Notes: generated by a model not told the origin, from the letters alone. 64,000 nt of DNA from Crocinitomicaceae bacterium (GCA_018402525.1 JAGYIR010000015.1:62001-126000), one strand, 5' to 3'. Shown: positions 1 through 64,000, counted from the first letter of the stretch. Translations and numbers: made by a program.

Positions 1-1920
1 GATGCCCATGTAAACGGTGAACTAGACGACAAAAACACTCCAGGATGGGATGCAAACATGGCGGTAAGTAATGCTTCCATCAAGTACCCAGATTTGCCCG
101 GAAAAATTTCCAACATTCAACTAAAAGCAGGTTCTAAATTCGCTGGAGGTGAAAACTTAGATAAAATGACGGTTGATGTAACAAAGTTTTATGCAAAATT
201 CGATCAGAACACCTTGGACGCAAATCTTAGTCTACGCAATGTAATGACGGATCCATACATTCAATCAAAAATTCTTGCCAACATCAATTTAGGGACATTG
301 AAAAATTATGTTCCAATGGCTGAAGGCGAATCTTATTCTGGGATTTTAGATGCTGATGTGAATATTAAAGGGCGCATTAGTAGTCTAGAAAAAGAAGATT
401 TTGAGGCATTTACCGCTGAAGGATTCTTCACCCTGTCAGAAATGCTGTACAAATCTCTTGAATTTCCAGAAGATGTTGCCATTGAGAAAATGAAATTCAC
501 CTTCTCACCGAAGAATCTTGCGTTGAATGAATTGAATGCAACGATGGGTAAATCGGATTTTGCAATGAGTGGAGCGATTGATAATTATTTCGGCTATTTC
601 TTGCGAGATGAAGTACTAAAAGGAAACTTCAGCTTTAACAGTAATTACCTTGATCTCGACAAACTCGTTCCAGCATCTGAGACAACAACAGAAACTGAAG
701 CAACGGTGAGTGAAGCAACAGAACCGCTTTTAATTCCAGCGAATATTGATTTTAATCTACTCACAGATATAAAAACGCTTCGATACAATGGCATGGACAT
801 TAAAAATGTCAAGGGTGGAGTGACTTTGAGAGAAGAAGTCGCGACTTTGGACAACTTAACCATGAATACAATGGGCGGAACGGTTGGACTTAAAGGAAAT
901 TACGACACGAAAAATCATACAAAACCAAAAATGGATATTGGCTTCTCATTGAAGGAGGTGGATATTAACCAATTGGCAACAAATTTCTTGACAATAGAGA
1001 AGTTAGCACCTATAACTAAACACGCATTTGGAAACATCTCAGCGAATTTCAATATGGACACTGATCTTACATCTTCATTTGAACCCGTCTTGTCGTCTAT
1101 CAATTGTTTGGGTGACTTAAGCTCCAATAGTCTTACGGTAAAAGGATTTAAGAACTTAGAGAAATTAGAATCTGTGACTAAATTGAAGAATATTTCTAAC
1201 CAAACGATCAACAATTTTAAAACGAAATTTAAAATTCAAGATGGAAAAATTTCATTGACTCCGTTCAATGTGAATCTTGGAAAAATTGGCACTGACGTTT
1301 CAGGCTACACGACACTTGATCAAAAAATGGATTACGATTTAAAGATGAATGTCCCAAAGGATCAAATTCCATCTGGGATTATTAATGAAGTTGAAAAAGC
1401 AATGAAACAAGTTAATGCGATGGTTCCACAATTGAAGTTGGCCGATTTGCCTGCATTTATTCCTGTAAAAGTGAAGATGATAGGTGATGTGAAAGATCCT
1501 AAAATCACAACTGATTTCAAGGAGGCTGTCATGAAAGCAACTGGAAATTTCAAAGACAACATCAAAGAAACGATCAAAGACACAATTACGAATGTGATCA
1601 ATGAGCAAATTGGAAACGCAAAAGAGGAGATTGAGAAGCAAAAACAAAAAATTCTAGCCGATGCGCAGAAAGAAGCTGATAAAATAGTTGCCGAAGCGAA
1701 AAAAGCTGGAGATGCCGTTGTTGCCGAATCTGTAAAACAAGGGAACCAGTTGATAAAAGAAGCTGGCTCAAACCCATTAAAGAAAAAGGTTGCTGAAGAA
1801 AGTGCTAAAAAATTAAAATCCGAAGCTGAAAAAAAGTCCGCACAAATTCAGGCTGAAGGAAAAAAACAAGCAGATGGTGTAATGGCTAGAGCGCGAACCG
1901 AAGCCGATAAAATAAAATAG
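1..1920 (+). CDS. AsmA-like family protein, 5' end outside window
   Basis: The reading frame is open from base 1, so the gene begins upstream and only its C-terminal 639 residues are seen. The ATG at 58 is internal. The body is a long beta-rich stretch with the repeating texture of AsmA/TamB-like proteins (for example segments around DMTVDVTKFYAKFD and KIGTDVSGYTTLDQK). AsmA-type proteins sit in the periplasm or envelope and are linked to lipid transport and outer membrane homeostasis. The last ~110 residues (from about base 1590) are a highly charged Ala/Lys/Glu helix with repeats such as ADKIVAEAKKAGD, predicted coiled coil. It ends one base before the cytochrome b561 start, so the two are probably co-transcribed. 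Family assignment is by texture and composition; exact function is unknown. Confidence 0.7.
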   Translation, partial: DAHVNGELDDKNTPGWDANMAVSNASIKYPDLPGKISNIQLKAGSKFAGGENLDKMTVDVTKFYAKFDQNTLDANLSLRNVMTDPYIQSKILANINLGTLKNYVPMAEGESYSGILDADVNIKGRISSLEKEDFEAFTAEGFFTLSEMLYKSLEFPEDVAIEKMKFTFSPKNLALNELNATMGKSDFAMSGAIDNYFGYFLRDEVLKGNFSFNSNYLDLDKLVPASETTTETEATVSEATEPLLIPANIDFNLLTDIKTLRYNGMDIKNVKGGVTLREEVATLDNLTMNTMGGTVGLKGNYDTKNHTKPKMDIGFSLKEVDINQLATNFLTIEKLAPITKHAFGNISANFNMDTDLTSSFEPVLSSINCLGDLSSNSLTVKGFKNLEKLESVTKLKNISNQTINNFKTKFKIQDGKISLTPFNVNLGKIGTDVSGYTTLDQKMDYDLKMNVPKDQIPSGIINEVEKAMKQVNAMVPQLKLADLPAFIPVKVKMIGDVKDPKITTDFKEAVMKATGNFKDNIKETIKDTITNVINEQIGNAKEEIEKQKQKILADAQKEADKIVAEAKKAGDAVVAESVKQGNQLIKEAGSNPLKKKVAEESAKKLKSEAEKKSAQIQAEGKKQADGVMARARTEADKIK

Positions 1921-1921
1921 T

Positions 1922-2488
1922 ATGGATAAGAAGTTTCCACGAATTCACAGATTGTTGCATTGGGCAATCGCGTTCTCGATGTTATTTTTATTGTTCACTA
2001 TTTTTCTGCGTCTGAATTGGATGAACAAAAACAATATTGCAGATATTCTTTTAAAGGAATTGGGCGAACGTGATATTTCACTTGATGGTGAAGAAGCCGT
2101 GAAAATTGGTAAAGCCATTCGTAAACCGATGTGGAATTGGCACATTTATATGGGCTACGTATTGACTGGACTGTATATTCTCCGACTTATCTATATGATT
2201 GTTGCCGGACCGCAATTCAAGAATCCATTCAATAAATTAAACAGTATTCGGGAAAAATTTCAATCGTGGGTATACATCACATTTTATGTGCTTCTTGGCA
2301 TAACTTTAATCACAGGACTGATCATTGTCCTCGGCTCAAAAGAATACAAACACTCAATGGAAACCATACATTTGAAAGCCCTCTACTGGTTGCTGGCCTT
2401 CATCTTTGTTCACTTTACAGGAATTCTAATTGCCGAATTTGGTCACATGAAGGGAATTGTTTCAAAAATGATTAACGGCAAGGATTAG
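1922..2488 (+). CDS. Cytochrome b561 family membrane protein
   Basis: 188-residue integral membrane protein with four likely transmembrane helices (about residues 12-30, 73-94, 115-137, 151-171). Histidines suited to axial haem b ligation lie in or next to helices: H9 and H13 (motif HRLLHW), H74, H150, H164 and H175. This pattern fits bacterial cytochrome b561 / Ni-Fe hydrogenase b-type subunits, which move electrons between quinol and a periplasmic or membrane partner. No partner oxidoreductase is adjacent, so the electron donor and acceptor are unknown. The start lies directly after the AsmA-like stop, and the TAG stop shares its last base with the GTG start of the photolyase (TAGTG), suggesting one transcript. 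Confidence 0.8.
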   Translation: MDKKFPRIHRLLHWAIAFSMLFLLFTIFLRLNWMNKNNIADILLKELGERDISLDGEEAVKIGKAIRKPMWNWHIYMGYVLTGLYILRLIYMIVAGPQFKNPFNKLNSIREKFQSWVYITFYVLLGITLITGLIIVLGSKEYKHSMETIHLKALYWLLAFIFVHFTGILIAEFGHMKGIVSKMINGKD

Positions 2489-3786
2489 TGGCTTCTATTA
2501 GTAAACCACAACTGTCCATTTTTTGGTTTCGGCGTGATTTAAGGCTGGAAGATAACGTTGGTCTATTTCAAGCACTGCAAAATTGCAAAACCGTTCTTCC
2601 CATCTTTATTTTTGATGCGAATATTCTCGATGAACTAGCTGCCGATGACGCGCGATTGACGTTCATCCACTCAACGTTAGACACGATCAATCAACGTTTT
2701 CTAAAACATGGTCGATCACTGTTAGTTCTGAAAGGAAATCCACTTGATGTTTGGAATCAATTAGTCAATGAATACGAGATCCAAAGTGTCTACTTCAACA
2801 AAGATTACGAACCTTATGCAAGAGAGCGAGATGGCAAGGTTTCCGATTTTCTTAGGGACCAAAACATCTCCGTTCATTCCTTTAAGGACCAAGTAATATT
2901 TGAGGAAAATGAGATCGTGAAACCAAATGGCCTCCCTTATTCGATTTACACGCCTTACAAGAATAAGTGGCTTGAATTATTTCAACTGACAGATACTCGT
3001 CCCTTAGCTCGACCTTCATTTTCACCACTATTCGAGAAGGAATTTGCATTTCCGTCGTTAGAATCTTTAGGCTTTCGAAAGTCAAGCATCCAAGTTCATC
3101 CGTTCTCTTTAAATATAGAAAATTACGCTACGACCAGAGATGTTCCTTCCATCGATGGGACAAGTTATCTAAGTCCGCACCTACGATTTGGAACCGTCAG
3201 TCCGCGGCAGATAATTGCTCAGTTAAAACCAAATGATGCCACATTTTTAAGTGAATTAATCTGGCGTGAATTCTTTATGCATATCTTGTTTCATCATCCA
3301 AGAGTGGTTCAACATAATTTCAAACCAGCGTACGATGGAATTAAATGGATCAATAATGAAGACGATTTCGCTAAATGGTGTGACGGAAAAACCGGCTATC
3401 CAATGGTAGATGCAGGCATGCGTCAATTGAACCAAACGGGATATATGCACAACCGTGTTCGAATGATAGCAGCAGGATTTCTCTGTAAACATTTACTTAT
3501 TGACTGGCGATGGGGAGAAGCATATTTCGCTGAAAAGTTGCTTGATTACGATCTATCGGCAAACAACGGAAACTGGCAATGGGCGGCGGGTACTGGATGC
3601 GACGCAGCTCCGTACTTCCGTATATTCAATCCGCTTGAACAACAAAAAAAATTTGACAGTGATTTCACATATGTAAAAAAGTGGATTCCTGAATTCGGAA
3701 CCATGAAATATGTTGCTCCCATAGTTGAACATACATTTGCCAGAAAAAGAGCCATTGAGGTCTACAAAGCAGGTATTAGACAATGA
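2488..3786 (+). CDS. phr: Class I deoxyribodipyrimidine photolyase
   Basis: 432-residue photolyase, which uses blue or near-UV light and FADH- to split cyclobutane pyrimidine dimers. The N-terminal Rossmann-like antenna domain opens with FWFRRDLRLEDN (residues ~12-23). The C-terminal helical FAD domain has WREFF, TGYMHNRVRM, the DYDLSANNGNWQWAAGTG segment (~352-369) and YFRIFNP, all typical of class I CPD photolyases. It is somewhat shorter than E. coli PhrB (472). The start is GTG at 2488, overlapping the preceding TAG by one base; it is chosen because it puts the start directly before the conserved N-terminus. The antenna cofactor cannot be told from sequence. A photolyase fits life in lit surface water or on surfaces. 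Confidence 0.93.
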   Translation: MASISKPQLSIFWFRRDLRLEDNVGLFQALQNCKTVLPIFIFDANILDELAADDARLTFIHSTLDTINQRFLKHGRSLLVLKGNPLDVWNQLVNEYEIQSVYFNKDYEPYARERDGKVSDFLRDQNISVHSFKDQVIFEENEIVKPNGLPYSIYTPYKNKWLELFQLTDTRPLARPSFSPLFEKEFAFPSLESLGFRKSSIQVHPFSLNIENYATTRDVPSIDGTSYLSPHLRFGTVSPRQIIAQLKPNDATFLSELIWREFFMHILFHHPRVVQHNFKPAYDGIKWINNEDDFAKWCDGKTGYPMVDAGMRQLNQTGYMHNRVRMIAAGFLCKHLLIDWRWGEAYFAEKLLDYDLSANNGNWQWAAGTGCDAAPYFRIFNPLEQQKKFDSDFTYVKKWIPEFGTMKYVAPIVEHTFARKRAIEVYKAGIRQ

Positions 3787-3912
3787 AATTAATCACCTGA
3801 AATTAACACATGCATTGCATTGTGGAATAAAAACAATTTCTACTTTTATCACGTTTAAATAACAGTCAATGACATACTGTTTTTACATAACTAAATTAAG
3901 ACCCAAAAATCA

Positions 3913-4917
3913 ATGAAAATTTGCTTTATCATGTACCCTTGGACTCGGATTAATCCGAAACAAGACTCTTCCATCCGTATCATTCATGAAATGGTCTTGC
4001 GCGGTCACGAAGTAGCTATAACACACCCTTCTAATCTTACGATTCGAGATTCTGTCACGCTTAGTTTATGTAAGACAATAATTAGGGCAGATAAAGTTTC
4101 AAATAGCATACCTTCATTCTATCACTCAGTTAAGTTCAAAGAAGAAATGCGTCCATTGAAAGATTTTGACGTGATTTTCATGCGTGACAATCCACCATTA
4201 GATGCTCTTGTACTCAATTTCTTAGATTCGATAAAAGATGATGTTTTCATTTTAAACGCAGTAGATGGATTGAGAGAAGCAAACAATAAAATCTATACGG
4301 CAGCCTATTATGATCCGGAGCGCGAATTGATTCCTGCAACACACGTATCAAAGAATATCGACTATCTGTTGCGCATCATCGAAGAATCTGAAAATGACAA
4401 AATGATTATGAAACCTTTGGATGGATTTGGTGGAAGTGGTGTTATTGTCATTGAAAAATCGGCGATGCATAACATAAAATCTTTGCTTGATTTCTACATT
4501 AACGGAAATAAGGAACGATCGAACTATGTTATTTTGCAAGAATATGTAGAGGGAGCAGAAAAAGGAGATGTGCGCGTGCTGATGCTCAATGGAGAACCGA
4601 TTGGTGCATTACGACGAGTTCCTGCAAAAGGAGATGCTCGTTCAAATATCTCAGCAGGTGGAAGCGTTGAAAAATACAAATTGACCAAACAAGATATTAG
4701 TCTTTGCAAAAAAGTCGGTGAGAAACTTGTGCGTGACGGAATCTACTATGCAGGTTTAGACATCATTGGAGGTAAACTAATTGAAGTTAACGTGTTGAGT
4801 CCTGGAACAATTAAGGATATCAACAAATTAAACAACGTAAAGTTACAACGCAAAATAGCTGACTATCTGGAAGGTGTTGTAGCTGATATTGAAGTACAAA
4901 AAGAAGCAAATCTTTAA
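3913..4917 (+). CDS. GshB/RimK-type ATP-grasp ligase
   Basis: 334-residue ATP-grasp enzyme resembling glutathione synthetase. Such enzymes activate a carboxylate as acyl-phosphate and join it to an amine. The N-terminal domain has the glutathione-synthetase-like IMYPWTRINPKQDSS and FDVIFMRDNPPLD. The ATP-grasp part shows MKPLDGFGGSG (glycine loop, ~167-177), EYVEGAEKGDVRVLMLNG, and the metal-binding C-terminal EVNVLSPGT (~290-298). No gamma-glutamylcysteine ligase (GshA) is nearby, and the partner 14 bases downstream is a QEGLA-family peptidase, so a peptide- or protein-modifying ligase is as plausible as glutathione synthesis. A possible promoter upstream has TTG-N18-TACTTTTA near 3820-3848. 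A weak AT-rich hairpin at 3861-3881 could end the photolyase transcript. Confidence 0.8.
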   Translation: MKICFIMYPWTRINPKQDSSIRIIHEMVLRGHEVAITHPSNLTIRDSVTLSLCKTIIRADKVSNSIPSFYHSVKFKEEMRPLKDFDVIFMRDNPPLDALVLNFLDSIKDDVFILNAVDGLREANNKIYTAAYYDPERELIPATHVSKNIDYLLRIIEESENDKMIMKPLDGFGGSGVIVIEKSAMHNIKSLLDFYINGNKERSNYVILQEYVEGAEKGDVRVLMLNGEPIGALRRVPAKGDARSNISAGGSVEKYKLTKQDISLCKKVGEKLVRDGIYYAGLDIIGGKLIEVNVLSPGTIKDINKLNNVKLQRKIADYLEGVVADIEVQKEANL

Positions 4918-4931
4918 CACGTAGAAACGCA

Positions 4932-6935
4932 ATGCAACTTCTAGAAATCAATGAGATCATTCAATTAATCGAAGCGAAGAAAACTTTTGAAGCTACCGCT
5001 AAGGATGGCTCGTTTTCCATAAAGATTAATCGATATTTACCTTATTGTTGCACTGCTATTCACGATGGTAGCAACTTAAGAAGCGATCTACGCACCAAAA
5101 TTGCGTTAGATGAATACAACAGATGGTTCGAAGAGGATCCTTTTACTGGGGCATTTATTGCATCTATGCCAATCACACTAATTGGTCACGATTCACGATT
5201 TGAATACGATTTAAATCGAACTACTGAGGCTTCGGTGTACAAAGAAGCTTGGGGTAAAAAAGTATGGAATAAATCACTTACCCCAAAAGAAATTCAATTA
5301 AGTAAGGAAAAACATACCAATTATTACAAAGTCACCCATGCACTTGTTAAAAAGCTGGAAGAATTGTACGATGGATGCGTGGTCTATGATTTCCATTCTT
5401 ACAATTACGAGCGTTGGGATCGTAAAGTACCACTCTTCAATATAGGAACGGAAAATGTTGACACGAAAAAATTCGGTTCAGTCATAGAGAATTGGAAAAA
5501 TGAATTGTCGTCGATTGAGATTCCAGGAGTTGAAAACGTAACAGCGATCAATGATGTGTTTCAAGGAAGAGGTTACAATCTTGAATTCATTACTACTAAC
5601 TTTTCGAAAACATTGGTATTAGCTACCGAAGTCAAAAAAGTATATTGTAATGAACTGACCGGTGCGGCTTATCCTAAAATCATTAAGGTATTACAGCAAA
5701 AGCTCAAAACTGCAATTCTAAATAACGCCAATTTTTTCAGTAAAGACAACACTAACTGGAAACATCAAAGTGCTGTAAAACTACTAGATAAGACAGTCGA
5801 TCCTGCTATTCTAAAAGTCGATAAAGGAATGTCAAAACTCCTTCGAAATTTTGAATTGTTAGCATATGTCAATCCAATAAATAGCTCAACTGAGAAAAAA
5901 AGATTCTATAAACACAAGTTTACAGAGGAACCAAACTTTAAGTATGGTCCAATTCGCATTAACTCTTATGAATTAAAACAAGAATTAAGTCAGCTTAGGG
6001 TACAGGACATTTCTGATATTTCCATTCGTAATCTCTACGAATCGACTATCAATAGTTATTTTGATAAGATTGACTTACTGTCAACGTTAGATTCACCAAA
6101 GTTTTTATACAATTCACTTCGCTATTTTGGGAGACCGTCGAAAACAGACATTCAAAATGCACAGTACATTCTTCACCTTCCTTCAATTCCAGGAGAGCCC
6201 AAACGATCACCTACTCTTGGTACAGATCAGGCTATTCACGCGTTCAAGGAAGGTCTCGCAAGCTACGGATTAGAAGGTAAGATTGAAACGAGTAACAAGG
6301 TTATTGCTCAAGTAATGGTGTTAAATGCCAAAAAGACCATACTTTTTCGTCCCGATGCGAAGTTTACTCGCTCAGAAATCAATGCTCTTGTTGAGCATGA
6401 AATTGGCGTTCACATGGTCACCACGATGAACTCAAACGCTCAAGATTTACGTATTTTCAATCTGGGGCTTCCAGTCAACACCATGACTCAAGAAGGATTA
6501 GCAATTCTTTCAGAATACCTAAGTGGTAACATTTCAATTAAGCGATTAAAGAAATTAGCCCACAGAGTCATCATCGTTGATATGATGTGTAGTGGTGCCA
6601 ACTTCATGGAATGCTTTCAGTTTCTGCACTCCAATTACGTTGCTGACCCAAATGAAGCGTGGAGTATCGTGACCCGAATTTTTAGAGGAGGAGGTTTCAC
6701 AAAAGATCACTTATATCTGAGTGGATTTGTAAAAATACTACGCTTCTGGGAAAAAGGCCACAGTCTAACTCCATTGTTAATAGGTAAAACTTCACTTGAT
6801 TTTTATTCTACTATTGAAGAAATGATAGAGCGCGAAATGCTACAACAACCAGCTTTCATCACTCAAAGTTTTGTGAAACCGCGGGTGGAAAACAACAGTG
6901 AAATTTACGAATACATTTTCAGTGGCTTGAAGTAA
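4932..6935 (+). CDS. N-formylglutamate amidohydrolase-like domain fused to DUF1704 (QEGLA motif) metallopeptidase
   Basis: 667 residues with two domains. The N-terminal ~260 resemble N-formylglutamate amidohydrolase, with metal-site-like residues H44-D45, H86-D87-R89 and D153/H155 (DFHSYNYER). The C-terminal half is the DUF1704 family, often annotated as 'flavohemoglobin expression-modulating QEGLA motif protein'. It carries HEIGVH at 489-494 (an HExxxH zinc motif) and QEGLA at 520-524, whose Glu521 may be a further ligand or catalytic residue. Eukaryotic members of this family are the MATCAP tubulin tyrosine carboxypeptidases, so a carboxypeptidase activity is a reasonable inference for this domain. 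It follows the ATP-grasp ligase by 14 bases and is probably co-transcribed. The substrate is unknown. Confidence 0.82.
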   Translation: MQLLEINEIIQLIEAKKTFEATAKDGSFSIKINRYLPYCCTAIHDGSNLRSDLRTKIALDEYNRWFEEDPFTGAFIASMPITLIGHDSRFEYDLNRTTEASVYKEAWGKKVWNKSLTPKEIQLSKEKHTNYYKVTHALVKKLEELYDGCVVYDFHSYNYERWDRKVPLFNIGTENVDTKKFGSVIENWKNELSSIEIPGVENVTAINDVFQGRGYNLEFITTNFSKTLVLATEVKKVYCNELTGAAYPKIIKVLQQKLKTAILNNANFFSKDNTNWKHQSAVKLLDKTVDPAILKVDKGMSKLLRNFELLAYVNPINSSTEKKRFYKHKFTEEPNFKYGPIRINSYELKQELSQLRVQDISDISIRNLYESTINSYFDKIDLLSTLDSPKFLYNSLRYFGRPSKTDIQNAQYILHLPSIPGEPKRSPTLGTDQAIHAFKEGLASYGLEGKIETSNKVIAQVMVLNAKKTILFRPDAKFTRSEINALVEHEIGVHMVTTMNSNAQDLRIFNLGLPVNTMTQEGLAILSEYLSGNISIKRLKKLAHRVIIVDMMCSGANFMECFQFLHSNYVADPNEAWSIVTRIFRGGGFTKDHLYLSGFVKILRFWEKGHSLTPLLIGKTSLDFYSTIEEMIEREMLQQPAFITQSFVKPRVENNSEIYEYIFSGLK

Positions 6936-7013
6936 CGCTCAATCGTTTTCTAAAGGCGTAGAAAGAAGCCAATTTTGTGAATTAATCGAGGTTTTGAATA
7001 TCCTCTCGTGGTA

Positions 7014-7247
7014 TTAACCTGTATCTTTTTGTAACTCCCATGTGAGGTCGTTTTGATGGTGAATAATGTATTTGTTTGGTGGACCTCCCCGTTTTGGAAT
7101 ATAATACCGTAAATCTGTACAATTTAAATTATCTTCTTCGATTAATTTTTCTACGATTGCGATTCTGGCTGGATGTCCCAGTGCTTTGCAAAGCTTAGCC
7201 ATCTCAATTTGATGGTCTTTGTACAAGTGCATTTTTGTTGCTCCCAT
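7014..7247 (-). CDS. ArsR-like winged-helix regulator, C-terminus probably lost to a frameshift
   Basis: 77-residue protein whose first ~50 residues match the ArsR-type helix-turn-helix: IEMAKLCKALGHPARIAIVEKL is the usual opening, then NCTDLRYYIP leads into the recognition region. After NDLT the frame ends quickly in an atypical tail. Adding one base near 7045 on the minus strand would continue the frame as GVTKRYRLIPREDIQNLD up to a stop at 6982, which looks like a winged-helix wing and C-terminal helix. The gene may therefore be truncated by a real or sequencing indel. An alternative start is the Met at residue 6. A direct repeat (7343-7357) and related palindromes lie nearby and could be operators. 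The usual ArsR metal-binding Cys cluster is not seen. Confidence 0.6.
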   Translation of the reverse strand: MGATKMHLYKDHQIEMAKLCKALGHPARIAIVEKLIEEDNLNCTDLRYYIPKRGGPPNKYIIHHQNDLTWELQKDTG

Positions 7248-7342
7248 GGTGAATAGTGGTTATAATTAATATTAATTTCTTTAATAAGTTAGTGAAAAAA
7301 TTGAGTTTGAGAAAAGAGAGTGATAAAATGTTTTCAATTTTT

Positions 7343-7357
7343 CAATTTCGAAATATT
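7343..7357 (+). repeat. 15-bp direct repeat, copy 1 (CAATTTCGAAATATT)
   Basis: CAATTTCGAAATATT occurs here and, identically, at 7949-7963. The two copies bracket the Gre-like gene, and this one lies about 100 bases upstream of the ArsR-like start. An operator for a local regulator is one reading; no target-site or terminal structure of a mobile element is visible. Confidence 0.55.
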
Positions 7358-7433
7358 ACTATAAGTACTTGCTGCGCACGTGCGATATTCGAATTTTTAA
7401 ATCGTCGCCAATGCACTACCGATTTACATATAC

Positions 7434-7883
7434 CTAAAGGACTTTTTCAATGGTAAAGCTATTCCCATTAAATTGAATAGTATCACCAAGTTTTCTTCCT
7501 GAAAATAATTGACCCACAGGACTTGAACTAGAAATGCAAAAAAGAGTCACATTGTCGACTTCAATTTTACCTAAACCTACGGAAATGAAAAAAATGCCAT
7601 TTGAAGTTAGAATCAAACTACCGAATTGAATCTGCTTATGATCAATGTGGTCAATTTTTGATAGTGTTTCTTTCTTTTGTAGGAATTGGTCCAAATGACT
7701 GGATAATTTTTCTTGTTCGAGTTGTGTCATCGCACGACTCGTTTCATGTTTGTCACCAGCGCTACTCTTGTGCTCTGAGCCTAAATCACTTTTTAGATCA
7801 TCAAAGCGCCTTTGTAGTTCAAGCATTTTTTCATCTAACTGTTGACGAATGTAATCAAGAATTATTGCTTTTGTGATCTTCAC
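7434..7883 (-). CDS. GreA/GreB-family transcript cleavage factor-like protein
   Basis: 149 residues. The N-terminal ~80 residues are charged and helical, like the Gre coiled coil, with the recurrent Bacteroidota motif AGDKHETSRAMTQLEQEKL (about 42-60). The C-terminal part ends with SSSPVGQLFSGRKLGDTIQF, matching the FKBP-like Gre C-terminal domain (SPiGxALlGkkvGD). Gre factors rescue backtracked RNA polymerase; members of this shorter family are commonly misnamed 3-oxoacyl-ACP synthase. The start is GTG at 7883, chosen because the downstream sequence aligns with the expected N-terminus and no ATG fits. Whether it still has cleavage activity or serves another RNA polymerase role cannot be told. 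Confidence 0.72.
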   Translation of the reverse strand: MKITKAIILDYIRQQLDEKMLELQRRFDDLKSDLGSEHKSSAGDKHETSRAMTQLEQEKLSSHLDQFLQKKETLSKIDHIDHKQIQFGSLILTSNGIFFISVGLGKIEVDNVTLFCISSSSPVGQLFSGRKLGDTIQFNGNSFTIEKVL

Positions 7884-7948
7884 AACTAAAAAGTATTAAA
7901 AAAAGAGTGCTAATATAGGGTGAATTTTGAGAACGTTTCCTTATTTGG

Positions 7949-7980
7949 CAATTTCGAAATATTGCGATATTGCAATATTT
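7949..7980 (+). repeat. Direct repeat copy 2 overlapping an inverted repeat (AAATATTGC / GCAATATTT)
   Basis: 7949-7963 repeats the 15-mer at 7343-7357 exactly. Overlapping it, AAATATTGC (7957-7965) and GCAATATTT (7972-7980) form a 9-bp inverted repeat around GATATT. Bases 7950-7973 also match the reverse complement of 48639-48662 at 22 of 24 positions. The element sits about 70 bases upstream of the Gre-like GTG start and may be an operator. Confidence 0.55.
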
Positions 7981-8058
7981 GAATCGGTTAATAATTTGTT
8001 TAAAATCAATATGTTGTACTATGTGTTTGTCGCGCTTACCGAGAAAACATAAAAGATC

Positions 8059-9186
8059 TCAATCCAAATACTGTCCAATTAACTTGTCCCATTTTTCTAA
8101 TATCCCAGTTGAGTTGAACTGTCGTCCGAAATTAGAAATGACCGCTCCATCAAACAGTACTTCTTTTTTTACAATTTTCAACATGGCATCGGCAAGACTT
8201 TGTGGGTTGTTTTGTTCGACTTGTATTCCTAGCTCTGAAGTCATTTTGCTAGCGATACCGACTTCAGTTGTCAATGTTGGAGTTCCTGTTGCCCAAGCTT
8301 CAGCTAAAACAACAGAGAATGACTCATACACCGAAAACAAGATGAAAGCGTCCGATTCTTGATAAAACTTCGGCAGGTCTAGCCAGGATTGTGGACCAAT
8401 GAAATTAATCACATCTAGTAGTTCGTTTTCTTTACACCATTTTTTCCAGTGATCAGTATTTTCGTCGCAAATAATTGTGAGTGTAAACTGATCGGTAGAT
8501 TTTTTAAGTAGTTTGCAAGCTTCAAAGATTCCTGCTGGATTTTTCGTGTTTGGATCGAGCGTTGAAATATGTAAAAACGATGTTTTTTTTTGGCGTTTTT
8601 TTTGAGCAAAACAAAATGCTTCTGTGTCAATGTGATTTCCAATAACAGTATACCCCTTCAAAGGGAAATCACGGAGAAGATCATCGTTTAAAAAATGTGA
8701 AACTGGAACGATGTGGTCTATGTGTCTTCTGACACTTTGTAGTATCAATTTATCTTTAAACGACCAAGTTGACCTTATTTCTTTTCGAAAGTAGGAACCC
8801 TGTTCAGTATAAATAAGAGGACATTTAAAGTGTTTTTTTGCTTGAATGAATTGTGTGCCTTTCGGTAAAAGGATTGCCCCGATAATGAGGTCAACCTCTT
8901 TTATTTCCCTAAATGCTTTGTTCAACGCTTTTCGTTGATGCAGAAGTTTTTGAACTGGATGCCTTCCGGTTGGATGAAATACTCGAATCTCAGTAATAGC
9001 ATCTACATTGATTTTCTCAATTTCAACAGAGGTTAATTGCTCAATGGCTTCGGTGTTGACAACTGTTACTTCATATTTTGTTCCTAAAAGTTTAGCTTGA
9101 CGTTGAATAAAATTCCCAAGAAAAGGATGATCTTCCGTCGGATACCATGAACTTAGAATGAGAATATGGACTTTTCGTTTCGACAT
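8059..9186 (-). CDS. Glycosyltransferase family 4 protein
   Basis: 375-residue GT-B fold glycosyltransferase. The N-terminal acceptor domain starts with ILILSSWYPTEDHPFLGNF, a common GT4 opening. The C-terminal donor domain has LHISTLDPNTKNPAGIFEA and the E-x7-E type nucleotide-sugar motif in YESFSVVLAEAWATGTPTLTT (about 286-306). Such enzymes move a sugar from a nucleotide donor to a glycan or lipid acceptor in the cytoplasm, usually for envelope polysaccharides. No polysaccharide cluster surrounds it, so donor and acceptor are unknown. It lies 20 bases downstream of the cysteine desulfurase on the same strand and may share its transcript. Confidence 0.88.
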   Translation of the reverse strand: MSKRKVHILILSSWYPTEDHPFLGNFIQRQAKLLGTKYEVTVVNTEAIEQLTSVEIEKINVDAITEIRVFHPTGRHPVQKLLHQRKALNKAFREIKEVDLIIGAILLPKGTQFIQAKKHFKCPLIYTEQGSYFRKEIRSTWSFKDKLILQSVRRHIDHIVPVSHFLNDDLLRDFPLKGYTVIGNHIDTEAFCFAQKKRQKKTSFLHISTLDPNTKNPAGIFEACKLLKKSTDQFTLTIICDENTDHWKKWCKENELLDVINFIGPQSWLDLPKFYQESDAFILFSVYESFSVVLAEAWATGTPTLTTEVGIASKMTSELGIQVEQNNPQSLADAMLKIVKKEVLFDGAVISNFGRQFNSTGILEKWDKLIGQYLD

Positions 9187-9206
9187 TTTGTTGTAAAATA
9201 CGAATA

Positions 9207-10346
9207 TTAAGCCAAGGTCTTTTCAAAAACGGATTTCACTTGTTCAAGCGCAAAGTCGATCTCTTCTTTCATCGTGTATCTTGAAAATGAGAAACGTGCA
9301 TTGGGTCGCGTCATATCTGCGTTGATGGCTTCTAAAACATGAGAACCTTTAGCTGCACCAGATGAGCATGCACTTCCACCAGATACTGCGACTCCCTTCA
9401 AGTCTAATGTAAATAGCAACATTCCAGCCTTATCCGTCCGAGGAAAGCATACATTAAGAACCGTGTATAGCGATGTGTCAGGATCAATGTCACCATGAAA
9501 TTCAATATCGCCAAAATACGATTTAAGCTCAGTTATCATATACGACTTCAACGATTGAACATGTTCCCGATGCCCTTCAACATCTTCGTACGCTAAATCC
9601 ATTGCTTTTGCCAATCCAACAATCCCATACACATTTTCCGTTCCTCCACGATACCCTCTTTCTTGAGCGCCACCATAAATAAGTGAGCCTGCTTTGCGAG
9701 AACTGTTCACATACAAAAATCCAATGCCTTTTGGTCCGTGAAATTTATGCGCAGCACAGGTGATAAAATCTATGTCAAGTTGCTTTAAGTCGAAGGGGTA
9801 ATGCCCCATTGTTTGGACCGTATCCGAATGAAACAAGGCACCATATTTTCGGCACAATTGACTGACCTTATCTAGTGGAAGAAGTGTTGCAATTTCATTA
9901 TTGGCGTGCATTAGTGAAACCAATGTTTTATCTTCAGTTTGGAGTAATCGTTCCAGATCAGCTAAATCCACTTTGCCTTTTTCATCAACCTTGACAAAGG
10001 AAATACGGGCTTTTTTACTTCGTTCGATGGCCTCAGCGGTATGACCAATGGCATGATGTTCTAGGCGAGAGGTGATTATGTGAGTAACCCCCATTTCGTT
10101 GACACACGAATTTAACGCCATGTTATCAGCTTCCGTTCCCCCAGAAGTAAAAATAAGTTCAGATGGCTGACAGTTCAAATGCTTCGCAATGCTCCTGCGC
10201 GAAACTTCAAGCAACGCTTTCGCTTTTCTTCCAAATGAATGAGAAGAAGAAGGATTACCAAAATTTTCTTTTAATACCGGAATCATTGCCTCTACGACCT
10301 CAGGTGCAATTGGTGTTGTTGCTGCATTGTCTAAATAAACTGCCAT
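9207..10346 (-). CDS. Cysteine desulfurase (NifS/IscS type)
   Basis: 379-residue PLP enzyme that takes sulfur from L-cysteine as a persulfide for Fe-S cluster, thionucleoside or cofactor synthesis. It opens with VYLDNAATTPIAPEV and has NPSSSHSFGRKAK. The PLP lysine lies in CAAHKFHGPKG (~197-207), and the persulfide cysteine in SGGSACSSGAAKG (~320-332), a group I NifS/IscS-type loop. No IscU or IscR is adjacent, so its main acceptor is unknown. A -7 type box TATCTTTG lies at 10364-10371 on the minus strand, 18 bases before the start. The glycosyltransferase follows closely. Confidence 0.93.
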   Translation of the reverse strand: MAVYLDNAATTPIAPEVVEAMIPVLKENFGNPSSSHSFGRKAKALLEVSRRSIAKHLNCQPSELIFTSGGTEADNMALNSCVNEMGVTHIITSRLEHHAIGHTAEAIERSKKARISFVKVDEKGKVDLADLERLLQTEDKTLVSLMHANNEIATLLPLDKVSQLCRKYGALFHSDTVQTMGHYPFDLKQLDIDFITCAAHKFHGPKGIGFLYVNSSRKAGSLIYGGAQERGYRGGTENVYGIVGLAKAMDLAYEDVEGHREHVQSLKSYMITELKSYFGDIEFHGDIDPDTSLYTVLNVCFPRTDKAGMLLFTLDLKGVAVSGGSACSSGAAKGSHVLEAINADMTRPNARFSFSRYTMKEEIDFALEQVKSVFEKTLA

Positions 10347-10363
10347 AAATAAAACTTTGATTA

Positions 10364-10371
10364 CAAAGATA
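10364..10371 (-). promoter_or_regulatory. Candidate -7 promoter box (TATCTTTG) for cysteine desulfurase
   Basis: TATCTTTG on the minus strand matches the Bacteroidota TAnnTTTG box, 18 bases before the ATG at 10346. No clear -33 TTG was found at the usual spacing. Confidence 0.45.
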
Positions 10372-10388
10372 AGCGATTAGGGCAATTC

Positions 10389-10526
10389 TTAGCCGAAATG
10401 GTGTCGCATTGTTTTTTTGATCTGTTCGCTTCCACTTTTTAGGTTTTCAAGAGTGAAAGGACTTTGTTTATGGTGATAGCTATAGCACTTGGGCTGTACA
10501 GCTGCTTTGATCCTGCGCTCAAATGT
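10389..10526 (-). other. Start-less open frame, possible gene remnant
   Basis: Between the VWA gene and the cysteine desulfurase, a minus-strand frame stays open for 45 codons from a TAG (10527-10529) to a TAA (10389-10391). It has a protein-like composition (for example QSPFTLENLKSGSEQIKKT) but no ATG, GTG or TTG start. It could be a decayed gene tail, a fragment displaced by an indel, or chance. No family was recognised. Confidence 0.2.
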
Positions 10527-10556
10527 CTAATATTTAATACTATAAAATGCCAATAA

Positions 10557-10588
10557 AAAGTCCATTCACCAGCGGCGAACGGACTTTT
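10557..10588 (-). terminator. Rho-independent terminator after the VWA gene
   Basis: AAAAGTCC (10557-10564) pairs with GGACTTTT (10581-10588); after one mismatch, three further pairs extend the stem around a ~9-base loop. On the minus strand it ends in T residues, 20 bases past the VWA stop. Confidence 0.75.
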
Positions 10589-10607
10589 AACCATGAAACA
10601 TACTATG

Positions 10608-11759
10608 CTATTGCTCCAAAGAAGCGTCTTTCTTAAAACCTATTTTTTCTGCCTTTTCCATGATGCTTTCGTTGACTGAGGTACCGAAATCGTCTACTTG
10701 ACCACCTGCTTCCGCACGCTTTTTCATCTCTGTATCAATGTAATTTTGTCGTTCTTTGGCAAGCTCGTTGATTTTTGCTTGGTAGTTTTTGCGTTCTTCT
10801 CTTTTTTTATCAAGTAAGGCTTGCTTTTCTTCATTGGATTTTCCTTTAAACTCAACAGGTAAATCTTCCTCTTTTATTTTCGTGATATCTTGATTACCAT
10901 TGTCCACAGCATCAATTAAATCCCATGAAGCGTTGTTGTACACGTGACCTTTTGACTTAACAATTGAACGTTCTGCTTTGACCGAAATTGATTCCTGTTC
11001 AGCATTCGAATCTTCTGCAAGTTGCATCGATTTTTTTCGTTGACCTTCAACTCCATAACCGTAATAAGTTTTGTTCAAGGAATCGTTGTATTGATTTATT
11101 TTTTCATCATATGGCGTGTCAATGTGGACAATCGCACGATCAGAATCGATGTTGAAATAATCGCCATTCGTGCAAGATGCTCCATCTTTCCAAAACTCTC
11201 GGACACCTTGATCGTAATTGCCACAATAAATTGTATTGATAAAAATTCCTCGTGATGCTGCTTTTTTACATTCTTCTTTATAACTGATTGGACCTTGCGC
11301 AAAGCTTTCGTTCCCTGCAATGTAGATCATTTTTAAATCTGATGGATTAGATGACCATTCTAAATCAGCTAATGATCTTCCAATTACGGCACCACAATAT
11401 TCACTACCTCCGTTGGTCGTCATGCCAAATAATTTTTGGGAAACAGCGTCCAAATCAGTGGTTAGACTTAATAATTGTTCAATGTAGTTTCCTGAAGCGC
11501 TTAATCGACTGTTTCCGTAATGATACAGTGCAATTTCTATGCTAGGACGATTTCCACTATATGAAAGTGAACTGATCTCATTGACGATGTTCCAAATGCG
11601 GGATTTTGCCTGATCAATAAGTCCATCCATGCTGTTGGATGTATCAAACAATATTGCGACTTGAATTTTTCTAGGATTCTCTGGTGGAGTAATGCGTTGA
11701 GAATTCACAAACGAGGTTCCAACCAAAAATGCGGCGATAAAATAGAATGACTTTTTCAT
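10608..11759 (-). CDS. Secreted von Willebrand factor A domain protein
   Basis: 383 residues. A signal peptide is clear (hydrophobic 5-18, likely cleavage near residue 20). A VWA domain follows, with an intact metal-ion-dependent adhesion site start D39-T-S-N-S43 and later MTTNGGSEYCG, which fits the second MIDAS threonine loop. The C-terminal ~120 residues are charged and helical, rich in Lys/Glu, predicted coiled coil. VWA domains bind protein ligands through a divalent metal; this one would act in the periplasm or at the surface. It lies after the cco/TauE-like block on the same strand with a 49-base gap, but whether it belongs to that unit is uncertain. The partner is unknown. Confidence 0.82.
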   Translation of the reverse strand: MKKSFYFIAAFLVGTSFVNSQRITPPENPRKIQVAILFDTSNSMDGLIDQAKSRIWNIVNEISSLSYSGNRPSIEIALYHYGNSRLSASGNYIEQLLSLTTDLDAVSQKLFGMTTNGGSEYCGAVIGRSLADLEWSSNPSDLKMIYIAGNESFAQGPISYKEECKKAASRGIFINTIYCGNYDQGVREFWKDGASCTNGDYFNIDSDRAIVHIDTPYDEKINQYNDSLNKTYYGYGVEGQRKKSMQLAEDSNAEQESISVKAERSIVKSKGHVYNNASWDLIDAVDNGNQDITKIKEEDLPVEFKGKSNEEKQALLDKKREERKNYQAKINELAKERQNYIDTEMKKRAEAGGQVDDFGTSVNESIMEKAEKIGFKKDASLEQ

Positions 11760-11808
11760 GTTGTTGTTTTTTATTTTCTGTGTACAACAACAATATAGAT
11801 TGGTTCAA

Positions 11809-12567
11809 TTAGTCACACTTTTCTTTGGAGTGACAGCAGCTCATTTCGACTTCAGAAGAGGTGTTTTCACCTTCATCTGCAATTGTTTGTACAAGTGTCG
11901 CCGCAGGACTTATGAATGGTATTCCTAGGTTTAGTCCTCGAAGAACAATCAGCAAACCAACAATTGTAAGCATGTAGGGAACGGCTCGATTTAATTTCAA
12001 CCGCATGGAAGCAGTAATCTTGTTTGCCATAAATATTACCGCAATCATGGAAGGAAGTGTCCCGACTCCAAAGGCTACCATAGCAAGTGAGCTACCGATG
12101 ATTTCTCCGGTCAGTATGGCATTGAGCAAGGCGACGAAAACCATTCCACAGGGTAAAAGTCCATTGAGCCCACCAAGCATAAACAAGCGTAGGGGAGATT
12201 TGGAACGAATGATTTTGCCCAATCCTTTGTTTAGAAAAGGTTGAATAGTAAGAAATGATCGTTGTCGTCCAAATAGTTGTGCAAAGTACTTTTTCCACGC
12301 ATAGAGAATCAACATCGCACCAGAAACGATGCTAAACCATTGCAATATACCAATTGTTTGAATACTGATTCCTATTGAACCAACAATGGCACCTAAAATT
12401 GCATAAGTAAGAACCCTACCACCATTGTATTGAAGCGCGCCAAGCAAAATCGTTGTGTTGTTTTTACGATTTACGGGCACTGCGAGCGCAATCGGTCCGC
12501 ACATCCCTATGCAGTGAAAGTTGGAAGTCAACCCTAAAATCAATCCTGTGACGATGAATACACTCAT
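11809..12567 (-). CDS. TauE/SafE-like membrane protein of the cco assembly cluster
   Basis: 252-residue polytopic membrane protein with about six helices, starting GLILGLTSNFHCIGMCGPIALAVP. The HCxGMCGP motif in the first helix is characteristic of the SafE/UreH-like (COG2836) proteins found beside cbb3 oxidase genes. The C-terminus ends in SCCHSKEKCD, a His/Cys cluster that could bind metal. In related operons this protein follows ccoG and ccoH and is thought to help copper or haem handling during oxidase assembly; that role is inferred from context. Its start directly abuts the ccoH stop (12567/12568), implying translational coupling. Confidence 0.82.
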   Translation of the reverse strand: MSVFIVTGLILGLTSNFHCIGMCGPIALAVPVNRKNNTTILLGALQYNGGRVLTYAILGAIVGSIGISIQTIGILQWFSIVSGAMLILYAWKKYFAQLFGRQRSFLTIQPFLNKGLGKIIRSKSPLRLFMLGGLNGLLPCGMVFVALLNAILTGEIIGSSLAMVAFGVGTLPSMIAVIFMANKITASMRLKLNRAVPYMLTIVGLLIVLRGLNLGIPFISPAATLVQTIADEGENTSSEVEMSCCHSKEKCD

Positions 12568-12990
12568 TTAAATGTAATATTCGATTTTTTGTAGGTAGTT
12601 TTTGTCTTTGTGGATGTAGGATAATTCCAATTTGTAAACTCCCCGTTCCAATTCACTTTTATTTAATGTGAACGTAGAAGTTCCAAAGATCTCGTATGAA
12701 CGGTCATCGGTTTCATCGTTAGGTCTTTTTAAATGGAGTTGAGCTTTTGAAAATGCCAACTCCGATGGGAATTGAACAACAATATGTGTTTCAGTCATTG
12801 AGATGGTGGGTTTCTCCTTTAATGCGTTTGCATTCCTCATGGAGGTTATTTCATCCTGATATGCAATATCTTTTTTGTAATAATCGTCCGTTTCTAATTC
12901 GACGTTATGCGAGACTAACTGAATAACTAAATAGGTTATAAAACCCATAAATAATGCCAGTGTAATTGCAATTCCTTTTCCCCAATTCAT
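12568..12990 (-). CDS. ccoH: FixH/CcoH-like cbb3 oxidase assembly protein
   Basis: 140 residues with one N-terminal transmembrane helix (GIAITLALFMGFITYLVIQL, about 5-24) and a periplasmic beta-rich domain, the FixH/CcoH layout. YYKKDIAYQDEI in the juxtamembrane region is typical of the family. CcoH interacts with the maturing cbb3 oxidase and is needed for its stability. It lies 11 bases after ccoG and directly before the TauE/SafE-like gene, all on the minus strand. Confidence 0.85.
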   Translation of the reverse strand: MNWGKGIAITLALFMGFITYLVIQLVSHNVELETDDYYKKDIAYQDEITSMRNANALKEKPTISMTETHIVVQFPSELAFSKAQLHLKRPNDETDDRSYEIFGTSTFTLNKSELERGVYKLELSYIHKDKNYLQKIEYYI

Positions 12991-13001
12991 AATTTCATTT
13001 T

Positions 13002-14420
13002 TTAAATAACAGGACCGATAAATTTGGTTTTAACCCGTTGAATTTCTTTGCCGTTTCCGTAAATAATTATGGTCACAATTTCTTTTCCTCCCTCCAGTTC
13101 ATCGATTGGAAGTTGGATGATAAACCGCTCTTTCAGTTGTGCTTCTTTTTTCAATGTCAGATTTTCAACTACTAAGTCAATGCTGGCGTCTGAATGTTCA
13201 AGTTCCAACGTGACGTCATAGTCCTTTTTAGTTTTATTCGTCAGGTTGATTTCAAAAATATTACTGATTTGACCGTCTGCGGTTATTTGATACGTAGATC
13301 CACGTTGACGTAAAACGGTGGCTTCAAAATCTTTCCGTGTCAGCAATAAAATGCTAAGCACGACGAGTAAACTAAACAAGAGAATGGTGTATGCAATAAC
13401 ACGTCTAGTCCATTGAAACTTAATCCCCGTAGTGATACTTTTCTCAGACATGATACCAATCAGTCCTTTTTCCATCCCAACACTATCCATCATATGGTCA
13501 CAAGCGTCGATACAAGCGGTACAATTTGTACACTCGAGCTGCGTACCGTGTCGAATATCAATACCAGTTGGACAAACGTTTACGCATTGATTACAATCAA
13601 TACAGTCTCCTTTACCAACACTTGAACGATCTTCGTTCTTTTTAAATTTCGCACGGTCCTCACCTCGTTTGTGGTTGTAAGCAACGACCATGGAGTTTTC
13701 ATCCAAAAGTACACCTTGTAATCTTCCGTAGGGACAAATTGTAGTACAGACTTGCTCGCGAAGCAAGGTAAAAACGAAGTAGAAAGCGAATGTAAAAATG
13801 ATGATGGCTATCAAACCTCCTAAATGGGAACCAATCGGACTTGTTTGAATTTCCCAAAGTTCATCTGCACCAATTATGTATGCTAGAAAGGTGTTTGCAA
13901 TCAAAAAGGAAATCCCCCAAAATATAAAGTGCTTAAGACTTTTCTTAAGGATCTTTTGTCGATTCCAAGGTCCTTCGTTTAGCTTACGTTGATGTGTCCA
14001 ATCACCCTCAATCCAATACTCAATGCGACGAAACACCATCTCCATGAAAATCGTCTGAGGACAGACCCATCCACAAAACAGCCGACCGTATATGATGGTA
14101 AAAAGAATGACAAAAACGACAGCGATTATGAGTGTAATGGCAAACAAATACAAGTCCTGCGGCCAGAAGACTTTGCCAAGGATGACAAATTTCCGCTCTA
14201 AAACATTGAATAGTAAAGATTGTTCACCATTAATTTTCAGATGAGGGGCACCAAAAAGCAAGATCAACAGAATGTAACTTACAATCTTTCGTTTTGTATA
14301 GTACTTTCCTGAAGGTTTTTTTGGATATACCCATTTTCGACTTCCATCCTCATTAACGGTTGAAATTCGATCGCGGAATTCCTCTTCTTCATCGTTTACT
14401 TTATCATCCATCTCGCTCAT
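13002..14420 (-). CDS. ccoG: CcoG/FixG polyferredoxin, cbb3 oxidase assembly
   Basis: 472-residue membrane iron-sulfur protein. N-terminal helices include the CGWVCPQTIFMEMVFRRIE segment. Two ferredoxin-type cysteine clusters lie at CIDCNQCVNVCPTGIDIR and CTNCTACIDACDHMM, each with a C-x2-C-x2-C-x3-C pattern. A further helix and a periplasmic immunoglobulin-like C-terminal domain follow. CcoG proteins are cupric reductases that supply Cu(I) for cbb3 oxidase assembly. It lies 36 bases after ccoP and 11 before ccoH, consistent with one long operon. Confidence 0.93.
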   Translation of the reverse strand: MSEMDDKVNDEEEEFRDRISTVNEDGSRKWVYPKKPSGKYYTKRKIVSYILLILLFGAPHLKINGEQSLLFNVLERKFVILGKVFWPQDLYLFAITLIIAVVFVILFTIIYGRLFCGWVCPQTIFMEMVFRRIEYWIEGDWTHQRKLNEGPWNRQKILKKSLKHFIFWGISFLIANTFLAYIIGADELWEIQTSPIGSHLGGLIAIIIFTFAFYFVFTLLREQVCTTICPYGRLQGVLLDENSMVVAYNHKRGEDRAKFKKNEDRSSVGKGDCIDCNQCVNVCPTGIDIRHGTQLECTNCTACIDACDHMMDSVGMEKGLIGIMSEKSITTGIKFQWTRRVIAYTILLFSLLVVLSILLLTRKDFEATVLRQRGSTYQITADGQISNIFEINLTNKTKKDYDVTLELEHSDASIDLVVENLTLKKEAQLKERFIIQLPIDELEGGKEIVTIIIYGNGKEIQRVKTKFIGPVI

Positions 14421-14456
14421 CTTCCTTCAATTAATTTATGATCAATACTTTAATCA

Positions 14457-15838
14457 CTATTCCCTTACTATATCACCTTCGGGTACTTTACCTTTTACCA
14501 TAGGCAATGACAATACGAAGGAAGAAACTTGTTGCAATTGAATTGGGTTCAGTTTAGAGCTGTGCTCAGGCATCCCATTGGCAGTTCCGTTTTTCACCAC
14601 ACCAAATATTTCTTTAATGTCAAAACCATAAACAGATACGTCATCGGTTAAATTCGGACCGATGTTTCCTTCGCCTTGTGGGTTGTGACAAACTACACAA
14701 TTTGCTTCAAAGAGAACTTTCCCCGTTGCTAAATCGCTTGCCTCAGTCATTAGTGTTGCGTTTGTTTCATCGACGTTCATTGCCATTTTGTCCAAATAGG
14801 CATTGACTTCTAGTTCTGCTTGTTTGATGGATTTGTTGTACTCGTCGATTTGTAAATCACCAGTTCTGAATACATGGTAGTTAAAAATGTAAACTACTGC
14901 AAACACGATTGTTGCATAAAACATCCATACCCACCACGGCGGAAGATTGTTATCCAATTCTCGAATTCCATCGTATTCGTGCTCCATCAAAATGGTGTGT
15001 TCTTTTTCAATTGGAACGGCATCGGTCAAAACATTTTGAAGCGTGGATTGAGTCGATTTTATTGCTTTTTTAACCTTTGGAGGGCGAACCATAGTTGCAA
15101 CTTCCATGAACAAACGCTTGAAATGAAGAATAACAAATAGTAATGTGATGTTTAAAATCACCAATACGATGATATCGTTGTTTTCAACAAGTAGCCATGG
15201 CGTTTTTTCAGTAGAAGCACCTGGACCAGTAAAGCTTAGTGCATTTGCTTGTGCACTGAATCCAATCGCTCCAATGATAAGAGCAATGGTTTTTAGGGTG
15301 TTCGATTTGTCCTTGAGCGTTTTCAATCGAATAAAGCTCTTCAATGAGTTCGAGATTGCAAATATGACCACGACTTGCACCCCAAGTAAGACAATTAGGA
15401 AATAGAACAGCGTAAGGTTCTTTTCATAATCGGCTACATAAGTAACAGCAGGCTCTCCAGAAGTAGCAGTAGCCACAGTTTCCACTGGTGGAACATAATT
15501 ATCTATGTAACTTAGAATGGCATCAATTTCCTCATTGGAGACCTGTTGCGGTGTCATGTCTGTCGCACTAAAATCTTTTGCTTTTGCCGCCATTTGACTT
15601 TTCCCGTAGCAATCAACGTCGCTGGATTTTTTACCCATTCATACAAATAATCACCTTCACCGGCATCGTTCCATTTCTGTTTTATACCGTTGAGATTCGG
15701 ACCAGTCCCATCTTTACCAATCATGTGGCACGTGTTACATTTTGATTTAAACAATCCCTCTCCATCTTGAGCAATGAGATTGAATCCAGTGGTGAATAAC
15801 ATCACCGTTGCGCAGATATAATTTAAGAATTTCATCAT
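14457..15838 (-). CDS. ccoP: CcoP diheme cytochrome c subunit of cbb3 oxidase, interrupted by an apparent frameshift
   Basis: The minus-strand sequence encodes a ~460-residue CcoP in two overlapping frames. The first (from 15838) gives a signal peptide and cytochrome c domain with CNTCH, reading to ...PATLIATGK. The second continues with SQMAAKAKDF, a hydrophobic helix, more transmembrane segments and a second haem site CVVCH near the C-terminus. The shift maps to the A run at 15599-15602 (T on the plus strand): adding one A restores the protein. The local sequence is also a G GGA AAA heptamer, and a -1 slip there gives exactly the same protein. CcoP passes electrons from the bc1-like complex or a soluble cytochrome to the catalytic subunit. 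Indel error is the simplest explanation. Confidence 0.85.
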
Positions 15839-15904
15839 CGTTAATTTTCTAGTGAATACCCTTAGTTGATTTCAGTGATTGTAGAGCCATCTTCAAGTGG
15901 CATG

Positions 15905-16054
15905 TTACTCAATGATTCTACTTTCTTTCTTCTTCATTCGAATAACGTACCATAGAACTCCAGTAAAGAACAGTACAAATACCAGTAGAGAGAATATTGG
16001 GTAGAGTTCTACACCGTCTATTCCTGTTAAATTGTGTTTAATGTATCTTAACAT
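15905..16054 (-). CDS. ccoQ: CcoQ/FixQ-like small cbb3 oxidase subunit
   Basis: 49-residue protein starting MLRYIKHNLTGIDGVELYP. A single transmembrane helix (about 20-38, IFSLLVFVLFFTGVLWYVI) is followed by a basic tail RMKKKESR, the usual CcoQ layout. CcoQ stabilises the cbb3 complex, especially the CcoP association. It starts 5 bases after the corrected ccoNO stop and lies 66 bases before ccoP, in the position expected for ccoQ. The length and gene order, more than residue identity, support the call. Confidence 0.82.
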   Translation of the reverse strand: MLRYIKHNLTGIDGVELYPIFSLLVFVLFFTGVLWYVIRMKKKESRIIE

Positions 16055-16059
16055 GGTTT

Positions 16060-18253
16060 CTATTTTTTAGTTGTGTTCGAGGTTTCTTTATTTTCTGAAG
16101 AGATATCTGTTCCCAGTCGCTGCATATATGCAATCATGCGCGATTATTTCTTTGGATTTCAATTCATTTATTTTCTTCTCCGTATTCATCGTTTTCTTAA
16201 TTTCAGCAGGCATGTTGTTCACGATATCCTTCGCAATCTCCAAGGCTTGCTCTTCAGCGTCTGCTTTTGCTTTTTGATCGTAACCATCGGGATAAGGAAC
16301 ACCTAACGTCTGCATTGCTCGAATTTTCCGATCGATGATAGACAAATCCAGTTCGTTCTCGTTCAACCAAGGATATGCTGGCATGATAGAACCTGGCGAT
16401 ATATCTTTCGGTCTAATAAAGTGATCGTAGTGCCAAGAATTGTTTCGTTTCCCACCTTCTCGGGCCAAATCAGGACCTGTTCGTTTTGATCCCCATTGGA
16501 ACGGGTGATCGTATACAAATTCACCAGATTTGGAATATTCTCCATAGCGCGCCGTTTCAAATCGAAGTGGACGAATCATTTGTGAGTGACAGTTATAACA
16601 CCCTTCTTTGACATATAAATCGCGACCTTCTAACTCAAGTGGCGTGTATGGTTTTACACTAGAAATGGTCGGTACATTGCTTTTTACAATCATGGTAGGG
16701 ATAATTTCAACCAAACCACCAATAGCGATGACAATTAAGCTCAATACTAGAAAACGCATGGGTTTCTTTTCGACAGCTCGGTGCCAGTAGTGTTTTTCCG
16801 TGCTCGCAGCTTTTATTACTCTCAAATCAGGTGCTTCAGCAGGTTCATCTGCCAAGAAACTTCCAGATTTCGCCGTTTTTATTAAGTTGTAGAACATCAT
16901 GACCGCTCCAACAATGAACAATAGTCCACCTAATGATCTCAATGCGTAATATGGCTTAAGTTCAGTGACAGTTTTCAAGAAATCAGCATTGACAAGTGTC
17001 CCGTCAGGGTTAAAATCTTGCCACATCAATCCTTGCACAAATCCTGCAATATACATCGGTATCGCATAGAGTATAATTCCGAGTGTTGCAATCCAAAAAT
17101 GTTGGTTAGCTAGCTTTTTAGAATAAAGTTTTATACGGAACATCTTAGGGAACAACCAATAAAGCATACCGAAGGTGAACATTCCATTCCATCCTAATCC
17201 ACCGACATGAACGTGGGCGATTGTCCAATCCGTAAAGTGTGAGAGCGTATTTACACTTTTCAAAGAAAGTAGTGGACCTTCAAATGTTGCCATACCGTAC
17301 GCGGTAAGTGCAACTACCATAAATTTTAAAGTCACATCATCTCGCACTCTATCCCAAGCTCCACGCAATGTCAATAGACCGTTCAACATCCCACCCCAAG
17401 ATGGTGCAATAAGCATAATTGAAAAAACGACTCCTAAACTTTGTGCCCAGTCTGGAAGAGAGGTGTACAATAAATGGTGAGGTCCTGCCCAGATGTAAAG
17501 GAAAATTAGCGCCCAAAAGTGAATGATCGATAAACGATACGAATAAACAGGTCTGTTTGCGGCTTTAGGAACGAAATAGTACATTAATCCTAGATACGGA
17601 GTAGTTAAAAAGAATGCAACGGCGTTGTGTCCGTACCACCATTGCACAAGTGCATCTTGAACACCTGCATACCATGAGTAACTTTTTGTAAAGGAAACAG
17701 GTAACTCAAACGAATTAAAAATATGAAGCACTGCAACTGTGACAAACGTGGCGATAAAAAACCATATCGCTACGTACATGTGCTGAACACGACGCTTGAA
17801 AATGGTACCAAACATGTTGACACCAAAAACCACCCATAAAATGGTAATTAGAATATCAATCCACCATTCGAGTTCTGCGTATTCTTTTCCTGAAGTAATA
17901 CCCAGTGGAAGCGTGATAACTGCACAAAGTATAATGAATTGCCAACCCCAGAAATTGATGTAACTGAGTTTATCACTCCACATACGCGCCTTAAGAAGCC
18001 GTTGCAATGAATAATAGACTCCCGTAAAAATACCGTTCCCGACGAATGCAAAAATTACTGCGTTCGTGTGCAGCGGGCGAATTCTACCAAACGATAAAAA
18101 ACTGTATCCCAGGTAGTCGTTAAAAAATTCGGGGAATGCCAATTGCAGTGCGGCTATAAGACCAACCACCATCCCGGTAATACCCCAAATTATTGTCGCA
18201 TAGGCAAAATACTTTACGACTTTATTGTCATAATTAAACTTCTGAACTTCCAT
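16060..18253 (-). CDS. ccoNO: Fused CcoN-CcoO catalytic subunit of cbb3 oxidase, apparent frameshift near the 3' end
   Basis: The main frame runs 18253-16088 (721 residues). The first ~480 residues are the CcoN haem-copper oxidase with about 12 helices (for example VQWWYGHNAVAFFLTTPYLG and WAGPHHLLYTSLPDW). The rest is CcoO, a membrane-anchored monohaem cytochrome with GCYNCHSQMIRP. CcoN and CcoO are separate in most bacteria and fused in many Bacteroidota. The tail after KEIIA is atypical. Removing one base near 16138-16142 continues the frame as MIAYMQRLGTDISSENK, the normal CcoO end, with a stop at 16060, 5 bases before ccoQ. The enzyme reduces O2 to water with high affinity in the cytoplasmic membrane. 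It overlaps ccoS by 20 bases. Confidence 0.92.
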
Positions 18254-18425
18254 TACTTTCCGAATTGCTGTTATTATTTATTGGTTCATCGTCATCAAAG
18301 AGGATTCGTACCGATGGGGTGTAATCATCATCGTACTGCCCATTTTTAGTCGCCCAAATGAAACTGAGCAAAAAGAAAATTGCTACGATTAGACTTACAA
18401 CCAACATTAGATATATCACTCCCAT
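18234..18425 (-). CDS. ccoS: CcoS cbb3 oxidase maturation protein
   Basis: 63 residues starting MGVIYLMLVVSLIVA, with one N-terminal helix (to about residue 24) followed by FIWATKNGQYDDD, the conserved CcoS motif of small residues and an acidic stretch. CcoS is needed to insert redox cofactors into the cbb3 oxidase. The ATG at 18425 is preferred over an upstream in-frame start at 18440 because CcoS proteins begin directly with the helix. It overlaps the ccoNO start by 20 bases, so the two are translationally coupled. It lies 100 bases downstream of ccoI, across a hairpin (18477-18502). Confidence 0.9.
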   Translation of the reverse strand: MGVIYLMLVVSLIVAIFFLLSFIWATKNGQYDDDYTPSVRILFDDDEPINNNSNSESNGSSEV

Positions 18426-18476
18426 AATGCAAAGAAACATAGCATTCAGACGATTTATAATGATGTGGAGTCATGA

Positions 18477-18502
18477 AAAAACATGATTGATATCATGTTT
18501 TT
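18477..18502 (-). promoter_or_regulatory. Palindromic hairpin with FNR-like core between ccoI and ccoS
   Basis: AAAAACATGA (18477-18486) pairs with TCATGTTTTT (18493-18502) around TTGATA. Two readings compete. As a hairpin ending in T it could terminate ccoI transcription. Its centre also contains TGAT-N4-ATCA, the inner part of the FNR consensus TTGAT-N4-ATCAA, centred about 64 bases upstream of the ccoS ATG. Both could be true. Confidence 0.5.
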
Positions 18503-18525
18503 ATAAGTCGCTAAAAAAGAGTAAT

Positions 18526-20877
18526 TTAATTTTCCTTCGGAGCGGTTAAAATTGTGCTAATAAGCACTATGCTGATGGAGCTTAATGGCATTAAAATAGC
18601 CGCAATAAGCGGAGTTAGATGACCGGAAATGGCAAATGTGAGCCCAACTAAATTATATACAATCGAAAATACATAGCACACCATCAAAACGGTTTTAGCA
18701 TGCGCAGCAGTCGTGAGTAGGTATGGTAATCGAAAAAGCTCGTCCGCATCTAAAATGCCATCTGAACTTGGCGTGAATCGAAAAATATCCTCAGAAATGG
18801 CGATACCTACATCTGCGGCATCGAGAGCACCTGCATCATTCAAGCCATCCCCAATCATCATGATACTTTTGTTTTGTGCTTGAAGTCGGTGAATGTACAG
18901 AAGTTTTTCTTTTGGCGATTGATTGAAATGCAGTTCTGTCAACGTTGGAACTTCCTGCATCAAGTTTTCCTTGTCTTTGTCTTTATCACCCGACAAAATA
19001 TGAACGGTGTAATTATTTCCAAGCGCATCTAGCATTTCCATAATACCACTTCTAAACTCAGAGTTGAATACAAACTTTCCTAAATATTGGCCATTTCCAG
19101 AGACATGTGATGCTGTTTCGTTTTCCTGAGAAGTTGCCTCGGAGTGAACAAATTTAGACGCTCCGATGCGGTAGGAAATCCCATTGATTTCTCCTAGTAT
19201 TCCCTCACCTTCATGTTCTTCGAAATTAACAAGTTCATCAGTGCTTGAAACTTCGTGTTGAAGCGCTCTAACGATAGATTTGGAGAGGGGGTGAGTGGAT
19301 GAGTTGGCGAGTAATAAAATTGCACTTTTTTGCTCCAGCGAAAGTTTGTTGCCAACCAACTCAATCTGATTACTGCTGCCTGTTGTAAGCGTTCCTGTTT
19401 TATCGAAAACGATATCCGTGATCGAATTTAAAGAAGGAATGACATCTACGTTTTTCAAGTACAATTTACGTCGACCGAGAGAACGCATTATATTGCCATA
19501 GGTAAATGGCTTAGACAAGGCCAAGGCACAGGGGCAAGCCACAATCAGCACTGCAACAACAATTTCAACACTTCTTTCTGGGGTGATAAAATACCAGGCT
19601 ATTCCAGAAACAGTCGATACAATCAATACACCAATTAAAAAATAGAGCGAAAATGAATCTGTTCCTGATGTCTCAACTTCCTGCTTTTTTGTCGTTTCAT
19701 TCCACAACTGTGTAAGGTGACTTCGATTGCTTTTTCTTTGAACGTGGAAATCACTTTTTTTCCCTATTAACTTACCGCCAGCATAAACAAAATCACCTTT
19801 CTTTTTTGTAATTGGTATGGATTCCCCAGTTACAAAGCTGTAGTCAACTTTAATAGAATCATCCAACAAAATAGCATCGCAAGGCAGCACCTCGTTGTTA
19901 CGAATGGAGATGACATCGTTGACAATGATTTTCTCAATTTCAACAATTTCTTCCTTGTCTCCATCTTTTTTACTCACCGCGACGGGAAAATATGCGGTAT
20001 AATCGCGTTCAAAAGATAACGATTGATACGTCTTGCTTTGAAACCATTTTCCAATCAATAGAAAGAAAACGAATCCCGCAAAACTATCCATATACCCACT
20101 ACCATTTCCAGAAAAAATGGTTGCGCAACTTTGAAGATAAAGCGCTACTATACCAAGAGCAATTGGTACATCAAGGTTTAGACTTTTGTAGCGCAGTGCT
20201 TTAAAGGCCGATATAAAATAGTCGTTGGCTGAATAGAGCAGAACTGGAAGAGAAATAAGGAACGATAGATAAGAAGTGAATTTTCTAAAACCGATACTTT
20301 CATCGCCCATTCCGATGTGTTCAGGAACGCTCCACAACATGATGCTTCCAAAGGCAAATCCCGCAACTCCCAATTTATATAAGTATTGATAGTTTCGTTT
20401 TTTTTGTTGCTGCTCCTTGTTACCAAAGTTGGGCGCGTAGCCAATTTTATCCAGAATGATTGCTAATTCTGATACGGGAAGTGTTTTTTTAATAATTAAT
20501 GTAGCTTCTCTTTTCGCGAAATTTACCTGGCAAGAGGTGATTCGAGGGTCTAATTTATGGATGTGTTCCAATAAGTATATGCACGATGAACAGTGAATTT
20601 GAGGCAGAAAAAGCGTGATGTGCAATGAAGTATCATCTTCAAAATGGATATACTTTGATCGTATTCCTTCAACGTCTAAAAAACGATATTTGTGCTGATC
20701 GTCTTTTTTAGGTTTTGTGCCAGCATTGTTTTCAATTGTATAGAATGCTCCAAGGTCATTTGTCGACAATAATTCGTACACACTTTTACACCCATTACAA
20801 CAAAACGATTTACCATCGAAATTGATTTCCTTGCCAATAATGGAATCGCCACAGTGATAACAAGGCTGCTGGGTCAT
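18526..20877 (-). CDS. ccoI: CcoI/FixI copper-transporting P1B-type ATPase
   Basis: 783 residues. The N-terminus has a Cys-rich metal-binding segment (C6-x2-C9, then FCCNGCKSVYEL) and a heavy-metal-associated domain with HCSSCIYLLEH. Eight helices are expected. The P-type ATPase core is complete: TGES actuator motif, CPCALALSKP metal-binding helix, phosphorylation site DKTGTLT, and hinge GDGLNDAGALDAADVG. CcoI/FixI exports Cu(I) across the cytoplasmic membrane for assembly of the CuB site of cbb3 oxidase. The start overlaps the hemN stop by four bases (20874-20877), so translation is coupled. It precedes ccoS on the same strand. Confidence 0.93.
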   Translation of the reverse strand: MTQQPCYHCGDSIIGKEINFDGKSFCCNGCKSVYELLSTNDLGAFYTIENNAGTKPKKDDQHKYRFLDVEGIRSKYIHFEDDTSLHITLFLPQIHCSSCIYLLEHIHKLDPRITSCQVNFAKREATLIIKKTLPVSELAIILDKIGYAPNFGNKEQQQKKRNYQYLYKLGVAGFAFGSIMLWSVPEHIGMGDESIGFRKFTSYLSFLISLPVLLYSANDYFISAFKALRYKSLNLDVPIALGIVALYLQSCATIFSGNGSGYMDSFAGFVFFLLIGKWFQSKTYQSLSFERDYTAYFPVAVSKKDGDKEEIVEIEKIIVNDVISIRNNEVLPCDAILLDDSIKVDYSFVTGESIPITKKKGDFVYAGGKLIGKKSDFHVQRKSNRSHLTQLWNETTKKQEVETSGTDSFSLYFLIGVLIVSTVSGIAWYFITPERSVEIVVAVLIVACPCALALSKPFTYGNIMRSLGRRKLYLKNVDVIPSLNSITDIVFDKTGTLTTGSSNQIELVGNKLSLEQKSAILLLANSSTHPLSKSIVRALQHEVSSTDELVNFEEHEGEGILGEINGISYRIGASKFVHSEATSQENETASHVSGNGQYLGKFVFNSEFRSGIMEMLDALGNNYTVHILSGDKDKDKENLMQEVPTLTELHFNQSPKEKLLYIHRLQAQNKSIMMIGDGLNDAGALDAADVGIAISEDIFRFTPSSDGILDADELFRLPYLLTTAAHAKTVLMVCYVFSIVYNLVGLTFAISGHLTPLIAAILMPLSSISIVLISTILTAPKEN

Positions 20878-22235
20878 ATCGTTTTGGAAAAGAGATTCTC
20901 TCGTTGCCCTTTATCTGCTAGGTCTTGATCAAAAGCCATGCAGCAATTACGTACAAAGGGAATTCCAATTTCTGTAACGCACACTTTATTTTCTTCAATG
21001 ACCACTAATCCGTCGTTGACCATTTCTGTAAGTCGACCAATGATTGCATCTTGCACTTCTTTATACGGTGAATCTGCTTTTAATGTCGTTTCAAAGTGAC
21101 ACATTAAGTCTAAAATGTATCCGCGAATTTCAAGATCTAATTCACTTAAGACATGCCCTCTAAAAATGGGAATAACGCCACTATTGACAATCTCCATGTA
21201 TTTCTCAGTCGATTTTTCATTTTGTGCAAAACCAAACCAACTGTCAGAAATGGATGACATACCAAGTCCAAGCAAGAAATCCGTGTTTTGTGTGGTATAC
21301 CCCATGAAATTACGGTGCAAATTTTTATCTTGAAATGCCTTCGCCAAATCGTCGTGAGGTAGTGCAAAGTGATCCATTCCGATTTCAATGTATCCTTTTG
21401 CTTCCAGCATTGACTTCGCTTTTTCGTACAACGAACGCTTTTCATTGTCTTGCGGTAAATCAGACTCGTCATAACCACGCTGGCCGTTGCCTTTGATCCA
21501 TGGAACATGTGCATAACTATACAATGCAATTCGATCTGGACGAAGTTCCAATGTTTTCGTTACGGTGTCTATAATATCGTTCATGCGCTGTTTCGGAAGG
21601 CCAAACACCAAATCGTGACTGATTGAAGTATAACCAATTTGTTTGGCTTGCTCATGTACTTTCTTTACATCTTCAAACGGTTGAATACGATTGATGGCTT
21701 GCTGGACAGTTGGACTATAATCTTGAATACCGAGACTTAATCGTCTAAATCCAAATGCGTGCAATTTTTCCAGATGTTCTCGAGAAGTGTTGTTTGGATG
21801 TGCTTCAAAACTCAATTCCGCTTCATTCGGGTCAATGGCATCCGTGTTAAAAATAGCTCGCACGAGTCGAATCAACTCATCTGGAGCAAAAAATGTTGGT
21901 GTTCCACCCCCAAAATGAAGTTCACGAATGACCGGAGTAAAATTAAACTGTTCGTTGTACAGTTGCCATTCTTTGATGACTGCATCAATGTACGGACCTT
22001 CTACTGCGTGATTTTTTGTAATTCGCTTGTGGCAGCCACAAAAGGTACACAGACTTTCACAATAGGGCAGGTGAATGTATAAACTGATGTCATCCGTGTC
22101 AAAGGTGTTTGAATTACGCTCGATGGTCTTTAACCAATCAGCAACCGATAAAGAATTATTTTTCCAAAAAGGAACAGTTGGATAAGAAGTATATCTGGGA
22201 CCTGGAACGTTGTATTTTTCGACTAAACTCTGCAC
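20874..22235 (-). CDS. hemN: Oxygen-independent coproporphyrinogen III oxidase
   Basis: 453-residue radical SAM enzyme that oxidatively decarboxylates coproporphyrinogen III to protoporphyrinogen IX without oxygen, supplying haem at low O2. It starts YNVPGPRYTSYPTVPFW, typical of HemN, and has the YCESLCTFCGCHKR cluster (C-x3-C-x2-C plus the HemN-specific extra Cys). ELHFGGGTPTFF, GIQDYSPTVQQAINRIQ and FGLPKQ follow. The length fits true HemN rather than the shorter HemW. It heads the hemN-ccoI pair, whose reading frames overlap by 4 bases, and lies divergent from an Fnr-like gene, a common arrangement for microaerobic control. Confidence 0.93.
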   Translation of the reverse strand: MQSLVEKYNVPGPRYTSYPTVPFWKNNSLSVADWLKTIERNSNTFDTDDISLYIHLPYCESLCTFCGCHKRITKNHAVEGPYIDAVIKEWQLYNEQFNFTPVIRELHFGGGTPTFFAPDELIRLVRAIFNTDAIDPNEAELSFEAHPNNTSREHLEKLHAFGFRRLSLGIQDYSPTVQQAINRIQPFEDVKKVHEQAKQIGYTSISHDLVFGLPKQRMNDIIDTVTKTLELRPDRIALYSYAHVPWIKGNGQRGYDESDLPQDNEKRSLYEKAKSMLEAKGYIEIGMDHFALPHDDLAKAFQDKNLHRNFMGYTTQNTDFLLGLGMSSISDSWFGFAQNEKSTEKYMEIVNSGVIPIFRGHVLSELDLEIRGYILDLMCHFETTLKADSPYKEVQDAIIGRLTEMVNDGLVVIEENKVCVTEIGIPFVRNCCMAFDQDLADKGQRENLFSKTI

Positions 22236-22271
22236 AGAATTGTGTTTTTAGATGGAGTAAAAATTTCTTAA

Positions 22272-22279
22272 CAAAGATA
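22272..22279 (-). promoter_or_regulatory. Candidate -7 box (TATCTTTG) for hemN
   Basis: TATCTTTG on the minus strand matches TAnnTTTG, 36 bases before the hemN ATG. No strong -33 TTG was found, which would fit an activator-dependent promoter, but this is only inference. Confidence 0.45.
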
Positions 22280-22304
22280 ATCTGAAAAATTGAAATTATT
22301 GCCT

Positions 22305-22334
22305 TTGAAAGAATAAGTTAAAACACTAACTTTG
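22305..22334 (+). promoter_or_regulatory. Candidate promoter of the Fnr-like gene
   Basis: TTG at 22305-22307, a 19-base spacer and TAACTTTG at 22327-22334 match the Bacteroidota TTG-N19-TAnnTTTG promoter. The transcription start would fall about ten bases before the ATG at 22351. Confidence 0.55.
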
Positions 22335-22350
22335 GAAAAACGATCAATAA

Positions 22351-23040
22351 ATGCTGGATAAATCACACAAGCACATTACCTGCGAAAACTGTTTAGCGAA
22401 AAAAAACTCCTTGTTTAAGTCGTTTTGTGACGATCAAGTGGTAGATTTAAATGCAGTTAAGACATGTGCTTATTATAAAAAGAATCAACCTTTATTTTTA
22501 GAAGGAAGTCTTCCCCGTGGTGTTTTTTGTCTGAATTCAGGCAAAGTAAAGGTGTTTGCTAGGGGAGAAGAGGGAAAGGAGCAAATCATACATGTAGCCA
22601 AAGAAGGAGAAATCGTTGGATTTAGAGCTATGTTCAGTGAAGAGCCTTATAAGGTAACAGCATCAACATTGGAAGAAAGCAACATTTGTTTTATCAATAA
22701 ATCTGATTTTTTGAATTTGGTGGATACCAACATTACGCTGCGTAATGGAATTATGAAGGAACTCTCGAGTGAATTAGCAAATAGAGTGACTTATATCACA
22801 AACATGGCTCAAAAATCTGTCCGCGGTAGGTTGGCATTTGCCTTAATTTTGTTAGAAGAAATATACGCTGGAGAGTTGATCAACTTGACACGAGAAGATT
22901 TAGCCAATTTTGTTGGAACAGCAACAGAAACACTTATTAGACTACTAAAAGATTTCAAAGAAGAAGGAATTATTCAAACCCATGGAAGAAAAATTGAGGT
23001 ACTCAACAGAGAAGATTTACTTAAGATTTCTGGAGCGTAA
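22351..23040 (+). CDS. Crp/Fnr family regulator with N-terminal cysteine cluster (Fnr-like)
   Basis: 229 residues: N-terminal Cys-containing region, cyclic-nucleotide-like sensor domain (~30-150) and a winged helix with recognition segment LTREDLANFVGTATETLIRLLKDF. Cysteines at positions 11, 14, 26 and 39 (CENC near the start) could hold an iron-sulfur cluster as in Fnr, but the spacing (C-x2-C-x11-C) differs from E. coli Fnr. It lies divergent from hemN-cco, whose homologues are classic Fnr targets, so oxygen-responsive control of the cco/hem block is the best guess. Identity as Fnr itself is not proven. Confidence 0.85.
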   Translation: MLDKSHKHITCENCLAKKNSLFKSFCDDQVVDLNAVKTCAYYKKNQPLFLEGSLPRGVFCLNSGKVKVFARGEEGKEQIIHVAKEGEIVGFRAMFSEEPYKVTASTLEESNICFINKSDFLNLVDTNITLRNGIMKELSSELANRVTYITNMAQKSVRGRLAFALILLEEIYAGELINLTREDLANFVGTATETLIRLLKDFKEEGIIQTHGRKIEVLNREDLLKISGA

Positions 23041-23054
23041 CGTTAATTTTATGT

Positions 23055-23076
23055 AAAAGTGACATAAGTCACTTTT
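23055..23076 (+). promoter_or_regulatory. Perfect palindrome, Crp/Fnr-type site or terminator
   Basis: AAAAGTGAC (23055-23063) and GTCACTTTT (23068-23076) form a perfect 9-bp inverted repeat around ATAA. It follows the Fnr-like stop and could terminate it, since T residues follow. Its centre (23065.5) is also about 41.5 bases upstream of the start predicted from TACTTTTG at 23095-23102, the class II activator position, and the inner TGAC-N4-GTCA has Crp/Fnr-type symmetry. Confidence 0.5.
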
Positions 23077-23094
23077 TATTCGGATCGGTCGATA

Positions 23095-23102
23095 TACTTT
23101 TG
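23095..23102 (+). promoter_or_regulatory. Candidate -7 box (TACTTTTG) for DUF983-Crp pair
   Basis: TACTTTTG fits TAnnTTTG and lies 16 bases before the DUF983 ATG at 23119, downstream of the palindrome at 23055-23076. Confidence 0.45.
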
Positions 23103-23118
23103 TTAAAATTGATTGATT

Positions 23119-23514
23119 ATGTTCGGGAAAGATTCAAAATTTTACAGTATATTCAAACACAAATGTCCTCGTTGTCACGAAGGAGATTTTTTTGTTTCGC
23201 ATCCATACGATTTAAAAAATGCAGGGAATATCCATGAGCACTGCAGTGTCTGTCACTTGAAATATTCGAAAGAGCCAGGATTTTATTATGGAGCAATGTA
23301 CGTTTCGTATGCATTAGGTGTCGCTTTGTTTGTGACATTGTGGGTTTCTTTTAATCTCTTTTTCCCATCTGTTTCGATTGCTTTTCAAATAACATCGATA
23401 ATTGTTGCAACTGTTTTGCTGACGCCTTATCTTTATGCGTTGTCTAAAATTATTTGGGCAAACTTATTTATAAAGTATGATAAAACAATCAAGCGAGAAG
23501 GAGCTAATCATTAG
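23119..23514 (+). CDS. DUF983 family zinc-ribbon membrane protein
   Basis: 131 residues. Two CxxC pairs (CPRCHEGDFF and CSVCHLKY) form a likely zinc ribbon, followed by GFYYGAMYVSYALG and two transmembrane helices (~57-75 and 85-105), the DUF983 layout. The biochemical role of DUF983 is unknown; members often sit beside cytochrome oxidase or regulator genes. The ATG at 23119 is preferred to the in-frame TTG at 23113. It overlaps the next Crp/Fnr gene by 38 bases, so the two are tightly coupled. Confidence 0.82.
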   Translation: MFGKDSKFYSIFKHKCPRCHEGDFFVSHPYDLKNAGNIHEHCSVCHLKYSKEPGFYYGAMYVSYALGVALFVTLWVSFNLFFPSVSIAFQITSIIVATVLLTPYLYALSKIIWANLFIKYDKTIKREGANH

Positions 23515-24127
23515 ACGTATAGGATTTTTATTTGAAGAAGAATTAGTAAATGAAATTCTCGAAGTCGGGAAAATTGAAGAATACAAAAGTGATTCTATTA
23601 TTGTTGATGTAAAGGAGGAAATCAAATTTATGCCTTTTATCCTTGATGGATCACTGAAGGTCACCCGAGAAGGCCGAGACGATCATGAAATTTTGCTCTA
23701 CTACATTGAAGCAGGAGAAACGTGCGCTATGACGCTCCAGTGTTGTGTAAGAGAAAGCAAAAGCGAGGTAAGGGCCACAACTTTAGAAGATTCAACAGTT
23801 TTAATGGTTCCCACCTTTAAAATGCTTGCTTGGATGGATAAGTATTCCTCATGGAGAAAGTTTATCTTAGAAAGCTATCACCTGCGCATGACCGAGTTAA
23901 TGGAAACGATCGATGCTATTGCATTTCTAAAACTGGATGAACGCATTGAAAAGTACTTAAAGGATCAAGCCAAATTATTAGGTTCTCTTGAATTAAACTA
24001 TACGCATCAGCAAATTGCCGAAGACCTGCACTCATCTAGAGTAGTGATATCAAGATTACTCAAGCAGATGGAAGTCAAAGGAATAATAACTCAGAAGCGC
24101 AACAAAATTATACTTTCTTCGATTTAA
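23477..24127 (+). CDS. Crp/Fnr family transcriptional regulator
   Basis: 216 residues with a cyclic-nucleotide-like sensor domain (~20-135) and a winged helix with YTHQQIAEDLHSSRVVISRLLKQM as recognition region. The N-terminal Cys cluster of the other regulator is absent; C-x4 to C-C residues lie inside the sensor domain (TCAMTLQCCV). In sensor domains of this Bacteroidota subgroup such cysteines could sense redox or metal, but this is inference. The gene overlaps DUF983 by 38 bases. It may respond to a different signal than the Fnr-like protein upstream, with the palindrome at 23055-23076 as a candidate site for either. Confidence 0.85.
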   Translation: MIKQSSEKELIIRRIGFLFEEELVNEILEVGKIEEYKSDSIIVDVKEEIKFMPFILDGSLKVTREGRDDHEILLYYIEAGETCAMTLQCCVRESKSEVRATTLEDSTVLMVPTFKMLAWMDKYSSWRKFILESYHLRMTELMETIDAIAFLKLDERIEKYLKDQAKLLGSLELNYTHQQIAEDLHSSRVVISRLLKQMEVKGIITQKRNKIILSSI

Positions 24128-24173
24128 AATGTTTAATAATCTTGTATTCCTAGTTACTTTGATATTAATTTCA

Positions 24174-24181
24174 TATTTTTG
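24174..24181 (+). promoter_or_regulatory. Candidate -7 box (TATTTTTG) for the T9SS cargo gene
   Basis: TATTTTTG matches TAnnTTTG, 36 bases before the ATG at 24218. No -33 TTG at standard spacing was identified. Confidence 0.35.
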
Positions 24182-24217
24182 GAGTGTTAATATTAATAAA
24201 CAACTTAATATAAAATT

Positions 24218-25033
24218 ATGAAAAAAGTTTTACTTACAATGACAGCATTTTGTGCAGCTGTTTCTTTGAATGCACAAATAATTTATTCTGAAGATTTCTC
24301 TGATCCTGCAACTTCTGGTTTTACAGCAGCTGATCTAGATGGAGACATGAACACGTGGGGATTCTATGATGTTTCAGCTTCAACAGCGTTGCATTTAAAT
24401 CCGCTTGGAACAGCAGCAGGTTCTCAATCTTGGGATGGTACAATTGGATTAAATCCTGATAATCTTTTGATTTCACCAGCAATCGATTTATCTGCAGCTT
24501 CTGGAACGCTTATGTTGATGTGGGATGTTGCATCAGTTGAAGATGCTGGAAGCACATTTGCAGCTGAAGAGTATGAGGTTTACGTAGTGAATGATCCTGC
24601 TGATGTAGCCACTGCATCTTCAGTTTCAGGTGAAATTGTACCTGATGGAGGTCAAGTTTACACTCGTTCGGTTGATATTTCTGGAATGGCAGGAAGTGCA
24701 ACTGTTTATGTTGTGATCAGACACTTTAACACATTTGATATGAACTTGTTAATTGTTGATAACATCATGATTGAGCAAACATTGAATATTACTGAAAATT
24801 CAATTGAAGCTTCAGTTTATCCAAACCCAGCTGGAGATGTTTTGAACATTAAAACAACGGGCGTTGCTTCAAATATTTCAATTATTTCTTTGGATGGAAA
24901 GGTGATTTCTACACAAGTAATGAATGGAACTTTTGCAGCTGTTAATGTTGCAGATTTGCAAGTTGGTGCATACTTCTACCAAGTAACAGCAGAAGATGGT
25001 TCAGTTGTAACGAATACATTCATGAAGAAATAA
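24218..25033 (+). CDS. Secreted protein with type IX secretion sorting domain
   Basis: 271 residues. A signal peptide (MKKVLLTMTAFCAAVSLNA, likely cut before QIIYSED) is followed by a choice-of-anchor/MAM-like beta domain (EDFSDPATSGFTAADLDGD... is the typical opening). The last ~75 residues are a type A T9SS sorting domain with VYPNPAGDVLNIK, ISIISLDGKVI, VADLQVGAYFYQV and a basic MKK end. It would be exported by Sec and moved across the outer membrane by the T9SS, then released or anchored. The ligand or function is unknown. It is monocistronic, with a strong terminator at 25074-25107. Confidence 0.88.
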   Translation: MKKVLLTMTAFCAAVSLNAQIIYSEDFSDPATSGFTAADLDGDMNTWGFYDVSASTALHLNPLGTAAGSQSWDGTIGLNPDNLLISPAIDLSAASGTLMLMWDVASVEDAGSTFAAEEYEVYVVNDPADVATASSVSGEIVPDGGQVYTRSVDISGMAGSATVYVVIRHFNTFDMNLLIVDNIMIEQTLNITENSIEASVYPNPAGDVLNIKTTGVASNISIISLDGKVISTQVMNGTFAAVNVADLQVGAYFYQVTAEDGSVVTNTFMKK

Positions 25034-25073
25034 GAGTCGTTTTAGTCGAAGGCTATAGAATTCTTAACAATAG

Positions 25074-25107
25074 AAAATCCCTCACTTATTTTTAAGTGAG
25101 GGATTTT
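25074..25107. terminator. Bidirectional terminator, perfect 15-bp stem
   Basis: 25074-25088 pairs perfectly with 25093-25107 around a four-T loop, with T or A tracts on both ends. It serves the T9SS cargo gene and the convergent NUDIX gene. Confidence 0.9.
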
Positions 25108-25122
25108 TGTTTCTTCTTCCTT

Positions 25123-25743
25123 TTATTTTTGAGTGATAAGTATTTTAAATTGATCAAGCACTTCGTTAATTGAACCAAAGGTTCTGCCACGGATTTCCAT
25201 CATTTTTTTATAACTTTTCCAAGCAACCTTTGTAATTCCTTCGTCCTCTTGAGGAGTTAACTCATCGTTTCCTTCGTAGTGCATGTAGTACCAATGCGTT
25301 TTCTTTAGAACAGGGTCGTTCTTGTACTTGTACGAGTGAATCGTTTTACAAATAAATCGATCAATTGTCGGTGAAGTGATACCACATTCTTCTTCAACTT
25401 CTCGAATGGCTCCTGCTTCAGCTGTCTCCTTTTTTTTGTTGATTTTGCCTTTCGGTAAATCCCACATTCCTTTTCGTTTTATTAACAAAAATCCATCCTT
25501 GCTTTCAACTATCCCGCCAGCAGCTGTAATTTTTTTAAAATCTTGAAAGCACAATTTATACGCCAGTTTAACATCTTCACATACAATTTGTAGCGGATTG
25601 TCGATGTTTATTCCCTTGAGCTGTTTTTTTATTTCATTGAAATTGGTAGCATCCTTTTCCCAGTAAATAGATCTGTATTTTGTGGATAATTCTTCAGCAC
25701 TAATAAACAGGACAGGACGATGATCAATAAAAACTTTGTACAT
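25123..25743 (-). CDS. NUDIX hydrolase
   Basis: About 206 residues from the ATG at 25743 (MYKVFIDHRPVLF). The Nudix box is complete: GKINKKKETAEAGAIREVEEECGI, matching Gx5Ex7REUxEExGU. Nudix enzymes hydrolyse nucleoside diphosphates linked to another moiety. An N-terminal extension of ~100 residues before the Nudix core has no recognised function. An alternative ATG at 25752 overlaps the start codon of pyrE, which is read in the other direction; 25743 is favoured because related proteins begin MYKV. It converges on the terminator at 25074-25107. Confidence 0.88.
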   Translation of the reverse strand: MYKVFIDHRPVLFISAEELSTKYRSIYWEKDATNFNEIKKQLKGINIDNPLQIVCEDVKLAYKLCFQDFKKITAAGGIVESKDGFLLIKRKGMWDLPKGKINKKKETAEAGAIREVEEECGITSPTIDRFICKTIHSYKYKNDPVLKKTHWYYMHYEGNDELTPQEDEGITKVAWKSYKKMMEIRGRTFGSINEVLDQFKILITQK

Positions 25744-25750
25744 TTGCGCC

Positions 25751-26392
25751 ATGATTTTGAACGAAAATAAAGCCCTAAAAGTAGCAGAATTTCTGTTACA
25801 AGTCAAAGCAATTAAGTTAAAACCCAATGATCCGTTCACGTGGGCATCTGGAATTAAGTCACCTATTTATTGTGATAACCGTGTGACGCTTTCTTATCCG
25901 CAGATCAGGACGTACATTCGACAAGCGTATTCGGAAAGCGTATTGGATCATTTTGGGAAACCGGATGTCATTGCTGGTGTCGCTACAGGTGGTATTGCTC
26001 AAGGGGCTTTAGTTGCAGAGGAATTGGGGATTCCATTCATTTATGTTCGAAGTGAGGCAAAATCACATGGAATGACAAATCAAATTGAAGGGCATTTTGA
26101 AGCAGGTCAAAAAGTTGTTGTGATTGAGGATTTAATTTCCACAGGAGGAAGTAGTTTGAAAGCGGTTACAGCGTTAAGAGAAGCCGGATTGGAAGTGAAG
26201 GGACTTGTGGCGATTTTTACTTATGGCTTTGAATTGGCGCATGCGAATTTTGCCGATGCCGAATGTCCGTATATCACGCTGACCGATTACGATACGATGC
26301 TAACCCAAGCACTTGATAATAATTTAATTTCGGAAGATGAATTAGCTTCATTACGTCAATGGAGAATTGCACCAACCGAATGGAAAAAATAA
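25751..26392 (+). CDS. pyrE: Orotate phosphoribosyltransferase
   Basis: 213 residues starting MILNENKALKVAEFLLQVKAI. The family motifs are FTWASGIKSPIYCDNR (substrate binding), GVATGGIAQGALVAEELG, and the PRPP-binding loop VVVIEDLISTGGSSLKAV. PyrE makes OMP from orotate and PRPP in pyrimidine synthesis. The ATG at 25751 lies only 7 bases from the likely NUDIX start on the other strand, so the promoters of both must lie inside the opposing gene. A small SRPBCC-like gene follows 6 bases after the stop. Confidence 0.95.
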   Translation: MILNENKALKVAEFLLQVKAIKLKPNDPFTWASGIKSPIYCDNRVTLSYPQIRTYIRQAYSESVLDHFGKPDVIAGVATGGIAQGALVAEELGIPFIYVRSEAKSHGMTNQIEGHFEAGQKVVVIEDLISTGGSSLKAVTALREAGLEVKGLVAIFTYGFELAHANFADAECPYITLTDYDTMLTQALDNNLISEDELASLRQWRIAPTEWKK

Positions 26393-26398
26393 CTTATA

Positions 26399-26800
26399 AT
26401 GACGATCGATAGTAACAAAGTAGTCGTAAATGCTTCCCCAGAAGTTATTTGTTCATTTTTGAAGGATGCGACGAATTTGATCCACCTTTTACCACAAGAC
26501 AAAATTTCGGACTTCACAGCTACAGTTGAAGAATGCTCATTCAAAGTGCAGGGCGGAGTTATTATTTCATTGGTGCAAGACGGTAGCGATGAATGTTCCA
26601 AGCTGTTTCTGAAATCCGGAGAAAAATCTCCATTTCCGTTTCGCCTAACGATTCACTTAACTGATTTGAATGGAAGCTCAGAAGGGTATATCCATTTTGA
26701 TGGTGAAGTAAACATGTTTCTGAAAATGATGGTGGAAAAACCTTTGACCAACTTGTTCAATTACATGTCAGACAAACTAAAAGAGCATTTCAAAGGATAA
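26399..26800 (+). CDS. SRPBCC-like (START/polyketide cyclase fold) protein
   Basis: 133 residues with the start-domain texture: VVVNASPEVICSFLKDATNLIHLLP at the N-terminus, several beta strands, and a long C-terminal helix (PLTNLFNYMSDKLKEHF). Members of this fold bind hydrophobic ligands in a pocket; the ligand here is unknown. It follows pyrE by 6 bases and is probably co-transcribed. Its 3' end overlaps the convergent birA stop by 11 bases. Confidence 0.72.
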   Translation: MTIDSNKVVVNASPEVICSFLKDATNLIHLLPQDKISDFTATVEECSFKVQGGVIISLVQDGSDECSKLFLKSGEKSPFPFRLTIHLTDLNGSSEGYIHFDGEVNMFLKMMVEKPLTNLFNYMSDKLKEHFKG

Positions 26801-27522
26801 ACTGTATCCCTTTTATGTCGTAATGATTGACCTGATTTTCTTTTAAGACCTGCAGTTGGCCTGCTTCGGTTACGCCAGTAATCTTTCCATTGAATTCACC
26901 CGCCTTATCCATGTATTTCGCGATTTTTTGATAGTTCAGTAGGTGGGACAAGTACTCGTTAATGACAACTTGTTTAGTTTGATTGTTGAATGCTAACCAT
27001 TGCTCATTAAAGCTGTGGATAAAGGAGAAAAGCACTTCTTGAAGAGGAAAAGATTGACCTGACTCTAAAGTTAAGCTTGTTGCGTTGAAGCCCTCAAATG
27101 ATTGCTGATTCACATTCAATCCAATCCCGATAATTGATTTATTAACCATTCCGTTTGACAACTTGATTTTCAATGAGTACACCTGCAATCTTGTTTCTAT
27201 TGATGTAAATGTCATTCGGCCACTTAATTTGCGCAGTCAGCTTCAATTTTTTCAACAGATTGACCAAACTCACCGAAACAACTTGTGTCAAAAAGAATTG
27301 CTGACTTATTGACAGGTTGATATTTTCCAACAAAAACGAAAAAGTAAGATTTTTACCAGGGTTTACGTGCCATTCAGCGCCTCGTTGTCCTTTTCCTGCA
27401 AATTGTTCGTCTGCCATTATTACCGTGCCATGGGTGATTTCCTTTCGCTGAATGAGATTGGCAACATAATTGTTTGTTGAATCGACAGATTCTAAATGAA
27501 TGATTTTTTGTCCTATTTGCAT
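26790..27522 (-). CDS. birA: Biotin-[acetyl-CoA-carboxylase] ligase, interrupted by an apparent frameshift
   Basis: The minus-strand frames together give ~243 residues of a BirA-type ligase lacking the DNA-binding domain. Frame one (27522-27142) starts IIHLESVDSTNNYVANLI and has the biotin/ATP loop GKGQRGAEWH and IKWPNDIYINRNKIAGVLIE. It then shifts near 27160-27170 into a frame with KSIIGIGLNVNQ and the C-terminal part. Removing one base (or adding two) joins them. BirA activates biotin as biotinyl-AMP and transfers it to the carboxyl carrier protein of acetyl-CoA carboxylase. As the gene is expected to be essential, an indel error is more likely than real loss. Confidence 0.88.
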
Positions 27523-27577
27523 AGAGTTTTTAACAATTGCTAGGATTAAAAGTAAAGATTTATTTGAATTATAACGT

Positions 27578-27585
27578 TAGATTTG
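27578..27585 (+). promoter_or_regulatory. Candidate -7 box (TAGATTTG) for rsfS-ftsH operon
   Basis: TAGATTTG matches TAnnTTTG, 24 bases before the rsfS ATG at 27610. A -33 TTG at standard spacing is not clear. Confidence 0.45.
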
Positions 27586-27609
27586 CAAGCAGTAAAGTAA
27601 ACACATTAA

Positions 27610-27987
27610 ATGGCAAAGAAATCAGCAAAGCAAAATTCAGAAGTATTATGCGACGCTATCGTAGAAGGAATGCAGGAAAATAAGGCGCAAGACATAGTTG
27701 TGCTTGACTTGCGAGAAATTGGAAGTGCAGTGGCCGACTTCTTTGTTATTTGTTCTGGAGAATCGTCAACACAAGTAGACGGTATTAGTTCAGCAGTTAC
27801 CAGATTTACAAGAAAGGAACTATCTGAAAAGCCATGGAACATTGAGGGTAAGAGTAATCGTGAGTGGATTTTATTGGATTATGTGAGTGTCGTAGCTCAT
27901 GTTTTTTACAAAGATACCCGCGCATTTTTTGACCTGGAAGATTTATGGGCTGATGCGAAAAGAACAAACATTCCAAATTTGAATTAA
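27610..27987 (+). CDS. rsfS: Ribosome silencing factor RsfS
   Basis: 125 residues with the RsfS/Iojap fold: NKAQDIVVLDLREIGSAVADFFVICSGESSTQV, then the IEGKSNREWILLDYVSVVAHVF signature. RsfS binds ribosomal protein L14 on the 50S subunit and blocks joining with 30S under starvation. It heads the rsfS-ftsH-DUF2007-cdsA-psd run, a gene order conserved in Flavobacteriia. It is divergent from birA, with the intergenic region 27523-27609 holding both promoters. Confidence 0.92.
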   Translation: MAKKSAKQNSEVLCDAIVEGMQENKAQDIVVLDLREIGSAVADFFVICSGESSTQVDGISSAVTRFTRKELSEKPWNIEGKSNREWILLDYVSVVAHVFYKDTRAFFDLEDLWADAKRTNIPNLN

Positions 27988-27997
27988 AAAGTAAAAC

Positions 27998-30088
27998 ATG
28001 TCTCAAAAAAAAGATAACAAGAAAAGTCCGTTTTCCATTTATTGGATTTATGCCATAATTGGTGTTGCTATTATTGGTTTTCAGTTGTTCATGTCGAGTA
28101 GCACGGGTGGATCGATTAAATCAGAAAATACCTTTATCGCACTTGCAAAAGAAGGGTATGTGGATGATGTTCAATTGGTGAACAAGGTGCGGGTCGACTT
28201 TAAATTGAATGAGGATGGCGAGAAATACGTAAAGGGTTCAAACAAAGGTGAATTAAAGCCAATAAAGGATGTCTTGTTGAAAGGAACTCGTACCGGTGGC
28301 AAACCAACCTTCTCAGTTAAAATATTGGATGCGAGTGCATTTACCACTGAAATGAAAAAGGTGGATGAGGAGTTGAAAGCACAGAATAAACCGACAATTG
28401 ATATGATTCCCGTCGAGGAAGTCAATTACATTGGACAGATCCTGAGTTTTCTTCTACCTATTGCGATTCTCGTAGTGATCTGGCTTTTCGTTATGCGACG
28501 AATGACTGGAGGTGCTGGTGGAGGTGCTGGTGGACAAATATTCAACATTGGTAAATCCAAGGCTAAAATTTACGAAAAGGGTGAAACAACCAATGTGACG
28601 TTCAATGATGTAGCGGGACTTGAAGGGGCGAAAGAAGAAATTGAAGAAATCGTTGAGTTTTTGAAAAATCCAAAGAAATACACGGAACTTGGAGCAAAAA
28701 TTCCTAAAGGGGCTTTATTAGTAGGGCCTCCGGGAACGGGAAAAACCTTATTGGCAAAAGCAGTAGCTGGAGAAGCAAAAGTACCCTTCTTCTCATTGTC
28801 TGGGTCTGATTTTGTCGAGATGTTTGTTGGTGTTGGTGCTTCCAGAGTGCGCGACTTGTTTAAGCAAGCAAAGGAAAAATCTCCATCTATTATTTTCATT
28901 GATGAGATAGACGCCATTGGTCGAGCAAGAGGAAAAAACAATAGTTTTGGATCCAATGATGAACGTGAGAATACGTTGAATCAGTTGTTGACTGAAATGG
29001 ATGGATTTGGAACGAATTCAGGTGTCATTATTCTCGCAGCGACAAATAGGGCAGACGTCCTCGATGATGCCCTTACCAGAGCTGGGCGTTTCGATCGTCA
29101 GATTTTTGTCGATATGCCAGATCTTAATGAGCGCCGAGAGATTTTCGAAGTACACTTAAAACCATTGAAGTTAGAAGCGAATATTGATATTGACTTCTTA
29201 GCGCGACAAACACCAGGTTTTTCAGGAGCGGACATCGCAAATCTTTGTAACGAAGCGGCATTAATCGCAGCTAGAAAGAATAAGAAACAAGTTGAAAAAC
29301 AAGATTTCTTAGACGCTGTAGATCGCATTATCGGTGGACTTGAAAAGAAAAACAAGATTATTACACCCGAAGAGAAAAAATCGATTGCTTATCACGAGGC
29401 GGGACATGCTACCATCTCATGGTTGTTAGAACATGCAAATCCATTGGTGAAAGTTACGATTGTACCAAGAGGTCGTTCGTTAGGTGCAGCCTGGTATTTG
29501 CCAGAAGAACGAAGTATCACAACGACGGAGCAAATCCTCGATGATATGTGCAGTGCATTGGGTGGTAGAGCAGCGGAACGAATTACGTTCGGTAAAATTA
29601 GTACAGGTGCATTAAGTGATTTGGAAAAGGTTACCAAGCAAGCTTATGCTATGGTCTCAATTTATGGACTAAACGACAAAATTGGAAATATTTCGTATTA
29701 TGATCCTCAAGCGAATGGTTTTACAAAGCCTTATTCAGATGATACAGCAAGGGTTATCGACGAAGAGGTAAGTAAAATGGTTGAAAGTCAATACCAACGT
29801 GCGTTGCAATTGCTGGAAGAAAACAAGGATAAACTTGACCAGTTAGCTGCGAAGCTACTTGAGAAAGAGGTTATCTTTAAAGAAGATTTAATCGCTATTT
29901 TTGGTAAACGACCTTGGGACAGAGAAGAGGAAGTTATTAAGGAAACGTTTAAGGAAGAACTCATTGTTGATGAAAGTGTAAATGCAGATGCTACTTTAGA
30001 AAAGCCAAGTGATGAATCGAGTGAAGATGAGTTGGGTAAAGCGACTTCAGACAACTTGGAAGAGTTGGACGACAAAACTGGTGAATGA
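27998..30088 (+). CDS. ftsH: ATP-dependent zinc metalloprotease FtsH
   Basis: 696 residues. Two N-terminal transmembrane helices (~13-30 and ~146-165) flank a periplasmic domain. The AAA module has Walker A GPPGTGKT (~244-251), Walker [14 protein letters not shown], and the second region of homology [18 protein letters not shown]. The protease domain holds the zinc motif HEAGH (~466-470). The C-terminal ~60 residues are strongly acidic. FtsH extracts and degrades damaged membrane proteins and regulates lipid A or phospholipid enzymes. It sits 10 bases after rsfS and upstream of cdsA and psd. Confidence 0.96.
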
Positions 30089-30290
30089 GCCTAGATGGGT
30101 GCAAGTTTATCAGTCATCAGATGAGTACATGATCACCATCCAAAAGTTAAAATTGGAGGACGCTGAAATTCCTGTCATGGTTTTCAATCAGCGCGATTCT
30201 TCGTACAACGCTTTTGGGTATATTTACATCAATGTTCCAAGTGAATTTCGAGTGGAAGCAGAAAAAATAGTAAATTCGGAAAATGAATAA
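30081..30290 (+). CDS. DUF2007-like small protein
   Basis: 69 residues from a GTG at 30081, which overlaps the last 8 bases of ftsH and starts [20 protein letters not shown]. The frame is open further upstream inside ftsH, but that part is a shadow of ftsH. The sequence resembles DUF2007 (putative signal transducing protein), with a short beta-alpha-beta layout and YGYIYINVPSEF-like C-terminal part. Function is unknown. It also overlaps the cdsA start by 8 bases, so translation of ftsH, this gene and cdsA is coupled. Confidence 0.7.
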   Translation: MNEPRWVQVYQSSDEYMITIQKLKLEDAEIPVMVFNQRDSSYNAFGYIYINVPSEFRVEAEKIVNSENE

Positions 30291-31098
30291 TATTCTCGTC
30301 CGCTCAATTACTGGTGCTGTATTTATTTCCCTCGTACTCTTTCCATTGTTTTGGTCAAAGGAGTTTACTACCTTGGTTTTTGCCTTCTTCATGGTGATTG
30401 GCCTCGTAGAGTTTTACCGCTTTTTTAACGAGCGAACAATCGTCGATGTGCGATGGGAGTTTGGTTTAGCGTATGGACTTATTTTCTACGGAATTATCAC
30501 ATTCATGTATCTAGGTTATCTGCCTTTTATTGCGCTCTTGCTATTACTTCCACTGTTTTTTATTCTGTTACTGACTGAACTTTGGAGAAATAAAGAAAAC
30601 CCATTGCTAAATGGTGCTGTGTACATGTTGGGAACCGTATATATTGCTGTACCATTTGTCCTGTTTACAACTTTTCATATTGCTGACACCAACAATTTCC
30701 CACTATTAGCGGGCATGTTTTTGTTAATTTGGATGAACGATACGTTTGCTTTTTTGAGTGGAAAGTTTTTTGGTAGAACCAAACTTTTTGAACGAATTTC
30801 TCCAAAAAAGACATGGGAAGGCATGATCGGTGGATTGGTGTTTACCGTATTAGCAGGAATTGCTATCAATTATTTATTTGATGAGGGTAATTTAACCTAC
30901 TGGATCGTGACAGCTTTAATCATCGCTCCAGTTGCAATATTGGGTGATTTGTTAGAATCACTTTTTAAACGGAACATGAAGGTGAAAGACTCAGGGAAAA
31001 TTCTTCCGGGTCATGGTGGAATTTTAGATCGATTTGATGCGGCCCTGTTTGCAATACCTGTATTTACGGCTTGGACGTATTTTTATATGTATTTTTAG
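30283..31098 (+). CDS. cdsA: Phosphatidate cytidylyltransferase CdsA
   Basis: 271-residue membrane protein with about eight helices. The C-terminal signature is present: FERISPKKTWEGMIGG, then AILGDLLESLFKRNMKVKDSG and LPGHGGILDRFDA. CdsA makes CDP-diacylglycerol from phosphatidate and CTP, the branch point of phospholipid synthesis. It is followed 13 bases later by a phosphatidylserine decarboxylase, placing two steps of phosphatidylethanolamine synthesis together. Confidence 0.95.
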   Translation: MNNILVRSITGAVFISLVLFPLFWSKEFTTLVFAFFMVIGLVEFYRFFNERTIVDVRWEFGLAYGLIFYGIITFMYLGYLPFIALLLLLPLFFILLLTELWRNKENPLLNGAVYMLGTVYIAVPFVLFTTFHIADTNNFPLLAGMFLLIWMNDTFAFLSGKFFGRTKLFERISPKKTWEGMIGGLVFTVLAGIAINYLFDEGNLTYWIVTALIIAPVAILGDLLESLFKRNMKVKDSGKILPGHGGILDRFDAALFAIPVFTAWTYFYMYF

Positions 31099-31111
31099 AA
31101 AAAAGTAAAGA

Positions 31112-31780
31112 ATGACATTACACAGAGAAGGATATGTAATCATGCTGATTTCCTTGTTGATTTTATCAGCTATACAAGTAGGAAATTTCTTTTTGTTTCT
31201 ATGGTTAGGATGGCTGTGGTTGTTTCTGCTTTTGACGCTTGGCGTGCTGGTCATGGCTTATTTAATCATTCAGTTTTTTAGAATTCCCCATCGAACCTTT
31301 TCAGTAGAAGAAAATGATATTTTATGTCCAGCAGACGGTAAAATCGTTGTAATTGAAGAGGTAGAAGAAACGGAGTATTTCAAGGATCGTCGTATTCAAA
31401 TTTCAATTTTTATGTCACCCATGAATGTTCATGCGAATTATAATCCAATAGGTGGAATAATAAAGTATGTCAAATATCACCCCGGATTATTTTTGGTCGC
31501 TTGGCACCCTAAGAGCAGTACAGACAATGAAAGAACCACAATAGTAACCGAGCATTCCAATGGCAAGGAAGTCTTGTTTCGACAAGTAGCAGGGGCCGTA
31601 GCCAGGAGGATTTGTTATTATGTTCAACCCAATCAGAAGGTAAGAGTTGGGGAAGAGTTTGGATTTATCAAATTTGGATCTCGGATCGATGTATACCTTC
31701 CGCTTGAAACTGAAATAAATGTTAAAATTGGTGATGTTGTGAAATCTAAACTGACAAAATTGGGAAGGTTTAAGGATTAA
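31112..31780 (+). CDS. psd: Phosphatidylserine decarboxylase
   Basis: 222 residues in the archaetidylserine-type Psd family. Two N-terminal helices are followed by DILCPADGKIVVIEE, the SIFMSPMNVHANYNP segment, and near the C-terminus FGFIKFGSRIDVYLP, where G-S is the self-cleavage site that creates the pyruvoyl cofactor. Psd converts phosphatidylserine to phosphatidylethanolamine, the main lipid of these bacteria. It is the last gene with clear lipid function in this run; a small Cys-rich protein follows within 30 bases. Confidence 0.94.
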   Translation: MTLHREGYVIMLISLLILSAIQVGNFFLFLWLGWLWLFLLLTLGVLVMAYLIIQFFRIPHRTFSVEENDILCPADGKIVVIEEVEETEYFKDRRIQISIFMSPMNVHANYNPIGGIIKYVKYHPGLFLVAWHPKSSTDNERTTIVTEHSNGKEVLFRQVAGAVARRICYYVQPNQKVRVGEEFGFIKFGSRIDVYLPLETEINVKIGDVVKSKLTKLGRFKD

Positions 31781-31809
31781 TGCGTATATTTCGAAAAAAA
31801 TTAATGATT

Positions 31810-32052
31810 ATGAAAAAAGTATTTTTAGCTCTTTCTTTGATGTTGTTTGTTGGAACAGTTGGAACGACAGTTTACGCTGCATCTTCTGATGTGAATACAG
31901 AAATCACGAAGAAAGACGACGATAAGAAGAAAAAGAAGAAAAAGAAAGCTTGTACAGGTGAGAAAGCTGCGTGCTCAACAACTGAAAAAGCTGCTTGTTC
32001 TTCTAAAACTACAGCGACTGAAGGTAAGTCTTGTTGTGCAAAAAAGAACTAG
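31810..32052 (+). CDS. Small secreted Lys/Cys-rich protein
   Basis: 80 residues from the ATG at 31810 (the frame is open from 31780, overlapping psd by one base, but the ATG start gives a normal signal peptide MKKVFLALSLMLFVGTVG). The mature part has a run of Lys/Asp (KKDDDKKKKKKKK) and then repeated ACS/CC motifs: CTGEKAACSTTEKAACSS and a CCAKK end. No family was recognised. The cysteines could form disulfides or bind a metal in the periplasm. A 17-bp terminator follows 19 bases after the stop. Confidence 0.68.
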   Translation: MKKVFLALSLMLFVGTVGTTVYAASSDVNTEITKKDDDKKKKKKKKACTGEKAACSTTEKAACSSKTTATEGKSCCAKKN

Positions 32053-32070
32053 TCCCGCTAAGGAACTAAT

Positions 32071-32107
32071 AAAAAATCCCGTCTACATTGTGTAGACGGG
32101 ATTTTTT
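32071..32107. terminator. Strong terminator, perfect 17-bp stem
   Basis: AAAAAATCCCGTCTACA (32071-32087) pairs perfectly with 32091-32107 around TTG, with T tract on the plus strand and A tract for the minus-strand thioredoxin gene. It ends the rsfS-to-small-protein operon and the convergent gene. Confidence 0.92.
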
Positions 32108-32126
32108 TATTTAAAACGGTTTCTAA

Positions 32127-32570
32127 TTACTTCACAGATTTTGCAAGTGCAATCAATTGATCTGCAGATTGCATTCCTATTGCTTGTTTCACAAGATTGC
32201 CTTTTCCATCTATCATTAGCAATGTAGGATATGCCTTAATTTGATACATGCGTGCAACTTCTGGTCCGTCAGCATCTTTTTCCATTTCTATCTTTAAGTT
32301 GATGAAAGATGAATTATACAATTTTCCAACACGATCGTCCTTAAATGCCGTAGCTGCCATTCTTTTACACGGTCCGCACCAATCTGTGTAGCAATCGATA
32401 AAAATAATTTTACCAGTTTCAATGGCTTTCTTTTTAGCCTGCGCTAATGTCATTTTTTCAAAATGAATACCTGTGTCTCCATCGTTCTTACTTTCTTTAT
32501 TTTCTGTAAAAGAAGTAACTAGGAGGGTCACGAGTAATCCGACACTGAGTATTCCGAGAATTTTTTTCAT
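32127..32570 (-). CDS. Secreted thioredoxin-fold protein
   Basis: 147 residues with a signal peptide or anchor (MKKILGILSVGLLVTLLVTSF) and a thioredoxin domain with active site CYTDWCGPCKRM and cis-proline AYPT. It resembles the thioredoxin-like proteins of Bacteroidota that act in the periplasm on disulfides of exported proteins. No lipoprotein Cys is at the mature start. The partner is unknown. It converges with the small Cys-rich protein upstream, which may be a coincidence of neighbourhood. Confidence 0.85.
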   Translation of the reverse strand: MKKILGILSVGLLVTLLVTSFTENKESKNDGDTGIHFEKMTLAQAKKKAIETGKIIFIDCYTDWCGPCKRMAATAFKDDRVGKLYNSSFINLKIEMEKDADGPEVARMYQIKAYPTLLMIDGKGNLVKQAIGMQSADQLIALAKSVK

Positions 32571-32691
32571 GATTTCTTGAGTTTAATTGGTGTTAATTTA
32601 AGAATTAACATCCATATTTTTGAATTGTTTTTGGTTTATTCTTGTTTTTTTAAAGTTGTTACCTTTAAAGCAAATTCCATTCCACAATTGT

Positions 32692-33684
32692 ATGAAGATT
32701 CGTTTCGAAACAAATAATACCGAAATAATTGAAGCCGTTCAGGCTTTTATTGGGGAATGGCAGAATCATTCCACAACCATAGTTGTGCAAACATCAGGAT
32801 CTACAGGGATACCAAAAACAATCCAGATTGAAAAAAAGCACATGATGGCCTCCGCAATAAAGACAGGTGAGTTCTTGAGTTTACGTGCTGGACAAACTGC
32901 ATTGTTGTGTCTTTCTCCATCAACGATTGCAGGTAAGATGATGATTGTTCGTTCGATAGTACTTGAGTTAGAATTGATAGTGACAGATGTTGTCAGTAAA
33001 CCGTTGGAAATGTTGACCGAGAAAGTAGATTTTGCCGCAATGGTGCCGTTTCAAGTCGAACAGTCTCTGAGTGACTTGAAACTGCTTAAGAAGCTTATAA
33101 TTGGTGGAGCACCTATTTCAGAGTTGTTGTGGAAGAGAATCGCAGAGAGCAACATTGAGGCATTTCAGACTTTTGGAATGACAGAGACTATTTCACACAT
33201 CGCAATGCGAAAGATAGAGCTTCCAGCACGTGGCTACATTCCATTGAATGGTGTCGATATCAGTTGCGAAAATGAGTGTTTGGTGATAGCTGCTCCTCAC
33301 ATTGGAGTTCAACACCTAGTTACGAATGATGTTGTCCACATAAATAAGGATGGATCCTTCAATTGGTTGGGAAGAGCTGATTTTGTAATCAACAGCGGTG
33401 GGATTAAAATTCACCCAGAACAAATCGAAAAACAACTGAGTCGAATTATAACACAACCATTTTTTTCCTTTGGAATAGAAGATGATTTGTTAGGTCAGAA
33501 GCATGTGCTTTGTATTGAGGGGGAATTCCAGATTGATAAAGACAAAATGATGTTCCCTTTGGAGAATTATCATGTTCCTAAGGAAGTGTATTTTTTTGAT
33601 AACTTCGAATACACGACAAGTGGTAAAATTAACCGTATAAAAACGATAGAGCGAAGAACAAATGCCAAAAAGCAGGTACTATAA
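32692..33684 (+). CDS. menE: o-Succinylbenzoate-CoA ligase-like AMP-binding enzyme
   Basis: 330 residues from the ATG at 32692 (the frame is open upstream to 32620 but lacks family-like sequence there). The AMP-binding motif is TSGSTGIPKTIQIEKKH; TFGMTETISH and DFVINSGGIKIHPEQIE with a C-terminal SGKINRIK lysine follow. It is short compared with typical acyl-CoA ligases (~450-500), as seen for the compact MenE of Bacteroidota. MenE activates o-succinylbenzoate for menaquinone synthesis. menB lies at 45047 in the same window, which fits. The 3' end overlaps the DnaJ-like gene by 23 bases. Confidence 0.82.
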   Translation: MKIRFETNNTEIIEAVQAFIGEWQNHSTTIVVQTSGSTGIPKTIQIEKKHMMASAIKTGEFLSLRAGQTALLCLSPSTIAGKMMIVRSIVLELELIVTDVVSKPLEMLTEKVDFAAMVPFQVEQSLSDLKLLKKLIIGGAPISELLWKRIAESNIEAFQTFGMTETISHIAMRKIELPARGYIPLNGVDISCENECLVIAAPHIGVQHLVTNDVVHINKDGSFNWLGRADFVINSGGIKIHPEQIEKQLSRIITQPFFSFGIEDDLLGQKHVLCIEGEFQIDKDKMMFPLENYHVPKEVYFFDNFEYTTSGKINRIKTIERRTNAKKQVL

Positions 33685-34501
33685 AATTCTTGGACTGCCC
33701 ATCACAGCGTCGGAGGTGGATGTACGAAAAAAGTACCGTCTCTTGGCGATGAAGTATCACCCTGACAAAAATCCAACCGATTCAGCACAAGCGCGCTTCA
33801 TTGAAATTACTGAGGCATATGAGATTTTAACGGGAAAACGACCATTTAAATCCGACGTTTCGATCAATCTAAAAACCGAACAACAGGACAAAGAAGAACG
33901 CGTCAAGGCTGCACAGCAACGTTACAAGGAACAACTTTATAGGGAACACCTTGAGAATGAACGTTATTACCAATCATTAATTTCAGGTCGTAGATGGAAA
34001 ACGGTCAAGTTGACTGCTTTTTGTGGTGCATTACTATCACTGTTTCTGTTGTTAGATTACGTTCTACCTCACCACGTGGAACAGGATGAAGTCACGCATT
34101 ATAAACGAAATGTCACCGCTCAATCGGGAATAGGTTCCATCGGATTGGTGAAAACGAGAAAGGAAAATTTTTATTGGTTGAGTGGAATTAATTATACGTT
34201 GTATGGAGAAGTTCGAAAAGTTTATGTGGAAACTAGCTGGATCTTCCACAATCCAATAGCGCTGCATGCGCAAAGCAAGTTAGGATACCATCATTACAAA
34301 GTCAGGTTTAACTTTTATTCCCTTAGTTGGTTGTTGATAATACTGTTTTTGATTCCCTTGTTCACCGTCTGGTACAAGCGGAGAGAAGTGAGTTTTACCT
34401 TTTTCTACATGGTTTCCTATTATGGAGTAAACGCATTAATGCTGCTGTATTTGTTGACTGGAAATCGTTGGGCACACACCCTTACGCTGGGATTTATTTA
34501 A
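33662..34501 (+). CDS. Membrane-anchored J-domain protein
   Basis: 279 residues. An N-terminal J domain (YYKILGLPITASEVDVRKKYRLLAMKYHPDKNP...) with the HPD motif at ~35 stimulates DnaK ATPase. After a charged linker there are about three transmembrane helices (~119-136, ~219-240, ~253-272) separated by a periplasmic or cytoplasmic loop. The J domain would face the cytoplasm, recruiting DnaK to the membrane. It lacks the zinc finger and Gly/Phe region of DnaJ. It overlaps menE by 23 bases and converges with smpB with an 8-base overlap. The target is unknown. Confidence 0.82.
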   Translation: MPKSRYYKILGLPITASEVDVRKKYRLLAMKYHPDKNPTDSAQARFIEITEAYEILTGKRPFKSDVSINLKTEQQDKEERVKAAQQRYKEQLYREHLENERYYQSLISGRRWKTVKLTAFCGALLSLFLLLDYVLPHHVEQDEVTHYKRNVTAQSGIGSIGLVKTRKENFYWLSGINYTLYGEVRKVYVETSWIFHNPIALHAQSKLGYHHYKVRFNFYSLSWLLIILFLIPLFTVWYKRREVSFTFFYMVSYYGVNALMLLYLLTGNRWAHTLTLGFI

Positions 34502-34949
34502 AAGTTTTCATCGCTCTATCCATGTCACGCTTGTCGTCTTTTTCCTTTAAATCTTGACGTTTATCATGTGTTTTCTTCCCTTGGGCGGTTGCAATGTCGA
34601 TTTTTGCCCAGCCTTTGTCGGATAAGAATACTTTTAATGGAACAATCGTATTTCCTTTAACTTTTAAAAACTTCTCAATTTTTTGAATCTCCTTTTTGCT
34701 GAGCAATAACTTTCTGTCGTTACGCGGTTTATGATTGTAGAAAGAACCATTTTCATAGGCCGTGATGTGCATGTTTCGAATAAAAACTTCACCATCGACA
34801 TAAACGCAATATGCTTCAAGGATACTAGCCTTGCTATTGCGAATGCTTTTAATTTCAGTACCCGTCAGGACAATACCAGCCGTAAAAGTATCAATGAGGT
34901 GATACTCAAACTTCGCCTTCTTATTCTTTATATTGATTTGTTTTTGCAC
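34494..34949 (-). CDS. smpB: SsrA-binding protein SmpB
   Basis: 151 residues from the GTG at 34949 (VQKQINIKNKKAKFEYHLID). SmpB is the tmRNA partner in trans-translation. The family motifs are GTEIKSIR, YCVYVDGEVFIRNMHI, and the basic C-terminal tail GKKTHDKRQDLKEKDDKRDMDRAMK. The GTG is chosen over upstream starts because it gives the usual length and N-terminus, and a -7 box lies 19 bases before it. The stop overlaps the convergent DnaJ-like gene by 8 bases. Confidence 0.93.
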   Translation of the reverse strand: MQKQINIKNKKAKFEYHLIDTFTAGIVLTGTEIKSIRNSKASILEAYCVYVDGEVFIRNMHITAYENGSFYNHKPRNDRKLLLSKKEIQKIEKFLKVKGNTIVPLKVFLSDKGWAKIDIATAQGKKTHDKRQDLKEKDDKRDMDRAMKTFK

Positions 34950-34967
34950 TATTAAAAATGTAGAGTG

Positions 34968-34975
34968 CAAAAGTA
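34968..34975 (-). promoter_or_regulatory. Candidate -7 box (TACTTTTG) for smpB
   Basis: TACTTTTG on the minus strand fits TAnnTTTG and lies 19 bases before the smpB GTG, supporting that start. Confidence 0.5.
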
Positions 34976-35010
34976 ATACTTCTGATGGATTAGTTTGTTG
35001 GATTAATCGA

Positions 35011-35018
35011 TACATTTG
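35011..35018 (+). promoter_or_regulatory. Candidate -7 box (TACATTTG) for recR
   Basis: TACATTTG fits TAnnTTTG just 5 bases before the recR GTG, which would give a nearly leaderless mRNA. It may be chance in AT-rich sequence. Confidence 0.3.
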
Positions 35019-35022
35019 TTTT

Positions 35023-35628
35023 GTGAAAATACCGTCAAAATATATTGAAAACGCTGTTGATCAAATTTCGTCCCTGCCTGGAATTGGAAGAAGAACGGCG
35101 CTTAGATTGGTTTTACAGTTATTAAATCGTTCGAAGGAAGAAATTGATGATTTTTCCAATGCATTTCAGCTGATGAAAGATAACGTGGTCAAATGCAAAA
35201 CCTGTGGAAATGTTTCAGATTTTCCTGTTTGTGAGATTTGCAGCAATGAAAACAGAGATCACGGTTTGGTGTGTGTGGTAGAAGATATCCGAGATGTATT
35301 GGCGATTGAAGCTACTGAGACGTACAAAGGTGTTTATCATGTGCTGGGAGGGATTATTTCCCCAATGGACGGGGTAGGTCCGAGCGATTTAAATATTAAT
35401 TCCTTGATTGATCGTGTGCAACAAAGCGAGATCCGAGAAGTTATTTTTGCGCTGAGTGCAACAATGGAAGGCGATACGACAAACTTCTTTTTGTATCGAA
35501 AATTGAAAGATAGCAACGTGATTGTTTCAAGTCTATCAAGAGGTGTCGCTGTTGGTGCTGAACTGCAATATGCGGATGAAATCACTTTAGGACGCTCTAT
35601 TGCGAACAGACAACCATTTTCAGTTTAA
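35023..35628 (+). CDS. recR: Recombination mediator RecR
   Basis: 201 residues from the GTG at 35023 (VKIPSKYIENAVDQ). It has the helix-hairpin-helix SSLPGIGRRTALRLVLQLL, the zinc finger CKTCGNVSDFPVCEICSN, and the Toprim domain with VVEDIRDVLAIEATETYKGVYHVLGG. RecR works with RecF and RecO to load RecA at gaps. The open frame extends upstream into smpB's leader, but family proteins begin at about the chosen GTG. Confidence 0.95.
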   Translation: MKIPSKYIENAVDQISSLPGIGRRTALRLVLQLLNRSKEEIDDFSNAFQLMKDNVVKCKTCGNVSDFPVCEICSNENRDHGLVCVVEDIRDVLAIEATETYKGVYHVLGGIISPMDGVGPSDLNINSLIDRVQQSEIREVIFALSATMEGDTTNFFLYRKLKDSNVIVSSLSRGVAVGAELQYADEITLGRSIANRQPFSV

Positions 35629-35687
35629 TCATTATTCAATATTTAATGTTGATAATTGATTTTATCCCTCAGCAAGAGACATCGTTC

Positions 35688-35716
35688 TTTAGTTTATTTT
35701 TATCGCATAAACTAAA
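35688..35716 (+). promoter_or_regulatory. Hairpin in the mscL leader
   Basis: TTTAGTTTA (35688-35696) and TAAACTAAA (35708-35716) form a perfect 9-bp AT-rich stem with an 11-base loop, 11 bases before the mscL ATG at 35728. It could limit ribosome access or be the terminator of recR; the stem has only two GC pairs. Confidence 0.35.
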
Positions 35717-35727
35717 AACCATTTGAA

Positions 35728-36093
35728 ATGTTAAAAGAATTTAAAGCCTTCGCAATGCGAGGAAATGTTGTTGATTTAGCCGTAGCGGTAATTATTGGTG
35801 GTGCATTCGGTAAAATTATTACTTCGCTCGTAAATGACATTATTATGCCGATACTCGGCACTGTCGTTGGCGATAATTTTGCTGCCCTTACCTTTCGTAT
35901 CAATGGAGTAGCTGTTAAATATGGTGCTTTCATTCAATCCATTGTTGACTTCATAATTATTGCATTTTGCATTTTTATGGCAATAAAGGGGATTGAACGT
36001 ATGAAAAAGAAGAAGGAAGAAGAACCAGCTGCGCCAGCAGGCCCAACACAAGAAGAGTTATTAACTGAGATCAGAGATTTACTTAAAAAGTAA
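35728..36093 (+). CDS. mscL: Large-conductance mechanosensitive channel MscL
   Basis: 121 residues with the family pattern: [39 protein letters not shown] in helix one, a periplasmic loop, a second helix ([17 protein letters not shown]) and a C-terminal helical bundle [10 protein letters not shown]. MscL opens at near-lytic membrane tension to release solutes on osmotic downshock. It is monocistronic between recR and glutamine synthetase. Confidence 0.95.
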
Positions 36094-36125
36094 TTTTTTC
36101 CTGAAATATTGTATATTTTAAAATG

Positions 36126-36146
36126 ACCCCCTAAAATTTAGGGGGT
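36126..36146 (+). terminator. Likely terminator after mscL
   Basis: ACCCCCTAA (36126-36134) pairs with TTAGGGGGT (36138-36146) around AAT. The T tract after it is interrupted, so efficiency is uncertain. Confidence 0.6.
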
Positions 36147-36195
36147 TGTTAATAAATAATTGTATTTTTTTTGATTGACCCCTTATTTTTTGATG

Positions 36196-36203
36196 TAGAT
36201 TTG
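36196..36203 (+). promoter_or_regulatory. Candidate -7 box (TAGATTTG) for glutamine synthetase
   Basis: TAGATTTG fits TAnnTTTG, 17 bases before the ATG; TTG at 36175-36177 gives an 18-base spacer. A T-rich stretch lies upstream. Confidence 0.55.
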
Positions 36204-36220
36204 CAAAAAAAAGTATTTCT

Positions 36221-38409
36221 ATGTCAAATCAACGAATGCAAGCATACTACGATGTGCTCCACAGAACTCCAAAAGTGAGTTCATTCAACGGAAAGAATTC
36301 TGAAATTTTTGGTGAAAACGTGTTCCATACGGATGTAATGCGTGAGTATTTGCCAAGTGAAGCGTACAAATCGATGTTGAAGTCAATTGACAGCGGTGAT
36401 CGTTTGGATAGAGCGATGGCAGATCAAGTGGCGTCAGCAATGAAAGATTGGGCGATTACGAAAGGAGCAACGCATTATACACACTGGTTTCAACCATTGA
36501 CAGGAGCGACAGCGGAAAAACACGATGCTTTTTTCAAACCAGTTGGACCAGGTCGCGCCATTGAACGTTTCGATGGAGATTTATTAGTTCAACAAGAACC
36601 AGATGCTTCGTCTTTTCCAAATGGTGGAATTAGAAATACTTTCGAAGCGCGTGGTTATACAGCATGGGATCCATCATCGCCCGCATTCGTAATTGATAAG
36701 ACATTGTGTATTCCAACGATTTTCATCGCCTACACAGGAGAAGCACTCGATTATAAAATGCCATTATTGAAAGCATTACACGCAGTCAATGAAGCTGCGG
36801 TGGATGTTTGCCAATACTTTGACAAGAACGTTACAAAAACAATCGCAACTTTAGGTTGGGAACAAGAATATTTTTTGGTCGATAAAGCACTTTACAATGC
36901 ACGTCCAGATTTAATGATGACAGGTCGAACCTTGTTTGGTCACGCATCAGCAAAGGGACAGCAATTAGACGATCATTATTTTGGTTCAATTACCGCACGT
37001 GTAACAGCGTTTATGCGTGAGTTTGAAACTGAATCACTTCGATTGGGAATTCCAGTAACCACGCGACACAATGAAGTTGCACCGAACCAGTTTGAGTGCG
37101 CACCGATTTTTGAAGAGTGTAATTTAGCGAATGATCACAACCTTTTATTAATGGACGTGATGGAAAAAGTGGCACGTAAGCACGATTTCCGTGTATTGTT
37201 CCATGAAAAACCGTTTGCAGGAGTAAATGGTTCAGGAAAGCACAACAACTGGTCGCTTAGTACAAATACAGGAGTGAACCTTTTGGCGCCAGGAAAGAAT
37301 CCAAAGAGCAACTTGCAGTTTTTAACCTTCTTCGTGAATACGATTAAGGCAATTGACGACAATGCAGATTTGCTACGTGCATGTATCGCGGGAGCGGGGA
37401 ATGATCACCGATTAGGAGCAAACGAAGCACCACCGGCAATTATTTCTGCATTTATTGGTTCACAGTTGACTTCACTTTATTGGATGATATCGAGAAGAAT
37501 GTGAAGGCGGGTAAAATGACGCCAGAGGATAAAACAGAACTGAAATTGAACATCGGTAAGATTCCCCAAATTTTGTTGGACAATACGGATAGAAATAGAA
37601 CTTCACCTTTTGCATTTACAGGAAATAAATTTGAGTTCAGAGCGGTAGGTTCTTCGGCAAACTGTTCTTCCGCAATGATTGTTCTAAACACGATCATGGC
37701 GAATCAATTGAAGATTTTCAAGAAAAGCGTCGATGCACGCATTGCGAAAGGAGATGCTAAAGATGAAGCAATTTTGAAAGAGCTCCAACAATTGATCAAA
37801 GATTCGAAGAAAATTCGCTTTGAAGGAAATGGTTACGGCGATGAATGGGTGAAAGAGGCAGAGAAGAGAGGTTTGTCTAATCTGAAAGACACGCCACGTG
37901 CGTTAAAAGTATGGTCGGATAAAAAAGTAACCAAGCTATTCGATGATTTGAATGTATTAACACCAAGAGAACTCCATGCGCGGCAAGAAATAGAATTTGA
38001 AAGTTACGTTTATAAAATTCAAATTGAAGCACGTGTGATTGGTGATATGGTGCAGAATTATATTATTCCAGCAGCTGTTTCTTACCAAAACAAACTCATT
38101 GCGAATGTTCAAGGACTCATTGATGTACTTGGCGCAAAAGCGGGTAAAGACGCAGCCAAAGGTCAAGTCGAGTTGATTTCGAAGATTTCTGAACACCTCA
38201 ATAAAATGATGGATGTCAACAGTAAAATGCTTGAAGCACGTAAAAAAGCGAATAAATTAGAGGGTCACGAAGATAAATCGATTGCGTACTGCGATACTGT
38301 AAAAGTGCATTTTGATGAAATTCGTTACCATGTTGACAAGCTTGAATTAATCATCGATGACGAAGAATGGCGTTTGCCGAAGTTTAGAGAGATGTTGTTT
38401 ACGAGGTAG
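36221..38409 (+). CDS. glnN: Type III glutamine synthetase, interrupted by an apparent frameshift
   Basis: Two frames together give 729 residues, the usual size of GSIII, which forms glutamine from glutamate, ammonia and ATP. Frame one (36221-37504) has [52 protein letters not shown] and [15 protein letters not shown]. It ends abnormally after [10 protein letters not shown]. Frame two (to 38409) resumes with [36 protein letters not shown] and the helical C-terminal part. Adding one T in the run 37476-37478 joins them. GSIII is a main ammonium-assimilating enzyme in Bacteroidota, so an indel error is likely. The symbol glnN is used for GSIII genes. Confidence 0.92.
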
Positions 38410-38431
38410 TCGATCTCAATACATTTTATTT

Positions 38432-38459
38432 AAGCCTGTTCGCGATTGTGGACAGGCTT
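38432..38459. terminator. Bidirectional terminator after glutamine synthetase
   Basis: AAGCCTGT (38432-38439) pairs with ACAGGCTT (38452-38459), followed by T residues. It lies between the convergent glutamine synthetase and beta-helix lipoprotein genes. Confidence 0.75.
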
Positions 38460-38470
38460 TTACTTTTCAA

Positions 38471-39898
38471 TCAAAATTCATACGCTCCTTTATCAGGACC
38501 TGCATCGGCATTGCGCGGTTTTAGCTCAATATCGAAGAACAAAGAGGTAGCGGGGTTAGCAGTGTTAATCATAGGTGAATTACTGAAGAGTTTAAAGTCA
38601 TACAACTCAACATTGACAAAACTTGGGTGCGTGTTAAAAGAGTTTGAGCCTGGTATAATGTTGAAGAATGGATCATTCGGAATGGGGGTACAGCGAATAT
38701 GATTGTGACTAAATTCAAAATTCAACGGCGCACCCGAAAGCGTGTCTATCACATATTCCTTGTCATAATTTCCAAAAATAACACTGTTGATAATTCGTCC
38801 TTCATTGATAGGGCCAATGAATGTTGTGGGAATGCCATTTCCATCTGGTCGTGTAAAGTAATTTTTAATTCCGACTGCGGGGGTTTGATCACTATTTGTA
38901 GAGTATCCGAGTAAATTACAATGATTAAAAAAGAAATCACCGCCTTCTAAACAAAACAGTGCATGAAAACCATTTTTCGCAATAACACAATTTTCTGCCA
39001 TTACTTTTCCGCCAGAGTAAATGAATACGCCATAGGAAGCATTGTTGTATATTTTGGTGTTTGTCACGGTCACTGTGTAATCTGAATTCCCAGGATCCTC
39101 GCTAAAAACGTGAATTCCAGAAGTTCCATTTTTAATTATCGCATAGTCGATAGTGGAAGGACGCGCTTCATGAAAGTAAATTCCGTAATACTGTCCAGCA
39201 ACGTCATCATAAGCCGCTTCTAGGCGAGTTCCTTGAAAAGTAACTTCGTTGTTTAGAGCTCCGTAGATGTTCAATGTTCCCTTGTAATTGTAGAGCGCCG
39301 CATTTTTGTGTAAATAGATCTGCGTTCCGGCTAGAATATTCAATGTTTGCGCTGAATCAATAAATGCACCTCCATAAATGACGTGAGGCTTATCGTTGGG
39401 CCAAGTTCCCCAATTCAGATCGAAACTGTCTTGTGAGATGATGGAATAATGAAAATACGCGTCTTGTCCCCAGGCAGCCAACTGCACAAATTGATCGGTT
39501 CCATTTGTTGTGAATCGAATTTGATCTTCAATTACCATCGGATTCGTACCGTTGTTTGGGTCAAGCGTAACCTCTACAAATATGAATAAGCTGTCTTCCG
39601 CATCTAAATCAATGTCAGCAAAACTAGTTCCTGGTGATCCATCGACATTGATACGAAAAGGCGAATTCGCTCCTCCAACCAGTACAATTTGATCTATTTT
39701 CAGCGTTTTATTTGAATTGTTGTAGATTTTCAAGCGTTTTGTCACCGATCCAATGGTCGTAAATACCGTATCAAAAACGATCGTATCGGCGCTAAAATCA
39801 AGATTTCCTTTTGAATAGGACAACGGCTTTTTACAGCTTGTTACACTTAGGATGGCTCCCAAGACAAATAAGTAGACAATTAAATAAGCTGTTTTCAT
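38471..39898 (-). CDS. Lipoprotein with right-handed parallel beta-helix
   Basis: 475 residues from the ATG at 39898 (MKTAYLIVYLFVLGAILSVTSCKK), which has a lipoprotein signal with Cys near residue 22. The N-terminal part (DTIVFDTVFTTIGSVTKRLKIYNNS) is an Ig-like strand-rich domain. The middle and C-terminal parts have many short strands with Asn and Gly turns (TVTNTKIYNNASYGVFIYSGGK, ENCVIAKNGFHALFCLEGG), the pectate-lyase-like beta-helix texture, and it ends with the common NADAGPDKGAYEF motif. Surface adhesin or polysaccharide-binding roles are plausible. It faces the glutamine synthetase gene. Confidence 0.82.
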   Translation of the reverse strand: MKTAYLIVYLFVLGAILSVTSCKKPLSYSKGNLDFSADTIVFDTVFTTIGSVTKRLKIYNNSNKTLKIDQIVLVGGANSPFRINVDGSPGTSFADIDLDAEDSLFIFVEVTLDPNNGTNPMVIEDQIRFTTNGTDQFVQLAAWGQDAYFHYSIISQDSFDLNWGTWPNDKPHVIYGGAFIDSAQTLNILAGTQIYLHKNAALYNYKGTLNIYGALNNEVTFQGTRLEAAYDDVAGQYYGIYFHEARPSTIDYAIIKNGTSGIHVFSEDPGNSDYTVTVTNTKIYNNASYGVFIYSGGKVMAENCVIAKNGFHALFCLEGGDFFFNHCNLLGYSTNSDQTPAVGIKNYFTRPDGNGIPTTFIGPINEGRIINSVIFGNYDKEYVIDTLSGAPLNFEFSHNHIRCTPIPNDPFFNIIPGSNSFNTHPSFVNVELYDFKLFSNSPMINTANPATSLFFDIELKPRNADAGPDKGAYEF

Positions 39899-39988
39899 CG
39901 GTATGTTTGAATCTATGCCCAAAAATAACGTAATTTGTAGTACTTTTATTTTATTGAATAAATTTTAGGGAGATTTAAAAAGTTTATT

Positions 39989-39996
39989 TATCTTTG
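39989..39996 (+). promoter_or_regulatory. Candidate -7 box (TATCTTTG) for rpmE2
   Basis: TATCTTTG fits TAnnTTTG, 41 bases before the L31 ATG. The ~37-base leader is long enough for feedback control, but no structure was resolved. Confidence 0.55.
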
Positions 39997-40037
39997 CGCT
40001 CCCTACAGAGAAATTTAGAAATTATTATATATCAGCA

Positions 40038-40292
40038 ATGAGAAAAGACATACACCCAGAAGACTATAGATTGGTTGTTTTTAAAGACATGACAAATGAC
40101 TACGCTTTTGTTTGCCCATCATGTGCAGCATCAAGCGAAACAATTAAGTGGGAAGATGGAAACGAATATCCATTGATTAAATTGGATATCTCGCACAAAT
40201 CACACCCATTTTTTACTGGAATTGTTCAGTTTGTGGATACTGCGGGTCGTATTGATAAATTTAATACACGTTTCGGTCAACGTAAAAAATAA
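40038..40292 (+). CDS. rpmE2: 50S ribosomal protein L31 type B
   Basis: 84 residues starting MRKDIHPEDYRLVVFKDMTNDYAFVCPSC, with SHPFFTGIVQFVDTAGRIDKFNTRFG, the type B L31 pattern. The longer form usually lacks the four zinc Cys of type A; here one CxxC (CPSCAAS) remains, so metal binding is uncertain. L31 bridges the two ribosome subunits. It is monocistronic between a promoter (39989) and a terminator (40312). Confidence 0.94.
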   Translation: MRKDIHPEDYRLVVFKDMTNDYAFVCPSCAASSETIKWEDGNEYPLIKLDISHKSHPFFTGIVQFVDTAGRIDKFNTRFGQRKK

Positions 40293-40311
40293 TTGCAAAT
40301 TGATTGCAACT

Positions 40312-40338
40312 AAAACCTCTCGAGTTTCGAGGGGTTTT
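40312..40338 (+). terminator. Terminator after rpmE2
   Basis: AAAACCTCTCG (40312-40322) pairs with CGAGGGGTTTT (40328-40338) with one G-T pair and a five-base loop, followed by T residues. Confidence 0.85.
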
Positions 40339-40388
40339 TTTTATGGTTTAAAATTTGCTCCATCCTTCACATCAGTTATCTTTACTTT

Positions 40389-42506
40389 ATGAAATGTTTG
40401 CATGCCTTGTTTCTTTTGGGATTACTGTTCGTACTGAACGTAAATTCTGCCTTGGCATTTCGCATTAAGTCGGGTTATGATGCGCTAGAAGAATATAATT
40501 ATTTTAAAGCAAAGAAGCAATTCAGTAAAAGTATCAAATCGAACCCGTCAGCCGCAGCGTTTGGACTTTCGACCATTTATGCACGCAATGACAATCCTTT
40601 CTTCAATAAAGATTCTGCTTACCGTTATATTTTATTAGCGGATAGCACCTATGAAAAAGCGAAATTCAGTAAAAGGGAACGTTGGAAGGAGTACGGTTGG
40701 ACCAGAAACGGTATTGATTCATTGAGACAGATAATCAGTACACAATTTTATTTGGCAGCGCAAGAAGAGCATTCAATTCCTAGCTATTCGGAATTTATAA
40801 TGAACCATCCATGGGCAGATCAATGTGAGCAAGCCACAAATACAAGAGATTCATTAGCATTTTTGAATGTGGTGCAAGAGAACACATCAGATGCTTACGA
40901 TGCATTTCTGGCACAATACCCTACAAGTCGATATGCAGATTTGGCACAAGACAATTTTCATTATGTGCATTATTTGGAATATACAAAAGCAGACAACTTA
41001 AAAGTATATAACGATTATTTGCTGAGTTATCCTGAGAGTCCAATGAAGGCTTCTGCGGAATTGCGCATCTATGAAATAGCAACGGAACCCAATACAGAGG
41101 AGGCGTATGCATTTTTTGTCAACCGCTACCCCAACAATTCATACATCGATGAAGCGTGGAAGGAATTTTTCCAGATCTATTTAAGTGATTACTCCAAAGA
41201 AAGAATTCAACGTTTCCTTGAAGCGTATCCCAATGCAGGCAATAGAACGATGATCGAACAAGAATTGCTGTTAGCGGATTCAGTCTTTCTTCCTGTAAAT
41301 GTAAACGGATTGTACGGATATATGAACGGGGATGGCGTTTTGTTAATTCGCCCTGAATTTCAATCTGCGGAACGGTTTCATAATGGTTTGGCAGTGGTTG
41401 GGATGAACAATTATTATGGGGCAATTGACAAGCATGGAAAAGTAAAAATTCCCTTCAACTTTGATGCTGTTTCTAATTTTGAAAGTGGCAGAGCAATTGT
41501 TGAAAAAGAAGAGAAATTGGGAATGATTGATCGCAACAGTACAACCATACTTCCGACAGAATATGAGGACATTGGAGAAGTATCGGAAGAATTGGCATAT
41601 TTCCTAAAAGATGAGAAGTATGGCTATTGCAATCGGATGGGTGAAATCGTCATCGGTGAACATTTCAATGAAGCCTACAGTTTTTCAAATGGAAACGCCT
41701 TGGTTGAAGTGAATGGAAATCAAGCAATTATAGACAGGAAGGGAAATTACATTTTTGAACCTCGATTTGAAAAGCTGCATCAGTTATCGGATTCGCTTTA
41801 CTCTTTTGCGCAAGATGATTTGAAAGGAATTATTTCTACGAGTGGAAACATTATTGTTGAACCGATTTACGACGAAATTGGAACGTTTAACGATGGATTG
41901 GCACTGGTTGCTAGCGGAGATACCGTTCGATACATCAATCTATTGGGACAAGTAGTTATCGACAAAAACTTTAGAACCTTTCCGAACTATTTGTTTAAAG
42001 GTGAATTTAATAACGGAAAAGCAATCGTTCTTAGAAAAGGGAAGTACGGGAAAATAAATTTAAAGGGTGATATTGTCACTGAAATCGAATACGATAATTT
42101 GGGTGTAGGAGAAAAACACACGCCATTTATGAAAAAAGAATTGTGGGGATTGTTGAATGCGTCCAATAAAGTAGTTATTCCACCAACGTATAGTTCCCTC
42201 GATGTAATTGACAATCGTTTTGTTGTTGCAGGCGAGGAAGATTCGCTTGGTTTGCTTGATCTTAAGGGAAACAAATTACTTCCTTTTGCGTTTCAGGATA
42301 TAAGCGTTTTGAAGGATGATTTCTTGAAAGTAAGGCAGGATGGAATGTATGGGATTTTTAAACTCGACAAACTATTGCTCGAAATCAACTTTTATCAAAT
42401 TCGCTTATTTAACGATGATTTCGTACTTTTAATCAATGACGATAACATGGATTATTTTGATTTGAAACGTGAACAAATAATCGAAGTAAACAGGGGTGAT
42501 GAGTAA
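40389..42506 (+). CDS. Secreted WG-repeat protein with N-terminal helical repeats
   Basis: 705 residues. Signal peptide to about residue 23 (ending NSALA). The N-terminal ~280 residues are helical repeats (YDAFLAQYPTSRYADLA, YNDYLLSYPESPMKASAEL, FFVNRYPNNSYIDEAW), similar to TPR/Sel1-like. From about residue 300 there are some nine WG/KWG repeats such as GYMNGDGVLLIRPEF, GAIDKHGKVKIPFNF, GYCNRMGEIVIGEHF, GKINLKGDIVTEIEY. WG repeats are thought to be protein-binding and are often in secreted proteins; the partner is unknown. It overlaps the next gene by 11 bases, forming a run with a TonB-like and two acyltransferase-like genes. Confidence 0.85.
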   Translation: MKCLHALFLLGLLFVLNVNSALAFRIKSGYDALEEYNYFKAKKQFSKSIKSNPSAAAFGLSTIYARNDNPFFNKDSAYRYILLADSTYEKAKFSKRERWKEYGWTRNGIDSLRQIISTQFYLAAQEEHSIPSYSEFIMNHPWADQCEQATNTRDSLAFLNVVQENTSDAYDAFLAQYPTSRYADLAQDNFHYVHYLEYTKADNLKVYNDYLLSYPESPMKASAELRIYEIATEPNTEEAYAFFVNRYPNNSYIDEAWKEFFQIYLSDYSKERIQRFLEAYPNAGNRTMIEQELLLADSVFLPVNVNGLYGYMNGDGVLLIRPEFQSAERFHNGLAVVGMNNYYGAIDKHGKVKIPFNFDAVSNFESGRAIVEKEEKLGMIDRNSTTILPTEYEDIGEVSEELAYFLKDEKYGYCNRMGEIVIGEHFNEAYSFSNGNALVEVNGNQAIIDRKGNYIFEPRFEKLHQLSDSLYSFAQDDLKGIISTSGNIIVEPIYDEIGTFNDGLALVASGDTVRYINLLGQVVIDKNFRTFPNYLFKGEFNNGKAIVLRKGKYGKINLKGDIVTEIEYDNLGVGEKHTPFMKKELWGLLNASNKVVIPPTYSSLDVIDNRFVVAGEEDSLGLLDLKGNKLLPFAFQDISVLKDDFLKVRQDGMYGIFKLDKLLLEINFYQIRLFNDDFVLLINDDNMDYFDLKREQIIEVNRGDE

Positions 42507-43269
42507 GTTTTTAAACGCAATAGATAAATACAAGTTTGGATTGTTGGCGGTGCTGGCGACCTACATTGTGATTTTTATGTATCTGCAAATGGAATCTTAC
42601 ACACAATATACACCATTCGAACCTTTCCACGATGGATCTTATGTTCAAGTGCCAGATGAGGATATTAAACTAAAGCCCGAGAACGTCGATGTCCCTAGTG
42701 ATTTTAGTTCTGACGTTAAGAACATGGCGCGCGATGCAAATGACGAGCGTGAACGATCTACCGAGAAGTATTACCAGAATAAATCTTCTGAGCAGGTAAT
42801 GGCGGAGTACAAAGCGCTTGAAAAACAAATGTACGATGAAGCTGGCGGTGATAAAACGCGTGCTCAGATTCAAGCAGAATTGGATAAAAAATTAAAGGAG
42901 CTAGAGTCAAAACCGACAAATGAGAACAAGAAACCATCAAAAGAAGGTGGAGATGTGGCATACGGAGGGAATGTTATGGTGGATTGGAGTTTACCTTCTA
43001 GAAACGCACATCAAAAGAATAATTGGTACGTGAGAAATCCTGGCTATACATGCGGTTACGGTTCTGCGGGCCGAGTAACAGTGATGATCAAGGTTAACCA
43101 AAGCGGAAACGTGACAGTCGCCGAGTACGATCCATCTCAGAGTTCAGGAGCAAATGCCTGTATGATTGAACAAGCGATCAAGTATGCAAAACTATCGCGC
43201 TTCGATTATTCAAGTTCTGCGCCTAAAATTCAACAAGGGAGAATTACGTACACTTTTGTCGCACAGTGA
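42496..43269 (+). CDS. TonB-like energy transducer
   Basis: 257 residues with one N-terminal helix (~13-30), a charged coiled-coil-like spacer (~70-150, rich in Glu, Lys and Gln), and a C-terminal domain GRVTVMIKVNQSGNVTVAEYDP...ARYT-type ending YTFVAQ, similar to the TonB C-terminal fold. TonB proteins couple the proton-motive force of ExbB/D to outer membrane receptors. No ExbB or ExbD is nearby, so it may use those encoded elsewhere. It overlaps the WG-repeat gene by 11 bases and is followed 10 bases later by an acyltransferase-like gene. Confidence 0.7.
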   Translation: MMSKFLNAIDKYKFGLLAVLATYIVIFMYLQMESYTQYTPFEPFHDGSYVQVPDEDIKLKPENVDVPSDFSSDVKNMARDANDERERSTEKYYQNKSSEQVMAEYKALEKQMYDEAGGDKTRAQIQAELDKKLKELESKPTNENKKPSKEGGDVAYGGNVMVDWSLPSRNAHQKNNWYVRNPGYTCGYGSAGRVTVMIKVNQSGNVTVAEYDPSQSSGANACMIEQAIKYAKLSRFDYSSSAPKIQQGRITYTFVAQ

Positions 43270-43279
43270 TAGCCAATAA

Positions 43280-44155
43280 ATGAAAATTGTAGAACGTAAG
43301 GACATTGATGACAAAAAATGGAATGGAACGGTAGAAAGCGCATCGGTTCAAAATCCACTTCTTTACACATGGGCAATGGACGCTACTTGCTATTTTTGGT
43401 GCGCTATTGTTTCTGGTGACTATGATTTTATTTTCCCTATTCCATATGAACTAAAATTAGGAGTTAAAAGAGCGCGACAACAATCATTTTCACGTCAAGT
43501 CGATTTTATTGGAGATATAACCTATTTTCCTCAAGCCCTTGAATTAGCCAAAAAGGAATTCCACACCTTTGATGTACGCATTACTGAAAACGAGTACGGC
43601 GAAGCGGATCAAGAGTTTCAACGCCTTGATTTAAGCAATCCAACCGAATACAAAACGAACGCTAAGCGCAAGATTAAAAAATCGGACGAGGCGTATACGT
43701 ATGAAGTGTCAAGCGATCCACACGCACTGTTGGCAATGTATGCCGAAAATTCATTTTTAAAGTTCAAACAGCCATTATCGAACATAGATCGATTGGACCA
43801 ATTAATGCTAGCTTATTTATCGAATCAAAAGGGATACATATTAAATGCTGTTGCTGACGGTGAAGTTCATGGGGCTATTTTTATCATTGAAGATAAATCA
43901 ACTGCGTATTATTTAATCGGTGACGCACCAGAATCAGCCAAGAAGAAAGGTGTTATTTACGGATTAATGAACCAAGCTATTTTAAGAGCACAGGCAAAAA
44001 AAATGCGCTATTTCGATTTTGGTGGATCCAATGTCGGTTCGGTTGCAACGTTTTATAAAAAATTTGGAGCGGAGGATTGTGTTTATTCGCGCATCCATTG
44101 GGACAGAGCACCTGCTTGGTTTAAGCTCATTCAAAAAGTTAGAAAATGGGCGTGA
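43280..44155 (+). CDS. GNAT/FemAB-like acyltransferase
   Basis: 291 residues. The second half has the GNAT/FemAB-like core: GYILNAVADGEVHGAIFIIEDKSTAYYLIGDAP, then KGVIYGLMNQAILRAQAKKMRYFDFGGSN and FYKKFGAE near the end. The FDFGGSN...FYKKFGA pattern is common in FemAB-type transferases that add amino acids or acyl groups to sugars or peptidoglycan. The substrate is unknown. It overlaps the next AAC(3)-like gene by 10 bases. Confidence 0.7.
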   Translation: MKIVERKDIDDKKWNGTVESASVQNPLLYTWAMDATCYFWCAIVSGDYDFIFPIPYELKLGVKRARQQSFSRQVDFIGDITYFPQALELAKKEFHTFDVRITENEYGEADQEFQRLDLSNPTEYKTNAKRKIKKSDEAYTYEVSSDPHALLAMYAENSFLKFKQPLSNIDRLDQLMLAYLSNQKGYILNAVADGEVHGAIFIIEDKSTAYYLIGDAPESAKKKGVIYGLMNQAILRAQAKKMRYFDFGGSNVGSVATFYKKFGAEDCVYSRIHWDRAPAWFKLIQKVRKWA

Positions 44156-44970
44156 GAATTCCAGATAGTAACAATTTCTTAGATTTTTTCAAATCCCTTG
44201 AATTGAAAAAGGACGATGTCGTTTTTATTTCCTCAGATCTTGGGAAATTGGCTAAATCCTGTCGCGCAAACAACGAACGTCTCGACCTCAACCTTCTCAT
44301 TGAAATACTCCAAACGATTTTATCAGAAGGAACGCTCGTCATTCCAGCCTACACAGATAATTTACTCGACGGCGATACTTTTGATTGGGTGAAGTCAAAA
44401 CCAACAACAGGTGCGCTGTCAAGTAAGGTACAAAAGCGCAGTGACTTTAAGCGCACGCGTGATCCGCTGCATTCAGTTTTTGTGTGGGGAAAGCATCAAA
44501 AAGAAGTACTAGAATTAGAAGATAACAGTACGTTTGGAAAAAAATCAATTTTTGAATTTTTGAAGAAAGTCAATGCGAAGTTCATTTTTATTGACATCCA
44601 TATTCAAGAGTGTTTCACCTACATCCACTACATTGAAGAGCAACAAAAAGTGCCCTATCGAAAAAATTATAGGTATTCGATTCAATGCATTTACCCAGAG
44701 GGAATTGAACAACGTGCCGTGAATTTTTACAGTAAGAAACTGGGTATTATGTCCGATATCAACGATTTACACGACGTGTTGATGAAAGATAACATTTACA
44801 AAATTTTTCAATTTAGAGACAGTACGATCCACATCCTTGAAGCGCAAACAACGTGGGATTATGCGGTGAAATCCATCAAGACTGGACCAAAGCTGTACAA
44901 ATATTCCATCGTAAAGCATGTCAAGGACTTTGTGAAGCGATACCTATTAAGAAGAAAGGGGATTTTCTAA
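44146..44970 (+). CDS. AAC(3)-family N-acetyltransferase-like protein
   Basis: 274 residues in the aminoglycoside 3-N-acetyltransferase fold: GTLVIPAYTDNLLDGDTF, KPTTGALSSKVQKRSDFKRTRDPLHSVFVWGKH, and a later FIDIHIQECFTYIHYIEE that matches the conserved catalytic His segment. Despite the family name, chromosomal members in polysaccharide or envelope contexts usually acetylate amino sugars. Together with the FemAB-like gene it suggests two acyl-transfer steps on a surface glycan. Resistance to antibiotics should not be assumed. Confidence 0.78.
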   Translation: MGVRIPDSNNFLDFFKSLELKKDDVVFISSDLGKLAKSCRANNERLDLNLLIEILQTILSEGTLVIPAYTDNLLDGDTFDWVKSKPTTGALSSKVQKRSDFKRTRDPLHSVFVWGKHQKEVLELEDNSTFGKKSIFEFLKKVNAKFIFIDIHIQECFTYIHYIEEQQKVPYRKNYRYSIQCIYPEGIEQRAVNFYSKKLGIMSDINDLHDVLMKDNIYKIFQFRDSTIHILEAQTTWDYAVKSIKTGPKLYKYSIVKHVKDFVKRYLLRRKGIF

Positions 44971-45046
44971 CGATCTTTCAAAAACAGAAGGAGTTCGTGC
45001 TCGATTTGCGCGCAATATCCTATTTTTACCTATCAAAACTTAGATT

Positions 45047-45889
45047 ATGCAAAGGATCAACTGGACAACAATTAAGGAATACGAAGACATCACCTTTAAA
45101 ATGGCGGATGGAGTGGCGCGAATTGCCTTCAACCGACCTGAGTGTAGAAATGCATTCCGACCAAAAACCGTTGCTGAGTTGTCTGAAGCGTTGGCTATTT
45201 GTCACGAACATCAAGAAATTGGCGTTGTTTTGATCACAGGAGAAGGACCTTCACCGAAAGATGGTGGTTGGGCATTTTGTTCGGGTGGAGATCAACGTGT
45301 GCGCTCAACGACTGGCTACAAAGGCGAAGATGGCATCAACCGTTTCAATATCTTGGACGTACAGCGCCAAATCCGTTTTATGAACAAGGTTGTTATTGCT
45401 GTCGTTCCTGGTTGGGCTGTTGGTGGAGGACATAGTTTACACGTAGTCTGCGATTTAACCCTTGCAAGTAAAGAACACGCTATCTTCAAACAAACCGATG
45501 CCGATGTGGCAAGTTTTGACGGTGGCTTTGGGTCGGCGTATTTAGCACGACAAGTGGGACAGAAACGCGCACGTGAAATCTTTTTTTTAGGAGCAGACTA
45601 CACGGCGCAAGAAGCATTTGAAATGGGTATGGTCAACAAAGTCGTTCCACACGCTGAGTTAGAACAAACTGCTTACGAGTGGGCACAAGAAATCATGACG
45701 AAAAGTCCAACAGCGATAAAAATGCTGAAATTCTCTTTCAACCTCATAGATGATGGTTTGGTGGGACAGCAAGTTTTTGCTGGAGAAGCAACTCGTCTTG
45801 CCTATACAACAGATGAAGCAGTGGAAGGAAGAAATGCATTCTTAGAAAAACGACCACGTGATTTCTCGAAGTTTCCGAAATTCCCGTAG
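45047..45889 (+). CDS. menB: 1,4-Dihydroxy-2-naphthoyl-CoA synthase
   Basis: 280 residues in the crotonase family, typical MenB length. It opens TIKEYEDITFKMADGVARIAFNRPECRNAFRP and has FCSGGDQRVRSTTGY (the MenB-specific segment after the active-site GGDQ), AVGGGHSLHVVCDLTLAS, DADVASFDGGFGS and the C-terminal REGRDF-like KRPRDFSKFPKFP. MenB closes the second ring in menaquinone synthesis. menE lies 12 kb upstream; the rest of the pathway is not in the window. Confidence 0.95.
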   Translation: MQRINWTTIKEYEDITFKMADGVARIAFNRPECRNAFRPKTVAELSEALAICHEHQEIGVVLITGEGPSPKDGGWAFCSGGDQRVRSTTGYKGEDGINRFNILDVQRQIRFMNKVVIAVVPGWAVGGGHSLHVVCDLTLASKEHAIFKQTDADVASFDGGFGSAYLARQVGQKRAREIFFLGADYTAQEAFEMGMVNKVVPHAELEQTAYEWAQEIMTKSPTAIKMLKFSFNLIDDGLVGQQVFAGEATRLAYTTDEAVEGRNAFLEKRPRDFSKFPKFP

Positions 45890-45923
45890 GGATAAGTTTA
45901 GAGTTATGAGTTATGAGTTTTGA

Positions 45924-45984
45924 ATTTAGAGTTTAGAGTTTAGAATTATTTTTAACTCAAAATTCTACACTCTACACTCTAAAC
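45924..45984. terminator. Long imperfect hairpin built from short tandem repeats between menB and DUF5916 gene
   Basis: The 24 bases ending at 45947 pair with 45961-45984 at 21 of 24 positions around a 13-base AT-rich loop. The left arm is made of TTTAGAG-type heptamers and the right arm of TACACTC units. A GAGTTAT-type tandem lies just before it (45901-45918). Its position between convergent genes suggests a bidirectional terminator; the low complexity suggests origin by repeat expansion. Confidence 0.55.
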
Positions 45985-45986
45985 TT

Positions 45987-48430
45987 CTATTTCTTCCTCT
46001 TCAAGCTCTGATAATCCAGCCAATAAAGCACTTTGATAGAAAAGCTGTTCAAAGGAGCATTTTCAAACATGGTTGATAGGTTGTATATGTAAGATTCTGC
46101 CACTTCCTTGTCACTCGAGAAAATGGAATTTTTCCACACAACGTTGATCTCACTTCCTGGTAGGAACACCCATCGATAAACAAAATCAATAGTAAATGCA
46201 TTGAAGTTAGTGTTGTAAACCGATTCGCCATTTACATCCAGTCCGTCAAGATCATTTGGCGTTAGTCTCCCGTCTTCATTAAGGTAGTAGAATCGATCGT
46301 ATTGCAGTGCGGACCGGTAGTGCCGCAAGCGAAAAGTAATTCCCATTGTATTGGTCAATGTGTAGCGTAAATCGATGGTATTGGTGGTTTCTACTACGTC
46401 TCTTGAACCAAAAATTATTTCATTGGAAGTAATAGCAGGCGTCCCGAAGGCAATGGCATATCCTTGCGCGTTCCAACGGTAAGCCTGACTCCAGTTGTAT
46501 ATTAGGAATATCTTATCACTGATTCGAATCCTAGGACTGAAGTTGTAACTGAAGGTTGTCCAGTTATTTCTTGATCCGAGTGAATAGTTGACGCGTGAAT
46601 CAATTGCAAGTCGTTTTTGATAATTGGATGAAATCCAAGTTCCAACATCAAACCAAGTAGGAGAGATAAAATACCTTCCTGGTGTTCGTGGTTCAAAAAA
46701 GTCGTATTCATCAGTTACGCCGCTGTTGAAATTAAATCCTGCCGCATGAAAACGTCTCGTATTCATAAAAAGACTGGCATTTACATACGTACCGGTGTAG
46801 ACATTTGGATTGTACAATCGATTGTAGGAAACCCCCATACTACCTGATAGCTGATTTAACTTCCAAAATGGTTTAAAAATGCGGTACCCCAACCATCCAT
46901 TCACGTTACGTTTGTTGTTATTGGCGTTAAAACCTAAGTCGTTGGGATCGTACGTGTCAGATTCTTCAAAGTAACTTACTTCGGCAACAAAGCTTCCTTT
47001 CTGCTTTCCTGCTGCAACACCCCAATTATATCCTGTTTCAATTTTATTTGCAGAAAATTTGTTTGACATAGCTGTATTTCCACTCACAAAATAATTGTTT
47101 TCCTTCAAGTTAACACGTGCATTAAGGCCAGTCACATTGGCGTCGTAGAAATGACCTTCACGCATTACATTGGTGTTTGTCAATGTTATAAAACTGTTGT
47201 TTTTGAGATTTTGATCCAATACCAAAACATTGTAATTGGTGAGCGGTGCTGCTGTAATTTTTCTTCGAGCACCGGTCAAATTATTAACTGCAGTCGCACT
47301 TTGCTTCGCAGTAATTCCGTTAAAAACACCAATTCCAAGTCCTGATTTCGTTCTGCCCGATACTTTTGTAGCATTGTACAACTGTGCATTTGCAGGAACA
47401 TCTTCCAGGGATTCATCGTCGGTTAAATTTGTACTTAGCACGCTGTAAGGCGATTGAACACCAATCCGTCGTGAGTAGAACAAACCTGCTTTTGTAAAAA
47501 GTTCATTTCCTTCTGTGAAAAACTGTCGATTTTCGTTGAATTGGATTTCAAAGGGACTTAAGTTCAATACTTGGTTGTCAAAAACAACTTGCCCAAAATC
47601 AGGAACTAAAGTCATGTCCAACGTAAAGGCTTCGTTCAATCCTAGTTTAATGTCCATTCCCCCATTAAAAGAGCCCTGCCAATTTTTTACATCTGGGGCT
47701 GGATTTCGGTAGTGATCGGCATAAGCAGAAACATAGGGCATGAACGCCAATCGCAGTGGGGGTTCAATTCCTTTTAGGTTGGTGAGTGATCCTGATTGTG
47801 CAATCCAGTTATCGAAATCGGGGCTAATTGGACTCCAAAGACTTTCTTCACGATTTCGACTGATGTAACGGTAGAAGTTAATTCCCCAGTCTTGCACGTC
47901 AACCTTCGGGAATCTGAAGGCAGAGTAGGGAATACGAATTTCAATTTGCCAACCATGATCAGTGTGCATTACTTCACTGTGCCAAATCATATTGAGTTCA
48001 GGACTTTCAGAGGTTGCTGTAAGTTTAGAGTCGAATTGCACCCCATGCTACTTACACCGAAGACAAATGCGTTTTGGTCGTCGTTGTACGTGTCCAAGGA
48101 GATTTGAACATTGTCCACATTTGCATTGAAGTCGTCTCTAAGTGATAATATTTTTGAAATAAGGGAAGGGTCATCGTAACAAATGACACCAATGTAAATG
48201 GCATCGTCATCGTACATTAGTTTTACTTCCGTATTCTGGGTAGCTGCTTCACCTGGTTTTGGTCGGAATTGGGTGAAATTATCCACGTGTTGCGCATTTT
48301 TCCAACTTTCTTCAAGAAACTCACCGTCGATGGTGATTTGTTCTTTAATGGGGAATGCCTCCATCGTTTTTTGACCGATAGAATCAGCGATAATGAACGC
48401 AAAAAGGAAGAGAAGCACAGACTTAAGCAT
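45987..48430 (-). CDS. DUF5916 outer membrane protein with N-terminal CBM9-like domain, interrupted by an apparent frameshift
   Basis: Two minus-strand frames give ~814 residues. Frame one (from the ATG at 48430, MLKSVLLFLFAF) has a signal peptide and a carbohydrate-binding CBM9-like start (EQITIDGEFLEESWKNA...EVKLMYDDDAIYIGVICYD). It shifts after SSMG; adding one G in the run at 48041-48044 continues it as VQFDSKLTA and into the main frame (to 45987). That frame has DTHWGWQIEIRIPYSAFRFP-like and many beta-strand segments typical of the DUF5916 beta-barrel region, ending with WRLDYQSLKRKK. Role in glycan uptake or hydrolysis is inferred from family and domain pairing only. Confidence 0.82.
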
Positions 48431-48558
48431 AGCCTGCAAAAATAAATGATTATTTCGGGTGAAATGTTAATATTGATATAAATATACAACTACAGGACTC
48501 AATGGGATCTAATGGCACTTCGGGACGTAGTAGTTTGAAGAGTTTTAGTTTGGTTGCC

Positions 48559-48578
48559 ATTTCGCAATATTGCAAAAT
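48559..48578 (+). repeat. GCAATATTGC palindrome, upstream copy
   Basis: GCAATATTGC (48564-48573), a perfect 10-base palindrome, sits in a larger near-symmetric block. A second copy lies 83 bases downstream at 48647. Both are in the gap upstream of the minus-strand DUF5916 gene. Confidence 0.5.
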
Positions 48579-48638
48579 GAAGATAATGCTATTTTAGACA
48601 TAATATTCACTATCTATAATTGGAGATGAACATGAAAT

Positions 48639-48663
48639 GTAATATCGCAATATTGCGAAATTT
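48639..48663 (-). repeat. CGCAATATTGCG palindrome, matches the repeat near the Gre-like gene
   Basis: CGCAATATTGCG (48646-48657) is a perfect 12-base palindrome. Read on the minus strand, 48662-48639 matches 7950-7973 at 22 of 24 positions. This suggests a shared operator or a small dispersed repeat. Confidence 0.5.
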
Positions 48664-48682
48664 AAATATTTAAAAACATTGA

Positions 48683-49435
48683 TTACCAAGTAAATGGAAT
48701 CACAGCTTTTCGTTCTTTCGGGTATTCATCAAATTTTTCCTTGTACCACTTATGATGTTTTAGTGCGCGTGGCAGTACATTGGCTATCGTCCAGACACAG
48801 AAAGTAAACGCAGGAAGATTCCATGCCATCACAGCAAAACCAGACCATTGTATCATTTCACCTAAGAAGTTGGGACAAGAGACATAGCGGTATAAAAATC
48901 CGTGTGGAATTTTATATTCAGTTTCATTTGGTTTACGCAAGTTGATGAGGATGTGGTCGCTTACATTATTGATGATTGCTCCGATGAAAAATAGTGAAAT
49001 TCCCACAAAAAAGAGTGGATTAGAAAAACTGGCATCTGTATATGTTTCGAAGTACGCTAAAAAGTAACCGTTCATTCCCGCATTAATTCCGTTAAAGAAG
49101 ATGGCGGAAAATACAATCGAAAGGGGCATTTTCTTTCCTTTGGTGCGTAATCGCAATGGAAAAATAAATGTGCGATTAAAATAATGCAACAACCACAAAA
49201 TGGCGAGCATCAATGCATAGTTGGATAGATCGCCAATAATCGCAAAGACGAGAATTAAAATAAATGAAGGTATTTCCATCAGTACCCAGCCAAGACGATT
49301 ATCGATGAGTTTACCCCAACCTTTTTCTTGTGTGTGTCTCCCATAAGGAGCGGTAACGAAAAACAAGCTGATGAATGTGACAACAGCCACACAAATCCAA
49401 ATCCAGGCGATTAGGTTGAATATATTTTCACTCAT
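48683..49435 (-). CDS. Steroid 5-alpha reductase-like (DUF1295/methyltransferase-type) membrane enzyme
   Basis: 250 residues with about six helices. The C-terminal half has the steroid 5-alpha-reductase signature: INLRKPNETEYKIPHGFLYRYVSCPNFLGEMIQWSGFA, and the closing HKWYKEKFDEYPKERKAVIPF. The family reduces C=C bonds in steroids, polyprenols or fatty acyl chains with NADPH, or belongs to isoprenylcysteine methyltransferase-like enzymes. The substrate in this organism is unknown. It follows the epimerase gene by 3 bases on the same strand, so the two are probably one operon acting on a lipid. Confidence 0.85.
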   Translation of the reverse strand: MSENIFNLIAWIWICVAVVTFISLFFVTAPYGRHTQEKGWGKLIDNRLGWVLMEIPSFILILVFAIIGDLSNYALMLAILWLLHYFNRTFIFPLRLRTKGKKMPLSIVFSAIFFNGINAGMNGYFLAYFETYTDASFSNPLFFVGISLFFIGAIINNVSDHILINLRKPNETEYKIPHGFLYRYVSCPNFLGEMIQWSGFAVMAWNLPAFTFCVWTIANVLPRALKHHKWYKEKFDEYPKERKAVIPFTW

Positions 49436-49438
49436 GAC

Positions 49439-50419
49439 TTACGATCGTTGATTAAATTTCCAGTCGAGTAAATCTTTTACGGATTCATGCAATGGTCGGA
49501 CTTGATGTCCGAGCACTTCAACAGCTTTTCTATTTGACATATTAACATGGCCTCGCTTCAACGTTAGAATACTTTCTTTGGTGAATTTTGGTGATTTTTT
49601 AGCCAATTTTGATTGTATTTGAAAGAAAGGGACACTCATCATGATTAGTGGAGTAGGTACAATCATTTTTGGTGCCTTGACCCCAGCTACATCTGAAACT
49701 ATTTTTGCAAGTTCTTTAATTGGATAATACTGTCCTGTTAAATTGTAAGTCTCACCTTTCTGTCCTTTCTCAATGCTATTAATGATGGAGTTTGCAACAT
49801 CACGCACGTCTACAAAATCATAACCTCCGCGCACTACAGCTGGCACCTTGCGCTGTGCAATATCTAAAATTGCTTGTCCCAGCAGTGATGGTTTTAAATC
49901 AACGGGTCCCAACATCGAAGAAGGTCGAACAATAAATGCATCCAATTGATTATTTTTTACTGCTTCCAGTACAAATTGTTCAGCTTTTGCTTTGCTGTAA
50001 TCGTATGCGAAATCGCTTTCTGTTTTGTAGGGACGAGTTTCGTCAAAAATGCCATCAGCAGGCATTTCTTGTAATGCATGCGTTGAACTGACATGAATTA
50101 GGCGTTTTACCTTCTGTTGAATCGCTGTTGAAAGTACTGTTTGTGTTCCTTTCACATTGGTTTCAAAAACTTTTCCGTTTTGTGCTCCAGTAATTGAAAT
50201 CAGTGCTGCCGAGTGAATTACAAAATCAGCGCCCGAAATCAATTCAGTCAATACCTCTGAAGTCAGACCGCCCTGCACCCAAGTTAACGAATTTGATTCA
50301 ATGGGTGGGCGTTGTGTATGGTAGTGCGCACGGATCTTCCAATCGCTGTTTTGAACAAGGGCTGAAATGATGGCGGTTCCAAGATGACCACTTCCTCCAG
50401 TTATTGCTATTGTTGGCAT
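49439..50419 (-). CDS. NAD(P)-dependent epimerase/dehydratase family protein
   Basis: 326 residues from the ATG at 50419 (MPTIAITGGSGHLGTAII), with the Rossmann motif GGSGHLG at ~7-13. The catalytic tyrosine and lysine are in YDYSKAKAE. This is the extended short-chain dehydrogenase class used for sugar nucleotides, 3-beta-hydroxysteroids or dihydroflavonols. With the steroid-reductase-like gene 3 bases downstream, a lipid or sterol-like substrate is plausible, but not shown. The open frame extends upstream to 50476; the chosen start puts the Gly-rich loop at the usual position. Confidence 0.87.
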   Translation of the reverse strand: MPTIAITGGSGHLGTAIISALVQNSDWKIRAHYHTQRPPIESNSLTWVQGGLTSEVLTELISGADFVIHSAALISITGAQNGKVFETNVKGTQTVLSTAIQQKVKRLIHVSSTHALQEMPADGIFDETRPYKTESDFAYDYSKAKAEQFVLEAVKNNQLDAFIVRPSSMLGPVDLKPSLLGQAILDIAQRKVPAVVRGGYDFVDVRDVANSIINSIEKGQKGETYNLTGQYYPIKELAKIVSDVAGVKAPKMIVPTPLIMMSVPFFQIQSKLAKKSPKFTKESILTLKRGHVNMSNRKAVEVLGHQVRPLHESVKDLLDWKFNQRS

Positions 50420-50505
50420 AAGGTAGTTTGTTAATTTGAGCTCCAATATACAGTTTTTGAGTAGTTTGGAATTCATTTTAATTGAAACTTTTGTATTTTG
50501 GTGGC

Positions 50506-50964
50506 ATGAAACGAGTTCGCCAGTTGAGAAGATTTATACTATTGTTGATCGCTTTCGTATCGCTATCCATCACTGAGGCAGTTGAAAAAGTCAGCTATCA
50601 CACTGTGCACGTTCAAATCGGAAATATCCGTAACACAAATGGACGAATTCAATTGCAGGTGTTCAAAGATCAGAAGGGTTATGAAGAGAAAGATCCTTTT
50701 AAAGCGCACTTTATAGAGAAGAAGGGCATGAAGAATAAATCACTGTTTTATACCATTAAAGGATTGGAAACTGGGACGTATGGAATTGCGATTTTAGATG
50801 ATGAGAATAAAAATACTAAAATGGATTACGGTTGGATGTTACCAAAAGAAGGTTTTGGTTTTGCGGACTATTACCACACCGGTTGGACGAAACCGCATTT
50901 TGATGATTTTAAGTTTTATCTTAATTCAGATAAAACAGTCAAAATCATCGTACGATATTTATGA
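50506..50964 (+). CDS. DUF2141 domain secreted protein
   Basis: 152 residues from the ATG at 50506 (MKRVRQLRRFILLLIAFVSLS), with a signal peptide. The body matches DUF2141: VHVQIGNIRNTNGRIQLQVFKDQKGY, YTIKGLETGTYGIAILDDENKNTKMDYGW, GFGFADYYH. DUF2141 is a beta-sandwich of unknown function. It overlaps the convergent histidine kinase gene by 6 bases at its 3' end. Confidence 0.85.
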   Translation: MKRVRQLRRFILLLIAFVSLSITEAVEKVSYHTVHVQIGNIRNTNGRIQLQVFKDQKGYEEKDPFKAHFIEKKGMKNKSLFYTIKGLETGTYGIAILDDENKNTKMDYGWMLPKEGFGFADYYHTGWTKPHFDDFKFYLNSDKTVKIIVRYL

Positions 50965-52170
50965 TTCTTCTTTATCGAGAAAGTTAAAGGTATAGCGGGT
51001 ACCTTCGTCAATGCTTCGCACCATTTCACCGTCAAGCTGTTCAACCAGCGTTTCGATAAGTTCTATCCCGAAGGATTGTGGTTTCTGCTGTTCTAACCAA
51101 ATACCGTTGTCCCAGTACGTGATTTTTACATTTCTCCCTTCTTGCTGAATATCTATTTCAATTTCTCCAGTATCTCTTGAAATGAAGGCGTATTTTAATG
51201 AGTTGGAAATTAATTCGTTGAATATTAGTGCGATTGGAACCAGGTTTTTAGGTTGAATGATTTCAACATTTGATTTTACATCAACACACAAGTTTTTATC
51301 TACCGAATAAGAGGAGGAAATTTGATCAATGAGCGTTTTTAGATAATCGACTAGGTTGATTTTCGCTAAATCCTTATTCTGGTAGATCTTATCGTGAATC
51401 AGCGACATGGCGACGATGCGATTAATCGTATTCGAGAAAATGTCTTTATTCTTGGCGCCTTCAAGTTCATTGGATTGTAGACGGAGAAGACTTGTTATGA
51501 CTTGTAAATTGTTCTTTACGCGGTGATGAATTTCGCGCAGCATTACTGTTTTTTCCTCGTTTTGACGAACAACTTGTGCGTTTTTGTGCTGAAGATCTGA
51601 ATTGATAAGCTGGTATTCCTTTTCGGCATGTTTGGTAGTGTCCACAAACTGCTTGATAAAATAACCAATGATAAGAGAAACAACTACATAATTTATGGCT
51701 AGACCAATAGTATCGACTTCGCTAATTTCATCAAGCTGCTCGATGTTCCGTTTAACAACAAAAAGTATGAAGTAGATTACCCCAAGAACGTTGATTAAAA
51801 AGATCATGTTCCCAATTCGTTTGCCTAATGAAAAGTAAGTGAATAAGACAACCATGATAATCCAAATAACATCAACAAAATGAAGCAGGTTTTCAAAGTA
51901 AATAAGTGTGAATTGACAAAGAAATGTTCCAGATATAGAAAAAGCATAAGCCGCAAGTATGTGACTCTTTGAGATGGTCATGATGACCAATAATAGAAAA
52001 GTAACCAGAGAACCTAGAAGTGTAGGAATAGTGGCGCCATTATCCAGAATTAAAAATGTAATACCTAGAAATGTTAGAACAATAAACAAGAAAGCACTTA
52101 CATTCCACGTAAGATTGAAACGCGCAATATCGTAGTAATCCTTAAATTTTGACGTCGGAATAAAAAACAT
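50959..52170 (-). CDS. Orphan membrane sensor histidine kinase (HisKA_2 type)
   Basis: 403 residues with about six N-terminal helices (~20-185), then the phosphoacceptor motif REIHHRVKNNLQVITSLLRLQ (~212-232) of HisKA_2 type, and a HATPase domain with ALIFNELISNSLKYAF (N box) and DNGIW...FGIELIETLVEQLDG. The membrane part resembles 7TM-like sensors; no extracytoplasmic sensor domain is obvious. No response regulator is adjacent, so the partner is elsewhere. Confidence 0.9.
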   Translation of the reverse strand: MFFIPTSKFKDYYDIARFNLTWNVSAFLFIVLTFLGITFLILDNGATIPTLLGSLVTFLLLVIMTISKSHILAAYAFSISGTFLCQFTLIYFENLLHFVDVIWIIMVVLFTYFSLGKRIGNMIFLINVLGVIYFILFVVKRNIEQLDEISEVDTIGLAINYVVVSLIIGYFIKQFVDTTKHAEKEYQLINSDLQHKNAQVVRQNEEKTVMLREIHHRVKNNLQVITSLLRLQSNELEGAKNKDIFSNTINRIVAMSLIHDKIYQNKDLAKINLVDYLKTLIDQISSSYSVDKNLCVDVKSNVEIIQPKNLVPIALIFNELISNSLKYAFISRDTGEIEIDIQQEGRNVKITYWDNGIWLEQQKPQSFGIELIETLVEQLDGEMVRSIDEGTRYTFNFLDKEES

Positions 52171-52230
52171 GTACTGAAAAAAAGAAGCAATTTAAGAAAC
52201 TCTGCTGGATGCACGATAAGGAAAGCAGTA

Positions 52231-54738
52231 TTAAATTATTCCTTTGCTTGCTAAGTATTGATCTAAACTGACTTCATCGGAGTACAAAACATCACGTGCC
52301 TTACTGCCTTTGAAAGGACCAATGATTCCCATTCCTTCCAGCTGATCAACAATTCTGCCTGCTCGGTTGTATCCCAATTTCAACTTACGTTGCAACAAAC
52401 TTGCTGACCCTTGCTGGTGCATTACGACGATTCTAGCTGCATCTGCAAACATTGCGTCGAGTTCATCATCGTCCATGCTTCCACTTCCTTCTCCTGCTTC
52501 GCCCACATATTCAGGTAACAGCATTGCTTCAGGATAACCACGTTGATCACCAATAAAAGCACAAATATCGTCTACTTCTGGCGTGTCAACGAACCCGCAT
52601 TGTAAACGCACGACATCTTGTCCTGTACTCACGAGCATGTCACCACGGCCGATCAATTGATCTGCGCCCGAAGCATCTAGTATGGTACGTGAATCTATTT
52701 TAGACAATACCCTGAATGCAATTCTAGCAGGGAAGTTGGCCTTAATCATACCGGTAATGACATTCACAGAAGGTCGCTGCGTCGCAACGATTAGGTGAAT
52801 TCCGATCGCTCGTGCTAATTGTGCGATTCGCGCAATGGGTTGTTCTACTTCTTTTCCTGCCGTCATTATCAAATCCGCAAACTCATCGATTAAAACTACA
52901 ATGTATGGAAGGTATTGATGTCCGTTTTCTGGATTTAACTTTCGCGCAATAAACTTTTGGTTGTACTCCACAATGTTGCGCACGTGAGCTGCTTTTAACA
53001 ATTCATAGCGATTGTCCATTTCAATACAGAGCGAATTAAGTGTATTTACAACTTTACTTGTATCTGTAATGATAGCCTCTTCTTCACCTGGTAATTTTGC
53101 AAGGAAATGGCGTTCGATGCGATTGTACAAGGTTAACTCTACCTTTTTCGGATCGACCAAGACAAATTTGACTTGCGCTGGATGTTTTTTGTAAAGTAAC
53201 GAGATAAGGATAGCATTCAATCCAACAGATTTACCTTGTCCCGTTGCACCTGCGACAAGTAAGTGAGGGAGTTTTGCTAGGTCAAACGTAAAAATCTCGT
53301 TCGTAATTGTTTTACCCATCACAACGGGCAATTCGAAATCATTTTGCTGGAATTTTTTCGAAGCGATCAAAGAACGCATGCTTACCATCTCTGGTTTGCT
53401 ATTTGGCACCTCAATTCCTATGGTTCCTTTTCCTGGAATTGGTGCGATGATACGAATTCCCAAAGCAGCTAAACTCAAGGCAATATCGTCCTCAAGATTC
53501 TTGATTTTGGAAATCCGAACTCCAGGTGCAGGGACAATTTCATACAAGGTAACTGTCGGACCTACAGTCGCTCTGATTTTATCAATCTCGATTTTATAAT
53601 TGGAAAGTGTGGAAACGATTTTGTTTTTATTCGCTTCCAATTCGGCTTTGTCGACTTGACCTAGTGAAGTACCATAATCTTTCAGCAAATCAATTGGTGG
53701 GAGGGCGTAGCTTGAAAGATCTAATTTTGGATCATAATCGCCATACTCTTGACGTTTGCTCTCGACTTCTTCATCGCTCAATTCAACATCGTCTTCTTTT
53801 TGCTTGGCAACTTCGACTTCAAACGCTTCATCATCAGATTCAAAATCATTCAGATCTTCAACCTCCTTGTTCATCTCATCAATAATTTCGGATTCATCCT
53901 CTTCTTCAGATGCAATCTCTTCATCGATTGTCAGCTCGTTTTCATCTTCTTCAAAATGAACGGTGCGAGCAATTAATTCATCTGTTGTTTTATTTGGATC
54001 GAGTGTATTAACAACTGAAAGGTCTTCTGCACTTTCAACAGCCGAAAGCACATCATTTTCTTCTGTAGTATTGCGCTTAAACCAACCTAACATTTTTGAT
54101 AGATTGACATTGAAAACGATTAGACTTATTAAATATCCGGCTGCCAAAATAAACATTAAGGTACCGAAACCTCCAAGCGTAAGTTTTAGCCAATGATTGG
54201 TCTGGAATCCGAATGTTCCACCAGCATAACTGATCTGCTGAGAGAAAAGTCCCAAAAACAAACTGACCCAAACCATGCTTAAAACCGAAGCGCCAATTGT
54301 TTTTCCAATAGGAAGGAGATTGATATTGAAGAGAAACTTAAATCCAATCACGAAGCTCACAATTGGAATGGCAAAGGAAGCTAATCCAAACCAGCGATAC
54401 ATGAATAAATGCGACGTCCATGCGCCGAATTTACCAAGCCAATTCGCCACCGGCTCTTCATTTCCATCGAATAAAAATTCAAATAGTCCTTTAGAAATTA
54501 CACGATTTTGGTCTTGTTGCCACGTCAATAAATAAGAAAAATTCGCTAGAAACAGAAAAATGGAAAGTACGAGCAAAATCGTCCCTAAAGTCGACTTCAC
54601 TTTCTTTTGATTGAACCGATCTCGAAGCAATTGGAACGTATTGTTCTTTTTTGAGCTTTTTTTCGCACCAGTTTTGGGTTGTTTTTCAGCTTGCTTTTCC
54701 TTCGCTCCTTTCTCTATAAACTCATTATCTGTTGCCAT
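52231..54738 (-). CDS. ftsK: DNA translocase FtsK
   Basis: 835 residues. About four N-terminal membrane helices (~54-230) are followed by an acidic linker (~240-330, long runs of Glu/Asp/Ser), then the motor with Walker A GATGQGKSVGLNAILISLL (~495-515), Walker B VVLIDEFADL, and the C-terminal winged-helix gamma domain ending with QGSASLLQRKLKLGYNRAGRIVDQLEG, which reads KOPS-type DNA. FtsK pumps DNA at the septum and supports dimer resolution. It is divergent or distant from other cell-division genes here; a possible -7 box TATCTTCG (one mismatch) lies at 54756-54763 on the minus strand. Confidence 0.96.
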   Translation of the reverse strand: MATDNEFIEKGAKEKQAEKQPKTGAKKSSKKNNTFQLLRDRFNQKKVKSTLGTILLVLSIFLFLANFSYLLTWQQDQNRVISKGLFEFLFDGNEEPVANWLGKFGAWTSHLFMYRWFGLASFAIPIVSFVIGFKFLFNINLLPIGKTIGASVLSMVWVSLFLGLFSQQISYAGGTFGFQTNHWLKLTLGGFGTLMFILAAGYLISLIVFNVNLSKMLGWFKRNTTEENDVLSAVESAEDLSVVNTLDPNKTTDELIARTVHFEEDENELTIDEEIASEEEDESEIIDEMNKEVEDLNDFESDDEAFEVEVAKQKEDDVELSDEEVESKRQEYGDYDPKLDLSSYALPPIDLLKDYGTSLGQVDKAELEANKNKIVSTLSNYKIEIDKIRATVGPTVTLYEIVPAPGVRISKIKNLEDDIALSLAALGIRIIAPIPGKGTIGIEVPNSKPEMVSMRSLIASKKFQQNDFELPVVMGKTITNEIFTFDLAKLPHLLVAGATGQGKSVGLNAILISLLYKKHPAQVKFVLVDPKKVELTLYNRIERHFLAKLPGEEEAIITDTSKVVNTLNSLCIEMDNRYELLKAAHVRNIVEYNQKFIARKLNPENGHQYLPYIVVLIDEFADLIMTAGKEVEQPIARIAQLARAIGIHLIVATQRPSVNVITGMIKANFPARIAFRVLSKIDSRTILDASGADQLIGRGDMLVSTGQDVVRLQCGFVDTPEVDDICAFIGDQRGYPEAMLLPEYVGEAGEGSGSMDDDELDAMFADAARIVVMHQQGSASLLQRKLKLGYNRAGRIVDQLEGMGIIGPFKGSKARDVLYSDEVSLDQYLASKGII

Positions 54739-54843
54739 TTAAAAAATATATACTACGAAGATAACAAGGAATGTCGTGCATGGCGACTTTGTCTGGTTTT
54801 AGTTTACACAGTCGACTGTTCAAATTGAAAATAGAAGTTTTTT

Positions 54844-55542
54844 TTATTCCTGACTATTACTTTTTGAAGAGATAAATTTATCAAGAAACTCGTCAAAGGT
54901 CACGAGTTGATAATCACTCGGTACACCGAACAGGTCTCGATTTGGTGTGTATTCATTCATTTTCACCAATTCATAATCTATTATTCCATCTGCTGTCGGG
55001 ACACTGAAGCGCACCGGTAATCCGGGCATTTCACTGTAAAATGTACTGTACCTTGAAGGAATTTTTTTGAAATACAAGAATTCAATCGGCGTCTCGAATT
55101 CTGGGTGAGAGACAAGCATTCGATTTGCTTTTCGTCCAACGATTTGTGTTTTGAAAAGTTTCTTTTTAAACGAGAATTTTCGTTCTGTTTTCACTGTGTC
55201 TGTCGCCGTTTCGTCCGTTCGGATTTTGTATTTACCAATCGGTGTGTCAAGAAGTAAATATGATTTCTGCATTTCCATGTGGCGAATCACTACTTGTTTT
55301 CCCAATTGACTTGTGAAATTTTCCACACGAAGGATCGTATCATTTGTATAAATGAGCATAGAATTATCAGGGAATAGCGAACGCAAGGCAGTATCACGCA
55401 CAGATATTTTATATTCCAACATTCCACAAAACGATGTTTGCTTTTGCGCCTGGCTATTCATCGGATGAAAAAAAACAAAAGTGACCAGCAGAAAAGTAAT
55501 GCCAGTTGCGTTAAAAACGGAATGTCGTTGCTGCTTGTTCAT
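54844..55542 (-). CDS. Secreted protein of unknown function (DUF4412-like)
   Basis: 232 residues from the ATG at 55542, with an N-terminal hydrophobic segment (~12-27) that is a likely signal peptide. The body is beta-rich: CGMLEYKISVRDTALRSLFPDNSMLIYTNDTILRVENF, and RTDETATDTVKTERKFSFKKKLFKTQIV. It resembles periplasmic DUF4412-type proteins. No catalytic motif was recognised. It lies between ftsK and the divergent arginase gene. Confidence 0.62.
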   Translation of the reverse strand: MNKQQRHSVFNATGITFLLVTFVFFHPMNSQAQKQTSFCGMLEYKISVRDTALRSLFPDNSMLIYTNDTILRVENFTSQLGKQVVIRHMEMQKSYLLLDTPIGKYKIRTDETATDTVKTERKFSFKKKLFKTQIVGRKANRMLVSHPEFETPIEFLYFKKIPSRYSTFYSEMPGLPVRFSVPTADGIIDYELVKMNEYTPNRDLFGVPSDYQLVTFDEFLDKFISSKSNSQE

Positions 55543-55682
55543 ACGCTTAATTTTCAAACGTTCTAATCGAGTTAAGTTACAAAACTGCTAAAATTATTGC
55601 TTCAAATCTTAAAATCAAATGATTTGCACAAACTTCGAATGGGTGAATCGCAAAAAAGTCCCTCTGCCATTCGTTATTATAT

Positions 55683-55690
55683 TATTTTTG
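55683..55690 (+). promoter_or_regulatory. Candidate -7 box (TATTTTTG) for the arginase gene
   Basis: TATTTTTG fits TAnnTTTG, 18 bases before the ATG at 55709. Confidence 0.45.
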
Positions 55691-55708
55691 TTTCTGAATT
55701 GAATATTT

Positions 55709-56665
55709 ATGAAAAGAGACATAACACTTTTAATCAATAAATCAGAAATCACAGCTGGAACAAGAGGATCGTCTTTAGGGCCAGAAGCAATAATGACAGC
55801 CGCTCGTAAGAAAAACAACGATTTTTTTGGAGAGTTTGAGATAGCGTACGTTGAGGAGTTTAATTACCTGTTAGATAATGAAATAAAATTTCCTTTTGCG
55901 AAAAGAGTAGGAGGATTGGTAAAGGTGTTTGCGTCGGTTTCATCGAAAGTGAAGGCAATTTTGGAACGCAATGAATTTCCATTGCTTTTAGCAGCGGATC
56001 ACGGTTCGGCAGGTGGAACGATCGCGGGAATTAAAGCGGCATACCCGACAAAGCGTTTGGGGGTAATTTGGATTGATGCACATGCGGATTTGCACACGCC
56101 ATATACAACACCTTCGGGAAATATGCATGGGATGCCACTTGCTACTGCTTTGGGGATTGATAATGTTGAAGAACAAGTCAACGAGCTCTCATCAGATGTA
56201 ATTGGAATGTGGAGTGAATTGAAAAACACGGGCATCACAGGTCCAAAAATCTTGCCTGAAGATATCGTGTTTATCGGTGTTAGAGACACAGAAGAGCAGG
56301 AAGATGCCTTAGTGGAACGATTGCATCTTACGAATCATACAGTAGATAAGTTACGTGATAAAGGTGTTGAAGCAATTGTAAAAGAAACACTGGAACAATT
56401 GAGTTATTGTGATATCATTTACGTATCTTTTGATGTGGATTCTATGGATCCAGATCTTACATCTCATGGAACAGGGACGCCTGTAGAAGGTGGATTGACA
56501 CCTGCAGAAGCTGAAATGTTTCTAAAAGGATTTGCAAAGGAAGAAAAAACGATCTGCATAGAGTTTGTGGAAGTAAATCCATGTTTGGATGAGAAAAAGA
56601 ATAAAATGGCTGAAATTACATTTGAACTGTTAAAAGAAACCGTTGAGGTGTTAGAGGAGAAATAA
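55709..56665 (+). CDS. Arginase/agmatinase family hydrolase
   Basis: 318 residues of the ureohydrolase fold. The metal ligands are all present: AADHGSAGG (in place of the more usual GGDHS), WIDAHADLHTP, and FDVDSMDPDL. GNMHGMPLA completes the active site. Arginase gives ornithine and urea from arginine; agmatinase and formimidoylglutamase are close relatives, so the substrate is not fixed. argS follows by 1 base, so the two genes share a transcript and both use arginine or a derivative. Confidence 0.9.
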   Translation: MKRDITLLINKSEITAGTRGSSLGPEAIMTAARKKNNDFFGEFEIAYVEEFNYLLDNEIKFPFAKRVGGLVKVFASVSSKVKAILERNEFPLLLAADHGSAGGTIAGIKAAYPTKRLGVIWIDAHADLHTPYTTPSGNMHGMPLATALGIDNVEEQVNELSSDVIGMWSELKNTGITGPKILPEDIVFIGVRDTEEQEDALVERLHLTNHTVDKLRDKGVEAIVKETLEQLSYCDIIYVSFDVDSMDPDLTSHGTGTPVEGGLTPAEAEMFLKGFAKEEKTICIEFVEVNPCLDEKKNKMAEITFELLKETVEVLEEK

Positions 56666-56666
56666 G

Positions 56667-58562
56667 ATGGAGAAAGAAATTAAGGACTTGCTATTAAAGC
56701 ATAGCACTGAACTGTTCGGTACACCGATTAATGAAAATAGTATTCAATTTCAAAAGACACGTAAGGAAATTGAAGGGGATTTAACCTTGGTTATTTTTCC
56801 TTTTGTGAAGTTGTTGAAGACGTCTCCAGTTGAGACAGGTGAGAGATTAGGAAAATTTATAAAAGATACCTTTGAAGATATAGAATCCTACAGCGTAGTT
56901 AGCGGATTTTTGAATTTCACTATTTCTGGATCCTATTGGTTAAAGCAACTTAATGAGGTCTCCAAAGATGAGAATTACGGATTTGCACGACCGAATTCAC
57001 GACCAATGATCATGGTGGAATATTCATCTCCAAACACGAACAAACCACTGCATTTGGGACACCTAAGAAATAACTTCTTGGGTTACTCTGTCGCTGAAAT
57101 ATTGAAGGCGTATGGACATGAGGTGATAAAAACTCAAATCATCAATGATAGAGGAATTCATATCTGCAAAAGTATGCTCGCATGGGAGAAATTCTCACCT
57201 GTCAATGAAAAAGGTGAGCGCGAAACTCCTGCAAATACAGGGTTGAAGGGGGATAAATTAGTGGGGAATTATTATGTCACATTTGACAGAGAGTTTAACA
57301 AGGAGGCCAACGAAATAATTGCCGCTTGGGAAAAAGGTGAATTTGAGAATTATCCTGCTGAGATTGTGGATGAATTCAAACGATTGAGTGATTCCAAATC
57401 TGGAAAGGATGAAAAGGCAATTGCAGGAATTGATGCGAAAATTAAAGATTTAGCGAAAAATCAAACATCCATCTTACTCGAAGCGAAAGAAATGCTTGTG
57501 AAGTGGGAAGCGAGAGATCCACAGGTTTATTTACTTTGGTCGACAATGAACAACTGGGTTTACGAGGGTTTCAAGCAGACGTATAATGCAATGGGTGTTG
57601 ATTTTGATAAACTCTATTTTGAATCGGATACGTTTTTACTAGGGAAGGACATCGTAGCTGAAGGGTTGAAAACAGGGGTCTTTTATCAAAAAGAGGATGG
57701 ATCTGTTTGGATTGATTTAACTGAAGATGGTTTAGATGAAAAACTAGTACTTAGATCGGATGGAACGGCAGTCTATATGACGCAAGACGTCGGGACAGCT
57801 GTAGATCGTTTTCGAGATTACCCTGGGTTGACAGGAATTATTTACACAGTTGGAAATGAGCAGGATTATCATTTTAAAGTTCTGTTTATGATCCTTCAAA
57901 AATTAGGTTTCGAGTGGTCCGACAACTGCAGTCACTTGTCCTACGGTATGGTTGATTTGCCAACTGGAAAAATGAAGTCGCGTGAAGGAACTGTCGTTGA
58001 TGCAGATGATTTAATGGCGGAAGTTGTCGCCCAAGCTGAAGAAATGACGCAAGAGCGTGGACACATTGAGGGTTTTTCTGCTGAAGAGAAAAATGAACTT
58101 TACACGTTGATTGGATTGGGGGGATTGAAATACTATCTATTGAAAGTCGACCCGAAAAAAAGAATGTTGTTTAATCCTGAAGAATCTATTGAGCTCAACG
58201 GTAATACCGGACCTTTTATTCAATATGCACATGCTCGAATCAGATCATTGCTGAAAAAGGCTGGGAAATACGGCGCATTGACGGAAACACGTCTACTTCT
58301 CGAGGAAAAGGAAATTATAAAACACTTGGTCACTTTTCCCGCAATTGTAGAAGAAGCTGCACTAAATCACTCACCAGCAGTGATAGCGAATTATGCGTAT
58401 GAATTAGTTAAACTGTACAACCACTTCTATCAAAGTATTCCAATATTGATTGAGGAAGAAGAGGAATTGAAAAATACGCGTTTGGTGTTAAGTGAAAATG
58501 TGGCAAAGGTGATTAAATTAGCAATGCAGTTGCTAGGAGTGAAAGTGCCAGAACGAATGTAA
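56667..58562 (+). CDS. argS: Arginyl-tRNA synthetase
   Basis: 631 residues, longer than E. coli ArgS (577). The HIGH-type motif is HLGHLRNN (~130), preceded by VEYSSPNTNKPLH. The KMSKS-type motif is KMKSREG (~434). The C-terminal anticodon-binding domain closes with an LLGVKVPERM end. The extra length is mostly in a charged segment after YVTFDREF (~205-275), rich in Lys/Glu. It is translationally close to the arginase gene (1-base gap). Confidence 0.96.
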   Translation: MEKEIKDLLLKHSTELFGTPINENSIQFQKTRKEIEGDLTLVIFPFVKLLKTSPVETGERLGKFIKDTFEDIESYSVVSGFLNFTISGSYWLKQLNEVSKDENYGFARPNSRPMIMVEYSSPNTNKPLHLGHLRNNFLGYSVAEILKAYGHEVIKTQIINDRGIHICKSMLAWEKFSPVNEKGERETPANTGLKGDKLVGNYYVTFDREFNKEANEIIAAWEKGEFENYPAEIVDEFKRLSDSKSGKDEKAIAGIDAKIKDLAKNQTSILLEAKEMLVKWEARDPQVYLLWSTMNNWVYEGFKQTYNAMGVDFDKLYFESDTFLLGKDIVAEGLKTGVFYQKEDGSVWIDLTEDGLDEKLVLRSDGTAVYMTQDVGTAVDRFRDYPGLTGIIYTVGNEQDYHFKVLFMILQKLGFEWSDNCSHLSYGMVDLPTGKMKSREGTVVDADDLMAEVVAQAEEMTQERGHIEGFSAEEKNELYTLIGLGGLKYYLLKVDPKKRMLFNPEESIELNGNTGPFIQYAHARIRSLLKKAGKYGALTETRLLLEEKEIIKHLVTFPAIVEEAALNHSPAVIANYAYELVKLYNHFYQSIPILIEEEEELKNTRLVLSENVAKVIKLAMQLLGVKVPERM

Positions 58563-58573
58563 AACGGGAACAG

Positions 58574-59896
58574 ATGAATTTATCATGGCTTAGAAATTTA
58601 TTTCAATTTTTGCGTTTGACCCATGAGCAGGAAGACCCTGCTATTATTAAAGAAGTGATCGAAAAAGGGATCGTCGTACGTGGAACGAATGTATGGATTC
58701 TAATTTTCGCTATTCTTGTCGCATCCGTGGGATTAAACATGAACTCCACAGCGGTAATTATTGGAGCCATGCTTATTTCACCGCTCATGGGACCAATAAA
58801 CGGTATTGGTTACAGTGTGGCTACCTACAATTTCTTGTTGTTCAGGAAATCACTTAAAAATTTCGGGTTTTCTACGGTTGCCGCACTTGTGACATCAACA
58901 GTTTACTTTACATTGACACCGATCAGTACTGAGCATTCAGAGTTATTGGCAAGAACAAGTCCAACTATTTTTGACGTTCTAATTGCTTTGTTTGGGGGAT
59001 TAGCAGGAATAGTGGCCATCAGTAGTAAAAACAAAGGAAACGTAATTCCAGGGGTGGCCATTGCAACGGCTTTGATGCCACCACTCTGTACCGCTGGATA
59101 TGGAATATCGATCGGAAATTTTTCATACTTTTTTGGTGCTTTGTACTTGTTTACGATCAATTCAGTATTTATAGCGCTTTCGGCAATGGTCGTTTCGCAA
59201 CTACTAAAACTTCCGAGACAATCGCATCTTCTGTCGCGGGAAATTAAGAACAAAAATATAGCTGTAATCGCTGTAATTGCAGTCACTGTGCTTCCGAGCT
59301 TTTATTTGGGTTATACCTTAGTGACAAAAGAAAAATTTAAGAGTACAGCTGAATTGTTTATTAAAAAAGTGGGAGTTTGGGAAGGAAATTTCTTGTTAAG
59401 TAGCAACGTCGATGTGGATGAACGATCCATAAAATTAGTGTATGGAGGAAGTGAATTTGCTGAGAATACGGTGCGAGATTTACAAGAAAAAGCAAACGAT
59501 CTTGGACTTGATGGTACTCAGTTGATTGTTGAACAAGGCCTGAAAATCAAAGATTATGAATCGATGATAAAGCAAAACAGCCAGCATCAACAGTTGACCG
59601 CAGAAATTAATCGTTTAAAGAATAATCTTGACCGAAGCACGCAACAACTTGACAGTCTTCAGGCGATTTCGGGAACAGGAGAGTTACTGTTAAAAGAAAT
59701 TCAACCGCTTTATCCAGCCATCGTATCTTGTACCTACGCAATTTCAAAGCAGTATGTAAGTACTTCGAGTAAGTCCAAAATAGTTTCGTTGGTTGTTTTT
59801 GATACAAGTGAGGAAATAGCTCCCGAAGAAAAGCTGAAAATCATAAATTGGCTTAAAAACCGATTGAAAACCGATGAAGTAATTCTTCGATTTTAG
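58574..59896 (+). CDS. DUF389 (TIGR00341-type) membrane protein
   Basis: 440 residues. The N-terminal half has the DUF389 core with GLNMNSTAVIIGAMLISPLMGPINGIGYSV and NKGNVIPGVAIATALMPPLCTAGYGI, and about eight helices. The C-terminal ~150 residues are a soluble domain with a coiled-coil-like segment (NQHQQLTAEINRLKNNLDRSTQQLDSLQ). The function is unknown; a transporter or channel is suggested by the family fold. It follows argS by 11 bases and may be co-transcribed. Confidence 0.85.
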   Translation: MNLSWLRNLFQFLRLTHEQEDPAIIKEVIEKGIVVRGTNVWILIFAILVASVGLNMNSTAVIIGAMLISPLMGPINGIGYSVATYNFLLFRKSLKNFGFSTVAALVTSTVYFTLTPISTEHSELLARTSPTIFDVLIALFGGLAGIVAISSKNKGNVIPGVAIATALMPPLCTAGYGISIGNFSYFFGALYLFTINSVFIALSAMVVSQLLKLPRQSHLLSREIKNKNIAVIAVIAVTVLPSFYLGYTLVTKEKFKSTAELFIKKVGVWEGNFLLSSNVDVDERSIKLVYGGSEFAENTVRDLQEKANDLGLDGTQLIVEQGLKIKDYESMIKQNSQHQQLTAEINRLKNNLDRSTQQLDSLQAISGTGELLLKEIQPLYPAIVSCTYAISKQYVSTSSKSKIVSLVVFDTSEEIAPEEKLKIINWLKNRLKTDEVILRF

Positions 59897-59967
59897 CAAT
59901 TTTCATAAAATTCGTTAAAACAAATTTGGAATTCACCGTAATACCAATAAAAACTGAGGAATTGCGT

Positions 59968-59975
59968 TAAATTTG
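59968..59975 (+). promoter_or_regulatory. Candidate -7 box (TAAATTTG)
   Basis: TAAATTTG fits TAnnTTTG, 23 bases before the lipoprotein-like gene start at 59999. Confidence 0.4.
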
Positions 59976-59998
59976 ACTACTTCAAAATGAAACAATAG

Positions 59999-60394
59999 AT
60001 GCTAAGATCACTAGAAGAAAGTAAGTTTATTCGATTTTTTTGGTTTTGTCTCATGTTACATGTTTTAAATTGTAGTGTTGACATTCCAGATCCCAATGGA
60101 CAACATGTTAGTGAAAATTTATCGTTTAATGATCAGGAAAGTATAGTTGAAATTTTCGTAGAGAAAATTTTGGGCTATGGAAATGTAATTGCTGAATACG
60201 ACGACGTTGATGGTAGAAAACATGATAAGATGCAAATCAACTACTCTCTTGATTTATTGTTTTTTAATGATTTTCAGTCATACACACGTGAAGAAATTGA
60301 TTATAAGGAGGACGGGCGTAGCGTCTTTTTTTACTTGAAAAATTATAGCCTAGAATATATTAAGAATTTTCTCCATCCACCCGAATTTAAATAA
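59999..60394 (+). CDS. Small putative lipoprotein of unknown function
   Basis: 131 residues. The N-terminus has a hydrophobic segment (~12-24) ending in LNCSVD, which could be a lipobox-like Cys at residue 25. The remainder is acidic with short strands (YSLDLLFFNDFQSYTREEIDYKEDGRSVFFYLKNYS). No family was recognised. It lies alone between DUF389 and the HAEPLYID gene. Confidence 0.55.
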   Translation: MLRSLEESKFIRFFWFCLMLHVLNCSVDIPDPNGQHVSENLSFNDQESIVEIFVEKILGYGNVIAEYDDVDGRKHDKMQINYSLDLLFFNDFQSYTREEIDYKEDGRSVFFYLKNYSLEYIKNFLHPPEFK

Positions 60395-60401
60395 TAAATA
60401 G

Positions 60402-60440
60402 AAATGGCCATTGGTCATTTTCACAACTCACATTTGAGTT
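60402..60440 (+). terminator. Two adjacent short hairpins after the lipoprotein-like gene
   Basis: AAATGGCC (60402-60409) pairs with GGTCATTT (60413-60420) with one G-T pair, and AACTCA (60425-60430) pairs with TGAGTT (60435-60440). T tracts are short. They might end the upstream gene or lie in the leader of the gene at 60481. Confidence 0.4.
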
Positions 60441-60480
60441 TTGAGAATTCACATGATTATTTATTATTACAATTACTAAA

Positions 60481-61356
60481 ATGAAAATTTTTAATTTTTT
60501 ACCCTTCTTGCTATTGGCAAGTAGTGGGGCTTATGCACAACTTGAAGAAGATAGTACTAAAGTAGAAAAAGGTAGACTGGATAGTTTGTATATTGAAGAA
60601 GTGGAAAACAAACAAACACCAGACAAGGTTTTGCATGCAGAACCACTTTATATTGACCTAATTCGTGACTTAGGAGCGAGAAAGGGCGAAAAAGAGTGGA
60701 ATGTGGGACTCGGACTTACTGACAATAATCAGTTTGATTCGTACGAAGCGTTGATCGAATACGAGTGGGCACCAGTAAATCGTTTAGGACTTGAGGTAGA
60801 ACTTCCATTTACGTTTTATTATGCAGCCAATGGTAATGGTGGGGCTCCACAAAGTAAGTTGAATGCCATAAAACTAGCTGCGCAATATACTTTTTTGGTT
60901 TCAGAGAAGGCAAAAACATCTTTGGCAGTTGGTTATTTGCATGAATTTGAGATGATTGAATTTAGCAGATATGGGAAAGCTGATCCCTTTCATGGAAATC
61001 TGTACAGTCCATTTTTTGTAGGAGCAAAAAGATGGGGGGATAATTATCACACCCTTGTGTACGCTGGACCAATGATTGAACATCAATTTTCCAATGGAGT
61101 GGTGCATGTAAACTGGCAAATTAACAGTAACTTTCATTTTATGATCCCTGGTACAAGAAATTTCCTTGGTGTAGAGTTCAATAAAACCATTGATTATTTG
61201 GGAGATTTTGACATGACTATTCGACCTCAAATGAGGGTTGCAGTTACGGATGACTTATTGATTGGAATTGTGACAGGTATTCCAGTTAGTAGAGAAAATG
61301 AACGGTTTAGTGCCTTTTTACGTTTGATATATGAACCACCCCACAAGAAACATTAG
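60481..61356 (+). CDS. HAEPLYID-type outer membrane protein
   Basis: 291 residues. Signal peptide to ~residue 19. The family motif HAEPLYIDLIRDLGARKGEKEWN begins at about residue 53. Repeated aromatic-rich strands follow (WNVGLGLTDNNQFDSYEALIEYEW, LAVGYLHEFEMIEF, HVNWQINSNFHFMI), as in a small beta-barrel. No function has been shown for the family, which is common in Bacteroidota. It is directly followed by a DUF2490 gene, so the two probably share a transcript and an envelope role. Confidence 0.78.
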   Translation: MKIFNFLPFLLLASSGAYAQLEEDSTKVEKGRLDSLYIEEVENKQTPDKVLHAEPLYIDLIRDLGARKGEKEWNVGLGLTDNNQFDSYEALIEYEWAPVNRLGLEVELPFTFYYAANGNGGAPQSKLNAIKLAAQYTFLVSEKAKTSLAVGYLHEFEMIEFSRYGKADPFHGNLYSPFFVGAKRWGDNYHTLVYAGPMIEHQFSNGVVHVNWQINSNFHFMIPGTRNFLGVEFNKTIDYLGDFDMTIRPQMRVAVTDDLLIGIVTGIPVSRENERFSAFLRLIYEPPHKKH

Positions 61357-61367
61357 AATTGTTTGAT

Positions 61368-62021
61368 ATGAAACATTTGTTATTCGTTACATTAATTTTT
61401 CCGTTCATTGCAATATCGCAAAATAGCGATTTTGGAAACTGGATGATATTTCTTGGAAATAAGGATTTCAAACAGAAATTTAACTGGCACAGCGAGCTTC
61501 AGTACCGCAACTACGATGCAATTGGCGACCTAGAGCAGTTGCTGGTTAGAACAGGCGTTGGAATGAATCTCACCGAGAAGAATAACAATGTGTTACAAGG
61601 TTATGCCTATGTTCGTGAAGAAAATTATGATGAGACAAATTCAAAAAAGATGGTTTCTGAAGAGCACAGAATCTTTCAGCAACTCTTAACTCGTCAGACT
61701 TTCGGACGAATCAATTTTCAGCATCGTTATCGGTTTGAACAACGTTTTATGAAAAAGGATTTCAGAATGAGATTGCGCTATTTCTTGGCATTTCAGATCC
61801 CAATAAACAATAAGAAAATGATTGACAAGACCAGTTACTTTTCTGCATACAATGAGATCTTTATTAACACAGAGATTGAATTCTACGATAGAAATCGATT
61901 GTATCTAGGCGCTGGTTATAAATTCAACAATGTTTTTAGAGTTGAAGTAGGATATATGAATCAAGTATTGTTGGATTTTAATCGCGATCAACTGAATGTG
62001 TTTGCGTATATCTCAATTTGA
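61368..62021 (+). CDS. DUF2490 outer membrane protein
   Basis: 217 residues from the ATG at 61368 (MKHLLFVTLIFPFIAISQ). The signal peptide is followed by FGNWMIFLGNKDFKQKFNWHSELQYRNYD and a series of amphipathic strands (RLRYFLAFQIPINN, YLGAGYKFNNVFRVEVGYMNQ), the DUF2490 beta-barrel pattern. Function is unknown. Its TGA (62019-62021) directly abuts the last codon of the convergent maf gene with no gap. Confidence 0.82.
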   Translation: MKHLLFVTLIFPFIAISQNSDFGNWMIFLGNKDFKQKFNWHSELQYRNYDAIGDLEQLLVRTGVGMNLTEKNNNVLQGYAYVREENYDETNSKKMVSEEHRIFQQLLTRQTFGRINFQHRYRFEQRFMKKDFRMRLRYFLAFQIPINNKKMIDKTSYFSAYNEIFINTEIEFYDRNRLYLGAGYKFNNVFRVEVGYMNQVLLDFNRDQLNVFAYISI

Positions 62022-62603
62022 TTAAATAGTTACCCCAAACTCGCCTCTGAGTACAGAGTAAATTTTATTGACAGGAAGTCCCATTACATTGTAATAGCAC
62101 CCTTCAATTTTATGGATTCCAATTGCACCGATCCATTCTTGAATGCCGTATGCGCCGGCTTTGTCAAATGGTTGGTACTTATCAATATAATAATCTATTT
62201 CTCGCTCAGTCAAATCTGAAAAATGTACGACGGTCGTTTCAGAGAAGGAAATGGAATGCGAATTACTGGTGAGACAGACGCCTGTTACAACTTTGTGTGA
62301 TTTACCTGAAAGTGAACGCAACATGCGTTGCGCATCTCCCTTATCTTTAGGTTTTCCTAAAATTAGATCGTTGTATATGACAACCGTGTCTGAGGTCAGT
62401 AGTAGCTCATTATCGTGAAGCGATGTCGAAAAAGGTTTGGACTTTAGTTCCGCTAAGTAGATCGGTACTTCTAACGATGGCAAAACCGACGGGTACTTTT
62501 CCTCAACCTCTTTAATACGGACTTCAAATGGGAAACCCATTTCTTTCACCAGTGCTTGTCGGCGAGGAGATTTTGAAGCAAGTACGATGATCGGTTTATC
62601 CAT
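62022..62603 (-). CDS. maf: Maf-like nucleotide pyrophosphatase
   Basis: 193 residues starting MDKPIIVLASKSPRRQALVKEMGFPF, with the SKSPRR motif. Later DTVVIYNDLILGKP and the acidic QPFDKAGAYGIQEW motif mark the Maf/YhdE active site. Maf proteins hydrolyse noncanonical or canonical nucleoside triphosphates (dTTP, UTP or modified forms). The gene overlaps the prenyltransferase start by 8 bases, a conserved pairing in Flavobacteriia. Confidence 0.94.
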   Translation of the reverse strand: MDKPIIVLASKSPRRQALVKEMGFPFEVRIKEVEEKYPSVLPSLEVPIYLAELKSKPFSTSLHDNELLLTSDTVVIYNDLILGKPKDKGDAQRMLRSLSGKSHKVVTGVCLTSNSHSISFSETTVVHFSDLTEREIDYYIDKYQPFDKAGAYGIQEWIGAIGIHKIEGCYYNVMGLPVNKIYSVLRGEFGVTI

Positions 62604-63552
62604 AAATCATAATAATTCTCCAATAGAATGGCATAAGTAATCCCGATATCATGGCTAACTTAATCAGATGGTTAATCGTTCGGAAATGGGATTTTTCTTT
62701 CGCTGGAATCAATAAAATGAAACATTGCACAATAAGTGCAGCTGAAATTAGGATGGGCAAAACTGATTTAAAGGTAAGATTTTCATAAACACTCCAAATA
62801 ATCAACGAAAAAACGACCGTTGCAAATAGTATCACCCCAACAATACGTTTCGTTTTTTTATATCCTAAAACGATCGGTAGTGTTTTTGCATGCAATTTTT
62901 TGTCGCCATCAACATCCTCCATATCTTTTACGATTTCTCTCGCCAGGTTCAATACAAATGCAAATCCTGAAATAGCAAAAGTAAGCAGCAACGTGAAATC
63001 GTGTATACGCGTTTTTCCAAATGGATAAAAGGTATTGGCCTTAATTTCGCTTGCGTCTATCCATTGGATATGATAAAAGTAATACCCAACAAGAAGTGGT
63101 ACAATTGCTGTTAAACCTGCAATTAAAAAGTTTCCAATGAAAAATTGGCGTTTGAGCTTGAGTGAATAATACCAAAGTAAATTTATGGTCAACAGATGTA
63201 TGAAAAGATACCAATACGTATGTAGTCGCCAACTCAAATACAAAGCAATAATAAAGGCAATAAGGTTAATGATCCAATGTGAAAAAATGGCGGTTCTTCG
63301 GTTGATATATGTCCCAATCACAACTCTATTTGGCTTATTGATGCGGTCGGCCTTAATGTCAAAATAATCATTGATAATATTCCCTGCTGCCGCAATCATC
63401 ACCGTTGAAAGTACCAGCAGAAAGAAGGTAAAAGAGTGGATTCCTAAAGCCGAATTAATTTGATATACGCCCTCAAAATACCAGCCAATGCCATACATCG
63501 TAACGACAATAATCAGCAAGTTTAGCGGACGTGTAAGTTTTATAAAATGCAT
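62596..63552 (-). CDS. UbiA-family prenyltransferase, probably geranylgeranylglycerol-phosphate geranylgeranyltransferase-like
   Basis: 318 residues, about nine helices. The two Asp-rich motifs are NIINDYFDIKADRINKPNR (NDxxDxxxDxxNxPxR) and LAREIVKDMEDVDGDKK. UbiA enzymes add polyprenyl chains to aromatic or glycerol-phosphate acceptors. In Flavobacteriia the gene beside maf is usually annotated as the (S)-2,3-di-O-geranylgeranylglyceryl phosphate synthase type; MenA would be an alternative, as menaquinone genes are present, but the maf neighbour and motif spacing favour the former. It overlaps maf by 8 bases and the preceding OmpA gene by one. Confidence 0.84.
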   Translation of the reverse strand: MHFIKLTRPLNLLIIVVTMYGIGWYFEGVYQINSALGIHSFTFFLLVLSTVMIAAAGNIINDYFDIKADRINKPNRVVIGTYINRRTAIFSHWIINLIAFIIALYLSWRLHTYWYLFIHLLTINLLWYYSLKLKRQFFIGNFLIAGLTAIVPLLVGYYFYHIQWIDASEIKANTFYPFGKTRIHDFTLLLTFAISGFAFVLNLAREIVKDMEDVDGDKKLHAKTLPIVLGYKKTKRIVGVILFATVVFSLIIWSVYENLTFKSVLPILISAALIVQCFILLIPAKEKSHFRTINHLIKLAMISGLLMPFYWRIIMIYG

Positions 63553-64000
63553 TAGTTCGAAATAATTTTATATTCTGTTCTTCTGTTCGCCTGATGTGCC
63601 TTTTCTTGTTCTTTCTCCGTGCTCAATTTTGAAATTGCTTCATCCGTAAAAACTGGTTTTGAAGAACCATACCCCTTGAAAGTTAATCTTTTTTTGTCAA
63701 TTCCTTTTGAAACGGCGTAATCATAAACTGCCTTCGCCCTATCGTTAGAGAGTGTTAAGTTTTGTTGTTTGTCACCTCGAGAATCGGTGTGACCGCCAAT
63801 TTCTATGTTTATGGTCGGGTTTTCATTCAAGAAATGAACCAGTTTATCCAATTCTACAAAAGATTCCTTTCGCAAGGTCGATTTTGACAAATCAAAGAAA
63901 ACATTTGCAAGTACAATCGTGGGTTCTCCTGAGCTATTTACAGGTACAAGTGGGACATCCATGTGAATGGACTCGGAGTTGTCAGGATTGATCATATCGA
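63552..64000 (-). CDS. OmpA-like C-terminal domain protein, 5' end outside window
   Basis: The minus-strand frame is open at the window end, so only the C-terminal ~149 residues are seen. They form an OmpA/MotB peptidoglycan-binding domain: ANVFFDLSKSTLRKESFVELDKL, IEIGGHTDSRGDKQQNLTLSNDRAKAVYDY and RLTFKGYGSSKPVF. The motifs GGHTDSRGD and NxxLSxxRA fit binding of diaminopimelate. The N-terminal part and any barrel or lipobox are not in the window. The stop shares one base with the UbiA start (63552). Confidence 0.9.
   Translation of the reverse strand, partial: DMINPDNSESIHMDVPLVPVNSSGEPTIVLANVFFDLSKSTLRKESFVELDKLVHFLNENPTINIEIGGHTDSRGDKQQNLTLSNDRAKAVYDYAVSKGIDKKRLTFKGYGSSKPVFTDEAISKLSTEKEQEKAHQANRRTEYKIISN

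Follow-up and report, generated by a model that had tools for sequence, protein, structure and literature searches.

Two genes lie close together on the plus strand of the 64,000-nucleotide window that we analysed from a Crocinitomicaceae bacterium: an ATP-grasp ligase (P0001, 3913..4917, 334 aa) and a two-domain metallohydrolase (P0002, 4932..6935, 667 aa), separated by 14 bases (4918-4931). An earlier reading of this DNA, made from the sequence alone, had placed the two open reading frames and the gap exactly where we find them, and had described the first product as a GshB/RimK-like ligase and the second as a fusion of an N-formylglutamate amidohydrolase-like (FGase) domain with a MATCAP (DUF1704) domain. 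Both descriptions agree with our profile and fold matches.

P0001 is GshB-like and falls in the PRK12458 subfamily, in the form that we call type 1. It matches the Pfam families GSH-S_N (83.6 bits) and GSH-S_ATP (181.7 bits), being the only GSH-S_ATP protein in the host genome, and with 411.6 bits it passes the NCBIfam model NF009110/PRK12458, whose cut-off is 408. The looser glutathione synthase model PRK05246 is also passed (279 bits, cut-off 272), but the glutathione synthase equivalog TIGR01380 is not (244.1 bits against 299.05), nor is the RimK alpha-L-glutamate ligase model TIGR00768 (89.2 bits against 143.4). The fold nearest to the P0001 model is that of E. coli GshB (1gsa, E 9.9e-25), followed by RimK; the alignments behind the structure models are shallow (22 and 21 sequences) and the mean pLDDT values are 76 and 81, so the models serve for fold recognition only. 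In the alignment with E. coli GshB, the catalytic-loop segment of P0001 is RVPAKGDARSNISAGG (residues 235-250, 4615..4662, plus strand), and its loop arginine R243 pairs with R233 of the E. coli enzyme, a residue that we take from the GshB literature to be important. D219, R221, R235 and R243 are invariant in 21 homologues. P0001 thus shares both the fold and the active-site loop of GshB, although in the ligase tree type 1, like the second form (type 2) described below, makes a clade of its own that is separate from E. coli GshB.

The FGase-like domain of P0002 occupies approximately residues 1-285 (4932..5786, plus strand), with a match to PF05013 at residues 41-218 (38.6 bits, cut-off 28.9). 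In the predicted structure this part has an M14-like fold and aligns with the N-formylglutamate amidohydrolase 2q7s at a VIA-align Z of 22.6, with weaker matches to carboxypeptidases and to the succinylglutamate desuccinylase 1yw4 (Z 11.5). The candidate zinc ligand H44 (5061..5063) and the candidate zinc-ligand or active-site glutamates E67-E68 (5130..5135) are invariant in 65 of 65 fusions, and H155 within DxHS (5394..5396), another candidate ligand, is kept in 64 of the 65; all three lie on the plus strand. Other residues invariant on this side of the 65 type-1 fusions are G46, R89, N95, R96, D153 and E233. Identity as the N-formylglutamate deformylase HutG was considered for P0002 and rejected, the TIGR02017 score being only 18.3 bits against 278.75.

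The MATCAP, or QEGLA, domain follows at residues 323-653 (5898..6890, plus strand), where PF08014 matches with 318.9 bits (cut-off 27), and P0002 also passes the QEGLA model TIGR02421 (352.4 bits, cut-off 338.65). Its predicted fold aligns with human MATCAP (7z5g_A) over 295 residues at a VIA-align Z of 20.4, with an rmsd of 3.6 and 22% identity. The zinc motif HEIGVH, an HExxxH sequence, and the QEGLA motif are found at the residues claimed for them in the sequence-only reading, 489-494 (6396..6413) and 520-524 (6489..6503) respectively, again on the plus strand. H489, E490, G492 and H494 of the former and E521, G522 and A524 of the latter are invariant in the 65 fusions, as are R582, R585, D592 and Y595, and this answers the question of whether the HExxxH residues are conserved. 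E521 is likely the third zinc ligand, by comparison with the EEG motif of human KIAA0895L (PMC10499314). Judged by alignment, the putative catalytic residues that we examined are all conserved in both domains. The full name of TIGR02421, flavohemoglobin expression-modulating QEGLA motif protein, carries no mechanism for P0002: the literature that we searched offered no explanation of the name, which we met only in a gene table.

The ligase and the FGase::MATCAP pair are conserved together across bacterial phyla and co-evolve, and the pairing is far beyond what chance would give. Among 296 Bacteroidota genomes, a MATCAP domain occurs in 16 and a PRK12458-like ligase scoring at least 396 bits in exactly 15 (the next match reaches 215 bits); 15 genomes carry both, one MATCAP only, none the ligase only, and 280 neither (Fisher p = 2.6e-24, a value that is not a true probability because the genomes are related). 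A second survey found carriers in 48 of 399 genomes of the order. A conserved ATP-grasp gene upstream, the prediction on which the sequence-only reading proposed that the pair be judged, is present immediately before the fusion at all 25 loci retrieved with P0002, and 86 of the 92 MATCAP neighbourhoods have an adjoining ligase in the same orientation, at most 2.6 kb away. The six loci without an adjoining ligase comprise five that lack any FGase partner and one fusion on a plasmid of Vibrio sp. HDW18. Among the Bacteroidota neighbourhoods, none that encodes a MATCAP protein with a FGase or FGase-like part lacks the ligase. Taking the first possible start codon as the start of each gene, the reading frames overlap in 37 of 56 type-1 pairs, and the remaining pairs are at most 26 bp apart. 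Distances among the ligases follow those among the fusions in the type-1 pairs (Mantel r 0.86, equalled in 0 of 2000 permutations).

The cassette exists in two layouts. In type 1 the ligase comes first and is followed by FGase and MATCAP, which are either fused, as in P0002, or split (L018-L020); this layout is found in Bacteroidota and on Photobacterium plasmids, the ligases of which are 61% identical. Type 2 begins with FGase, continues with a QEGLA protein that bears an N-terminal extension of 235 residues, and ends with a ligase of about 30% identity; we find it in further Bacteroidota, on megaplasmids of rhizobia (S. meliloti pSymB, Aminobacter, Shinella) and on a plasmid labelled Roseateles. 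Profile comparison relates this extension to the FGase domain of type 1 (probability 97.5%, E 5e-12), yet the metal residues of that domain are missing from it, and it resembles a degenerate FGase. At three type-2 loci with no standalone FGase nearby (L029, L031 and L166), an AstE/AspA-type hydrolase adjoins the cassette, and the simplest reading is a swap between hydrolases of N-acyl acidic amino acids. An Ensifer ligase (L171) groups with type 2 in the tree, and its 11-kb locus gave no MATCAP match. The spread is patchy, with two carriers among the genomes listed for the host's own genus. A search with a query taken partly from the homologue L018 gave a match in Pseudoalteromonas. A literature search on presumed S. 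meliloti locus tags found nothing. A defence role and a phage origin were also considered and set aside: no PADLOC model matched, and among phages the one MATCAP match, in Pseudomonas phage Y1, was distant and covered only part of the domain.

Two independent clues, gene linkage and induction at low salt, point to osmotic and polyamine homeostasis. In 11 loci the cassette has genes for arginine decarboxylase, agmatinase and a deoxyhypusine-synthase-like (DHS-like) protein no more than 9 kb away. Their arrangement relative to it takes at least four forms, and in Crocinitomix-like loci the polyamine genes are on one strand and read directly into the ligase. The linkage may stem from a single ancestral event followed by local rearrangement. 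In the host genome itself the DHS gene is on a different contig and no polyamine gene adjoins the cassette, and the majority of the relatives surveyed are likewise without the linkage. A sodium:dicarboxylate (SDF) symporter gene stands beside the cassette in six loci. For salt, published RNA-seq of Photobacterium damselae at 1% versus 3% NaCl shows A0J47_RS17020, annotated as GshB, raised 38.4-fold and the adjacent tag A0J47_RS17025, annotated as QEGLA, raised 27.5-fold, together with the agmatinase SpeB (11x), PotD (9x), the norspermidine genes (approximately 5x) and RimK (52x); gamma-glutamylputrescine oxidase and a dicarboxylate symporter are also up at 1% NaCl (PMC10308900). RS17020 and RS17025 appear to be a type-1 pair, judging from the tag order, the product names and the presence of the type-1 pair on two other Photobacterium plasmids.

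The automatic label for a protein such as P0001 would be glutathione synthetase, and we therefore considered whether the pair belongs to glutathione or gamma-glutamyl-thiol metabolism, with P0001 as a true glutathione synthetase and P0002 degrading the tripeptide. In agreement with this are the score on the PRK05246 model (279 against 272), the retention of the GshB loop and substrate-site residues in P0001, and the rhodanese and DCC thiol-oxidoreductase genes that lie beside the cassette in some relatives. Against it, P0001 fails TIGR01380 (244 against 299), and a profile search of the host genome, which is 98% complete, found no match to the two main gshA families (PF04107 and PF04262), whereas bshC, encoding the bacillithiol enzyme BshC, is present on the same contig as the cassette. 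In the search with the profile PF08886 the controls gave no match. Because gshA of the two main families is missing and bshC is present, a plain glutathione role, which the sequence-only reading already held to be weakened by the lack of gshA in the window, is unlikely; we do not accept glutathione synthesis as the principal role and keep this explanation as a rival of low probability. The two missing gshA families, the co-conservation of the two genes and their invariant residues make a cycle in which the pair makes and cleaves an amide plausible.

Our preferred explanation, to which we give slightly less than even confidence, is that the pair lies at the heart of a conserved module for making and breaking amides. 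Its substrate would most likely be a small Glu/Asp peptide or a conjugate, which may include a polyamine and would be adjusted as salt falls. By the chemistry of its family, the ligase would activate a carboxylate with ATP and then join it to an amine. If the MATCAP domain works like the human TMCP/MATCAP enzymes, it would clip a residue from a C terminus; for the FGase domain, the families FGase, AstE and AspA suggest hydrolysis of an N-acyl acidic amino acid. Human TMCP2 prefers a C-terminal Glu, and TMCP1 does not process tails in which the penultimate Glu is changed to Asp or Gln (PMC10499314). This Glu preference, the ligase chemistry and the FGase/AstE/AspA specificity together suggest a glutamyl or aspartyl amide, perhaps a polyamine conjugate, as the shared substrate that would respond to falling salt; for such an acidic amide, a small molecule is more likely than a protein tag. 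If the ligase and the hydrolases are induced together at low salt, a futile cycle would follow unless they act sequentially or under extra control. In its boldest form, which we regard as doubtful, the explanation becomes an undescribed bacterial metabolite cycle in which a glutamyl or aspartyl (perhaps polyamine) conjugate is made and recycled and tunes the ionic balance as external salt falls.

A protein tag is one alternative. The sequence-only reading had proposed a cycle of ligation and cleavage parallel to tubulin tyrosination, or else the making and trimming of a small peptide metabolite. In a tagging cycle the ligase would extend a protein at its C terminus by at least one residue, probably Glu, and MATCAP, together with FGase, would trim the addition off again. 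Precedents for such a pair exist in that the human MATCAP/TMCP enzymes are both protein carboxypeptidases and deglutamylases (PMC10499314), and, in PMC12239564, RimK is cited as adding and RimB as removing glutamates on ribosomal protein S6, and RimK/RimB and RloC/RloA of hypo-osmotic tolerance appear as bacterial ATP-grasp/peptidase loci. Similar to P0001/P0002, each of these loci places an ATP-grasp protein beside a peptidase (in RimK/RimB a glutamate ligase and a retropepsin deglutamylase linked to RpsF and poly-alpha-Glu). The Rlo peptidases are required in hypo-osmotic medium (PMC12239564), a further likeness to the pair of the P0001/P0002 type that appears to be induced by low salt in Photobacterium, and RimK is induced 52-fold within the same low-salt regulon of P. 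damselae (PMC10308900). RimK is also the second-closest fold to the ligase model. However, P0001 is nearer in sequence to GshB than to RimK (89 bits on the RimK-family model, cut-off 143), and P0002 consists of two fused metallohydrolases and not of a retropepsin. With the TTL/MATCAP system (KIAA0895L, TMCP1/2) of tubulin tyrosination and deglutamylation, P0002 shares HExxxH, the EG third-ligand motif and the fold (Z 20.4), but it has an extra FGase domain, P0001 is not of the TTL family, and no tubulin partner is known in the host; in bacteria one would not expect the contacts that MATCAP makes with microtubules. In addition, the neighbourhoods surveyed showed no conserved target gene beside the cassette, and FGase/AstE-type hydrolases are known to act on small N-acyl amino acids. 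We think protein tagging unlikely. The sequence-only interpretation is partly supported: co-conservation and intact residues keep the cycle of ligation and cleavage plausible, and a small acidic amide agrees with the AstE/AspA-type hydrolase at loci that have no standalone FGase, and with the polyamine and salt links, at least equally well as a tubulin-like tag.

Two further rivals were weighed. The hydrolases could form a salvage module that degrades imported or waste acidic peptides, with the ligase acting in a separate step and no intermediate in common; the Vibrio sp. HDW18 fusion without an adjoining ligase and the SDF symporter gene adjoining six loci would be consistent with this, but the ligase and the fusion overlap tightly and co-evolve, and the ligase accompanies every Bacteroidota FGase or FGase-like MATCAP locus, so that salvage appears quite improbable. 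The ligase could instead modify a small ribosomal or non-ribosomal peptide which the metallopeptidases mature or detoxify. The ATP-grasp enzymes of graspetide pathways have related folds and the spread among genomes of the host's genus is patchy, yet small ORFs beside the cassette are conserved only inside local synteny groups of at most seven loci and no conserved transporter was found there, and we consider a peptide natural product highly improbable. A RiPP cluster in particular was set aside as improbable, the neighbourhoods holding no widely conserved small ORF next to the cassette, although a precursor could sit elsewhere in the genome.

The individual domains were known before, but the three-part module that spans phyla and its apparent link to salt and polyamines appear to be undescribed in the literature that we searched, the survey of Iyer et al. 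2009 lying outside its scope. What is known of the MATCAP family comes, to our knowledge, from the tubulin enzymes of eukaryotes alone, its bacterial members being listed under an uninformative name. The link to one ligase subfamily and a second amide hydrolase, with an apparent response to salt and polyamines, gives this family of unstated function a testable pathway, speaks against labelling P0001-type ligases automatically as glutathione synthetases in similar organisms, and may inform the origin of the eukaryotic tail-trimming enzymes. If the metabolite cycle is true, eukaryotic MATCAP might have inherited its deglutamylase activity from such bacterial enzymes.

In mammals, N-acetylaspartylglutamate is cycled by the ligases RIMKLA/B, the carboxypeptidase GCPII and the deacylase ASPA. 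These are the same three kinds of activity as those predicted for the cassette, an ATP-grasp ligase, a carboxypeptidase for C-terminal Glu and a hydrolase of N-acyl acidic amino acids, a resemblance that is an analogy only and in which GCPII is unrelated to MATCAP. The likeness extends to the AspA/AstE-type gene that adjoins the cassette at three loci of the second layout.

Among the listed genomes of the window's genus, the QEGLA (MATCAP, PF08014) gene is found only in the window's own genome (G000) and in one other (G596), and it is absent from the 20 others. This suggests that the cassette, consisting of the GshB-like ATP-grasp ligase, the N-formylglutamate-amidohydrolase-like domain (FGase, PF05013) and MATCAP, was gained or lost as one unit within this genus.

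In the type-2 cassettes, which are ordered as FGase, degenerate-FGase::MATCAP and ligase, the first 235 residues of the QEGLA proteins (homologous loci L022, L024, L057 and others) are without the FGase metal residues. This N-terminal stretch looks like a degenerate FGase domain, making it a putative pseudo-enzyme joined to MATCAP. Three type-2 loci have no standalone FGase nearby, and in all 3 of the 3 an AstE/AspA-type hydrolase gene adjoins the cassette (L029, 5429-6358; L031, 11860-12786; and L166). At L027, a fusion of a D-Ala-D-Ala-ligase-like ATP-grasp domain and a SET domain (12314-13792) is located upstream of the type-2 cassette.

Parts of the cassette also occur outside the complete set. 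On a Vibrio plasmid (L059), maoP (DUF413) and a gene for a LysR regulator precede the FGase::MATCAP fusion gene, and the ligase is absent; the Photobacterium locus has the same flanks, but the ligase is present. The ligase on an Ensifer adhaerens megaplasmid (L171, 5001-5993) groups within the type-2 ligase clade, and no MATCAP match was found across this 11-kb locus. Short solitary MATCAP proteins, with neither FGase nor ligase, are found at L017, L167, L168, L169 and L174 and constitute a separate subfamily; at L174 (Pseudoalteromonas), a redoxin gene adjoins the MATCAP gene.

Arginine decarboxylase, agmatinase and deoxyhypusine-synthase-like genes lie near the cassette, in varying order, at L033, L035, L037-L040, L044, L045, L055, L056 and L145. 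Some of these loci additionally carry a DUF155 gene, a small unnamed protein (~90-116 aa) and an AsnC-type regulator. At one Salinivirgaceae locus (L047, 282-2359), the type-1 ligase occurs twice in tandem, followed by the fusion gene.
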